A stretch of 37,024 nucleotides of DNA from Natronococcus sp. A-GB1. GTDB taxonomy: Archaea > Halobacteriota > Halobacteria > Halobacteriales > Natrialbaceae. Below are positions 1-37,024 of this stretch, piece by piece (the stretch's first letter is position 1; each line of letters begins with the position of its first letter). The stretch covers positions 1 to 37,024 of the forward strand of contig NZ_JARUKW010000028.1 in the NCBI RefSeq assembly GCF_029688845.1, given 5' to 3'. The notes beneath the pieces were generated by a model, which saw nothing but the letters and a program-made list of their open reading frames with translations, was not told the origin of the DNA and did not search any database. The translations under genes were made by a program, and so were the position numbers.

Positions 1-110
1 ACGAAAGTATTATCGATGACTGTTGTGGGATTCAGCCGTCAGCTGTGCCGATGCCGTAGCATCGTAATTTGTTCCATGACCTCGGTCCAGCCGATTCAGC
101 CGCTCTGAAC

Positions 111-126
111 GGCGGTTTTCACCGCC
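111..126. other. Short perfect hairpin (6-bp stem, 4-nt loop)
   Basis: GGCGGT-TTTC-ACCGCC forms a perfect stem-loop just before the RelE-like remnant. There is no following T-tract on either strand, so a terminator role is not supported. It may be a leftover of a regulatory element or chance. Confidence 0.3.
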
Positions 127-141
127 TATCGACGGAATTGA

Positions 142-330
142 GTATTACTGAGAGTATTAGCTAAAGACGAATACCCACCAGACTATGGTGAACCGCTCCA
201 GAATAGCTCACGTCGTAAGGTGCGTATCGGCGAGTTCCGTCTTGCGGTCACTTTTCACCGGGACGAGTACCGAATGGTCGTTGCTCGAATCAAGCGTCGT
301 GGAGGCGCGTATACCGCTGACGACGACTGA
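142..330 (+). pseudogene. Remnant of a RelE/ParE-type toxin gene (C-terminal part only)
   Basis: An open frame runs from just after a stop at 139-141 to TGA at 328-330 (62 codons) with no convincing start codon. Its translation contains KVRIGEFRLAVTF, then DEYRMVVARIKRRGGAY and a terminal TADDD. This is the layout of the last two strands of RelE-family mRNA-interferase toxins, where a K-x-R-x-G-x-[YF]-R core is followed by a strand ending in R-x-x-x-[AI]-Y. The N-terminal helices are missing, and no antitoxin-like frame is visible in 1-141, so I call it a decayed toxin gene. The patch is lower in GC than the rest of the window, as expected for a transferred toxin-antitoxin island. Positions 1-141 and 331-437 hold nothing else I can support apart from the hairpin and the repeat copy annotated separately. 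The family call rests on motif memory, not on a search. Confidence 0.5.
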
Positions 331-344
331 GTAGATATACCAGA

Positions 345-420
345 ACCGGCAAAGGAGACGGGATCTGTAACATCAGCCCGGGACCTGAACAAAGTCGAAC
401 AGCGCGATAATAGGTAACAC
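345..420. repeat. Diverged direct repeat, copy A (downstream of vapC)
   Basis: This ~76-bp sequence is repeated in the same orientation at 1157-1233. Both copies begin with ACCGGCAAAG (10/10 identical). The last 43 bp align without gaps at 32/43 identical positions around the shared core GACCTGAACAA. The middle needs one or two small gaps. The two copies bracket the vapBC pair, so they could be the scars of an insertion or the remains of a duplicated locus. Confidence 0.6.
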
Positions 421-437
421 TTTACCCCGTCAACGCT

Positions 438-830
438 TTAGTAAGATCGTACTTCAAGACCGTCGATACGTTCGAAGTGCTTTGTATTTCTCGTGATAAC
501 TGGTTCGTCGTTGAGAAGCGCCGTCGCAGCGATCACACAGTCCTCTCGCTCAATCCGTTCGCCGTCATTGATTAGCTCACCGGAGAGTTTTCCGGCTTTT
601 CGCATCACGGTGTGATCGGCACTCACGACGTGTTTCGTTTCCAGTATCCCGAGAATACGCTCTCGCTTCGTATCCGCTGTCTGAGACCGGGCAACGCCCT
701 CGTAGAGTTCCAAAACCGTCACGGAGGACACTTTTTGTGGTCGTGCCTCTTTTTCGACGATATCGAGAAGTCGTCTTGCGTTTTCCTCACCACGTAATAG
801 GTCGATAATGAACGACGTGTCCTGAATCAT
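438..830 (-). CDS. vapC: VapC-type PIN-domain ribonuclease toxin
   Basis: This 130-residue protein has the size and layout of a VapC toxin, a Mg2+-dependent endoribonuclease that attacks tRNA or rRNA when not held by VapB. Acidic PIN residues are visible: D4 in the opening strand (IQDTSFIIDLL), E41/E44 in the second motif, and E96-D97 in REDCVIAATAL. The closing TRNTKHF motif has Asn115 where many VapCs have Asp, a common variant. The start ATG at 830 overlaps the stop of vapB by 4 nt (ATGA), which gives translational coupling and a fixed order antitoxin-toxin. No frameshift or missing core acid is seen, so it is probably active. Function is inferred from family; the RNA target is unknown. 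Confidence 0.88.
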   Translation of the reverse strand: MIQDTSFIIDLLRGEENARRLLDIVEKEARPQKVSSVTVLELYEGVARSQTADTKRERILGILETKHVVSADHTVMRKAGKLSGELINDGERIEREDCVIAATALLNDEPVITRNTKHFERIDGLEVRSY

Positions 831-1075
831 TCCGACGTTTTGTCGTCTAACTCCGCCGTGAGACGGTCACTCCGTTCTCTGGATTTCGTTCGTCCCTCCT
901 CGATAGCGGTCTCGAGGTCTGCCGCCTCGTCCTCGGAGAGAATTCCTGTAACCTCGTTCCACGATCGTTCTCCAGCAAGACGCTTGACGGTTTCACTGAA
1001 GCTTTCCCCCTCTTTCTTTCGGGCTTTCAGCCGCTCGTAGGCTTCCTCGTCGAGTGAAATCGTTTTCGTCGCCAT
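827..1075 (-). CDS. vapB: VapB-type antitoxin (ribbon-helix-helix-like N terminus)
   Basis: This 82-residue partner of the downstream VapC begins MATKTISLDEEAYERLKARK, the short strand plus helix of the archaeal VapB/DUF7557-type DNA-binding domain. An acidic, charged C-terminal tail follows, which would wrap the toxin. An upstream in-frame Met would add 32 residues that do not look like the family. I chose the ATG at 1075 because a palindromic operator and a TATA-like element sit immediately upstream at leaderless distances. The gene ends inside the vapC start codon (4-nt overlap). By analogy with other VapBC pairs it should repress its own promoter, alone or together with VapC. Confidence 0.82.
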   Translation of the reverse strand: MATKTISLDEEAYERLKARKKEGESFSETVKRLAGERSWNEVTGILSEDEAADLETAIEEGRTKSRERSDRLTAELDDKTSE

Positions 1076-1110
1076 TGTAGTACACAGTACTACATGTACG
1101 CTTAAAAACA
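1076..1110 (-). promoter_or_regulatory. vapBC promoter with palindromic operator
   Basis: A near-palindrome, TGTAGTACACAGTACTACA (1076-1094: 8-bp arms, 3-nt spacer), abuts the vapB ATG. On the minus strand a TATA-like TTTTTAAG (about 1102-1109) lies 27-34 nt before the ATG, so transcription should start at or next to the start codon. The palindrome therefore covers the start site, the usual place for VapB autorepression. A third GTAC half-site follows at 1096-1099. The sequence is seen directly; the operator role is inferred. Confidence 0.65.
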
Positions 1111-1156
1111 CCGGTGCGAAGCCCGTTCCGGATTGGTTCGGTGCCACGTGGCGAAA

Positions 1157-1233
1157 ACCGGCAAAGCACACGAAACAGTGTAACGTGAGCTAGAGACCTG
1201 AACAAGGTGGAGCAACGCAAGAATTGGTAGCAC
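1157..1233. repeat. Diverged direct repeat, copy B (upstream of vapB)
   Basis: This is the second copy of the ~76-bp sequence at 345-420, in the same orientation, lying about 80 bp upstream of the vapB start. The shared segments are ACCGGCAAAG, GTAAC, GACCTGAACAA and the closing GGTA-CAC. Neither copy encodes a recognisable peptide. Confidence 0.6.
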
Positions 1234-1257
1234 ACGGCGGAAGTATTGCTACGTCAT

Positions 1258-1420
1258 TCATCGGCAGGTTTTAGCGGAATTCGTTCCACCTCGAGGTCCT
1301 GTAGTCTCGCTCCGGTGCGAGCGCGCCTATACCACGTGCTTCCGCAATCGCTGCGTGGAACGCATCGATATCCGATCCCGTCGCGGTTTCCTCGGCGGAG
1401 TCAGCGAGTTCCGCCAGACC
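1258..1420 (-). pseudogene. Frame-switched tail or decayed gene end downstream of the epimerase
   Basis: After the epimerase frame stops at 1401, a neighbouring minus-strand frame remains open from about 1420 to 1271. It reads GLAELADSAEETATGSDIDA and continues to AIAEARGIGA. A third frame then picks up with RLQDLEVERIPLKPADE before a stop at ~1260. The peptide-like composition jumps between frames, which is typical of a gene end with small indels. It could be the true C terminus of the epimerase, or the remains of another gene cut by the toxin-antitoxin patch. No family is recognised. Confidence 0.25.
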
Positions 1421-2828
1421 GCCGTTCCCCGATTTCCGCCTCAAGCGGGGTCGATTCGTCCCACCCTTCGAGGATAGACGGCTCGCCGCCCTCGAGTACT
1501 GCGTCGGTCTCCTCGTACGACGGTGCGCTCTCGAGGGTCGCGCAGTTGCTGTATCTCGTCGCCGTCGTCGCTCCGAACGCGTCGGCCTCGAGGGCGGCCC
1601 TGAGCTCGAGGCAGTGGTCGCGGATCGTTCGCGTGGGCTCGAAGTCGAGCCTCGATCGGAGCTTCTCGAACTCGACCCGGTAGCTGCGCTCGTCGGTTCG
1701 ATCGTCATGGTACTCGATGTCGGCGTCGGGGAACGCGTCGGCGACGACGGTCGCGAGTTCGTCGATTCGGTAGTTCTGCTCGTTCGAGCCGACGTTGAAC
1801 GTCTCCCCGGCGACGTCCTCGAAGGGCGCGGTCAGGCACGCCTGGTAGGCCCGCGCGACGTCCTCGACGTGGACGTTCGGGCGGTACTGGTCGCCGCCGA
1901 AGACGGGGACGACACCCTCCTCGTGGGCCTTCGCGGGCAACACGTTCCCGACGAGGTCGAAGCGCATCCGTGGCGAGTAGCCGTACACCGTCGCCATCCG
2001 GAGGATCGTCGGCGCGAACCGGTCGTCGGCGAGCTCCCGGAGGACCCGCTCGGACTGTATCTTCGCCCGCGCGTACAGCGAGACCGGGTTGAGGGCGTCG
2101 TCCTCGGTACACCGCCCGGCTCCGTCGGTCCGTCCGTAGACGCTACAGGTCGAGGCGAACAGGAACCGGTTGAGCCCGTGGTACTTACAGATCGACGCCA
2201 GCAGCTGCGTCGAGTGGAGGTTGTACTCGAGGGTCTTACGGGGCTCGAGCGCGGTGGCGGGATCGCCGACGATCCCGCCGAGGTGGACGACGGCGTCGAC
2301 CCCCTCGATCGCCTCGAGGACGTCGCCGACCGAGCGGGCGTCGCCGCGGTACAGCGCGAACCGGTCGCGACCCTCGAGCGCGGCGATACCGCCGTCTCCG
2401 TACATGAGCGGGTCGAGGACGCGGACGCCGAAGCCGTCCTCGAGCAGCCGCCGGCACAGCACCGAGCCGACGTAGCCGGCGCCGCCGACCACGAGTACGG
2501 TTTCGACGGCCGCCGCGTTCGATCCGGTGGTTCGTTCGTTTCCGTTCGTAACCTCTTTCAGTATTCCGTCGACGCTCTGACCGTCCTCGAGTGCGGGAGT
2601 CGACGCCGCTTTGGCGGTCGATCCCGTCGGCTCGTCGATAACCGACGAAACTGGTGCGTCCGGCGTCGCCCCGTCGAACAGCGCCGCCCTGAGTCGTTCG
2701 CTCGTCGCGGAGCCGACGAGTCGATCCCGGTCGTCGAGGACGACGACGCCGCGTCCGTCGATGCGATCGATGCGGGCGATCGCCTCCCGGATCGACGTCC
2801 CGTCGCCCGTGATTGGTACCCATCTCAT
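1401..2828 (-). CDS. Nucleotide-sugar epimerase/dehydratase (extended SDR) with N-terminal CBS-like domain
   Basis: This 475-residue fusion has two parts. Residues ~20-65 (GRGVVVLDDRDRLVGSAT ... DAPVSSVI) resemble the CBS module attached to some sugar nucleotidyltransferases. A linker follows to ~108. Residues ~110-410 form an extended short-chain dehydrogenase with the NAD-binding loop GGAGYVG (115-121), the serine motif STCSVYG (226-232), and the catalytic pair Y252/K256 in LYARAK. Such enzymes epimerise or dehydrate NDP-sugars for surface glycans. It is transcribed after a DegT aminotransferase (126-bp gap), which supports a sugar-modification pair. The last ~45 residues are not family-like. 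A second minus frame carrying plausible coding runs on from ~1420 to 1271, so the C terminus may be frame-shifted. The substrate cannot be told from sequence. Confidence 0.8.
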   Translation of the reverse strand: MRWVPITGDGTSIREAIARIDRIDGRGVVVLDDRDRLVGSATSERLRAALFDGATPDAPVSSVIDEPTGSTAKAASTPALEDGQSVDGILKEVTNGNERTTGSNAAAVETVLVVGGAGYVGSVLCRRLLEDGFGVRVLDPLMYGDGGIAALEGRDRFALYRGDARSVGDVLEAIEGVDAVVHLGGIVGDPATALEPRKTLEYNLHSTQLLASICKYHGLNRFLFASTCSVYGRTDGAGRCTEDDALNPVSLYARAKIQSERVLRELADDRFAPTILRMATVYGYSPRMRFDLVGNVLPAKAHEEGVVPVFGGDQYRPNVHVEDVARAYQACLTAPFEDVAGETFNVGSNEQNYRIDELATVVADAFPDADIEYHDDRTDERSYRVEFEKLRSRLDFEPTRTIRDHCLELRAALEADAFGATTATRYSNCATLESAPSYEETDAVLEGGEPSILEGWDESTPLEAEIGERRSGGTR

Positions 2829-2954
2829 AGTTGCGAGTTCGGTGCGCCCCCGTCACGATCGGTCCTCGTCCGAGAGACGGGTCGGCGCCTACTATCGTCA
2901 AATCGGAATAACGGCCTTTGTTATGCGTCGGCTGGAACGACAGTCGGCACTCCG

Positions 2955-4151
2955 TTACCGTCCGGGTTCGAGACCGTCGTCGGCGGGTCGGGATCCGCGT
3001 CGATCAGCGGCGCTCGCGACTCGCGGCGACTCGAGAGCCGCGTTGAGGCCGTCGACGACCCGATCGACGGCGTCGTTGTCGAGAACGGGAGACATCGGTA
3101 AGGAGAGAACGCACCCGCTAACGGTCTCGGTTACGGGCAGCGAGCCGGGCTCGTGTCGGTCCCGGTACGCGTCGGTCAGGTGAACCGGCGGATCCCAGTA
3201 GATCTTCGAGGCGATTCCGCGCTCGACAAGGGTCTCGATAACGGCCTCGCGGTCGACGCCCGGAGCCAGCGTCACGGTGTAGAGCTGGCGGACGTGGCGC
3301 CCAGCGGCCGGCTCGGGGTGGGGTTCGACGCTGTCGATGCCGGCCAGCCCAGTGGCGTATCGCTCGGCGACCCGTCGGCGCTCCGCGATGAGCTCGTCGA
3401 CCTTCTCGAGCTGTGCGCAGCCGACAGCGGCGACGAGATCCGACATTCGGATGTTCGTGCCGAGCCCGACGTAGTCGCCGCTCGCGGCCGAGTCGAAGTA
3501 CTCCGCGGAGGCTCGCCCGTGGGAGCGAAACCGCTCGAGGCGGCGGGCGAGATCGTCGTTGTCGGTGACGACGGCGCCGCCCTCGCCGGTCGGCAGGATC
3601 TTGTTCTGACAGAAACTCAGCGCCGCGGTCTCGCCGAACGTGCCTACCGCCTGTCCTCGAGAGCTGCTTCCGAACGCCTCGGCCGCGTCCTCGATCACCG
3701 GGACGTCCGCCTCGGCCGCGACCGCGGTGATCTCGTCGATCCGACAGGGCGCACCGTAGGGGTGGACGGGAACGATCGCGGCCGTCCGCTCGGTGATCGC
3801 GTCGGCGACCGCCCCAGGATCGAGCCCGTAGGTGACGGGTTCGATGTCGGCGAACGTCGGCTCGGCGCCGACGAGACGAACGGCGTTGGCCGTCGCGATG
3901 AAGGTAAACGCCGGGACGACGACCTCGTCGCCCTCGCCGACCCCGTGGGCCTCGAGGGCCGCGACCAGCGCCGTCGTCCCCGAGTTGACCGTCACGGCGT
4001 GCTCGACGCCGAGGTAGCGCTCGAGACCGTCCTCGAACGCCTCGACGTAGGGGCCGTTGGCCCAGTACGAGCCCCGCGTAATGGAGTCGACCGCGTTCTG
4101 CACGTCGCGTTCGTCCCAGGCGATCTCGAACAGCGGAATGTCGTCGCTCAT
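2955..4151 (-). CDS. DegT/DnrJ/EryC1/StrS-family sugar aminotransferase
   Basis: This 398-residue PLP enzyme transfers an amino group, usually from glutamate, to a keto-NDP-sugar. Residues 1-35 carry the typical opening (FEIAWDERDVQNAVDSITRG, then SYWANGPYVEAFE). The cofactor phosphate loop is NSGTTAL (56-62), the pyridine-binding Asp is D155 in VIEDAAEAFG, and the Schiff-base Lys is K184 in SFCQNKILPTGEGG. I chose the ATG at 4151 because the family begins there; the upstream in-frame extension (to 4343) is not family-like and would run under the UspA gene. It precedes the epimerase on the same strand. A second, distinct DegT paralogue lies at 31651, and the two are not close copies. The substrate is unknown. 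Confidence 0.87.
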   Translation of the reverse strand: MSDDIPLFEIAWDERDVQNAVDSITRGSYWANGPYVEAFEDGLERYLGVEHAVTVNSGTTALVAALEAHGVGEGDEVVVPAFTFIATANAVRLVGAEPTFADIEPVTYGLDPGAVADAITERTAAIVPVHPYGAPCRIDEITAVAAEADVPVIEDAAEAFGSSSRGQAVGTFGETAALSFCQNKILPTGEGGAVVTDNDDLARRLERFRSHGRASAEYFDSAASGDYVGLGTNIRMSDLVAAVGCAQLEKVDELIAERRRVAERYATGLAGIDSVEPHPEPAAGRHVRQLYTVTLAPGVDREAVIETLVERGIASKIYWDPPVHLTDAYRDRHEPGSLPVTETVSGCVLSLPMSPVLDNDAVDRVVDGLNAALESPRVASAADRRGSRPADDGLEPGR

Positions 4152-4299
4152 CGCGAACCGGTTCGGGAACCCGAAAGGTAAGTAGCCGTTCACTACCCGA
4201 TCGAACGGGGTCGTTTCGGTCGACGACGGTCGGCTCCCGCTCGAGTTCGACGCCCGAGCCGACCGACCGCTTTTGGTCGTCCTGACCGAACCGTCGCCC

Positions 4300-4701
4300 A
4301 TGTACGATTCGATACTGATTCCGACGGACGGCCGGGAGAACACCGATCGAGCGATCGACGAGGCGATCGAGCTCGCCCGAGTCCACGGCTCGACCGTTCA
4401 CGCGCTGTACGTCGTCAACTCGGCCGCGATCGCGCCGGGAATGGATTTCGAAGATCTGGAGGTCGCCGGCGAGGAGGCCGTCGACTACGTCGCCGAGCGG
4501 GCCGCCGACGCGGGTCTCGAGGACGTCCGAACGACGGTGACACACGGCCTTCGACACAGGGCGATCCTCCAGTACGCCGACGACCACGACGTCGACCTCA
4601 TCGTCATGGGTCGCAACCGCGGGCTGGATCGCTTCCTCAGAAAGAGCGTCTCCGATCGGGTCGCGACCGATTCGACGAGACCGGTGCTCGTCGTCGAGTG
4701 A
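4300..4701 (+). CDS. Universal stress protein, UspA family
   Basis: This 133-residue single Usp domain has the hallmark opening MYDSILIPTDGRENTDRAID, a central HALYVV strand, and the late nucleotide-loop region VDLIVMGRNRGLDRFLRKSV. The loop is a loose version of the G-2x-G-9x-G(S/T) ATP motif, so nucleotide binding is uncertain. Two more Met codons upstream would extend the frame, but the ATG at 4300 starts exactly at the family N terminus. It has a TATA-like CTTTTGG about 28 nt before it, consistent with a leaderless transcript. It is divergent from the aminotransferase and upstream of a MATE exporter. Usp proteins are cytoplasmic stress-related nucleotide-binding proteins; the specific role is unknown. 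Confidence 0.88.
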   Translation: MYDSILIPTDGRENTDRAIDEAIELARVHGSTVHALYVVNSAAIAPGMDFEDLEVAGEEAVDYVAERAADAGLEDVRTTVTHGLRHRAILQYADDHDVDLIVMGRNRGLDRFLRKSVSDRVATDSTRPVLVVE

Positions 4702-4754
4702 TCGTCAGTCCCTCGCATTCGAAAGCGGTTCCCCCTGCCGCGTCGAGAAAGCAC

Positions 4755-4760
4755 TTTTAT
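4755..4760 (+). promoter_or_regulatory. TATA-like element of the MATE gene
   Basis: TTTTAT lies about 30 nt before the GTG start at 4789. This places the transcription start at or just before the start codon and supports the GTG choice. Confidence 0.5.
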
Positions 4761-4788
4761 CGCAGTCGGCTACGGACGGTAGATTCTC

Positions 4789-6297
4789 GTGGTCCGGTCT
4801 CCGAATCCGATCCGACTTGTAATCCTCTGGGTCGGGCTGGCGCTCGCCCGGTTCGGGTTCATCAGCTCCGAGCGAGCGCGCCGAACGACGAACCTCGCCT
4901 GGCCCCGCGTCCTCACCGGGCTGGCGCGGATGTCGAAAAACGCCGTCGACGTCGCGATGGTCGGCGTCGCCGTCGGCTCGACGGCGATCGCCGGCGTCGG
5001 CTTCGCTGCTCCGTTCTGGGGGCTGGCCTTCGCCATCGGCGGCGGGATCGCCGGCGGGACGATCGCGCTCGTTTCCCAGCGCTACGGCGCCGAAGCGTTC
5101 GATTCGCTCGGCCAGGCCGTTCGCTCGAGCGCCGTGTTGGTCGTACTCCTCACCCTCCCGGTGACGGTACTGTTCTGGACGTATCCGACCGAGCTGATCT
5201 CGATCATCGGCAACGATCCCGAGACGATCTCCAGGGGCGCGACCTACCTCCAGATCGTCGGCCTCGGCGTGCCCTTCGCGGGGCTGAACCTCATCGGGAG
5301 TCGGACGTTCGTCGGAATGGACGACGCCTGGACGCCGATGGTCGTGCGGGCCGGCGGCGCCGCCGCGAACATCGTGCTCAACGCCGTGCTGATCTTCGGG
5401 CTCGGACTCGGCGTCGCGGGTGCCGCCCTCGGGACCGTCCTGGCGAACGTCGTCGTCACCGCGACGTTCGCGGTCGGGCTCACCGCGGGTTGGCTCCCCG
5501 GGGTCGGAACCTTCCCGTTCAGCGTCGATCCGTTCGGCGGCTACTTCGACGGCGAGACCATCCGGGACCTGACCTCGATCGGCCTCCCCGTCATGGGAAC
5601 CAAATCCGTCTGGACGGTCGCCGAGTTCCCCATGCTCGCGATCGTCGCCCTGTTCGGCCCGCAGGTCGTCGCCGCCTACGTCATCGCCCGGCGCATCTGG
5701 GGACTGATGAACACGCCCGGCTGGGGCTTCGGCCTCGCGGCCTCGAGCCTCGTCGGCCAGGAGCTGGGCAACGGCCGCGAGGGGACCGCCGAGCGTTACG
5801 GCCGTGAGATCGTGCTCTTCGCGGTCGCCGTTTACGTCGTCGCGGCGGCGATCGTCTTCACGTTCGCGGAACCGATCGTCCTCCTGTTCACCGACGATCC
5901 GGCCGAGCTCTCGGTTCCGACTGCCGTCGCGCTGATCTACGCGGCATGTCTGGCGATCGTCCTCAAGGGCGTCTCGACGGGTGCTGAGGGCGCGCTCAAG
6001 GCCAGCGGCGACACCCGGTGGCCATTCTACAGCCAGCTCGTCGGCATGTTCGGACTGGCGATTCCGCTCGCCTACCTCGGCGCTGCGGGGCTGACGATCC
6101 CCGCCGTGACGATCCCGGTCCTCGGTGTGACGACGCCCGGCGTCTCGATCCCTGCGCTCGGATTGACGGGACTGTACCTCGCGTTCATCGCCGAAACCGC
6201 CGCGCCCGCCGCGATCAACTACTACCGGTTCTCGACCGGGCGCTGGAAGGCGATCAGTCGCGGCTACCGTCCCGGCGCGGCGCCGAGCGACGACTAG
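4789..6297 (+). CDS. MATE-family multidrug/cation exporter
   Basis: This 502-residue polytopic membrane protein has about 12 hydrophobic segments arranged as two six-helix halves, as in MATE antiporters that export organic cations, drugs or metabolites against Na+ or H+. Family-like signatures include VAVGSTAIAGVGFAAPFW early on, SRTFVGMDDAWTPM mid-protein, GWGFGLAASSLVGQELGNG at the start of the second half, and GALKASGDTRWPF late. It starts at GTG 4789, supported by the TATA-like element 30 nt upstream. The region around residues 425-460 (IPAVTIPVLG and nearby) is a run of Pro/Ile/Thr-rich near-repeats between two helices. The gene abuts the convergent UspA gene with no spacer. The substrate is unknown. 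Confidence 0.88.
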   Translation: MVRSPNPIRLVILWVGLALARFGFISSERARRTTNLAWPRVLTGLARMSKNAVDVAMVGVAVGSTAIAGVGFAAPFWGLAFAIGGGIAGGTIALVSQRYGAEAFDSLGQAVRSSAVLVVLLTLPVTVLFWTYPTELISIIGNDPETISRGATYLQIVGLGVPFAGLNLIGSRTFVGMDDAWTPMVVRAGGAAANIVLNAVLIFGLGLGVAGAALGTVLANVVVTATFAVGLTAGWLPGVGTFPFSVDPFGGYFDGETIRDLTSIGLPVMGTKSVWTVAEFPMLAIVALFGPQVVAAYVIARRIWGLMNTPGWGFGLAASSLVGQELGNGREGTAERYGREIVLFAVAVYVVAAAIVFTFAEPIVLLFTDDPAELSVPTAVALIYAACLAIVLKGVSTGAEGALKASGDTRWPFYSQLVGMFGLAIPLAYLGAAGLTIPAVTIPVLGVTTPGVSIPALGLTGLYLAFIAETAAPAAINYYRFSTGRWKAISRGYRPGAAPSDD

Positions 6298-6678
6298 TTA
6301 CTCGAGGGCGGGTACCGGAACGACGACGACCGGACGGCTGGTTCGCTCGAGCAGCGCTCGCGTTGTCGATCCGACGGCTGCCTCCGAACCGGCGCTGCTT
6401 GCGCCGACCACGATCTCGTCCGCGTCGACGGTCGCGGCGGCCTCGAGCAGTTCCGGAACGGCTTCCCCCTCCCGAAACTTGGTCTCGACGCTCCCGGCTC
6501 CAGCCAGTCTGACTGGAGCAACGTTCAGCGCTTCCCTCGCGTCGCGTTCGGCCGTCCCGTCGCCCGGCTCGGCCGTCGCGACGACTCGAACCTCGTCGGT
6601 CTCCGTCAGTCTGGGATCGAGGTAGTCACAGATCGCTGCGGTCGTGTGCACGGAGTCGGTACCGACGAGTAGTCGCAT
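6298..6678 (-). CDS. Universal stress protein-like, short UspA
   Basis: This 126-residue protein begins MRLLVGTDSVHTTAAICDYL and ends with DADEIVVGASSAGSEAAVGS, then TTRALLERTSRPVVVVP. The ending keeps the Usp nucleotide loop well (G-x-x...G-S-T-T). The chosen ATG at 6678 matches the family start; the upstream frame to 6834 is not family-like. A TTTGGAAA element (about 6697-6704 on the plus strand) is at leaderless distance. It is convergent with the MATE gene (stop codons adjacent) and divergent from the symporter. The alpha-helical middle is shorter than in classical UspA. Confidence 0.82.
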   Translation of the reverse strand: MRLLVGTDSVHTTAAICDYLDPRLTETDEVRVVATAEPGDGTAERDAREALNVAPVRLAGAGSVETKFREGEAVPELLEAAATVDADEIVVGASSAGSEAAVGSTTRALLERTSRPVVVVPVPALE

Positions 6679-6904
6679 ACCTCCTCTGTGCGGCGGTTTC
6701 CAAAGAAGGTGCGGGACGCAGTTCCCCCAGTAATGGTTCGGCCGCCGGAGCCCGAAACGGCCGCTCTCTGTAGGGCGTCGAGTGAAACGTTTCTTTACCC
6801 GCCGTCTGGCCGTTAGCCCAGTCATCTCGCCCATTCCGAACGGGTCGCGACAGTGTTGTGCAGGCCGGGCCGTTTCCCGTAACCATAACTATCTATTAGG
6901 TGAG

Positions 6905-8206
6905 ATGTCTTTTGATACCGCTAGCCACTGGTGGAAACGATACCGGTCGGTGGCGATCGTTTACCGAATCGGTGCGGCGTTCGTCCTCGGTTCGATCGCT
7001 GGCCTGACTATCGGTGAACCGGTGATGGTCCTCGAGCCACTCGGCGATCTGTTCGTTCGCCTGCTCAGCATGATCGTCGTTCCGATCATCATTTTCACAC
7101 TGCTCATGGGAATCAAAGAGCTGTCGCCGACCTCACTCGGCAAGATCGGCGGCCAGGTGGTCGCGATCTACGCGGTCTCCTCGATGATCGCGGTGACGAT
7201 CGGCCTGGCTGTCGCGAACCTCATCGAACCCGGAACGGGAATGACGTTGACGGATGCCGACTTCGAGGCCGACGAAGCCCCCAGCTTCATGGACGTCTTT
7301 CTCGGGATCGTCCCGGAGAACCCGATCGAAGCGATGGCGACGGGCGATATCCTGGCGACGATCTTCTTCGTCATCGTCTTCGGACTCGCACTCGTGCTTC
7401 TCCGGGAAAGCACCGACGACGAAAGCGTTCGAGACGGCGTCGAAACCGTGTTCAACGTGGCCGAAGCAGGATCGAAGGCGCTGTTCAAGGTCGTCTGGGG
7501 AATCATGGAGTACGGTGTGATCGGTATCTTTGCGCTCATGGCCGTCGCGTTCGCGGAGGCCGGAATCGAAGTGTTCAGCACCTTCGCGATGCTCGCACTG
7601 ACGTTGATCCTCGCCGTCACGATCCATATCGCAGTCGTCTATCTCGGCGTCATGATCCTGCTTCTGACCCAGCAGTCGCCGATCGCGTTCCTCGCCGGCA
7701 TCAAGGACGCGTTGTTGACGGCAGTGAGTATCAGCTCCTCGAGCGCGACACTGCCGGTCTCGATGTCAAACGCCGATGACAATCTCCACCTCAACGAGGG
7801 CGTTTACAGCTTCTCGCTTCCGCTCGGCGCGACGATCAACATGGACGGGACTGGGATGTATCTGGGGATCGTCGCGATCTTCGCAGCGAATATCGTCGGC
7901 GCCTCGTTGACGCTCGTCGAGCAGGTCACCGTCGTCGCCATCGCGGTGCTTGCAGGGATCGGCACGGCGGGTGTGCCGAGCGCCGGATTGATCCTGATGA
8001 CGCTCGTCCTCACGCAGGTCGGCCTCCCGGTTGCCGTGGTCGGGTTTATCGCCGGAATCGATCCCCTGCTCGATCGAATACGGACGATGACCAACGTCAC
8101 TGGTGATCTCGCTGTGGCGACGCTCGTCGGGTACTGGAACGGGGGCGTCGACTTCACGAGCGGGTCTTGGAGCGGAGAAACCGACCTGCTTCCGGGCGCT
8201 GACTGA
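6905..8206 (+). CDS. DAACS-family Na+/H+:dicarboxylate or glutamate symporter (GltP/DctA type)
   Basis: This 433-residue membrane protein carries the fold markers of the dicarboxylate/amino acid:cation symporter family: the serine-rich hairpin SSSSATLP (277-284), the cation/substrate motif NMDGTGMY (312-319), and a second hairpin around AGIGTAGVPSAG. A closing DPLLDRIRTMTNVTGD contains the substrate-binding Asp, Arg and Asn. It imports glutamate/aspartate or C4-dicarboxylates using Na+ or H+; the ligand cannot be told apart here. I chose the ATG at 6905 because AGGTGAG precedes it and it fits the family start; the upstream frame to 6782 is unlike any transporter. It is a single gene, divergent from the short UspA gene. 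Confidence 0.9.
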   Translation: MSFDTASHWWKRYRSVAIVYRIGAAFVLGSIAGLTIGEPVMVLEPLGDLFVRLLSMIVVPIIIFTLLMGIKELSPTSLGKIGGQVVAIYAVSSMIAVTIGLAVANLIEPGTGMTLTDADFEADEAPSFMDVFLGIVPENPIEAMATGDILATIFFVIVFGLALVLLRESTDDESVRDGVETVFNVAEAGSKALFKVVWGIMEYGVIGIFALMAVAFAEAGIEVFSTFAMLALTLILAVTIHIAVVYLGVMILLLTQQSPIAFLAGIKDALLTAVSISSSSATLPVSMSNADDNLHLNEGVYSFSLPLGATINMDGTGMYLGIVAIFAANIVGASLTLVEQVTVVAIAVLAGIGTAGVPSAGLILMTLVLTQVGLPVAVVGFIAGIDPLLDRIRTMTNVTGDLAVATLVGYWNGGVDFTSGSWSGETDLLPGAD

Positions 8207-8382
8207 GCGGCGACACGGGCCAACGGCGCTACAACGAAACGGGAGCTCTCGACCCAAGCGAAAGTACGGTCCACTCTACGCTCACGACGGTGATGGAGAA
8301 CGCACTCGAGCGGACGGATGCACTCACGGCCGTTCGGCGGTTCTCCGGTGACTCTACTCGCTCCGTTCGATCGCGACGGACG

Positions 8383-8763
8383 CTATAGAAACATGAACCG
8401 CACCCGCCGCACGCCGTCGAAATCCTTCAACCGGTAGACGAGTCGCCTGACTCGCTCGGCCTCGCCCTCGACGAACACCGTCTCGAGACACCAGTCGCCC
8501 TGGTGGGCGTGGCTGGTCGAGACGATTGCGTCCTGGTAGTCGTGCTGGACGTCGTGGAGCCGCTCGATAACGCTTTCGTGTTCGTAGTCGAAGACGACGA
8601 CCCCGGTTACGGACCCCGTCGTCGTCTCGAGGGTCCGGTGGCGCTCGACGTACTCGGCCATCGCCTCGCGAACGGCCCGCGAGCGTGAGTCGATCCCCTC
8701 GGCCCGCCAGGTCGCGTCGAACTCCTCGAGGATCTCGTCGGGAACGGCGAGACTGGTGCGCAT
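8383..8763 (-). CDS. nikR: NikR-like nickel-responsive ribbon-helix-helix repressor
   Basis: This 126-residue protein begins MRTSLAVPDEILEEFD, a ribbon-helix-helix start, and has the SRSRAVREAMAEYVE helix pair. The C-terminal ACT-like domain keeps the nickel-site pattern: H74, H85, H87 and C92 in STSHAHQGDWCLE correspond to His76/His87/His89/Cys95 of E. coli NikR, with the last loop one residue shorter. It would dimerise and tetramerise and bind an inverted repeat upstream of nickel uptake genes when Ni is high. No nickel transporter or urease/hydrogenase genes are adjacent; the nearest metal genes are cbtBA 11 kb away. The ATG at 8763 is the family start, and it is divergent from the SHOCT gene. 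A different divalent metal is possible. Confidence 0.85.
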   Translation of the reverse strand: MRTSLAVPDEILEEFDATWRAEGIDSRSRAVREAMAEYVERHRTLETTTGSVTGVVVFDYEHESVIERLHDVQHDYQDAIVSTSHAHQGDWCLETVFVEGEAERVRRLVYRLKDFDGVRRVRFMFL

Positions 8764-8861
8764 GGTCGCTCCACGGTCGCCGGCTCCATTACCGCTTCTC
8801 TTCGAGGCGACCGCCTCGACCGTCTCGTGCTCGGCCGATCCGCCGCCGTCTCCCCCTACAG

Positions 8862-8867
8862 TTATTT
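8862..8867 (+). promoter_or_regulatory. TATA-like element of the SHOCT-domain gene
   Basis: TTATTT lies 23-28 nt before the ATG at 8890, in the divergent region shared with the NikR-like gene. This fits a leaderless transcript and decides the start. Confidence 0.5.
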
Positions 8868-8889
8868 CCGTCACCGACCTAGTTCGGGT

Positions 8890-9255
8890 ATGGGCAGCGA
8901 CGGCGGCTACAGTCTCACCGAGATCTTCGCCATCAAGTTCGTGCTGGCCGATATCGTTATCATCGCCGCCCTGCTGTTCGCCGGGCCGATCTACGCCGTC
9001 GCGATCACGGTTCTGTTGGTCATCAGCGTCTTTCTCGTCTGGTATCTCACCGAACGGGTTGGAAGCGACGACGCCGAGTCCGACCCCGTCCGCGAACCGG
9101 TCGACCCCGTCACCGAGCTACAGAACCGCTACGCAGCCGGCGAGCTCTCGGAGGCGGAGTTCGAGACGAAACTCGAGCAGCTGCTCGACTCGAACGAGCG
9201 GGCCGAGCGGGCGGGTGTCGAAACCAGGGAACTCTCCCTCGAGCGTGAGCGGTAG
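8890..9255 (+). CDS. Small membrane protein with C-terminal SHOCT domain
   Basis: This 121-residue protein has two closely spaced hydrophobic helices at ~18-58 (VLADIVIIAALLFAGPIYAV and TVLLVISVFLVWYL) and an acidic linker. A C-terminal SHOCT motif follows at ~77-108 (TELQNRYAAGELSEAEFE). SHOCT is a short oligomerisation-type domain found at the end of many prokaryotic membrane proteins; the protein's role is unknown. The ATG at 8890 has a TATA-like element at leaderless distance. It is divergent from the NikR-like gene and could share its regulatory region. Confidence 0.8.
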   Translation: MGSDGGYSLTEIFAIKFVLADIVIIAALLFAGPIYAVAITVLLVISVFLVWYLTERVGSDDAESDPVREPVDPVTELQNRYAAGELSEAEFETKLEQLLDSNERAERAGVETRELSLERER

Positions 9256-9399
9256 GGAGCCAGATTTAGGGTGGTCCGACGGCACTGTTCCAGACGAGAT
9301 GGACGCCGCCGAGGACACGAATCGAATCGAGCGACGGTGCCCTCGAGTCCGACGGTCGAACCCTCGCACACCGGAGTATACCGCGGAGGTGGGGATCGC

Positions 9400-10590
9400 G
9401 TGACCGACATCTCGATCGCCGACGCTGTCGATGTCTATCTCGAGCGGAAGGCGCTCGGGAATCCGGACGGCTCCGGGGCGGGAACCTACGCCGCGAACGC
9501 CGAGTCCGTCCTTCGACGGTGGGTCGACTGGCTCGTCGCCGAACACGACCTTCAGTCGATCTCGGCGCTCGGAACCGACCAGATGCGGGCCTATGCCGAT
9601 GTGCTCCGGGCCCGAACCGACGAAGGCAGCTACGCGGCCTCGACGGCTCGAACCTACTACGCGGTCGTTCGGGCCTTCCTCTCGTGGTGCGTTCGGAGCG
9701 GGCTCCGCGACTCGAACCCCGCCGCGGCCGAGGACGTCACGGCCGCGCTGCCGCCGACCGTCGACGGCGACGCCGGCTCCAAACCGGGCTGGACCGCCGA
9801 CCGACGCCACGTCCTCGAGCGCCACGTCCGCGAGCGCGCGATCGCCGCGACGAGCGAGGACCGCGACCGCGAAACTCGTCGCGACCGCCTACGGGAGTAC
9901 GCCCTGATCGCGCTCTTTCTCTACTCGGACGTGCGGGGTAGCGAGCTGTTCCGGGTCCCCCGGGACGACCGACGAACGGGTGCGATCTGGGACGACGTCG
10001 ACTTCTACACCGGGACGATCCGCGTCCTCGGTCGCTCCCAGCGCCTCGAGGAGGTGGTGCTGCCGGCCGCGGTTCGAACCCCGCTACGGCGGTACCGAGT
10101 CGCGCTCGATCCGCCGTCGAACGACTGGCCGCTGTTCCCGACGCGTCACGCTCCCTCGATCGCCCGCCGAGTCCGGGAGGTGCTCCGGGAACGGGGCCAC
10201 GACGAGGCGGCGATCGACACTCTGCTCGCGGACGCGACGGCGACGGAACTGGCCCGCGATCGATCGATCGCTCCGCCGGCGATCACTACCGAGGGTGCCC
10301 GATCGGTGCTCAAACGACTGTGTCGGGAAGCGGGACTCAAGGTCGACGGCGACTCCCTGACGCCGCGGGGTGCCAGGGACGACAGTCTGGACGACGGCCG
10401 ATACCGCCGCGAGGCGTCGTCCTCGAGTCCGGCCCTGCGGGCTTCGGTCATGGAACGGTCGATCGTGGTGTCGGCGTCTCGGGAGGGGCCCGGATCGATT
10501 ATCGATCTCCCAGCTCGGGTCGTCCGCAGCGAGGAACGTAACGCGGACGGCGAACCCGGACCCGGCTCCGAAGGCGATCCGAAGCCGTAA
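9400..10590 (+). CDS. Tyrosine-recombinase/integrase-family protein with degenerate active site
   Basis: This 396-residue protein has an N-terminal SAM-like DNA-binding domain (~3-110) and a catalytic-fold domain (~130-350) of the haloarchaeal integrase type. The first catalytic Arg is present (R179 in YSDVRGSELFRVP). The beta-hairpin Lys is Arg (GRSQ 211-214), and the His of the HxxR box is Arg (TPRGAR 321-326, keeping the Arg). The LRH motif is LRASV (346-350), and no Tyr nucleophile follows; that region reads MERSIVV. The frame stays open with high GC at third positions, so it looks maintained rather than freshly broken. It probably binds DNA without strand exchange. The GTG at 9400 is chosen because GGAGGTG lies 8-9 nt upstream. 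There is no adjacent tRNA, att repeat or phage gene. Confidence 0.8.
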   Translation: MTDISIADAVDVYLERKALGNPDGSGAGTYAANAESVLRRWVDWLVAEHDLQSISALGTDQMRAYADVLRARTDEGSYAASTARTYYAVVRAFLSWCVRSGLRDSNPAAAEDVTAALPPTVDGDAGSKPGWTADRRHVLERHVRERAIAATSEDRDRETRRDRLREYALIALFLYSDVRGSELFRVPRDDRRTGAIWDDVDFYTGTIRVLGRSQRLEEVVLPAAVRTPLRRYRVALDPPSNDWPLFPTRHAPSIARRVREVLRERGHDEAAIDTLLADATATELARDRSIAPPAITTEGARSVLKRLCREAGLKVDGDSLTPRGARDDSLDDGRYRREASSSSPALRASVMERSIVVSASREGPGSIIDLPARVVRSEERNADGEPGPGSEGDPKP

Positions 10591-10961
10591 CGCGTCGCTG
10601 TTCTCGGGTCGCCGTCCGTCGCTGCCACACTCCCGCTACTCGAGCGACCGAACCTGTTGTCCGAACGGCGTCGCCGGTGACGACGCGGACTCCTGGATCC
10701 AGTCTTCCCGTAACACCGTCTCGACCAGTTCGAGCCGATTTCGGATGGCGAGCGAGCGGAGCGTTCGGGCCCGCGATCTTTGCACTCGAGCGGTCACCGG
10801 TCAGCGCTACGATCACCAGTCACGACCGAAGCCGTGGCTTCCGCCTCGAATACGCGTGAGCGCGATCGACACAGCGTCGAGAAGTCGCCGAAGGCGACGG
10901 GTCGACCCGGAGAGTTCACTGAACGAAAGACGGTGAGAATGAAATCGGCAGTCCGGCGTCG
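10591..10961. other. Intergenic region between integrase-like gene and Mrp operon
   Basis: These 371 bp contain no standard-length gene. One short coding-like frame on the minus strand (10636-10797) is listed separately. I see no hairpin with a T-tract that would clearly terminate the Mrp operon, and no att-like repeat. Confidence 0.5.
10636..10797 (-). CDS. Possible small protein (53 codons) or C-terminal gene fragment
   Basis: A GTG-started frame of 53 codons encodes a basic stretch (VQRSRARTLRSLAIRNRLEL) followed by VETVLREDWIQESA and a polar tail ending VRSLE. The alternation of hydrophobic and charged residues and the use of G/C third positions look coding, and the N-terminal half could be the last helices of a helix-turn-helix protein. 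There is no ribosome-binding site and the start is weak, so it may equally be the end of a lost larger gene. It lies 165 bp beyond the Mrp operon on the same strand. No family is recognised. Confidence 0.35.
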   Translation of the reverse strand: MTARVQRSRARTLRSLAIRNRLELVETVLREDWIQESASSPATPFGQQVRSLE

Positions 10962-12437
10962 TTAGGCGACCAGTCGCTCGACGGACGTGCTGATCGCGTC
11001 CTGGATCTCCGCGGAGGCGAACCCGAGGGTCAGACCGAGCGCGGCTCCGATGACGATGGCGATCAACATCCCCTTGGTGATCGCGGCCGGATCCACGTCC
11101 TTCCCGTCGAAGGGGTGGAAGTAGATCCGGTTGATGAAGGGCAGGATGTACCCCGCAGAGAGCAGCGTGCTGCCGAGGACGAGCAGGGAGACGATCCACA
11201 TCCCCTCCTCGAAGGCCCCCAGCGCGATGTACCACTTGCCGGCGAACCCGACCGTCGGTGGCAGACCGATCATCGCGATCCCGAGCACGGCGAAGGCCCC
11301 GGCCATGACCGGTGCGCGCTTCGCGACGCCGGCGTACTCCTCGAGCGTGCGAATGCCGCCGAAGCGGAGCGCGAACATCCCGGCTAGTACGAACAGCGAG
11401 GCCTTGACGATGCCGTGGCCGAAGATCTGCAGGATGGACCCGAAGACCGCAGTGTCGTTCGCGATCGCGATGCCGACGAAGATGAGTCCGAACTGCGAGA
11501 CCGTCGAGTAGGCCAGTACGAGCTTGATGTGGTCCTGCAGGAGCGCAAAGAAGCTCCCGGCGAAGAGGCTAAAGAGCGCCGCGACCAGCAGCATGTTGCT
11601 GATCGCCGGGTTGGCTGTCAGGAAGTCGAGCGTGTAGACGGTAAAGAGCACGCGGACGAAGGCGTACATCGCGACGGCGGGCACGAGCGCCGAGATGACG
11701 GCGCTGATCCCGTCCGGCGCGGAGGCGTGGGCGTCCGCCAGCCAGGTGTGGACCGGGAACAGCGCGATCTTGATCGCGAGTCCAACTGCGATCAGGATGA
11801 ACGCGGCGACCACCACGGGGTCGGTGTAGCCGACGTCGGCCAGCAGCTCCGGCAGCAGTCGCATGGTCAGCGTCCCGGTCGAGGCGAGTATCAGCGCGAC
11901 GCCGAGCAGGTAGAAGCCGGCACCGACGGTGCCGACCAGCAGGTACTTGAACGCCGCGTAGGTCGACCACCGGTACTTGGAGGACGAAACCAGGGCGTAC
12001 GAGGAGATTGCCATGATCTCGAGGAAGACGTACATGTTGAACAGGTCGCCGGTGAGCAGGATGCCGAGCATTCCGCCGACCAGCAGGAGGAAGCCGGCGT
12101 AGAAGGCGTTCCCCCGCGGGCCGTCTACGCGCGTATAGATCAACACGCCGAGACAGACCAGCAACACGAGCAGCATGACGATGACCGAGAACTCGTCGGC
12201 AAACAGCTCGATTCCGACTGGGACCTCGACGCCGCCGAGTTCGTGGCTCAGCTGTCGATCGTCGGTTTGCGTGAGCATCCACGCGAGCGCGGCCGCCATC
12301 GCGAGCGTCGCGGTGACGATCGCGCTTGCGAACGCCCAGCCAACGTTCTTCCATCGGACGGTCGCAGCGATCGGCACCGAGGCCGTGATCAGCGGCAGGA
12401 GGACGATGATGGCCAGCAGCCAGCTGTACTCCTCCAT
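10962..12437 (-). CDS. mnhD: Mrp/Mnh antiporter subunit D paralogue (NuoL/M-type), third copy
   Basis: This 491-residue membrane protein has about 14 hydrophobic helices and is the usual MrpD size. Antiporter-type proton-channel markers are present: the Glu helix in NMYVFLEIMAISSYALVS, the Lys/His helix in LAIKIALFPVHTWLADAHAS, and the discontinuous-helix motif near FGHGIVKASLFVLAGM. YAGVAKRAPVMAGAF and GLPPTVGFAGKWYIALG complete the pattern. It is the last gene of the operon. The ATG at 12437 is preceded by GGAGGTGAGC, which lies inside the 30-codon micro-ORF just upstream, so translation of the two may be coupled. In the Mrp complex such subunits carry Na+/H+ exchange across the cytoplasmic membrane. 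Confidence 0.9.
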   Translation of the reverse strand: MEEYSWLLAIIVLLPLITASVPIAATVRWKNVGWAFASAIVTATLAMAAALAWMLTQTDDRQLSHELGGVEVPVGIELFADEFSVIVMLLVLLVCLGVLIYTRVDGPRGNAFYAGFLLLVGGMLGILLTGDLFNMYVFLEIMAISSYALVSSSKYRWSTYAAFKYLLVGTVGAGFYLLGVALILASTGTLTMRLLPELLADVGYTDPVVVAAFILIAVGLAIKIALFPVHTWLADAHASAPDGISAVISALVPAVAMYAFVRVLFTVYTLDFLTANPAISNMLLVAALFSLFAGSFFALLQDHIKLVLAYSTVSQFGLIFVGIAIANDTAVFGSILQIFGHGIVKASLFVLAGMFALRFGGIRTLEEYAGVAKRAPVMAGAFAVLGIAMIGLPPTVGFAGKWYIALGAFEEGMWIVSLLVLGSTLLSAGYILPFINRIYFHPFDGKDVDPAAITKGMLIAIVIGAALGLTLGFASAEIQDAISTSVERLVA

Positions 12438-12438
12438 A

Positions 12439-12531
12439 CTAGCTCACCTCCATCGAGTCGCCATCGTGTCCACAGCCGTGTTCGCTATCCGGTCCAGTCG
12501 TCTCCGTCGTCTCCGTTAGGTTCCCCGTCAT
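12439..12531 (-). CDS. 30-codon micro-ORF inside the Mrp operon
   Basis: The gap between two large subunits is filled exactly by ATG...TAG. It starts 2 nt after the stop of the upstream gene and ends 1 nt before the ATG of the downstream gene. The peptide (starting MTGNLTETTETTG, then SEHGCGHDGDSMEVS) is acidic and soluble, with a Cys/His cluster H-G-C-G-H. Its 3' end contains the GGAGGTGAGC ribosome-binding site of the next gene. It could be a real small accessory peptide, a translational coupling device, or a gap that happens to be open. The exact fit and the absence of any other reason for a ~95-nt gap in an otherwise overlapping operon favour one of the first two. Confidence 0.4.
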   Translation of the reverse strand: MTGNLTETTETTGPDSEHGCGHDGDSMEVS

Positions 12532-12533
12532 TG

Positions 12534-14363
12534 TTAGATGAAGAGTGCGACAGCGAGTGCGAGTGTGAGCACGCCTGCGGCCACGTAAACCGTCAGGCCG
12601 ACCCCGAGTTTGGCGCCGGTCTTCCCGGGCGTGTCCTCGTACCGGCGGTCGTAGGCGTCTCGCCAGCGGTCAGGAATCGTTCCTCGAATGGCCGTGTTCG
12701 GGTCGTGGACGGCGCCGACGAGCCGCCAGCCGGTGCCGACGACCAGGTCGTCGACCCGGTTGTAGATCGCGCCGATGCCACCCGACAGTCCGCGCGTGCC
12801 GTAGAACGTCGCCGGATCGTAGATCTGGTCGACGTCGAACCCGCCGTGAAGCCGGTCCATGATCGGCTTGCCGAGGACGAAGATCGCGATCCCCCCGGCG
12901 GCGAGATAGCTGGCTTTGAACAGATGGGCGGACGAGTAGGGGTTGAGATCGAGCTCGCCGGACATCGGCAGGTACGGAACCAGTGCCTGATAGTAGACGC
13001 CGAAGACGATACAGGCGGCGGCGACGGCACCGGAGACGACCGCGTGACCGAGGTTCGCGTCGGTCGTCTCGATCGGGTCGCCGTCCAGGAAGGCGTAGTA
13101 GCCGAACTTGATGAACGACGCGAACGTGCCCATGCTGCCGATCACGATCATCCAGAACAGGACGTCGATCGAGAAGTCACCGAAGATGACGAGGTCGGAC
13201 GCGAAGTCGTAGTCGGCGGCGTCCATCACCATTCCCTTGCTGATGAAGCCGTTGAAGCCGGGGACGCCGCTAATCGACATCGCGCCGATGAGGAAGACGA
13301 CCAGCGCGATCGGAGCGGAGGTACCGACTGCTCCGAAGTTGTCGAGTCGGTTCTCCTTCAGCTGGAGGATCAGGATGCCGGCGGCCATGAACAGCAGCCC
13401 CTTGTAGAGGATGTGGTTGAACAGGTGGGCGAACGCGCCGGCGATCCCGAGCGCGGAGCCGACACCGATGCCAGCGAGCATGATCCCGACCTGGGACTGG
13501 ATGTGGTAGGACAGCAGCCGTCGCATGTCCTTCTGTGCCAGCGCGAAGCTCGCCCCGTAGATCGCCATCCCGGCACCGACGAACGCGAGCACGACGCTCC
13601 CGTCGGGGAACGCACGGTAGGCGGCGTAGACGGCGGTCTTCGTGGTGTAGCAGGCGAGGAAGACCGACGTGGCGACGTGGGGCTGTGGGTAGGTGTCGGG
13701 CAGCCAGCTGTGGAGCCCGATCATCGCCGTGTTGACGCCGATCCCGACGCCGGCGAGGACAGCGGCCAGCGAAACCGTGCTCCCGGCGACCTCGATCGGA
13801 ACGCCACCGATCCCCGTCCCGTCGAAGTGGAGGGCGGTCGGGCTCGGATCGACTGCGAACAGGTAGAGCACGACCCCGGCCAGCAGGAGGCTTCCGCCGA
13901 TACCGTGTGCGAGCGCGTAGCGATAGCCCGCCCGCACCGCGGTCCCGCCGGAGAGCCAGACGAAGACGGTGCTCGTGATGGCCATCACTTCCCAGCCGAC
14001 GACCAGACCGAGCCAGTCGCCAACTGTGACTGTCCAGATCGACGGTGCGACGTAGGCCAGTCCCCACAGGAGGTGGCGGTTGTCGGTGTCGGCGAAGTAT
14101 GCCCATGCGACCGCGGCAGCGCCGAATCCGCCGAAGATGATCACCATCAGCCTCGAGAAGTCGTCGACTGCCACGACGATTATCTCGAGACCCATGAAGG
14201 TGTACGTCGGACCCACACCATCGGGGACGAGCAGCGCCCAGGCGACGACGGCCAGCAACGAGGCGACGCTGACGCCGTGGGCGATTCGCCGAGAGGCGAA
14301 CGGTACGATCAGGGCTGCAACGGCGACGATCAGCGCCGGTGGAATCGAGAGTAGTTCGTTCAT
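12534..14363 (-). CDS. Mrp/Mnh antiporter large subunit (NuoL/M-type), second copy
   Basis: This 609-residue protein is the longest antiporter-type subunit here. It has about 14-15 hydrophobic segments plus a long C-terminal tail (~470-580) that is mostly soluble (VDQIYDPATFYGTRG, then DPNTAIRGTIPDRWRDAYDR) before a final helix. Proton-channel residues are seen in DWLGLVVGWEVMAITST (Glu) and IGLHSWLPDTYPQPHVA, followed by TTKTAVYAAY (Lys), with AHLFNHILYKGLLFMAAG later. Length and tail recall NuoL/MrpA-N more than classic MrpD, so it may stand in for the N-terminal MrpA half that this operon lacks as a separate large gene. Its ATG overlaps the stop of the preceding subunit by 1 nt (TAATG). 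Confidence 0.87.
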   Translation of the reverse strand: MNELLSIPPALIVAVAALIVPFASRRIAHGVSVASLLAVVAWALLVPDGVGPTYTFMGLEIIVVAVDDFSRLMVIIFGGFGAAAVAWAYFADTDNRHLLWGLAYVAPSIWTVTVGDWLGLVVGWEVMAITSTVFVWLSGGTAVRAGYRYALAHGIGGSLLLAGVVLYLFAVDPSPTALHFDGTGIGGVPIEVAGSTVSLAAVLAGVGIGVNTAMIGLHSWLPDTYPQPHVATSVFLACYTTKTAVYAAYRAFPDGSVVLAFVGAGMAIYGASFALAQKDMRRLLSYHIQSQVGIMLAGIGVGSALGIAGAFAHLFNHILYKGLLFMAAGILILQLKENRLDNFGAVGTSAPIALVVFLIGAMSISGVPGFNGFISKGMVMDAADYDFASDLVIFGDFSIDVLFWMIVIGSMGTFASFIKFGYYAFLDGDPIETTDANLGHAVVSGAVAAACIVFGVYYQALVPYLPMSGELDLNPYSSAHLFKASYLAAGGIAIFVLGKPIMDRLHGGFDVDQIYDPATFYGTRGLSGGIGAIYNRVDDLVVGTGWRLVGAVHDPNTAIRGTIPDRWRDAYDRRYEDTPGKTGAKLGVGLTVYVAAGVLTLALAVALFI

Positions 14364-16048
14364 TATTCAGACACCTCCATCGCTCCGTCGACGATTCCCT
14401 CGATGAGATCGAAGAAGACGACGTAGTCCGGAGCCACGCCGAACAGGAGCATCAGCGTCGCGGTGGTCATCAGCGGGACGAGCAGCAACGGCGTCGTCTC
14501 CCCGCCGCGCCAGTCGGAGCGGTCCCATCCGTCCGCTGGTGGGAGCTCGGGACGACCGTGGTGGTCGTGGTCCTCGTGCTGGTCGTCGTCCGGGGACGTG
14601 CCTCCGTCTGGACGGTACGCCCGCTCGCCGGGCGAGCCGCCGAAGGGGTTCTCGAGCACCGGCTTCTGGCCGGCGGCGTCTTCGGACTCGAAAAACGCCG
14701 TGTAGACGATCGGCCAGAAGTAGCCAACGTTCAGCGCCCCCGAAATGACGAGCAGCGGGACGACCAGCAGGTAGCCCGCTTCGGCCCCGCCCCAGATGAG
14801 GTGCCACTTGCTGACGAAACCGGCCATTAGCGGGATGCCGGCCATGCTGAAGCTGGCGAGGCCGAACGCACCCATCGTGATCGGCATCCGCTTGCCGACC
14901 CCGGCCATTTCGCTGATGTACTTGACGTCGAGCTGGACGTACAGCGCACCGGCACACAGGAACAGCGTCAGCTTCGAGAACGCGTGTGCCGGGATGTGGA
15001 GTAACCCACCCATCAGTCCCATCTGAGACAGCAGGGAGAGCCCGAGGACGATGTATGACAGTTGTGCGATCGTCGAGTACGCCAGTCGTGCTTTGAGATT
15101 GTCCTGGCGGAGCGCGAACAGACTCGCGATGAGGATCGTCGCGCCGGCAGCGATCGTCAGCGGCAGCCCCATGCCGATGTCGGCGACCGCCCCGGGTCCG
15201 AAGACGTCGATTACGGTTCGCGCGACGCCGAACGCACCGGCCTTGACGACCGCGACCGCGTGCAACAGCCCCGAAACCGGCGTCGGCGCGACCATCGCAC
15301 TGGGCAGCCAGGAGTGAAACGGCATCACGCCGGCCTTCACCGCGAAGCCACCGGCAAGCAGCGCGAAGGCCCCACGTGCGGCCCACGGATCGGCTGCCGC
15401 AACTTCCGCGATTCCCTCGATGCCGCCTCGAGTGAACGTGATGCTGCCGGTCAGCCAGTAGATCGCGAGCATTCCGCCGAAGATCGCCAGTCCCCCCGAG
15501 AGCGCGTACGCGAGATATTTGTATCCCGAAATCCGGGCCTCCTCGGATTCGTCATGGGCGACCAGTGGGTAGGTCGCGAGCGTCAGCACCTCGTAGAAGA
15601 CCAGCAGCATGAACAGGTTCGAGGCGAACGCGACGCCGAGCGCCGCGCCGACGCTGGCACACAGCATCGCGAAGAAGCGCGTCTGGAACGGCTCGTGGTG
15701 GCCGCGCATGTAGCCGATACTGTAGATCGCGGTCACCACGTAGAGGCCGCTGGCGACGAGGGCAAAGAGCATGCCGAGCTCGTCGGCCCGGAGCATGAGC
15801 TCGATACCCTCGACGAAGAATCCGAGGTCGGTTTCGTGGACTCGCCCCTCGAGGACGTCCGGAACCATGCTGGCCACGATCCCGAACATCGCCACGGCGG
15901 CGAGGATCGACCACCCCTCGCGGACGTTTGGTCGGTTCTTCGAGAGGAAGATCAGCCCGACGGTGAGCAGCGGGACGAGCAGTACGGCGAGCGGTCGCAG
16001 CGAGTCGACGGTCTCGGTCCCGGCGCTCGCAACGATCGCCTCAGTCAT
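14363..16048 (-). CDS. mnhD: Mrp/Mnh antiporter subunit D (NuoL/M-type), first copy
   Basis: This 561-residue antiporter subunit follows mnhC directly, as MrpD does in canonical operons. It shows LLVFYEVLTLATYPLVAH (Glu helix), FAVKAGVMPFHSWLPSAMVA (Lys/His helix), IPAHAFSKLTLFLCAG, and MAGVGKRMPITMGAFG with GIPLMAGFVSKWHLIWGG. A hydrophilic insert at ~470-515 is rich in Asp and His (DDDQHEDHDHHG) and lies between the last two helices; it is not usual for the family. I chose the ATG at 16048 over the GTG at 16057 because GGAGGTGA lies ~7 nt before the ATG. It overlaps the mnhC stop region by 8 nt. Confidence 0.9.
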   Translation of the reverse strand: MTEAIVASAGTETVDSLRPLAVLLVPLLTVGLIFLSKNRPNVREGWSILAAVAMFGIVASMVPDVLEGRVHETDLGFFVEGIELMLRADELGMLFALVASGLYVVTAIYSIGYMRGHHEPFQTRFFAMLCASVGAALGVAFASNLFMLLVFYEVLTLATYPLVAHDESEEARISGYKYLAYALSGGLAIFGGMLAIYWLTGSITFTRGGIEGIAEVAAADPWAARGAFALLAGGFAVKAGVMPFHSWLPSAMVAPTPVSGLLHAVAVVKAGAFGVARTVIDVFGPGAVADIGMGLPLTIAAGATILIASLFALRQDNLKARLAYSTIAQLSYIVLGLSLLSQMGLMGGLLHIPAHAFSKLTLFLCAGALYVQLDVKYISEMAGVGKRMPITMGAFGLASFSMAGIPLMAGFVSKWHLIWGGAEAGYLLVVPLLVISGALNVGYFWPIVYTAFFESEDAAGQKPVLENPFGGSPGERAYRPDGGTSPDDDQHEDHDHHGRPELPPADGWDRSDWRGGETTPLLLVPLMTTATLMLLFGVAPDYVVFFDLIEGIVDGAMEVSE

Positions 16049-16430
16049 CGCCTTCACCTCCCGTATTCGTATCGTCGCCCTCGCTGGCAGCGATCATCGC
16101 TTCGATCTCGCGAGTGTCCAACGTTCCGAACTCGGAGTAGAGCCGGATCACGAGCGCGAGCGCGAGCGCCGTCAGCGAAACGCCGACGACAATCGCCGTC
16201 AGGACGAGCACGTGAACCATCGGGTTGGAGTACGGCTCGCCGAGTCCGATGATCGGCGGGTTCGCGCCCTCGACGTAGCCGATCGTCACGAGCATCAGAT
16301 AGACCGAAATCTGGGCGAAGTTGAGCCCGATTACCTTCTTGATGAGGTTCGGGTTGTCGATCATCATGTACGTTCCGATCAGAAACAGCGTGAACGCCGC
16401 CAGATAGTAGTGATAGGTTCCCTCGATCAT
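16041..16430 (-). CDS. mnhC: Mrp/Mnh antiporter subunit C (NuoK-like)
   Basis: This 129-residue protein has three hydrophobic helices: YLAAFTLFLIGTYMMI, IGLNFAQISVYLMLVTIGYV and VLVLTAIVVGVSLTALALAL. It is the NuoK/MnhC fold, with NPNLIKKVIGLNF between helices 1 and 2 and NPMVHVLVLTAIVVG in the typical place. A short acidic C-terminal tail follows. The ATG at 16430 overlaps the mnhB stop by 4 nt (ATGA). It forms part of the membrane core next to the MnhD subunits. Confidence 0.93.
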   Translation of the reverse strand: MIEGTYHYYLAAFTLFLIGTYMMIDNPNLIKKVIGLNFAQISVYLMLVTIGYVEGANPPIIGLGEPYSNPMVHVLVLTAIVVGVSLTALALALVIRLYSEFGTLDTREIEAMIAASEGDDTNTGGEGDD

Positions 16431-17149
16431 GCGTTGTCTCCTCCGTTTCCGTTACCGTTCTCGCTCGTGGCGTTCCCGTCCTTCTCGGCCTTCTCGTAGC
16501 CGGCCGCGAGCCAGATCACGAGTCCGGTGATCACGCCACTGACGAGGGCGGCGATCGCGACCTCGGCGAGCTTGACCATGTCTTCGACCGACAGCGGGAA
16601 GACGAACAGCTCGAGGATCGCGCCCCCGAGTGGGACTGCGGCGACGGCGATCCCACCGAACAGGAACGCGCCGAGTACGAACAGTCCGGCCAGCCCCAGT
16701 GGATCGATCCACTTGCGGGTCGGGTCGAAGCCGAACGCCAGCCCGATCAGAACGATCGCCGACGCCATCACGACGCCACCCTGGAACGCGCCGCCAGGAA
16801 GGCTAGTTCCGAACAGGGTCAGATAGACACCGAACGCCACGACGAACGGCGTCAGGATCCGCGCTACCGTCTTGACGACGGGAGTCTGGATGACCGGCGA
16901 CGTGGTCTTTTCGACGCGCTCGTCGACGACCCCTCCGGAGCGGGCGTCTTCGGCTGTATCCTGCGTCTCCGTCCGCGGCTTCTCTTCGGTAACCGCCTCT
17001 TTCGGATCGGGATCGTCCTCGGGAACGTAGCCGTGGACGTCCTCGTCGGCGGCGTTAGCATCGGTGCCGCCGTCGGGGCGCGATTCCGAGGTGGAGTCCA
17101 TCCCGTCGTCGCTCTTGTCGACATCGCGGGGTGTGTCGTCACCAGTCAT
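16427..17149 (-). CDS. mnhB: Mrp/Mnh antiporter subunit B with long acidic N-terminal extension
   Basis: This is a 240-residue protein. Residues ~1-82 are a very acidic, low-complexity, probably disordered cytoplasmic extension. From ~85 on is the MnhB domain, with four helices and the signature SPVIQTPVVKTVARILTPFV, then FGTSLPGGAFQGGVVMASA. Typical MnhB proteins are about 140-150 residues, so the extension is unusual. I chose the ATG at 17149 because GGGAGGA lies 7 nt before it and it overlaps the preceding stop by 4 nt. The long extension upstream of the domain uses normal haloarchaeal codons. Its function is unknown. Confidence 0.9.
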   Translation of the reverse strand: MTGDDTPRDVDKSDDGMDSTSESRPDGGTDANAADEDVHGYVPEDDPDPKEAVTEEKPRTETQDTAEDARSGGVVDERVEKTTSPVIQTPVVKTVARILTPFVVAFGVYLTLFGTSLPGGAFQGGVVMASAIVLIGLAFGFDPTRKWIDPLGLAGLFVLGAFLFGGIAVAAVPLGGAILELFVFPLSVEDMVKLAEVAIAALVSGVITGLVIWLAAGYEKAEKDGNATSENGNGNGGDNA

Positions 17150-17760
17150 AGGATGTCCTCCCGTTCGAGTACGACGAGAATGCTTACTGCTGCGGCGAAC
17201 GCGACGATAAGTTCGCCGAGCGTGTCCAGTCCGCGATAGACGACGAGCACCGAGACGACCGCGTTGGGAAATCCGGCCTCCTCGAGCGTGTTCTCGATAT
17301 AGTGGCCGTACGGCGTGAGCTGGCCATCGGCGTAGGTCTCGGCGACCGCGGGCGCGTTCTCGGCGCCGACGGGCTCGAGCGAGAGGATGACGTAGCCCAG
17401 CGGGATCGCGAGGGCACCGACCATCATCAGCGCCGGTACGTTGATCGAACGGAAGGGGCCGTCGGCGGCGCTCCCGCCGTCGGTTTCGGCGGTTCGAGCG
17501 CCGGTCTCTTCGCTCTCGCCGGACATGCCCGTCGTTTTCATCACGGTGATCAGGAACAGTACCGACGTGACGCCGGCGCCGACTGCCGCTTCGATCAGCG
17601 CGACGTCCGGCGCGGCCAGTAGGACCCAGATCACCGCGATTCCGAGGGTGAACGCGGCGAACGTAACGATCGCGCCGACGATGTCGCGCGCGAACGCGAC
17701 CAGCACTGCGGCCGCGACGACGAACAGGATGAGTGCGAGCTCGAGTCCAAGCCACATCAT
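17146..17760 (-). CDS. Mrp-type subunit equivalent to the C-terminal part of MrpA (MbhD + MbhE fused)
   Basis: This 204-residue membrane protein has the DUF4040/MbhD domain in residues 1-75, with the signature VLLAAPDVALIEAAVGAGVT and VLFLITVMK. A soluble acidic linker comes next, and then an MbhE-type domain from ~108 ending PNAVVSVLVVYRGLDTLGEL, IVAFAAAVSILVVLE. In bacterial Mrp these two units form the C-terminal end of the long MrpA protein; here they are a separate gene. The start overlaps the mnhG stop by 4 nt at 17757-17760. Two adjacent ATG codons (17760 and 17757) make the exact start uncertain by one residue. Confidence 0.87.
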   Translation of the reverse strand: MMWLGLELALILFVVAAAVLVAFARDIVGAIVTFAAFTLGIAVIWVLLAAPDVALIEAAVGAGVTSVLFLITVMKTTGMSGESEETGARTAETDGGSAADGPFRSINVPALMMVGALAIPLGYVILSLEPVGAENAPAVAETYADGQLTPYGHYIENTLEEAGFPNAVVSVLVVYRGLDTLGELIVAFAAAVSILVVLEREDIL

Positions 17761-18098
17761 GGCGAGTCACCTCCGCGTTCCGCGGCGGAGTCGTTCTTAT
17801 CGGTCGTCCAGACCTCGACGTCCTGACTGTACGCGGCACGGGTGATCGAGTGGGCTGCCGTCGGGTTCGTGATGTAGATGAACACGAGCAGCAGGGCCGT
17901 TCGAAGAATCTCGCCCGTGGTGCCGAAGTAGATCCCGACGGCGACGATCGTGAACCCGGCACCGAGCGTGTCGGCCTTGGTCGCTGCGTGCGAGCGCGTG
18001 TAGACGTCCGGAAGGCGGAGCACGCCGACGGCGGCGACCAGCGTGAAGAACACGCCAAGCGCCACGAAGAGGACGATGGTAGCCGTTAACAGCGTCAT
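17757..18098 (-). CDS. mnhG: Mrp/Mnh antiporter subunit G
   Basis: This 113-residue protein has three hydrophobic helices and the MnhG/PhaG signature VGVLRLPDVYTRSHAATKAD, then TLGAGFTIVAVGIYFG. A short soluble tail follows. The ATG at 18098 overlaps the mnhF stop (ATGA); an upstream GTG at 18104 is possible, but GAGGTGA is better spaced for the ATG. It is a structural subunit of the Mrp membrane complex. Confidence 0.93.
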   Translation of the reverse strand: MTLLTATIVLFVALGVFFTLVAAVGVLRLPDVYTRSHAATKADTLGAGFTIVAVGIYFGTTGEILRTALLLVFIYITNPTAAHSITRAAYSQDVEVWTTDKNDSAAERGGDSP

Positions 18099-18379
18099 CG
18101 CCACTTCACCTCCTCGGCCCGGTAGGAGAACCGACCGACCGCCAGACTCAGGACGAAGTTGAGGATGGCGTAGACGATGGCGATGTCCAGATACTCCGGC
18201 CGATCGAGTCCGGCCGCGATCAGCGCCAGGATGATGACGGTGCTGGTCCCGATCACGTTGATCGCAACTACCCGGTCATGCGTCGTCGGGCCGGCTACGA
18301 CACGGTACAACACCGCAACCGCAAGGACCACGACGATCGCCGCGCCGAGTATCATGGCCGCGTTGGCAAGGTCAGTCAT
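18095..18379 (-). CDS. mnhF: Mrp/Mnh antiporter subunit F
   Basis: This 94-residue protein has three helices: AAMILGAAIVVVLAVAVLYR, IGTSTVIILALIAAGLDRPE and YLDIAIVYAILNFVLSLAVG. The family motif GPTTHDRVVAINVIG sits between helices 1 and 2. The ATG at 18379 is preceded by GGAGGTGAGG and overlaps the mnhE end by 8 nt. The longer upstream frame is an extension over mnhE and is rejected. Confidence 0.92.
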   Translation of the reverse strand: MTDLANAAMILGAAIVVVLAVAVLYRVVAGPTTHDRVVAINVIGTSTVIILALIAAGLDRPEYLDIAIVYAILNFVLSLAVGRFSYRAEEVKWR

Positions 18380-19442
18380 CGGCCTCACCTCCGGATTCAT
18401 CTCCAGCGCTCGCTCCGGCTCCGGCGACGGCGTCGGCCGACTGCACGACCGGTTCCATGTCGCCTCGAGCGAGTGGTCCGGGAAGATCGGCCCCCTCGCG
18501 GCCGTAAAAGAGGATCCGAACCGCCCGCTCATGAAGCCCCTCGGCGAGGTCCTTGCGGGCCGAGGGTGCCAGGGAGTGGACGAGCAGTTCGCTCCCGACG
18601 GTGTCGACCGTCAGCGTCCCCGGCGTCAGCGTGACGCTGTTGGCGAAGGCGGTTACGGAGAGGCCGTCGCCGACTGCGGCGTCGACCCGGTCGAGACAGG
18701 GGTCGATCGGTAGCGACGGGTGCAAAACGACGTAGGCGAACTGGACGTTCGCCTTGGCGATCTCCCACAGCAGGTAAGGAACGAACACCACGCCGCGACC
18801 GAGTGTCGCCAGCGCGGAGCCGACGTGGGGCGTCCGCTCGAACGCGACGTTCCGCAGGAGCACGGCGGTGATCAGTGCGGTCACGGCCCCGGTCCAGAGC
18901 GCAAACGGATAGGTCGGACCACCCAGCGCGACGTAGAATCCGAACGCCATGGCCGCGATGACGCCGCCGCGAATCAGCTCCGGACCGGTCGGTCGCCAGC
19001 TTCTCGAGACCGGCGCAACCTCGTACCGGATGTTCGACTCGGCCAGCACCGTTTCCATGTTCTGCAGGACGTGTGCGGTTGCATCGACGGAGTAGTCGGG
19101 ATCGATAATCACCCGGTCGAGATCGTGTTCTGCGACGTAGTCGACCAGTAGCTCGAAGTGGTTCACCGGGTCGGCGAAGTACTCGTCGGTGCCGAGCATA
19201 CTCGTCCGGATCGAGACGCCGCTGCCGGCTGCCTCGGTCGCGTACCTCTCGGCCGTCGAAAGAAGCGTCTCGTCACGGTCGAGACCCTCATCGCCGACGT
19301 GGTGGCCCGGGGCCGTGAGGACGAGATGGACGGCGCCGCCGCCGCCATCTCCCCTCTCGACCGCGTCGACGGCGTACTCGACCGTCTCCTCGAGCGTCGG
19401 CGATGGGCTCACCGGAACGAGCACGCCGTTCGTGTCGCTCAC
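18372..19442 (-). CDS. mnhE: Mrp/Mnh antiporter subunit E with N-terminal UspA-like domain
   Basis: This 356-residue protein is about twice the usual MnhE length (~160). Residues ~5-150 read as a Usp-like alpha/beta domain: GVLVPVSPSPTLEETVEYAV at the start, a VHLVLTAPGHH strand, and YVAEHDLDRVIIDPDYSVDA near the end. From ~170 the MnhE domain follows, with helices at VIAAMAFGFYVALGG, GAVTALITAVLL and FVPYLLWEIAKANVQFAYVV. The MnhE signature LHPSLPIDPCL and the later SVTLTPGTLTVDT are present. It starts at GTG 19442 behind GGAGGTG and is the first gene of the operon. The Usp part could sense nucleotides or stress and tune the antiporter (inference). Confidence 0.88.
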   Translation of the reverse strand: MSDTNGVLVPVSPSPTLEETVEYAVDAVERGDGGGGAVHLVLTAPGHHVGDEGLDRDETLLSTAERYATEAAGSGVSIRTSMLGTDEYFADPVNHFELLVDYVAEHDLDRVIIDPDYSVDATAHVLQNMETVLAESNIRYEVAPVSRSWRPTGPELIRGGVIAAMAFGFYVALGGPTYPFALWTGAVTALITAVLLRNVAFERTPHVGSALATLGRGVVFVPYLLWEIAKANVQFAYVVLHPSLPIDPCLDRVDAAVGDGLSVTAFANSVTLTPGTLTVDTVGSELLVHSLAPSARKDLAEGLHERAVRILFYGREGADLPGPLARGDMEPVVQSADAVAGAGASAGDESGGEADD

Positions 19443-20025
19443 GTTGCCCACCTCCGTCGGTACTTCCGACCCGCATCGACCGGGCGGCACGAGGGGACGA
19501 TCGACGCGGGCGTTCGGTCGTTGGTCCCACGGGAGACCGCCTGTCGAACGGCCACCGTGTCCGACAGCGGTACGTGCAGGCGCTCAGCTGCCACCGCAGA
19601 TTCCTCCTGGTGACCGTCGTTTGCTACTCATAGCTCTCTTCTCGTTAGTCGGACCAAGCGCCAGACGTAGGAAAACTATTTCGTTATCCGCCGACGCGAA
19701 GGGAATCGATAAATAGCCGGAAGCAGCGCTTCGTTGTTGTTGCCCGACGTCTAATATCGGCAATCGCCCTCCATATGTTAGATTCTCCGCGATCATATCG
19801 TGTGGACCGGACGCACACCCCCGATTCGAGTGCGGACGCCGCGACGTCCCCACTGCGTGCCCGCCAACTCGAGTCGAGTAGAGAGCAAGCGTTTACAATG
19901 AATCGACCGATCGTCCGGGTGACGATCGTATAGACGCGATAACCGCGGAGGTCGCTGTCGTCGACCGGTTCAGTATCGAACCACAACCTTTACAACTATA
20001 CTTTCAGTAGTCAAATTTGATTTGC
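19443..20025. promoter_or_regulatory. Divergent regulatory region between mnhE and cbtB
   Basis: These 583 bp hold no gene I can support. On the minus side, TATA-like sequences lie near 19671-19680 and 19708-19716, but they would give the Mrp operon a leader of about 230-270 nt. On the plus side, TTTACAAC (19989-19996) is about 30 nt before the cbtB start. A 10-bp palindrome next to cbtB is listed separately. I see no cobalamin-riboswitch-like conserved box, though this was checked by eye only. Confidence 0.4.
20011..20024 (+). promoter_or_regulatory. Palindrome next to the cbtB start, candidate operator
   Basis: TCAAATTTGA (20011-20020) is a perfect 10-bp palindrome ending 5 nt before the cbtB ATG. 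The overlapping CAAAT-TTG-ATTTG gives an alternative inverted repeat. It lies where a repressor would block a short-leader transcript, downstream of TTTACAAC. The regulator is unknown. Confidence 0.45.
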
Positions 20026-20208
20026 ATGGCTGGAGAAACCGTTGCCGACCGAATCGACGCCGCACGGGCGGTGCTAACGCCGATCCAGGCCGCAACCGGT
20101 CTGACGTTCGCCGCGGGGATCGCGTTCGTCCTCGTGTTCCTGCAGGACCCGCTCGCACACGACGCAATGCACAACTTCCGGCACGCAGCGGGGATCACCT
20201 GCCACTGA
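20026..20208 (+). CDS. cbtB: Cobalt transporter small subunit CbtB
   Basis: This 60-residue protein has one hydrophobic helix (TGLTFAAGIAFVLVFLQ) and the C-terminal metal-binding pattern HDAMHNFRHAAGITCH that marks CbtB. It acts with CbtA as a predicted cobalt importer tied to cobalamin synthesis. I chose the ATG at 20026 because it matches family length and lies right after the palindrome. Its stop is 4 nt before the cbtA start, so the two are one operon. Cobalt specificity is inferred from the family. Confidence 0.88.
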   Translation: MAGETVADRIDAARAVLTPIQAATGLTFAAGIAFVLVFLQDPLAHDAMHNFRHAAGITCH

Positions 20209-20212
20209 ACCG

Positions 20213-20956
20213 ATGCTCTACGACTACCTCCGCCGGGGCGTGCAGGCGGGCGTGATCGCCGGCCTCGCGTACGGGCTGTTCATGGCGTTCGTCGCGAATC
20301 CGCTCAGCGAGTACCTTCACCACGCACAACACGACCACGGCCACGATCACGGTCACGGCCACGACCACGCCCACGCCGTCTCCGAAACGACGACGGCGAT
20401 CGTCAGTGTCGGGAGCGGCGTCCTCTGGGCGATCTTCCTCGGCGGCGTCTTCGCGATCGCGCTGTACTTCCTCGAGCCAGCGCTTCCCGGCCGGGGTGCG
20501 AGCAGCGCGTTCGTCCTCGCCGGTGCCGGATTCCTGACCGTGTCGGCGACGCCATGGCTCGTCCTCCCGCCCGCGGCCCCCGGCGCGGAGCAGCTGTACA
20601 CCGTCGAGATACGACTGGCGATCTACGTCGGGCTCGTTGCACTCGGCGCGTTCGTCTCGGTCGCCGCGATCGGTTCGTACGGGCGGGTCGCGTCCCGACA
20701 CCGGGCGCTCGGGCTCGTCGCCGCCACGGTGCCGATCGTCGCGACCGCGGTCGTCCTCTCGACGGTCGCGCCGACGATCGTGAGCCACCCCGAGCTGGCC
20801 GGCGAACTCGTCTCGGCGTACCAGGCAATGGCCGCACTGAGCCAGGCCGCGATCTGGGCGATCCTCGCCGCGTCGGTGAGCTGGCTCGAGCGCCGTGAGG
20901 CGACGTCGACAGCCGGTGTCGTCGGCCCGAACGACCGTCGCTCGACGAGTTCCTGA
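20213..20956 (+). CDS. cbtA: Cobalt transporter CbtA family membrane protein
   Basis: This 247-residue membrane protein begins MLYDYLRRGVQAGVIAGLAY, the CbtA start. After the first helix it has a His/Asp-rich loop (HDHGHDHGHGHDHAHA, ~43-60), well suited to gathering Co2+ or Ni2+. About five to six further hydrophobic segments follow, including WLVLPPAAPGAEQLYTVEIR, the family's conserved central region. It follows cbtB and precedes a ferredoxin-like gene by 2 nt, so all three are probably co-transcribed. The C-terminal ~30 residues are polar. Confidence 0.88.
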   Translation: MLYDYLRRGVQAGVIAGLAYGLFMAFVANPLSEYLHHAQHDHGHDHGHGHDHAHAVSETTTAIVSVGSGVLWAIFLGGVFAIALYFLEPALPGRGASSAFVLAGAGFLTVSATPWLVLPPAAPGAEQLYTVEIRLAIYVGLVALGAFVSVAAIGSYGRVASRHRALGLVAATVPIVATAVVLSTVAPTIVSHPELAGELVSAYQAMAALSQAAIWAILAASVSWLERREATSTAGVVGPNDRRSTSS

Positions 20957-20958
20957 TC

Positions 20959-21339
20959 ATGCAACGACAAACAACCCGACAGCGGGAGCGCCTCGGCTCG
21001 TGTGTGCTCGTCTGTACGAACGATCGCGACTCGGAGTACGCCTGCTGTGGCGACGTCGGCGCCGAGGAGACGCTCGCGGCGGTCACATCCTGGCTCCGCG
21101 AGCGTGGTGCGTTCTGGTCGCCGATCGGCGTCACGACAACCGGCTGTCTCGGCCTCTGTAGCGAGGACGGGGCGGCGATCGCGATCCAGCCCCGCGACGA
21201 GTGGTACGCCGACGTCACCCCGGAAGACGTACCCGAACTGCTCGAACGCGAGTTCGGTCCGAACGCCGACTCGATCGACCAGCGGGCGGTCGATGCGGAC
21301 GGTAGCGACTCGCTCGGTGCAACTCACCCCGTCGATTGA
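20959..21339 (+). CDS. Thioredoxin-like (2Fe-2S) ferredoxin linked to cobalt transport
   Basis: This 126-residue protein's domain spans ~12-105. Cysteines are placed as C15-x3-C19, an adjacent CC pair at ~29-30 (EYACCGDVGAEE), and TTTGCLGLCSEDGAAIAIQP with two more. The pattern and the strand-helix layout match small thioredoxin-fold [2Fe-2S] ferredoxins. An acidic tail follows. It starts 2 nt after the cbtA stop. Such proteins sit near cobalamin or CbtA genes in other haloarchaea as far as I recall, which suggests an electron donor for cobalt reduction (inference). It is not a plant-type ferredoxin. Confidence 0.75.
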   Translation: MQRQTTRQRERLGSCVLVCTNDRDSEYACCGDVGAEETLAAVTSWLRERGAFWSPIGVTTTGCLGLCSEDGAAIAIQPRDEWYADVTPEDVPELLEREFGPNADSIDQRAVDADGSDSLGATHPVD

Positions 21340-21365
21340 TCCTGCTGGGCATCGTTACTGCTCGT

Positions 21366-22535
21366 ATGACAGGTGAGATTGTCGTCGTCGACGGCGCACG
21401 GACACCCCACGGCACGCTGCTCGGATCGCTCGCCGACGTCGAAGCCGTCGAACTGGGACGAACGGCGCTCGACGGCCTGCTCGAGCGAACCGCCGTTTCC
21501 GGTGAAGAGATCGACTGGGTAGCGCTGGGGAACGCGATCCAGGCCGGGATCGGACAGGTGCCGGGTCGCCAGGCCGTCGTCGAGTCCGAACTCCCGAACG
21601 AGACGCCGACGACGACCGTCAACGAGGCGTCGGGATCGGGGCTGCGGGCGATCGCGCTGGCGGTCGACCGGATCGACGCCGGGCGGGCCGAGTTCGCCGT
21701 CGCCGGCGGCTTCGAGTCGATGACGAACGCGCCCTGGATCCTGCCCGACTACCGCACGGGGCGACGTCACGGCGACGCGACGCTGAAGGACTCGATGATC
21801 ATGGACTCGCTGTGGGACGTCAACCTCGACGTCCACATGGGCGAGATCACCGAACGGCTCGTCGACCGCGAGGGCGTCCCTCGGGACGTACAGGACGAGT
21901 ACGCCCTCGAGAGCCACCGCCTGGCCGCGGAGGCGATCGAGTCGGGCGCGTTCGACGACGAGATCGTCCCCGTGGAGACGGGAGGCGGGACGATCGACAC
22001 CGACGAAGGCCCCCGTCCCGACTCGACGCTGGCGGATCTCGCCGAGCTTCCCACCTCCTTTCGCGAGGACGGAACGATCACGCCGGGCAACGCCTCGAAG
22101 CTCAGCGACGGTGCGGGCGCGGTGTTACTCGCGGACGCGGACGTCGCGGCAGACCACGGACTCGAGCCGATGGCCCGGCTCGCTGACTACGAACTGGTCT
22201 ACCGGGAGCCCGACGAGTTCAACGAGGCCGTCGGCGACGTCGTCGCGAGCCTGCTCGAGCGAAACGGGCTCGACGCGGACGACGTCGGTGCGTACTGGAT
22301 CAACGAGGCGTTCGCGGCCCAGTCGGTGTACGTCATGGACCGACTCGGCGTTCCACGCGAACGGATGAACCACCGCGGCGGCGCGGTCGCGTTCGGCCAC
22401 CCGATCGGCGCCTCCGGCGGGATGCTGGCGACCAGTTTGGCGTACCAGCTCCGGGACGAGGAGGTAGATCGCGGGCTCGTCGGGATGAGCGTCGGCGGCG
22501 GCGGGGCAATCATGGCCCTGCTCGAGCGGCCGTAG
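21366..22535 (+). CDS. Thiolase-family protein with Ser in place of both catalytic Cys
   Basis: This 389-residue thiolase-fold protein is of acetyl-CoA C-acyltransferase type. The N-terminal domain has VDGARTPHGTLLGSL, and the C-terminal half has WINEAFAAQSVYVMDRLGV and the GGAVAFGHPIGASG loop with H345. The nucleophile motif, usually N-x-x-C-x-S-G, reads NEASGSG (S89), and the second catalytic Cys in the C-terminal GGG loop is replaced by S375 (GMSVGGGGA). I recall Ser-His-His triads reported for haloarchaeal beta-ketothiolases, so it may be active. Those work with an OB-fold beta subunit, and none is adjacent here. The ATG at 21366 matches the family start. It could serve beta-oxidation, polyester or isoprenoid routes. 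Confidence 0.82.
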   Translation: MTGEIVVVDGARTPHGTLLGSLADVEAVELGRTALDGLLERTAVSGEEIDWVALGNAIQAGIGQVPGRQAVVESELPNETPTTTVNEASGSGLRAIALAVDRIDAGRAEFAVAGGFESMTNAPWILPDYRTGRRHGDATLKDSMIMDSLWDVNLDVHMGEITERLVDREGVPRDVQDEYALESHRLAAEAIESGAFDDEIVPVETGGGTIDTDEGPRPDSTLADLAELPTSFREDGTITPGNASKLSDGAGAVLLADADVAADHGLEPMARLADYELVYREPDEFNEAVGDVVASLLERNGLDADDVGAYWINEAFAAQSVYVMDRLGVPRERMNHRGGAVAFGHPIGASGGMLATSLAYQLRDEEVDRGLVGMSVGGGGAIMALLERP

Positions 22536-22600
22536 CAGTCGCCCGCGGAAGCTTGGCGGTTCCGAGGGGTTTACCTTCCCGCTGTTCCCAGTAGTAACCA

Positions 22601-23671
22601 ATGACGCTGTACTCGCGAGTCCGTCCACTCGCGTTCAAACTCCCCGCCGAGACGGCTCACGTCCTCGGTAAACGGGCGCTGCAAGCAGTGCAGTCGACGT
22701 GGCCGACGCAAGCGGCACTCGCCTCGAACTACCGGTACGCCCACCCGGCGCTCGAGACCGAGCTGTTCGGGTGTCGGTTCTCCAATCCGGTCGGCGTGGC
22801 AGCCGGGTTCGACAAGAACGCCGAGGTGACCCACGCACTCGAGGCGCTCGGGTTCGGGTTCGTCGAGATCGGCACCGTCACGCCGTACCCCCAGTCCGGC
22901 AACGACCGGCCGCGGCTGTTCCGACTGCAGGAGGACGAGGCGATGATCAACCGGATGGGGTTCAACGGCGACGGGATGGAGCAGGTCCGGGACCGTCTCG
23001 AGCGAGATGGCCCGCCACAGATTCCACTCGGGGTCAACGTCGGCAAGATGAACTCCTCGAGCGAACGGGAGGCGGTCGAAGACTACCGACGGGTGTTCGT
23101 CCGGCTCTCGCCGTTCGCCGACTACGTCGTCGTCAACGTCTCCTGTCCGAACACGCCCGACGAGTTCGACGAGGCCTCGCCGGACCACCTGCGGACCGTC
23201 TTCGAGACCCTCGAGGCCGAAAACGACGACGACGTCCCGATCCTGGTCAAGATCGGCCCCGACTCGCCCGAGGAGTCGATGCTCGACCTCGTCGACATCG
23301 TCGAAGAGTGTGACCTCGACGGAATCGTCGCGACGAACACGACCACCAGCCGGGAGGACCTCGAATCGCCGCGAGGGGAGGAGTGGGGCGGTCTCAGCGG
23401 CGACCCCCTTCAGGAACGATCGACTGCGGTGATCCGAACGCTGGCGAGACACACCGACGACGACCTGCCGATCGTCGGCGTCGGCGGCGTCGACTCGGCG
23501 AGAAGCGCCTACGAGAAGATCCGCGCGGGCGCCTCGCTCGTCCAGCTCTACACCGGATTCGTCTACGGAGGCCCCGGAACGGCGAAACGGATCAACCACG
23601 GACTGGTCGAGCTCCTCGAGCGCGACGGGTTTTCGTCGGTCGAGGACGCGGTCGGCGCGGATCTCGAGTAG
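22601..23671 (+). CDS. pyrD: Dihydroorotate dehydrogenase, quinone-dependent (class 2)
   Basis: This 356-residue flavoprotein catalyses dihydroorotate to orotate, the fourth step of pyrimidine synthesis, passing electrons to membrane quinone. The N-terminal helical extension (1-45) is the class-2 membrane-binding part. FMN-barrel motifs are VGVAAGFDKNAEV, EIGTVTPYPQSGNDRPRLF and MINRMGFNGDG. VVNVSCPNTP carries the catalytic base S181 (Ser, as in class 2), and VGVGGVDSARSAYEKIRAGA is present. The start ATG at 22601 is at family length. It faces a dihydroorotase-type gene 19 bp away on the other strand. Confidence 0.95.
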   Translation: MTLYSRVRPLAFKLPAETAHVLGKRALQAVQSTWPTQAALASNYRYAHPALETELFGCRFSNPVGVAAGFDKNAEVTHALEALGFGFVEIGTVTPYPQSGNDRPRLFRLQEDEAMINRMGFNGDGMEQVRDRLERDGPPQIPLGVNVGKMNSSSEREAVEDYRRVFVRLSPFADYVVVNVSCPNTPDEFDEASPDHLRTVFETLEAENDDDVPILVKIGPDSPEESMLDLVDIVEECDLDGIVATNTTTSREDLESPRGEEWGGLSGDPLQERSTAVIRTLARHTDDDLPIVGVGGVDSARSAYEKIRAGASLVQLYTGFVYGGPGTAKRINHGLVELLERDGFSSVEDAVGADLE

Positions 23672-23690
23672 GACAGCCCCAGCCTCTGCC

Positions 23691-25058
23691 TCAGTCGACG
23701 TCGACTCTCGTCCCGTACCCCGACTCGCTCACCACGTCGCCGTCCTCGTAGACGATCTCGCCACGGACGACCGTCGCGGTCGGTTTGCCGACGAACGACT
23801 CCCCGATAAAGGGCGTCACGCAGTTCTTCGAGTGTAACTCGTCGGGACTCTCGAGGGTCCACTCCGTCTCGGGGTCGACGATCGTGAAGTCGGCATCGGT
23901 GCCGACCTGCAGCGACCCCTTCTGTGGATACATTCCCCACACCTGCGCGGGCCGGGTCGAGTGGCGACGCACCCACTCCTCGAGGGTGAACCGTCCGTCG
24001 TCGACAAAGGAGAGCATGACGGGCACCTCGGTCTCGAGGCCGACGAACCCTGAACTCGCCTCCCAGGTGTTCCCGAACGGGTCGTCGACCTTCTTCTCCT
24101 CGGGGGTGTGTGGGGCGTGGTCGGTCGCGATACAGTCGATCGCGCCGCGGTCCATGCCGACCTCCCAGAGCGTCTCGCGCTCGGCGGCGTCGCGGATCGG
24201 CGGTTGGATCCGGGCAACGTTGCCCTTCTCGCGCATCACGTCCTCGGTGAACCAGAGGTAGTGCGGCGTCGTCTCCGCGGTGACGTCGACGCCCCGATCC
24301 TTCCCCCGGGCGACGGCTTCTGCCGCGGAGCCCGAGGAGACGTGGAACATGTGGACGCTCGCGCCGGTCTCCTCGGCGAAGGTGATCATCCGCTCGACGG
24401 CCTCCCGTTCGGCGATCACGGGCCTCGAGTGGGAGTGGTCGATCGGCTCGTTTCGCCCCTCGCGTTTGAACCGCTCGGTGTAGTGATCGATGATCTCGCC
24501 GTTCTCCTCGTGAAAGCCCAGGCGCTTGCCCGTCTCGCCGATCCGCTCCATCGCCTCGAGGATCTCGCCGTCGGTCGGCGGCGGGACATCCCCGACGGTC
24601 GAACCGAGGAAGATCTTGTAGCCGAGCACGCCGGCCGCATCGAGGTCGGGGATCGCCTCGAGGTTCTCGCTCGTAACGACGGCGTAGCTCTGGAAGTCGA
24701 CGTGGGCGCCGGCCTCGCCTCGCTCGTACTTCAACTCGAGGTGCTCGGGGCTGTCGATGACGGGGTCGGTGTTCGGCATTCCGACGACGGTCGTCACGCC
24801 GCCCGCTGCGGCCGCCCGCGTTGCGGACTCCCAGTCCTCCTTGTACTCGAGGCCGGGCTCGCGGTTGTGGATGTGACAGTCGACGACGCCGGGGGCGAGG
24901 ACGTTTCCGTCGGCGTCGAGGACTCGCTCTGCGTCGGGGAGCCGATCGGCGCGTCCAACGGCGACGATCGTTCCATCCTCGACTGCGACGCCGGCGTCGG
25001 GGGTCCGTCCGGCCGGTGTGACGACGGTGCAGTTTCGCACGACGAGATCCACGGTCAT
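23691..25058 (-). CDS. Dihydroorotase/allantoinase-type amidohydrolase
   Basis: This 455-residue cyclic amidohydrolase is at family length. The binuclear metal site is intact: H62 and H64 in DCHIHNREPG, carboxylated-Lys candidate K148 in GYKIFLG, H183 (GFHEENGE), H239 (HMFHVSSG) and the catalytic D313 (ATDHAPH). The family hydrolyses cyclic amides. Being next to pyrD favours dihydroorotase (PyrC, third step of pyrimidine synthesis), but dihydroorotase and allantoinase are hard to split by eye. The ATG at 25058 has AGGTGAG before it and a TATA-like CTATATC (plus 25084-25090) at leaderless distance. It is convergent with pyrD. Confidence 0.85.
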   Translation of the reverse strand: MTVDLVVRNCTVVTPAGRTPDAGVAVEDGTIVAVGRADRLPDAERVLDADGNVLAPGVVDCHIHNREPGLEYKEDWESATRAAAAGGVTTVVGMPNTDPVIDSPEHLELKYERGEAGAHVDFQSYAVVTSENLEAIPDLDAAGVLGYKIFLGSTVGDVPPPTDGEILEAMERIGETGKRLGFHEENGEIIDHYTERFKREGRNEPIDHSHSRPVIAEREAVERMITFAEETGASVHMFHVSSGSAAEAVARGKDRGVDVTAETTPHYLWFTEDVMREKGNVARIQPPIRDAAERETLWEVGMDRGAIDCIATDHAPHTPEEKKVDDPFGNTWEASSGFVGLETEVPVMLSFVDDGRFTLEEWVRRHSTRPAQVWGMYPQKGSLQVGTDADFTIVDPETEWTLESPDELHSKNCVTPFIGESFVGKPTATVVRGEIVYEDGDVVSESGYGTRVDVD

Positions 25059-25385
25059 TGGCCTCACCTATCCGCGAGATCCGGATATAGCTTCTGTTGC
25101 CCGGACGCGGTCGACGACGGGATGACCCGAGTCACGCTCGAGAGCTTGGTAGCGAACCGCCCGTCCACGACGTCGTCCGTGTATAGCGGTCCAGACGACA
25201 GTCCAGAGCGCTCGAGACGGATCCGAACGGGTTCGTCTCGATAATCATCGTTTTGCTCCCGGTATCAACGGATTGGTCGCTTGTGCGCCGAACCGCCCGA
25301 AATTGGGCGAGGAGGCCGGTTCAACGTCAGATCAGGTTCGCGTAGGTGAGAGATAACTAACGGCTCCGCGACGGTAACTCGAGAC
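25059..25385. other. Divergent intergenic region
   Basis: These 327 bp separate the amidohydrolase and a small membrane protein gene. They contain the amidohydrolase TATA-like element (25084-25090) and, on the plus strand, GATAACTA about 30 nt before the ATG at 25386. I see no other gene or repeat. Confidence 0.45.
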
Positions 25386-25739
25386 ATGATCGATAGCCTC
25401 GTGGTCTTCGTCGTCAGCCTCCTGATCGGTGCGTTCGGCATCTTCGTCGGCGCAAGGATCGTCGTCGACACCGAGGACTACACCTACGCCCTGATCACCG
25501 CGCTCATCGGCGCGATCGTCTGGGCGGTCGTCGGCTTCTTCTTGGGCTGGATCCCACTTCTGGGACCGCTCCTCGTGTTCGTCGCCTACCTCGCGGTGAT
25601 CAACGCCCGCTACCCGGGCGGGTGGATCGAAGCAATCGTTATCACGGTCGTCGCCTGGCTGTCGGTGCTGGTCGTCCTCTACGTCCTCGCTGTCATCGGC
25701 GTAACCGGGTTCGAGGCTGCCGGCGTCCCCGGCACATAA
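25386..25739 (+). CDS. Small hydrophobic membrane protein, four predicted helices
   Basis: This 117-residue protein is almost wholly hydrophobic. Helices lie at ~4-24 (VVFVVSLLIGAFGIFVGARI), ~33-54 (TALIGAIVWAVVGFFLGW), ~57-72 (LLGPLLVFVAYLAVI) and ~82-108. I do not recognise a specific family; similar small proteins are common and uncharacterised in haloarchaea. Being so hydrophobic it must sit in the cytoplasmic membrane. It is monocistronic, judging by its own TATA-like element upstream and a 200-bp gap downstream. Confidence 0.75.
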   Translation: MIDSLVVFVVSLLIGAFGIFVGARIVVDTEDYTYALITALIGAIVWAVVGFFLGWIPLLGPLLVFVAYLAVINARYPGGWIEAIVITVVAWLSVLVVLYVLAVIGVTGFEAAGVPGT

Positions 25740-25808
25740 CGGCACCGAAACCATCACATTTCCTTATCGAACAGTTTACCTCCATAATGGCGTTAGGTCG
25801 TCTGAGAA

Positions 25809-25866
25809 TAGCGTATGCGTGACATACCGCTACCGGAGTAACAATACATGATTTATAAAAAATACT
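25809..25866 (+). promoter_or_regulatory. Inverted repeat and AT-rich promoter upstream of the membrane wHTH gene
   Basis: TAGCGTATG (25809-25817) and CATACCGCTA (25823-25832) form an inverted repeat with one unpaired G and a 5-nt loop. About 20 nt further on, the AT-rich TTTATAAAAAATAC (about 25853-25866) is the strongest TATA candidate in this region. It would give a leader of about 55 nt before the ATG at 25947. The role as operator is inferred. Confidence 0.4.
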
Positions 25867-25946
25867 TTGTGGGGTGCTGTCGACGGTTCAGCGTAAGACG
25901 GTCGTTCCGCGGATCGCAGTAACACGGACCGATCTCTCCAGCCACC

Positions 25947-26411
25947 ATGATCCACGCGCTCTCCGAACCCGTCATTACCGCGCTCGTTCCGTCGATCAGT
26001 GAGGGGGTCACCCTCGGCGTCGTGTCGGCTCCGGGACTCGTCTGGGACCCACATCTCGCCGCCGTCGCCGGACTCGTCGCGCTGATGATGCTTGGTGGCG
26101 CACTCGTCGTCCGAAATCAGCTCGCGGCAACGTCGGGGCTCAGCACGGAGCCGGATCCGCAGCGAAACGACGAGTTCGTAACTGACCGGGAGCGGGTCTG
26201 CGAACTCATCGAGGAGAACGGCGGCCGGATGAAACAGTCGAAGATCGTCGACTCGGTCGACTGGTCGAAGGCGAAGGTGAGCCGGCTGCTGGCCGAACTC
26301 GAGGAGGAAGAAGAGGTAACGAAGCTCCGACTCGGTCGGGAGAACCTGGTCTGTCTCCCGGGCCACGAGCCGACGGCCTCGAAGTCGCCGGAACGCGCCA
26401 GAAACGAGTAG
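25947..26411 (+). CDS. Membrane-anchored winged helix regulator (DUF7343-like)
   Basis: This 154-residue protein has an N-terminal signal-like stretch, then a membrane helix at ~35-55 (LAAVAGLVALMMLGGALVV). From ~80 to 140 a winged helix-turn-helix domain follows: RVCELIEENGGRMKQSKIVD, SVDWSKAKVSRLLAELEEE, then KLRLGRENLVCLP as the wing. The layout, one helix plus a cytoplasmic wHTH, is common in haloarchaea for regulators of surface or stress genes. It is convergent with a DUF7344-type regulator gene 30 bp away. DNA targets are unknown. Confidence 0.8.
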   Translation: MIHALSEPVITALVPSISEGVTLGVVSAPGLVWDPHLAAVAGLVALMMLGGALVVRNQLAATSGLSTEPDPQRNDEFVTDRERVCELIEENGGRMKQSKIVDSVDWSKAKVSRLLAELEEEEEVTKLRLGRENLVCLPGHEPTASKSPERARNE

Positions 26412-26441
26412 AACCGGTTCTCTGTCGGATCGTAATCGAAC

Positions 26442-26945
26442 CTAGCCGAGCAGCCGGTAGAGGCTGCTCGCGGCGACGACCAGCAAGACGAGCACGCTCG
26501 AGAGAATTGGATCCAGACTCGAGCCGATGGTCCCGTCGAGGCCGGCCACTGCGATCAGAAGCAGACCGACCAGACAGAGCGCCAGGTGAAGACGGAGGGT
26601 CGACGAGCGATCGGTTGGTTCGTCGTCGACGTACGTGAGGACGTCGTCAAAGTTCGGCCCCGAGCGGATCGTTTTCGCGTCGGAGTCGTACTCGATGACC
26701 AGGTCCTCCTGGAGCTGTGGGAGGTGTGTCTGCTGGAGGGAGACGTAGACGCTCTTGTAGAGGTTGTTCGGGACCGATGCGGCCTCCGATTCGGTCGACG
26801 CGATCTCGGTCGCGACCTCGGAGACGTCGACCTGTCCGGCTTCCTCGGCGAGTAGCTGGACGATTGCTCGCCGCCGGTCGTTGCCCAGGATGTGAAAAAC
26901 CTCGCTTTCCTCGAGTGAGTCGGTTCGGTTCGTCTGGACGGACAT
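26442..26945 (-). CDS. DUF7344-type HTH regulator with two C-terminal membrane helices
   Basis: This 167-residue protein has the DUF7344 winged-helix domain in residues ~12-105: EVFHILGNDRRRAIVQLLAE, then VYVSLQQTHLPQLQEDLVIE, the hallmark Q-T-H-L-P-x-L. Two hydrophobic helices follow at ~118-135 and ~148-165. It is a paralogue of the gene at 30131, with the same order of domains. Such proteins flank surface-polysaccharide loci in haloarchaea as far as I recall. The ATG at 26945 is at family length. Confidence 0.82.
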   Translation of the reverse strand: MSVQTNRTDSLEESEVFHILGNDRRRAIVQLLAEEAGQVDVSEVATEIASTESEAASVPNNLYKSVYVSLQQTHLPQLQEDLVIEYDSDAKTIRSGPNFDDVLTYVDDEPTDRSSTLRLHLALCLVGLLLIAVAGLDGTIGSSLDPILSSVLVLLVVAASSLYRLLG

Positions 26946-27125
26946 TGATCAAAGAGCGTTCGAAGACGTACGGTTACCGACCGATCCACCACCCACTGAC
27001 ATACGCGTGGATTTCATCGACCACCGACTTCAACCTGCGGTATTAATTCCCAATCGGTCCGTTCGGAAGGATTGTCTTCCATCGATCCGAACAGGAAACT
27101 AACACGGCGAGAACGGACCGGGCCG

Positions 27126-27284
27126 CTACCCGGGTAGGTGGCCGCCCGATTGCATCTCTCGATACGTCGTGCAGGCCGGACAGCCGTGGACGACGTCACC
27201 GTTGTCTCCGAAGACTCGAGCGAACTGCTGGGTGACGTGTGTCCCACAGTTTCGACAGCGGGCGCCTGCCGACGACGATTCCAT
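27126..27284 (-). CDS. Small zinc-ribbon protein (DUF7563-like)
   Basis: This 52-residue protein has two C-x-x-C knuckles: CRNCGTHVTQQFARVFGD (C10, C13) and GCPACTTYREM (C35, C38). It fits the haloarchaeal small zinc-finger family with the C-x-x-C-G-x-x-V-T-x-x-[YF]-x-R-V-F core. The start at 27284 is preferred for compactness; an ATG at 27314 would add 10 residues. The open frame continues upstream to 27683 but that part does not look coding. Such mini-proteins probably bind Zn and nucleic acid or a partner protein; the function is unknown. Confidence 0.7.
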   Translation of the reverse strand: MESSSAGARCRNCGTHVTQQFARVFGDNGDVVHGCPACTTYREMQSGGHLPG

Positions 27285-27314
27285 CGGTTTCCAGCCGTGT
27301 TGTGTTCGTTTCAT

Positions 27315-27814
27315 AGGTTGTGGGTGTACGCGGATGGGCGACGGGCGAGTTCGGTCGTCGAGCCATCCGGTCTCATCGGATTCAGGGGAGCAAACGTGAA
27401 TAAAGGACACAGACCGTTCACCCCCGAGCCGGTCCGACACCTCCGGAAACCCATCGTTTATGGCCATTTTTGGTCGATACAGCCCGCCTGAAGGGCACTT
27501 TCCGATATGGGTTTGTTCCGACCTCAAGATGAATTCAGTCGCGTTCTCGTTCGTTCGTCGGACGCTATCCCGATCTCTCTCGCCGAGACGGGTCGAAAGT
27601 ATTCGTTTCCCAACCGAAATCAACAGTTTCTCCCGCAGGCGATTTTGAAACTGAGTGTAAGGTCCACCGTTCTCAAATACCACTGTCGCTTACCGATCTA
27701 CGTGTTGGAACGCGGCGACGCGACCGCGGATCGCGACGCGCCGCGACTCTACCGGCCGGGGACGGACGGTTCGGCGACGAACGCCGGCCTCAGCGAAGAT
27801 GGGTGATCACGACT
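27315..27814. other. Low-GC intergenic region without a supported gene
   Basis: These ~500 bp are AT-richer in the middle (about 27450-27680). A plus-strand frame from 27507 to 27806 is open for 99 codons, and its last third uses G/C-ending codons (YVLERGDATADRDAPRLY), but it has no family resemblance. TTTATTC near 27400 could be a TATA element for the minus-strand zinc-ribbon gene. I cannot support a gene here. Confidence 0.4.
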
Positions 27815-28144
27815 ATGTCAACGCAAGCGACCAATACACGAGCGGAATCGGAATCGAATCCGTCGGTGCAGCTCAACGTGCTCGGCGACGACTGTGCACG
27901 GACGATCCTCGTCGCGACCAGCGACGGTCCGAAGACGGCAAAGGAGCTCACCGGGCGGACCGACAGCTCCTCGGCGACCGTCTATCGGCGCATCAATAGC
28001 CTCCTCGAGAGCGACCTGCTGGAGGAGTGTGTGCGATTCGAGGAGAACGGCTCGCACACGACGGCGTACAAGGCGACGATAGAGGGCCTGTCGGTCCGAA
28101 TCGACTCGAGCGGGATCGACGTCTCCCTGTCGAAATCCGAGTGA
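27815..28144 (+). CDS. Winged helix-turn-helix (ArsR-like) transcription regulator
   Basis: This 109-residue protein has a compact winged helix: VQLNVLGDDCARTILVATSD, then GPKTAKELTGRTDSSSATVY as helices 2-3, RRINSLLESDLLEECVRFEE as the recognition helix and wing start, and HTTAYKATIEGLSVRID closing the wing. The haloarchaeal ArsR-like HTH families have this form. I prefer the ATG at 27815 to the GTG at 27803. It lies between a zinc-ribbon gene and a PadR-like gene, within a run of regulators. Targets are unknown. Confidence 0.82.
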   Translation: MSTQATNTRAESESNPSVQLNVLGDDCARTILVATSDGPKTAKELTGRTDSSSATVYRRINSLLESDLLEECVRFEENGSHTTAYKATIEGLSVRIDSSGIDVSLSKSE

Positions 28145-28276
28145 TACCGGCGTCGGACTCCAGTTGGGCTGTTCGAGAGCCGGAGTAACGTCCCGAAACG
28201 AACGACCGTCGTCTACAGAATCATTTTAACTGGGGTCGTCGAACGGGAACGAACTGCTAGCACGGCTGTATGATAC

Positions 28277-28286
28277 GGATAACAAA
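28277..28286 (+). promoter_or_regulatory. GGATAACAAA element upstream of the PadR-like gene
   Basis: GGATAACAAA followed by TATC lies about 36-45 nt before the ATG at 28322. The core ATAACAAA recurs at 28687-28694 and 30945-30952, each time on the plus strand ahead of a plus-strand gene set. It may be a TATA/BRE variant or an activator site. Confidence 0.4.
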
Positions 28287-28321
28287 TATCTACTCAGTGG
28301 AACGGTCACTGTGATTGAGCA

Positions 28322-28597
28322 ATGCACGATCTAACCGGGTTTCAGCGCGACCTGCTGTACGTGATCGCAGGTGCCGATCGTCCGTCCGGGCAGACGGTCA
28401 AAGACGAGGTCGAACAGTACTACAGCTCCGAAATCAATCACGGTCGACTGTACCCGAACCTCGATACGCTCGTCAACAAGGAACTCGTCGAGAAGGGAGA
28501 ACTCGACAGGCGAACCAACTACTACGCGATCACCGACGAGGGCCACGAGCAGATCAGCGACCGACGCGAGTGGGAACAACAGTACGTCGACCTGTAG
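28322..28597 (+). CDS. PadR-family transcription regulator
   Basis: This 91-residue protein has the PadR winged-helix core: LTGFQRDLLYVIAGADRPSG, VKDEVEQYYSSEINHGRLYP, NLDTLVNKELVEKGELDRRT and NYYAITDEG. The G-R-L-Y-P-x-L recognition helix and Y-x-I-T-D-E-G wing end are typical. The C-terminal dimerisation helix of larger PadRs is short here, as in haloarchaeal members. It has its own AT-rich promoter with the GGATAACAAA element. It precedes the DUF1616 gene and is probably a regulator of nearby surface genes (inference). Confidence 0.87.
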   Translation: MHDLTGFQRDLLYVIAGADRPSGQTVKDEVEQYYSSEINHGRLYPNLDTLVNKELVEKGELDRRTNYYAITDEGHEQISDRREWEQQYVDL

Positions 28598-28686
28598 TTC
28601 GACTTTGCGAGCACTGAGGACGAGCACGAGAACCCTGTTCCGGGCCCATGTGACCGCGGCTGGCTGCAATATCAAGTAGTACGGAC

Positions 28687-28697
28687 ATAACAAAGCC
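28687..28697 (+). promoter_or_regulatory. ATAACAAAGCC element upstream of the leader ORF and DUF1616 gene
   Basis: This 11-bp word is repeated exactly at 30945-30955 upstream of the polysaccharide operon. Here it is 38 nt before the ATG of the 20-codon leader ORF and 97 nt before the DUF1616 start. Confidence 0.45.
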
Positions 28698-28724
28698 GGC
28701 GAGCGAGGACTGGCTCAACGATCT

Positions 28725-28787
28725 ATGGTACGAGCCTCCGCCCTCGAGATGCCGTCCGACCGACCAGCCGTGGTGACCGACGCGTGA
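28725..28787 (+). CDS. 20-codon leader ORF overlapping the DUF1616 start
   Basis: ATG at 28725 opens a frame of 20 codons (MVRASALEMPSDRPAVVTDA) whose TGA at 28785-28787 overlaps the GTG start of the next gene (GTGA). Because a promoter-like element lies 38 nt before it, ribosomes may start here and reinitiate at the GTG. It looks like a coupling or leader peptide, but conservation is untested. Confidence 0.35.
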   Translation: MVRASALEMPSDRPAVVTDA

Positions 28788-29806
28788 GTCACCCGACGAG
28801 CACGGAAACGCGGCTCGGATTCCTCCGGTGGTACCCCCTCGATATCGCGCTGGTCTCGCTGGCGGCGGCGCTCTCGTATCTCGCCGTCACGAGCTTCGAT
28901 CCGGAGACCGCACCGCGGCTGCTGGTGACGTTTCCGCTCGCGCTGTTCCTGCCCGGATACGCGCTCGTCTCGGTGCTGTTTCCGGCGGGAGAACGGGCCG
29001 CCCGGCAGACGGCGACGACGCCGACCGACCGTCGGCCGCGCGGGATCGACACCGTCGAGCGGCTCGGGCTCGCCGTCGCGCTCTCGCTGGCGCTCGGGCC
29101 GATCACCGTGATCGCGCTCCCGTTTGCCGGCTGGGAGCTCGAGGCGGCGTCGGTCGCCGGCGGGCTCGCCGCCGTCACGATCGGGCTGGCACAGATCGGC
29201 GTCGTCCGTCGGCTTCGGACGCCCGCTGCCGTCCGGTTTACCGTCTCGATTCGAACGATCCGCGAGCGACTGACCGGCACCGACGGCCGCGGCGTAACGG
29301 TGTCGTCGGTCGTGCTCGGGATCGCGATCGTTCTCGCCGTCGGGCTGCTCGTCGCCGCGTTCCTCTTTCCAGCCTCGGCCGGCGGCTACGACCAGCTGGC
29401 GCTGTACTCGGAGACCGAGGACGGCGACCTCGTCGCCGGGGAGTTCCCCGACGAGGTCGCGCCGGGCGAGTCGGTGCCGGTGACCATCGAGGTCGAGAAC
29501 GGCGGTGACGAACCCCGGGAGTACACGGTCGTCGTCCAGGAGCAGATGATCGAGGGCGGCGAGGTCGTCGATAGCACGGACCACGAGCGGATCGGGACCG
29601 TAGTCCCGGGCGGCGAGACCGACGACGGCACGTATCCGGTGACGCCAACGGCCGAGCCCGGGGAGACGGTTCGGATCAGCGTCCTGCTGTTCGAGGGCGA
29701 CCCGCCGATCGGAGCGACGAACGAGGACGCCCTCGAGGAGACCTACTTCTGGGTAACCGTCGCCGAGGAGCCGGGGGAACCGGAGGAGCCGGAACCGGCG
29801 GACTGA
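28784..29806 (+). CDS. DUF1616-family membrane protein
   Basis: This 340-residue protein has four hydrophobic helices in residues ~17-205: WYPLDIALVSLAAALSYLAV, LLVTFPLALFLPGYALVSVL, an area around LGLAVALSLALGPITVIALP, and SVVLGIAIVLAVGLLVAAFL. An extracytoplasmic beta-rich domain follows (~206-330) with a CARDB/NEW1-like core (SVPVTIEVENGGDEPREYTV). The acidic tail ends EPGEPEEPEPAD. DUF1616 proteins accompany haloarchaeal and methanogen surface-glycan genes; the function is unknown. The GTG at 28784 overlaps the leader ORF stop. After its TGA the same frame stays open for a further 105 codons. Confidence 0.82.
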   Translation: MSHPTSTETRLGFLRWYPLDIALVSLAAALSYLAVTSFDPETAPRLLVTFPLALFLPGYALVSVLFPAGERAARQTATTPTDRRPRGIDTVERLGLAVALSLALGPITVIALPFAGWELEAASVAGGLAAVTIGLAQIGVVRRLRTPAAVRFTVSIRTIRERLTGTDGRGVTVSSVVLGIAIVLAVGLLVAAFLFPASAGGYDQLALYSETEDGDLVAGEFPDEVAPGESVPVTIEVENGGDEPREYTVVVQEQMIEGGEVVDSTDHERIGTVVPGGETDDGTYPVTPTAEPGETVRISVLLFEGDPPIGATNEDALEETYFWVTVAEEPGEPEEPEPAD

Positions 29807-30130
29807 CGGGATGGCAGGACTAACGGGACTGACCGGACCGACGACCGCGTTCGTGGCGGTCGCTACACCGTTACCTCGACGGGAGGACCGAACCCGTTCT
29901 CGTCGTCGGAGCCGTCCCCGGTCGGCTCGGAACCGACGGGAGCACGAACGCGGCTCGACGATCACAGCGACCGCGATCGCGCGAACGCAGCGACTGACGT
30001 CCCGGCAAGCGTAGACGCGCTATCCGTGGAGACGGTTCGATCCGTGGCGTCTCGAGCCGTCCGCCGCGACGAGGGATCGGGCGACCAGCCGAGGGGCCAT
30101 CGTGAGGTCTCGGAAGGGCTATAGGTAGGG
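29807..30130 (+). other. In-frame open continuation after the DUF1616 stop; no supported gene
   Basis: The frame of the DUF1616 gene stays open from its TGA (29804-29806) to TAG at 30122-30124, 105 codons, with mostly G/C-ending codons and a haloarchaeal acidic/Arg composition (for example ATDVPASVDALSVETVRSVA). There is no start codon with a ribosome-binding site. It could be a lost C-terminal extension, a decayed gene, or chance openness in GC-rich DNA. Confidence 0.3.
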
Positions 30131-30667
30131 TTACCGGCCCGCAACACCGAACGACAGCCTCGATTCCGGCTGTCTCGAGGCGCGGTGGACGATCGATACG
30201 AACAACACGGCGAGACAGAGCGCGAGCGCGACCGCGGGGGCGAGCGTCGCCGTCGCGGGCCCGACGGACAGCCAGGTGAGCGCCAGCGCGACGACGCCGA
30301 GTGCCGTTACCCCCGCGTAGATCCGGTGCCAGGGTCGCTGCTGGCCGAGCCGCCGATCGAGATAGGGTTCGAACACCTCGCTGCTGGGGAGGAGATCGAT
30401 CGTATGCGTATCGGGGTCCCAGTCGACGATTCCGTGATCTTCGAGCATCGGCAGGTGGGTCTGGTACAGCGAGATGTAGACGCGACGACGCTGCGTGCGC
30501 GTCACGTCGTCGGTACCGATCTCGTTCTCCCAGGCGGCGACCTGTTCGACCAGCGGCGCGAGATCGCAGCTCCCGCCCTGTCGTTTCAGATACCTGACCG
30601 CCTGGCGTCTGCGGGCGTTGCTGAACACGTCGAACAGTTCGGCCTGGCTGAACTCTCGATCGGTCAT
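30131..30667 (-). CDS. DUF7344-type HTH regulator with two C-terminal membrane helices (paralogue)
   Basis: This is a 178-residue protein. Residues ~5-105 are the DUF7344 winged helix: ELFDVFSNARRRQAVRYLKR, then VYISLYQTHLPMLEDHGIVD (with the Q-T-H-L-P-x-L hallmark) and PDTHTIDLLPSS. Two helices follow at ~118-135 (IYAGVTALGVVALALTWLSV) and ~142-162 (LAPAVALALCLAVLFVSIV). The chosen ATG at 30667 fits the paralogue at 26945. It is divergent from the polysaccharide operon and so a good candidate for its regulator (inference). Confidence 0.83.
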   Translation of the reverse strand: MTDREFSQAELFDVFSNARRRQAVRYLKRQGGSCDLAPLVEQVAAWENEIGTDDVTRTQRRRVYISLYQTHLPMLEDHGIVDWDPDTHTIDLLPSSEVFEPYLDRRLGQQRPWHRIYAGVTALGVVALALTWLSVGPATATLAPAVALALCLAVLFVSIVHRASRQPESRLSFGVAGR

Positions 30668-31075
30668 AGTTTCCCTCGCGATCCCGTCTCCCGTGCCCGG
30701 AGATCGGGTCTGGTCGGATAGCTCACACCACCGACTGGGACGGAGCAACCCTTTACTATCTCGCGGCTACCCGGACGAAACCGCCATATACCGGTTAGAA
30801 GCCGTGACTGACGTCGGTAGCGACGATTCCGGCCTGTCGCCCCCGCGATCACCGGTGGCGATCGATCGCGTTCGCGAGGGTGTCGGTTCGTTTCGTCCCT
30901 CGAGGGGCGACGTAGTACGGGACTACGCGACCGTCAAGCCGGGGATAACAAAGCCTCGCTACCGGCTGTGTCCGGACGATCACCCATCCGGGTATCGAGC
31001 ATCTATGAGCACATCCAGATACGACCGACGAGTGCAGGGACGGACCGTCGCGTTCCCGCGCGGAGGCTGGTCGCC
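30668..31075. promoter_or_regulatory. Divergent regulatory region between DUF7344 gene and polysaccharide operon
   Basis: These 408 bp carry no supported gene. An inverted repeat AACCG-N8-CGGTT (30779-30796) encloses a TATA-like CCATATAC. The ATAACAAAGCC word lies at 30945-30955, about 121-131 nt before the GTG at 31076. A TATA-like GATAGTAAAG on the minus strand (about 30751-30760) could serve the DUF7344 gene. Confidence 0.4.
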
Positions 31076-31654
31076 GTGACACGGTTCGTCTCCGGCGAGG
31101 GCTGTACGATCGCCGACGGCGCGACGATCGATCACGGCGAGTTCGACGAACCGACCAGGATCGGCGCCGACGCGACGATCAGGGCCGGCTCGATCGTCTA
31201 CGGCGACGTGACGATCGGCGACGGGTTCACGACCGGTCACGACGTGCTGATCCGCGAGGGAACCACGATCGGCGACGACGTGCTCGTCGGCACGAAGACC
31301 GTCGTCGACGGCGAGACGACGATCGGCTCACACGTCAGCCTCCAGACGAACGTCTACGTGCCGACCGAGACGACGATCGGCGACAACGTCTTCGTCGGCC
31401 CCGGCGCCGTCATGACCAACGATGAGTACCCCGTCCGGACCGAGGTCGATCTCGAGGGACCGACCCTCGAGGACGGCGCCTCCGTCGGCGCGAACGCGAC
31501 GATCCTGCCGGGCGTGACGATCGGCGAGAACGCGTTCGTCGCGGCCGGCGCCGTCGTGGTCGAGGACGTCCCCGCCGACAGCCTCGCCGTGGGCGCACCG
31601 GCGCGAACGAAACCGCTTCCCGCCCCCCTCGAGGGACCGAACCAGCTCGAATGA
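31076..31654 (+). CDS. Hexapeptide-repeat acyltransferase, WbpD-like UDP-amino-sugar N-acetyltransferase
   Basis: This 192-residue left-handed beta-helix protein is built of [LIV]-G-x4 hexapeptides from residue ~7 to ~165 (TRIGADATIRAG, VTIGDGFTTGHDVLIREGTT, IGDNVFVGPGAVMTNDEYPV, IGENAFVAAGAVVVEDVPAD). VGAPARTKPLP closes it. The N-D-x-x-P motif and neighbouring genes fit WbpD/WlbB, which acetylates the 3-amino group of UDP-GlcNAc3NA using acetyl-CoA. The GTG at 31076 is preferred because GGAGG lies ~9 nt before it; upstream codons are not repeat-like. It is the first gene of a five-gene operon, and its TGA overlaps the next ATG (ATGA). Confidence 0.85.
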   Translation: MTRFVSGEGCTIADGATIDHGEFDEPTRIGADATIRAGSIVYGDVTIGDGFTTGHDVLIREGTTIGDDVLVGTKTVVDGETTIGSHVSLQTNVYVPTETTIGDNVFVGPGAVMTNDEYPVRTEVDLEGPTLEDGASVGANATILPGVTIGENAFVAAGAVVVEDVPADSLAVGAPARTKPLPAPLEGPNQLE

Positions 31655-32832
31655 CCGACACAGAAACCAATCCCGAGATCGACGCCGAGACGAGTATCGA
31701 GCGCGTAACCGACGAGCCGAGCGACGACGGGATCCCGATCGCCGATCCCGAACTCGGTCCGGACGCGATCGACCGCGTTCGGGAGGTCCTCGAGAGCGGC
31801 GCGCTCGCGGACGGTCCCGAGGTTCGGGCCTTCGAGCGCGAGTTCGCCGCCTTCTGCGGGACCGACCGGGCCGTCGCGACCTCGAACGGGACGACGGCGC
31901 TGGTGACCGCCCTCGAGGCCCTGGGGCTCGAGGACGGCGATGCCGTCGTCACCTCCCCGTTTTCCTTCGTCGCGAGCGCGAACGCGATCCGGCTCGCGGG
32001 CGGGACGCCGGTGTTCGCCGACATCGACCCCGAGACGTACGCACTGGATCCGAACGCCGTCGAACGAGTACTGCGCGACCGGGAGGACGTCGTCGGTCTG
32101 CTACCGGTTCATCTCTACGGACTGTCGGCGCCGATGCCCGCCCTTTTGGACCTCGCCGAGGATCACGACCTGTTCGTCCTCGAGGACGCCTGCCAGGCTC
32201 ACGGCGCGAAATGTGGGGGGGACCGGGTCGGCACGCTGGGCGACGCCGCCTGCTTCTCGTTTTACCCGACCAAGAACATGACGACGGCCGAGGGCGGGAT
32301 GGTCACGACCGACCACGAGGACGTCGCCGACCGAGCGGCGCGGTACGTCAACCACGGCCGGGGCGAGACCGGTACCGGCGGCTACGATCACCTCGAGCTC
32401 GGTCACAACTTCCGACTGACGGGCGTCGCGGCCGCGATCGGTCGCGTCCAGCTCGAGCGACTGCCGTCGTTCAATCGGGCTCGCCGGGAGCACGCTGCCG
32501 CCTACGACGAGGCGTTCGCCGAACTCCCCCTCGAGACCCCGACCGAGCCGCCGCGGTACCGTCACGTCTACCACCAGTACACGGTTCGGGCGACCGACCG
32601 GGACGCGCTCGCCGAGTCGCTCGCGGACCGGAGCATCGACACTGGAGTCTACTACGACCGACCGATCCACCGCCAGCCCGCCTACGGGTCGGTCAGCACG
32701 GCCGCGGCGACGTTCCCCGAGGCCGAACGGGCTGCCGACGAGGTGCTCTCGCTCCCCGTTCACCCGTCGCTCTCGGCCGAGGACCGTCGAACCGTCGTCG
32801 AGGCGGTGTGGGACCACTACGATACCCAATGA
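31651..32832 (+). CDS. DegT-family aminotransferase, WbpE-like
   Basis: This 393-residue PLP enzyme has residues ~1-27 as an acidic lead-in. The fold follows with the phosphate loop SNGTTAL (78-84), D179 in FVLEDACQAHG, and K208 in SFYPTKNMTTAEGG as the Schiff-base Lys. VNHGRGETGTGGYDHLELGH and NFRLTGVAAAIGRVQLERLP are standard for the family. In this operon it would add the amino group to C3 of the 3-keto-UDP-GlcNAcA, as WbpE/WlbC does with glutamate. It overlaps both neighbours by 4 nt. It is not a close duplicate of the DegT gene at 2955. Confidence 0.88.
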   Translation: MTDTETNPEIDAETSIERVTDEPSDDGIPIADPELGPDAIDRVREVLESGALADGPEVRAFEREFAAFCGTDRAVATSNGTTALVTALEALGLEDGDAVVTSPFSFVASANAIRLAGGTPVFADIDPETYALDPNAVERVLRDREDVVGLLPVHLYGLSAPMPALLDLAEDHDLFVLEDACQAHGAKCGGDRVGTLGDAACFSFYPTKNMTTAEGGMVTTDHEDVADRAARYVNHGRGETGTGGYDHLELGHNFRLTGVAAAIGRVQLERLPSFNRARREHAAAYDEAFAELPLETPTEPPRYRHVYHQYTVRATDRDALAESLADRSIDTGVYYDRPIHRQPAYGSVSTAAATFPEAERAADEVLSLPVHPSLSAEDRRTVVEAVWDHYDTQ

Positions 32833-33809
32833 CCGACCAATCTACCGTCAGAGCCGGCGTTGTCGGCGCCGGCTCGATGGGACAGAATCACGCGCGGGTG
32901 TACAGCGAGCTCAGGACCGTCGATCTCGTCGGCGTCGCCGACCACGACCCCGAGGTTTCCCGGCGGGTCGCCGCCGAGCACGGAACCGACGCCGTCTCCC
33001 TCGAGGCGCTGCTCGAGCGGGTCGACGCCGTCACCGTCGCCGTGCCGACGCATGCACACGCCGAGGTCGTCTCGCGGTGTCTCGAGGCTGGCGTCGACGT
33101 GCTGGTCGAGAAACCGATCGCGGGTTCGGTCGCGGAGGGCCGCGCCCTCGCCGAGCAGGCACGGAACGCCGGACGAGTCCTGCAGGTCGGCCACATCGAG
33201 CGGTTCAATCCCGCAGTGGGGATGCTCGAAGACCTGATCGAGGACCTCGACGTCATCGGGATCGAGGCCGAACGACTCGGCCCGCCGATCAACCGCGATG
33301 CGCCCGGCGACGTCGTCTTCGACCTGATGATCCACGACGTCGACGTCGTCGGCGCCCTGCTCGGTCGGACGCCGACGTCGATCTCGGCGATCGAGGCGGC
33401 CGACGGGCGGTACGCGACGGCGACGATGGAGTACGGCGATATCGTCGCGACGCTGACCGCGAGCCGGGTGACCCAGAAGAAGGTTCGGAAACTCACCGTC
33501 ACCGCCCGCGAGTGTCTCGTCGAGGTCGACTACCTCGAGCAGTCCGTACTGATCCACCGCGACTCCTACCCCGAGTACCTGACCGACGACGGCCAGAACC
33601 GCTACCGCCACGAGAGCGTGGTCGAACGCCCGCGGATCGCAACGAGCGAGCCGCTGCGGTGTGAACTCGAGTCGTTCGTCGAGGCCGTCCGTACCGGGTC
33701 CGAGCCCGAAGTGACCGCCGAGGACGGGATCGCGGCCCTCGAGACGGTCCAGGCGATCGATTCGCGGCTCGGAAGGAGGAGACGCGAACCGGAGGTGAAC
33801 GCCCGATGA
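32829..33809 (+). CDS. Gfo/Idh/MocA-family NAD-dependent dehydrogenase, WbpB-like
   Basis: This 326-residue protein has the N-terminal Rossmann fold with GAGSMG (13-18), the EKP motif (94-96 in VLVEKPIAGS) and a C-terminal beta-sheet domain. The motif GHIERFNPAV and DLMIHDVDVVGALLG supply the catalytic-region His and Asp typical of the family. In the Wbp route this enzyme oxidises C3 of UDP-GlcNAcA to the 3-keto form before transamination. The ATGA overlaps at 32829-32832 and 33806-33809 put it in the operon. The substrate is inferred from context. Confidence 0.87.
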   Translation: MTDQSTVRAGVVGAGSMGQNHARVYSELRTVDLVGVADHDPEVSRRVAAEHGTDAVSLEALLERVDAVTVAVPTHAHAEVVSRCLEAGVDVLVEKPIAGSVAEGRALAEQARNAGRVLQVGHIERFNPAVGMLEDLIEDLDVIGIEAERLGPPINRDAPGDVVFDLMIHDVDVVGALLGRTPTSISAIEAADGRYATATMEYGDIVATLTASRVTQKKVRKLTVTARECLVEVDYLEQSVLIHRDSYPEYLTDDGQNRYRHESVVERPRIATSEPLRCELESFVEAVRTGSEPEVTAEDGIAALETVQAIDSRLGRRRREPEVNAR

Positions 33810-35257
33810 GCGCACTCGATCCCTCGATTTATGGCTCGGAGCTTCCGGAGCGCGAGCTTCGCGATCGACTGACCGCCGGCGAGATCCCCGTCGCCGTCTA
33901 CGGGCTCGGCAAAATGGGACTGCCCCTCGCGGGCGTCTATGCCGAGACGACGGGCAACGTCACCGGGGTCGATATCGATCCCACGGTCGTCCAACGCCTC
34001 GACGACGGCGAGTGCCACGTCGTCGGCGAACCGGGACTCGACGACCTCGTCGCCGAGCAAGTCGAGCGCGGTCGGCTCACGGCGACGACCGACGGCACCG
34101 TGGCAGCTACGGACGCCACGATCCACGTGATCATCGTTCCGACGCTGCTCGCCGAGGACGACTCGCCCGATCTGGCGACCGTCGAATCCGTGCTCGAGGA
34201 TATCGCGGCCGGGCTCGAGCCAGGCGACCTGGTCGTCGCCGAGTCGACGCTGCCGCCAGGCTCCTGCCGGGACGTCCTGCTTCCCCATCTGCTCCAGGAG
34301 AGCGGCCTCGAGCGCGGCGAGTTCGGGCTCGCGTTCTGTCCCGAGCGAACGGCCTCGGGATCTGCGCTGCGGGATATTCGGGGACGATACCCGAAGGTCG
34401 TCGGCGGCGTCGATGCGGCGAGCACCCGCGCAGCCGAACTGATCTACGGCGAACTCACGAGCAACGAGGTCCACGCGGTGTCGGACGCGACGACCGCGGA
34501 GGCCGTGAAGGTGTTCGAGGGCGTCTACCGCGACGTCAACATCGCGCTCGCGAACGAGCTGGGGCGGCTCGCCGACGAGCTCGGCATTTCAGTGCGGGAG
34601 GCGATCGACACCGCGAACGGGCTGTCGGTCTGCCAGCTCCACGAGCCCGGGCCCGGCGTCGGGGGCCACTGCATTCCCTACTACCCGCACTTCCTGCTCT
34701 CGCGGTTCGAGGAGCCGATGCCAGTGATGCGGACCGCCCGCGAGCTCAACGACGCGATGCCGTCGGTGATGGTCGATCGCCTCGCCGACCGGCTCGCGGC
34801 GACCGACGCCGGCACCGATCTCGCCGACGCGTCGGTGCTTGTCCTCGGGATCACCTACCGGGCCGGCGTCGAGGAGACACGCGCCTCGCCCGCACTGGGC
34901 GTCGTCGACGCCCTCCGCGAGGCGGGGGCAGACGTCGCCGGCATCGATCCGTTGGTCGACCCCGCCGAGTACGGCGCCCGGCCGGTCGCCCTCGAGGACC
35001 TGCCCGAGGAGTCGTTCGACGGCGCGATCGTTGTCACCGCCCACGAGGAGTTCGAGGCGATTCCCTGGCCCGACCTCGAACCGATGGTCGTCGTCGACGC
35101 CCGGGACGCCCTCGACCTCTCGGGAACGGCTCACAGCCACTACACGTTCGCTGGCTCCCACGACGGACCGGCCCCGCTCGGAGGCGGTGACGGCTCGGCC
35201 GACGGTCGATCGACGCTGCTCGAGTCGCGACGGACGGACGGTGGGACCGATGTATAA
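33806..35257 (+). CDS. UDP-N-acetylglucosamine/mannosamine 6-dehydrogenase (UDP-sugar dehydrogenase)
   Basis: This 483-residue dehydrogenase oxidises C6 of a UDP-HexNAc to the uronic acid with two NAD+. It shows the NAD loop GLGKMGLPLAGVYAETTGNV (from ~33), EPGLDDLV, AESTLPPGSCRDVLLP, FCPERTASG, the K235 region in AEAVKVFEGVYRDVNIALAN, and the nucleophile C289 in GPGVGGHCIPYYPHFL. The WbpA role (UDP-GlcNAc to UDP-GlcNAcA) fits the operon. WecC-type (ManNAc) cannot be excluded by eye. The polar C-terminal ~45 residues are extra. It overlaps the previous gene by 4 nt and the glycosyltransferase by 8 nt. Confidence 0.9.
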   Translation: MSALDPSIYGSELPERELRDRLTAGEIPVAVYGLGKMGLPLAGVYAETTGNVTGVDIDPTVVQRLDDGECHVVGEPGLDDLVAEQVERGRLTATTDGTVAATDATIHVIIVPTLLAEDDSPDLATVESVLEDIAAGLEPGDLVVAESTLPPGSCRDVLLPHLLQESGLERGEFGLAFCPERTASGSALRDIRGRYPKVVGGVDAASTRAAELIYGELTSNEVHAVSDATTAEAVKVFEGVYRDVNIALANELGRLADELGISVREAIDTANGLSVCQLHEPGPGVGGHCIPYYPHFLLSRFEEPMPVMRTARELNDAMPSVMVDRLADRLAATDAGTDLADASVLVLGITYRAGVEETRASPALGVVDALREAGADVAGIDPLVDPAEYGARPVALEDLPEESFDGAIVVTAHEEFEAIPWPDLEPMVVVDARDALDLSGTAHSHYTFAGSHDGPAPLGGGDGSADGRSTLLESRRTDGGTDV

Positions 35258-36326
35258 GGGACGCTCGATCGGCGTGGTCGTCACCGCCTACGACGAGGCG
35301 GCGTTCGTCGGTCGCGTCATCGAGACGATCCCTGGCTACGTCGATCGGATCTACGCCGTCGACGACGCCTCGCCTGACGACTCCTGGGCCGTCATCCAGC
35401 GAGCTGCCGAGCGAGTCAACGGCGAGACCGAGCCAGCGCGGGCGGTCGCCGACGGCGGCGACGGCCGTCGAGTGATCCCGATTCGCCACGAGGAAAACCG
35501 GGGGTACGGCGGCGCGGTCAAGACCGGCTACGAGCGGGCCGCGGCCGACGGGCTCGATGTCGTCGCGGTGATGAACGGCGACGCCCAGATGGACCCCGCA
35601 ATCCTCGATCGGATCCTCGATCCCGTCGTCGACGGCGAGGCCGACTACGCGAAGGGCAACCGACTGCTGACGCCCGACGATCGCGCCTCGATGTCGACGT
35701 TTCGGTTCGTCGGCAACGCCGCACTCACCGGGCTCTCGAAGTTCGCCACCGGCTACTGGACGCTGTCGGACCCCCAGAACGGGTACACTGCCATCTCCAG
35801 GGAGGCCATCGAGACGCTCGAGCTCGAGGCGATCACCGACGAGTACGGCTTCCTCAACCATCTCCTGACCCACCTCAATGTCGCGGAATTCCGCGTCGCG
35901 GACGTCCCCATGACGGCCGTCTACGGCGACGAGGAGTCGAGCATCGGCTACTCGTCGTTCGTCCAGTTCGTCTCCTTGCTCCTGTTGCGGAGCTTCCTGT
36001 GGCGACTCAAGACCCGCTACGTCGTTCGCAGTTTCCATCCCGCAATAGTCTTCTACGGTGCCGGCGCGACCGGGCTGGCCGGCGGACTCGCCGGACTGGT
36101 CGGCTCGCTTGCTCGAGCGGTCCGTGGCACCGAGAGCTTCACGGGCGCGATCGCCTCCTTTGTCGCCGGACTGGTCGGCACGGTGGCGCTCGGAATCGCC
36201 ATCTGGCTCGACCGCGAGGAGAACGCCCACCTCGAGGTGAGCCCGTACGACCGATCAGACGAGGACATCGCCGCTGGAGGAGCGTCGGATCGGCTCGAGG
36301 AGGCGGCGCCCCGGTCGGTCGAGTAG
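35250..36326 (+). CDS. GT2-family glycosyltransferase, dolichol-phosphate-sugar synthase-like, with C-terminal membrane helices
   Basis: This 358-residue protein has the GT-A domain in residues 1-225: VVVTAYDEAAFVGRVIETIP, VDDASPDD (donor-binding Asp), RHEENRGYGGAVKTGYE, and the metal-binding MNGDAQMDP (D111-x-Q-x-D115). NGYTAISREAIETLE and the later EYGFLNHLLTHL are acceptor-loop motifs. Hydrophobic helices at ~260-295 and ~300-320 anchor it. It probably moves the sugar made by the operon onto a lipid carrier such as dolichol phosphate (inference). The ATG at 35250 overlaps the preceding gene by 8 nt; it is the last gene of the operon. Confidence 0.85.
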   Translation: MYKGRSIGVVVTAYDEAAFVGRVIETIPGYVDRIYAVDDASPDDSWAVIQRAAERVNGETEPARAVADGGDGRRVIPIRHEENRGYGGAVKTGYERAAADGLDVVAVMNGDAQMDPAILDRILDPVVDGEADYAKGNRLLTPDDRASMSTFRFVGNAALTGLSKFATGYWTLSDPQNGYTAISREAIETLELEAITDEYGFLNHLLTHLNVAEFRVADVPMTAVYGDEESSIGYSSFVQFVSLLLLRSFLWRLKTRYVVRSFHPAIVFYGAGATGLAGGLAGLVGSLARAVRGTESFTGAIASFVAGLVGTVALGIAIWLDREENAHLEVSPYDRSDEDIAAGGASDRLEEAAPRSVE

Positions 36327-36502
36327 CCGGGGCCGGCGGAACGACGCTCCGCTCTCCTCGGTCCCAAATCCGAACCGAGCGATCGCTGGCTCGAGGAGCC
36401 GATAAGTCACGTGGAGCGGTCAGTGGCGTGGAAAACCCGGCTGTGAACGACTGGGCGACGATCCAATGGGTCGACACGCACTGAAGCTGATTGTCGGGCA
36501 AC

Positions 36503-36510
36503 AATTAATA
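36503..36510 (+). promoter_or_regulatory. TATA-like element of the last small membrane protein gene
   Basis: AATTAATA lies 24-31 nt before the ATG at 36534, which suggests a leaderless transcript and a separate unit from the upstream operon. Confidence 0.5.
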
Positions 36511-36533
36511 CATCACATCAGGAAACGATTGAT

Positions 36534-36860
36534 ATGAGTTGGCACAGAGTGGCGCTACCGATACTCGAGGGGACGTCGCTCGAGGGACTCGACCGAAAAC
36601 GGTTCGCTGGGGTCGTTGCTGTCGTTCTTGGAGCCTGCCAGGTCGCGCTCACCTTCACGTTGAACGGATCGCAGTTGCTGATCGTGGGAAGTGGTGGCTG
36701 GCTGCTCGTCGCGATCGGTCTGAACCTGGTCCGCGGTCGAACGGCGCTCGAGAGCGACTGGAACGAGGGTGGAGAGCCGGGATGGATCGCCGTGGTCCTG
36801 TTGATGGGACTGTCGATATGGGTCGTCGTTGCTACAGCTGATGTGCTCGTCTTCGGTTGA
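36534..36860 (+). CDS. Small membrane protein of unknown function, three predicted helices
   Basis: This 108-residue protein has a short soluble lead (1-23) with helices at ~24-43 (FAGVVAVVLGACQVALTFTL), ~49-67 (LLIVGSGGWLLVAIGLNLV) and ~84-107 (IAVVLLMGLSIWVVVATADV). I recognise no family. It has its own TATA-like element 24-31 nt upstream, so it is likely expressed separately from the glycosyltransferase operon, 207 bp upstream. Beyond it (36861-37024) I see no gene. Confidence 0.72.
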   Translation: MSWHRVALPILEGTSLEGLDRKRFAGVVAVVLGACQVALTFTLNGSQLLIVGSGGWLLVAIGLNLVRGRTALESDWNEGGEPGWIAVVLLMGLSIWVVVATADVLVFG

Positions 36861-37024
36861 GTGCTCCGCCCGGATTTCTCCTTGGTCGTCTCCTTCGTCT
36901 ATAGCCGTGGCGGGTTTCTTTTCTGGTACACTCGGAGGTGGGCCGCGTTACATGATGAGTGCGTATTGACCGCAGAAGTTCCTACCAATCACCGTATCTC
37001 TTCGAAGAGTCGTGATGAATACAG

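Follow-up and report, generated by a model that had tools for sequence, protein, structure and literature searches.

The closest described precedent for an integrase that no longer recombines DNA is MrpR (YopR), the master repressor of the Bacillus prophage SPbeta (PDB 8A0A), which lost recombination and was shown by experiment to be a DNA-binding repressor (PMC10516654). SroF, the repressor of phage phi3T (PDB 9rd5, 9rgl), is a DNA-binding repressor according to its title, and is a phage protein that has an antirepressor. The archaeal recombinase XerA (PDB 5hxy, 4a8e) consists of a core-binding and a catalytic domain and has an active site and a C-terminal helix (PMC3646895). The simple tyrosine recombinases of Halobacteria (Arch1 and Arch2) likewise have two domains and no arm-binding domain, and are described as recombinases, their catalytic domain being marked by a short insertion (PMC8138268).

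Here, we analyzed a 37,024-nucleotide stretch of contig NZ_JARUKW010000028.1 from the haloarchaeon Natronococcus sp. A-GB1 (the window), in which a forward-strand gene (positions 9400 to 10590) encodes a 396-residue protein of the tyrosine recombinase fold that appears to be catalytically dead. Our preferred reading, to which we assign a probability of about 0.62, is that the protein is a domesticated pseudo-recombinase: it would bind DNA, leave it uncut, and act as a transcription regulator or an architectural protein. Like MrpR, it joins a core-binding and a catalytic domain in a recombinase fold, here predicted, with a putative loss of recombination read from the missing residues. The two differ in the residues given up: MrpR keeps the Tyr and Lys and lost the first catalytic Arg (Arg-I), whereas the archaeal family keeps Arg-I and lost the Tyr and the box-III His. 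Moreover, MrpR is phage-encoded, whereas the dead family is archaeal, occupies one locus, and has a control region of its own, composed of a conserved 17-mer and a short upstream open reading frame (ORF). In contrast to SroF, no antirepressor is known for it, and the active site and C-terminal helix of XerA are absent or remodeled. The family shares its halobacterial origin, its two-domain layout, and the absence of an arm-binding domain with Arch1 and Arch2.

No match to the window protein or to its nearest intact relative (L118) was found in a phage collection, and viral contigs scanned with A1, A2, and an intact neighbor yielded no confirmed relative. A search of the open-licence literature returned no description of such a dead-integrase family.

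Domain architecture and predicted structure

Translation confirmed that the frame is open, as the sequence-only reading had it: 396 codons run uninterrupted from a GTG at 9400 to a TAA at 10590. Genes of this family bear the annotation "recombinase XerD" or "site-specific integrase." Pfam detected integrase domains in the whole window protein at sub-threshold level only, including Phage_int_SAM_1 (E = 0.0017, 19 bits, below the 22.3 cut-off) in the core-binding, SAM-like domain (residues 8 to 116; positions 9421 to 9747, forward strand), which was delimited by Pfam and by comparison of the predicted model with structure 3nrw. Matches were below cut-off in five of six family members scanned, the sixth (L021) being just at it, and the NCBIfam XerC model matched the window protein far under its cut-off (E = 1.2e-9, 38 bits). 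The only solved relative by sequence was XerD, at E = 0.3. In the Natrialba loci L014 and L017 to L019, the usual start position has neither ATG nor GTG in the stretch examined; L017 and L019 carry in-frame, low-complexity Asp/Thr-rich sequence upstream, and their N-terminus may differ.

A first structural model, for which 24 rows were used, reached a pLDDT of only 59.9, and the addition of three rows (two other integrases and one partial ortholog) gave a 27-row model with a pLDDT of 73.9. Residues 1 to 316 of this model are mostly confident. They include the core of the catalytic domain (residues 160 to 316, with R179 and R212; positions 9877 to 10347, forward strand), which was delimited by pN/pS, conservation, and pLDDT, the last reaching 79 to 94 per ten-residue block up to residue 310. 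The remodeled C-terminus (residues 317 to 396; positions 10348 to 10587, forward strand), recognized by its sequence motifs, is mostly below pLDDT 50.

Foldseek comparisons gave low TM-scores and high rmsd, which we read as shifted domains; VIA-align values were used instead, limited to the candidates that Foldseek supplied. The highest score was for XerA (Z 14.8, rmsd 16.6, 233 residues), followed by the N-terminal domain of a Haloarcula integrase (3nrw; Z 14.6, rmsd 1.9, 104 residues), XerH (Z 14.0, rmsd 6.5, 269 residues), lambda Int (Z 13.6, rmsd 5.2, 244 residues), Cre (Z 13.0, rmsd 5.0, 251 residues), and, in a structural likeness to a repressor, SroF (Z 11.2, rmsd 6.2, 240 residues). 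The window protein and its kin are thus predicted to adopt the tyrosine recombinase (Xer/phage integrase) fold, with SAM-like core-binding and catalytic domains. MrpR scored Z 9.4 (rmsd 15.7, 227 residues), a level that can mean a common helical arrangement, and we therefore take it as a functional precedent and claim no kinship.

Loss of catalytic residues across orthologs

In the window protein, Arg-I is R179 (VRGSEL) and the hairpin Lys position is occupied by R212 (GRSQ). Box II reads R323-G-A-R326, with R323 at the His position and the box-II Arg (R326) in place, while box III reads LRA, with A348 at the His position, and the Tyr position is S358. These are the residues that the sequence-only reading had picked out, and each assignment was correct. 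After removal of identical sequences, 97 orthologs and 21 other integrases were available for comparison. Arg-I is kept in all 97 orthologs. None has the box-III His (neither His nor Trp stands there in any of them), none has the nucleophilic Tyr at its position, and 35 have no Tyr anywhere after box II. The box-II His position holds Arg in 80/97 and His in two (L093 and L100), and the box-II Arg is present in 86. Residues 317 to 396 as a whole comprise the RxxR form of box II, the motif RREA..LRxS..ExSI.V where box-III His and Tyr are gone, and a variable tail. Among the 21 other integrases, by comparison, Arg-I and Lys occur in all, box-II His and box-II Arg in 20 each, box-III His in 19, and Tyr in 18; the missing residues are gaps where the end of a locus cuts the row, plus one protein with a divergent C-terminus (L134). 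Judged from these alignments, the complete residue set of an active tyrosine recombinase (Tyr, box-III His or Trp, and Arg-I, Lys, and box-II His and Arg) is lacking throughout the dead clade.

Aligning homologs by their C-terminal signature, as the earlier reading had proposed, bore out the missing His and Tyr in 97/97. Its change of the hairpin Lys to Arg proved not to be general: the position holds Lys in 68/97, Arg in 19, Thr in nine, and Ser in one, and the Arg, as a minority state, does not belong to the signature of the family. Close homologs with a normal H-R-H-Y set, or with compensating frameshifts, were sought among the orthologs and none were found. Recent decay by frameshift near positions 10370 to 10450 was rejected, as the C-terminus aligns in the same frame across orthologs and none of the 97 is intact.

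Selection on the retained domains

The suggested dN/dS comparison was also run and, between the window gene and that of Natronococcus amylolyticus, gave dN 0.022 and dS 0.135. Pooled over 1,715 pairs, which are not independent of one another, pN/pS was 0.34 in the N-terminal domain and 0.26 in the catalytic core; outside these domains it was 0.66 in the interdomain linker, 0.62 in box II and its linker, 0.49 in the C-terminal motif, and 0.89 in the tail. These ratios indicate that the two core domains are under purifying selection. The mean frequency of the commonest residue in the dead rows was 0.80 and 0.85 in the core parts (the latter in the catalytic core) and 0.68 in the C-terminal active-site part (residues 317 to 358), whereas in the 21 other integrases the C-terminal part was the most conserved (0.77 versus 0.63 and 0.65). 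Only the order of the parts is comparable, because the other integrases are more diverse, and that order is reversed in the dead rows, as expected when constraint leaves an active site.

Distribution and phylogeny

With each species represented by a single genome, a first scan recovered 24 loci, each assigned by its name or title to Natrialbaceae or one of its genera. Across the class, orthologs were detected at E = 2.1e-140 or better in 93 of 391 genomes, every one of them in the family of the window (Natrialbaceae), and hence in 93 of the 101 sampled Natrialbaceae genomes; 101 genomes of the family matched the profile, and no member of the family was among the 20 of 82 unmatched genomes that were listed. 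The eight sampled family genomes without the gene belong to two genera (six to g19 and two to g22), and their best matches are other integrases that have the Tyr (L140 and L141 were read).

In a tree of rpoB' DNA from 30 genomes, including two from each of these genera, g19 and g22 form one clade (support 100/98), which branches early within the family and is sister to a clade (100/100) that unites 22 of the 23 gene-bearing rows. The remaining row, G077 (L173), has two rpoB' matches on one contig, of which the one retrieved is long-branched and of odd composition; for these reasons, we distrust its placement. This topology would fit a single gain of the integrase in the stem of the gene-bearing genera, the alternative being loss in g19 and g22. 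A tree of the integrases themselves, built by a quick method on the columns before box II from the 97 dead and 21 other haloarchaeal rows, separated all dead rows from the others (SH-aLRT 100). The nearest row to the dead clade is the intact L118 (SH-aLRT 95), with the exact sister less sure because long branches were flagged.

Genomic context

Two Mrp/NDH-type antiporter subunit genes lie downstream of the integrase in the window and converge on it from the reverse strand, at positions 10962 to 12437 (Pfam Proton_antipo_M, 197.5 bits), a conserved neighbor, and 12534 to 14363 (126.2 bits). Genes of this antiporter cluster occur near the dead integrase at 89 of the 95 loci compared, each with roughly 1.5 to 5 kb of flank; 133 of 135 such genes are downstream, and 133 are encoded on the opposite strand. 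They are absent from the examined flanks in six of the 95 loci, in one of which (G104) they follow 4 kb further on (L162). Since related genes also exist in six of the eight family genomes without the dead integrase, and given the six loci without them, we regard the link as only positional. A family-2 glycosyltransferase gene (one member confirmed by Pfam) intervenes in 19 loci from some of the genera.

The genes upstream vary between loci. In the window, a SHOCT-domain protein (positions 8827 to 9255, forward strand; Pfam SHOCT, E = 4e-8) lies just 5' of the integrase; it belongs to the Natronococcus lineage and falls outside the conserved unit. A NikR-type regulator gene (8383 to 8874) stands opposite the SHOCT gene and, in the loci compared, is near the integrase only in Natronococcus kin. 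A second integrase was observed 5' of the dead one in L006 (2304 to 3509), L053 (2 to 1057), L004 (1 to 930), L161 (491 to 1735), and L166 (16119 to 17390). The copy in L006 has a full C-terminus with Tyr, and those in L053 and L004 are cut by the end of the locus.

No tRNA gene was detected in the window, in agreement with the earlier reading, or in 11 further ortholog loci, and a PHROGs scan of five window neighbors gave one transporter-type and one repressor-type match and no virion or integration family. The dead gene is carried on plasmids of 160 to 240 kb in some genera, on larger plasmids in two records, and on the chromosome in two Natrinema records. In Haloterrigena turkmenica (HTUR_RS24285 on pHTUR04, L166) and Halostagnicola larsenii (a plasmid, L167), it accompanies the Mrp operon on 172-kb replicons. 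pHTUR04 looks like a chromid, as it carries genes for ribonucleotide reductase, shikimate kinase, chorismate mutase, and dihydroorotate dehydrogenase.

A conserved control region

The dead integrase is preceded by a control region, a new finding of this analysis, that combines a promoter-like 17-mer with an overlapping upstream ORF. In the window, the promoter-like element CAGATTTAGGG (positions 9261 to 9271, forward strand), half of the conserved 17-mer, lies about 30 nt 5' of the ATG of a 34-codon ORF (9299 to 9403, forward strand), whose TGA overlaps the integrase GTG (as GTGA). The strong ribosome site claimed earlier, GGAGGTG, is present at 9385 to 9391 on the forward strand, before the integrase start and inside the upstream ORF. 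Upstream 10-mers are common to up to 16 genus labels, compared with four at most in simple shuffles, though these labels overcount because a genus may appear under a name and also under a code. The complete 17-mer, ACCGAAACACAGATTTA, is exact in 18 of 96 upstream rows and present with at most two mismatches in 57, and looks like an archaeal BRE plus TATA element. The window and its near kin retain only CAGATTTAGG of it; in Natronococcus, the SHOCT gene ends directly at the putative integrase promoter, where the element lacks its ACCGAAACAC half.

The 17-mer, relaxed by one mismatch and one free base, was used to scan the 101 family genomes. This returned 52 places in 50 genomes, whereas a reversed control pattern returned one place. 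Of these, 43 lie directly 5' of the dead integrase (40 at ortholog places by coordinates, and three, in G397, G396, and G392, checked individually) and nine lie elsewhere. Four of the nine represent one shared place in genus g6 (L203 to L206), whose copies of the dead gene are without the 17-mer, and the remaining five look unrelated. At one of the g6 places (G208, L205), a small frame 21 bases past the 17-mer resembles, by eye, an RNase P Rpp21-type protein. With so few places elsewhere, four of them shared, a family-wide 17-mer regulon was rejected. At this one-mismatch limit, 51 of the 101 genomes, including that of the window, have no copy of the element, and for this reason and the nine places elsewhere, it may be an ordinary core promoter.

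The ATG after the 17-mer most often follows 28 nt on and, in the rows read, starts a short ORF of 14 to 56 codons, the peptide sequence of which is unconserved and the TGA of which overlaps the integrase start. The integrase starts with GTGA or ATGA in 85 of 93 genomes. A short ORF in the overlapping frame precedes it in 72 of these 85 genomes (20 of 24 genera) and in none in either other frame, a count that serves as a test of frame because one ATG serves one frame only. A stricter ORF pattern held in 59 of 66. Among 18 other integrase loci, four had such a start and none the upstream ORF. In addition, a run of at least six letters of the extended Shine-Dalgarno sequence GGAGGTGATC precedes 67 of 88 ortholog starts, compared with 0 of 88 in a control stretch. 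The natural reading of this arrangement would be coupled translation by termination and reinitiation. Autoregulation at the long, well-kept promoter element is a speculative addition.

Alternative explanations

The protein could be a non-catalytic partner or accessory of an active tyrosine recombinase that pairs with it on one half-site and shapes the synapse. Recombinases act as dimers and tetramers that exchange C-terminal helices (PMC3646895), and intact integrases are present in many gene-bearing genomes; a second integrase gene is close by in L004, L006, L053, L161, and pHTUR04. However, a second integrase stands in only 3 of 135 loci (flanks of 1.5 to 5 kb), the one active family tested does not track the dead gene, and the C-terminus, where exchange would take place, is the least conserved part of the protein, so that we consider a partner role unlikely. 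This family, the L139 group, was tried as a partner or replacement and dropped, as its presence does not follow the dead gene: at E = 1e-60 it was detected in 185 of the 391 genomes of the class, often more than one copy in each, and its 36 hosts among the 101 family genomes include all six of g19, which are without the dead gene. In L139 to L143, L145, and L146, box III reads LDN for LRH, with box II and the Tyr kept in the copies read.

We consider it just as improbable that the protein no longer engages DNA at all and instead works as a scaffold or a domain for binding other proteins. In favor of this, the core-binding domain is acidic (median net charge -5 in dead rows versus 0 in other rows), and the motif ExSI.V is kept at the former active site. 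Against it, the catalytic core is more basic than in other integrases (median +1, window +6, versus -3 in 19 other rows), and R226 and R230 are fixed in dead rows, at positions where Ala or Glu is found in about half of the other rows. Arg-I, which in tyrosine recombinases contacts the scissile phosphate, is kept throughout. Tighter DNA binding is not favored, because the core-binding domain is more acidic in the dead rows.

A dying mobile-element integrase with a frame open by chance would account for the descent and the lost catalytic residues, but it is very improbable given purifying selection on both core domains, presence in 93/101 genomes, one clade, and a fixed place and control region, where patchy presence, broken frames, and a dN/dS near 1 were expected and not seen. 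DNA cutting through another nucleophile or in trans, to which the retained Arg-I (97/97), box-II Arg (86/97), and Lys (68/97) would lend themselves, is equally hard to credit with no Tyr in place in any ortholog, none past box II in 35/97, and Lys or box-II Arg lost in part of the clade.

Proposed function and significance

The dead integrase therefore probably performs a new, non-cutting job on DNA, as set out in our preferred reading of a domesticated pseudo-recombinase. The sequence-only reading had proposed a repurposed DNA-binding protein rather than a mobile-element leftover. Its first part is well supported by the single all-dead clade (97/97), purifying selection on the core, the fixed place, and the lack of intact or frameshifted close homologs, while DNA binding itself is suggested by the retained core-binding and catalytic-core folds and Arg-I. 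The integrase gene would have arrived next to the Mrp antiporter operon on the stem lineage of the gene-bearing Natrialbaceae genera, and the observed losses of the box-III His and Tyr nucleophile would, if we infer a single gain correctly, predate the radiation of that group. Afterwards, the gene would have been retained through the selection observed on its core. Based on the model and conservation, the two-domain clamp that closes around a half-site was probably retained, and the protein most likely still recognizes a specific DNA site without cutting it. The conserved core promoter would start a nearly leaderless transcript opening with the short ORF, and ribosomes that terminate at its overlapping TGA would then initiate the integrase at GTGA, helped by the strong Shine-Dalgarno sequence. 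In its fullest form, this would be a vertically inherited family of archaeal transcription factors derived from a dead integrase, autoregulated and translated by termination and reinitiation via an upstream ORF kept in place and frame and free in sequence, which we consider possible but doubtful.

If true, our preferred reading would make this gene a clear example from archaea of an integrase that became a cellular protein, gave up cutting, and persisted in most of a family. The two orthologs that retain the box-II His, together with the intact relative L118, may allow the order of residue loss to be read. The recombinase and integrase names given to these genes in annotation are misleading when dimer resolution systems or mobile elements are searched for, and the upstream ORF layout offers 72 natural examples for the study of coupled translation in haloarchaea.
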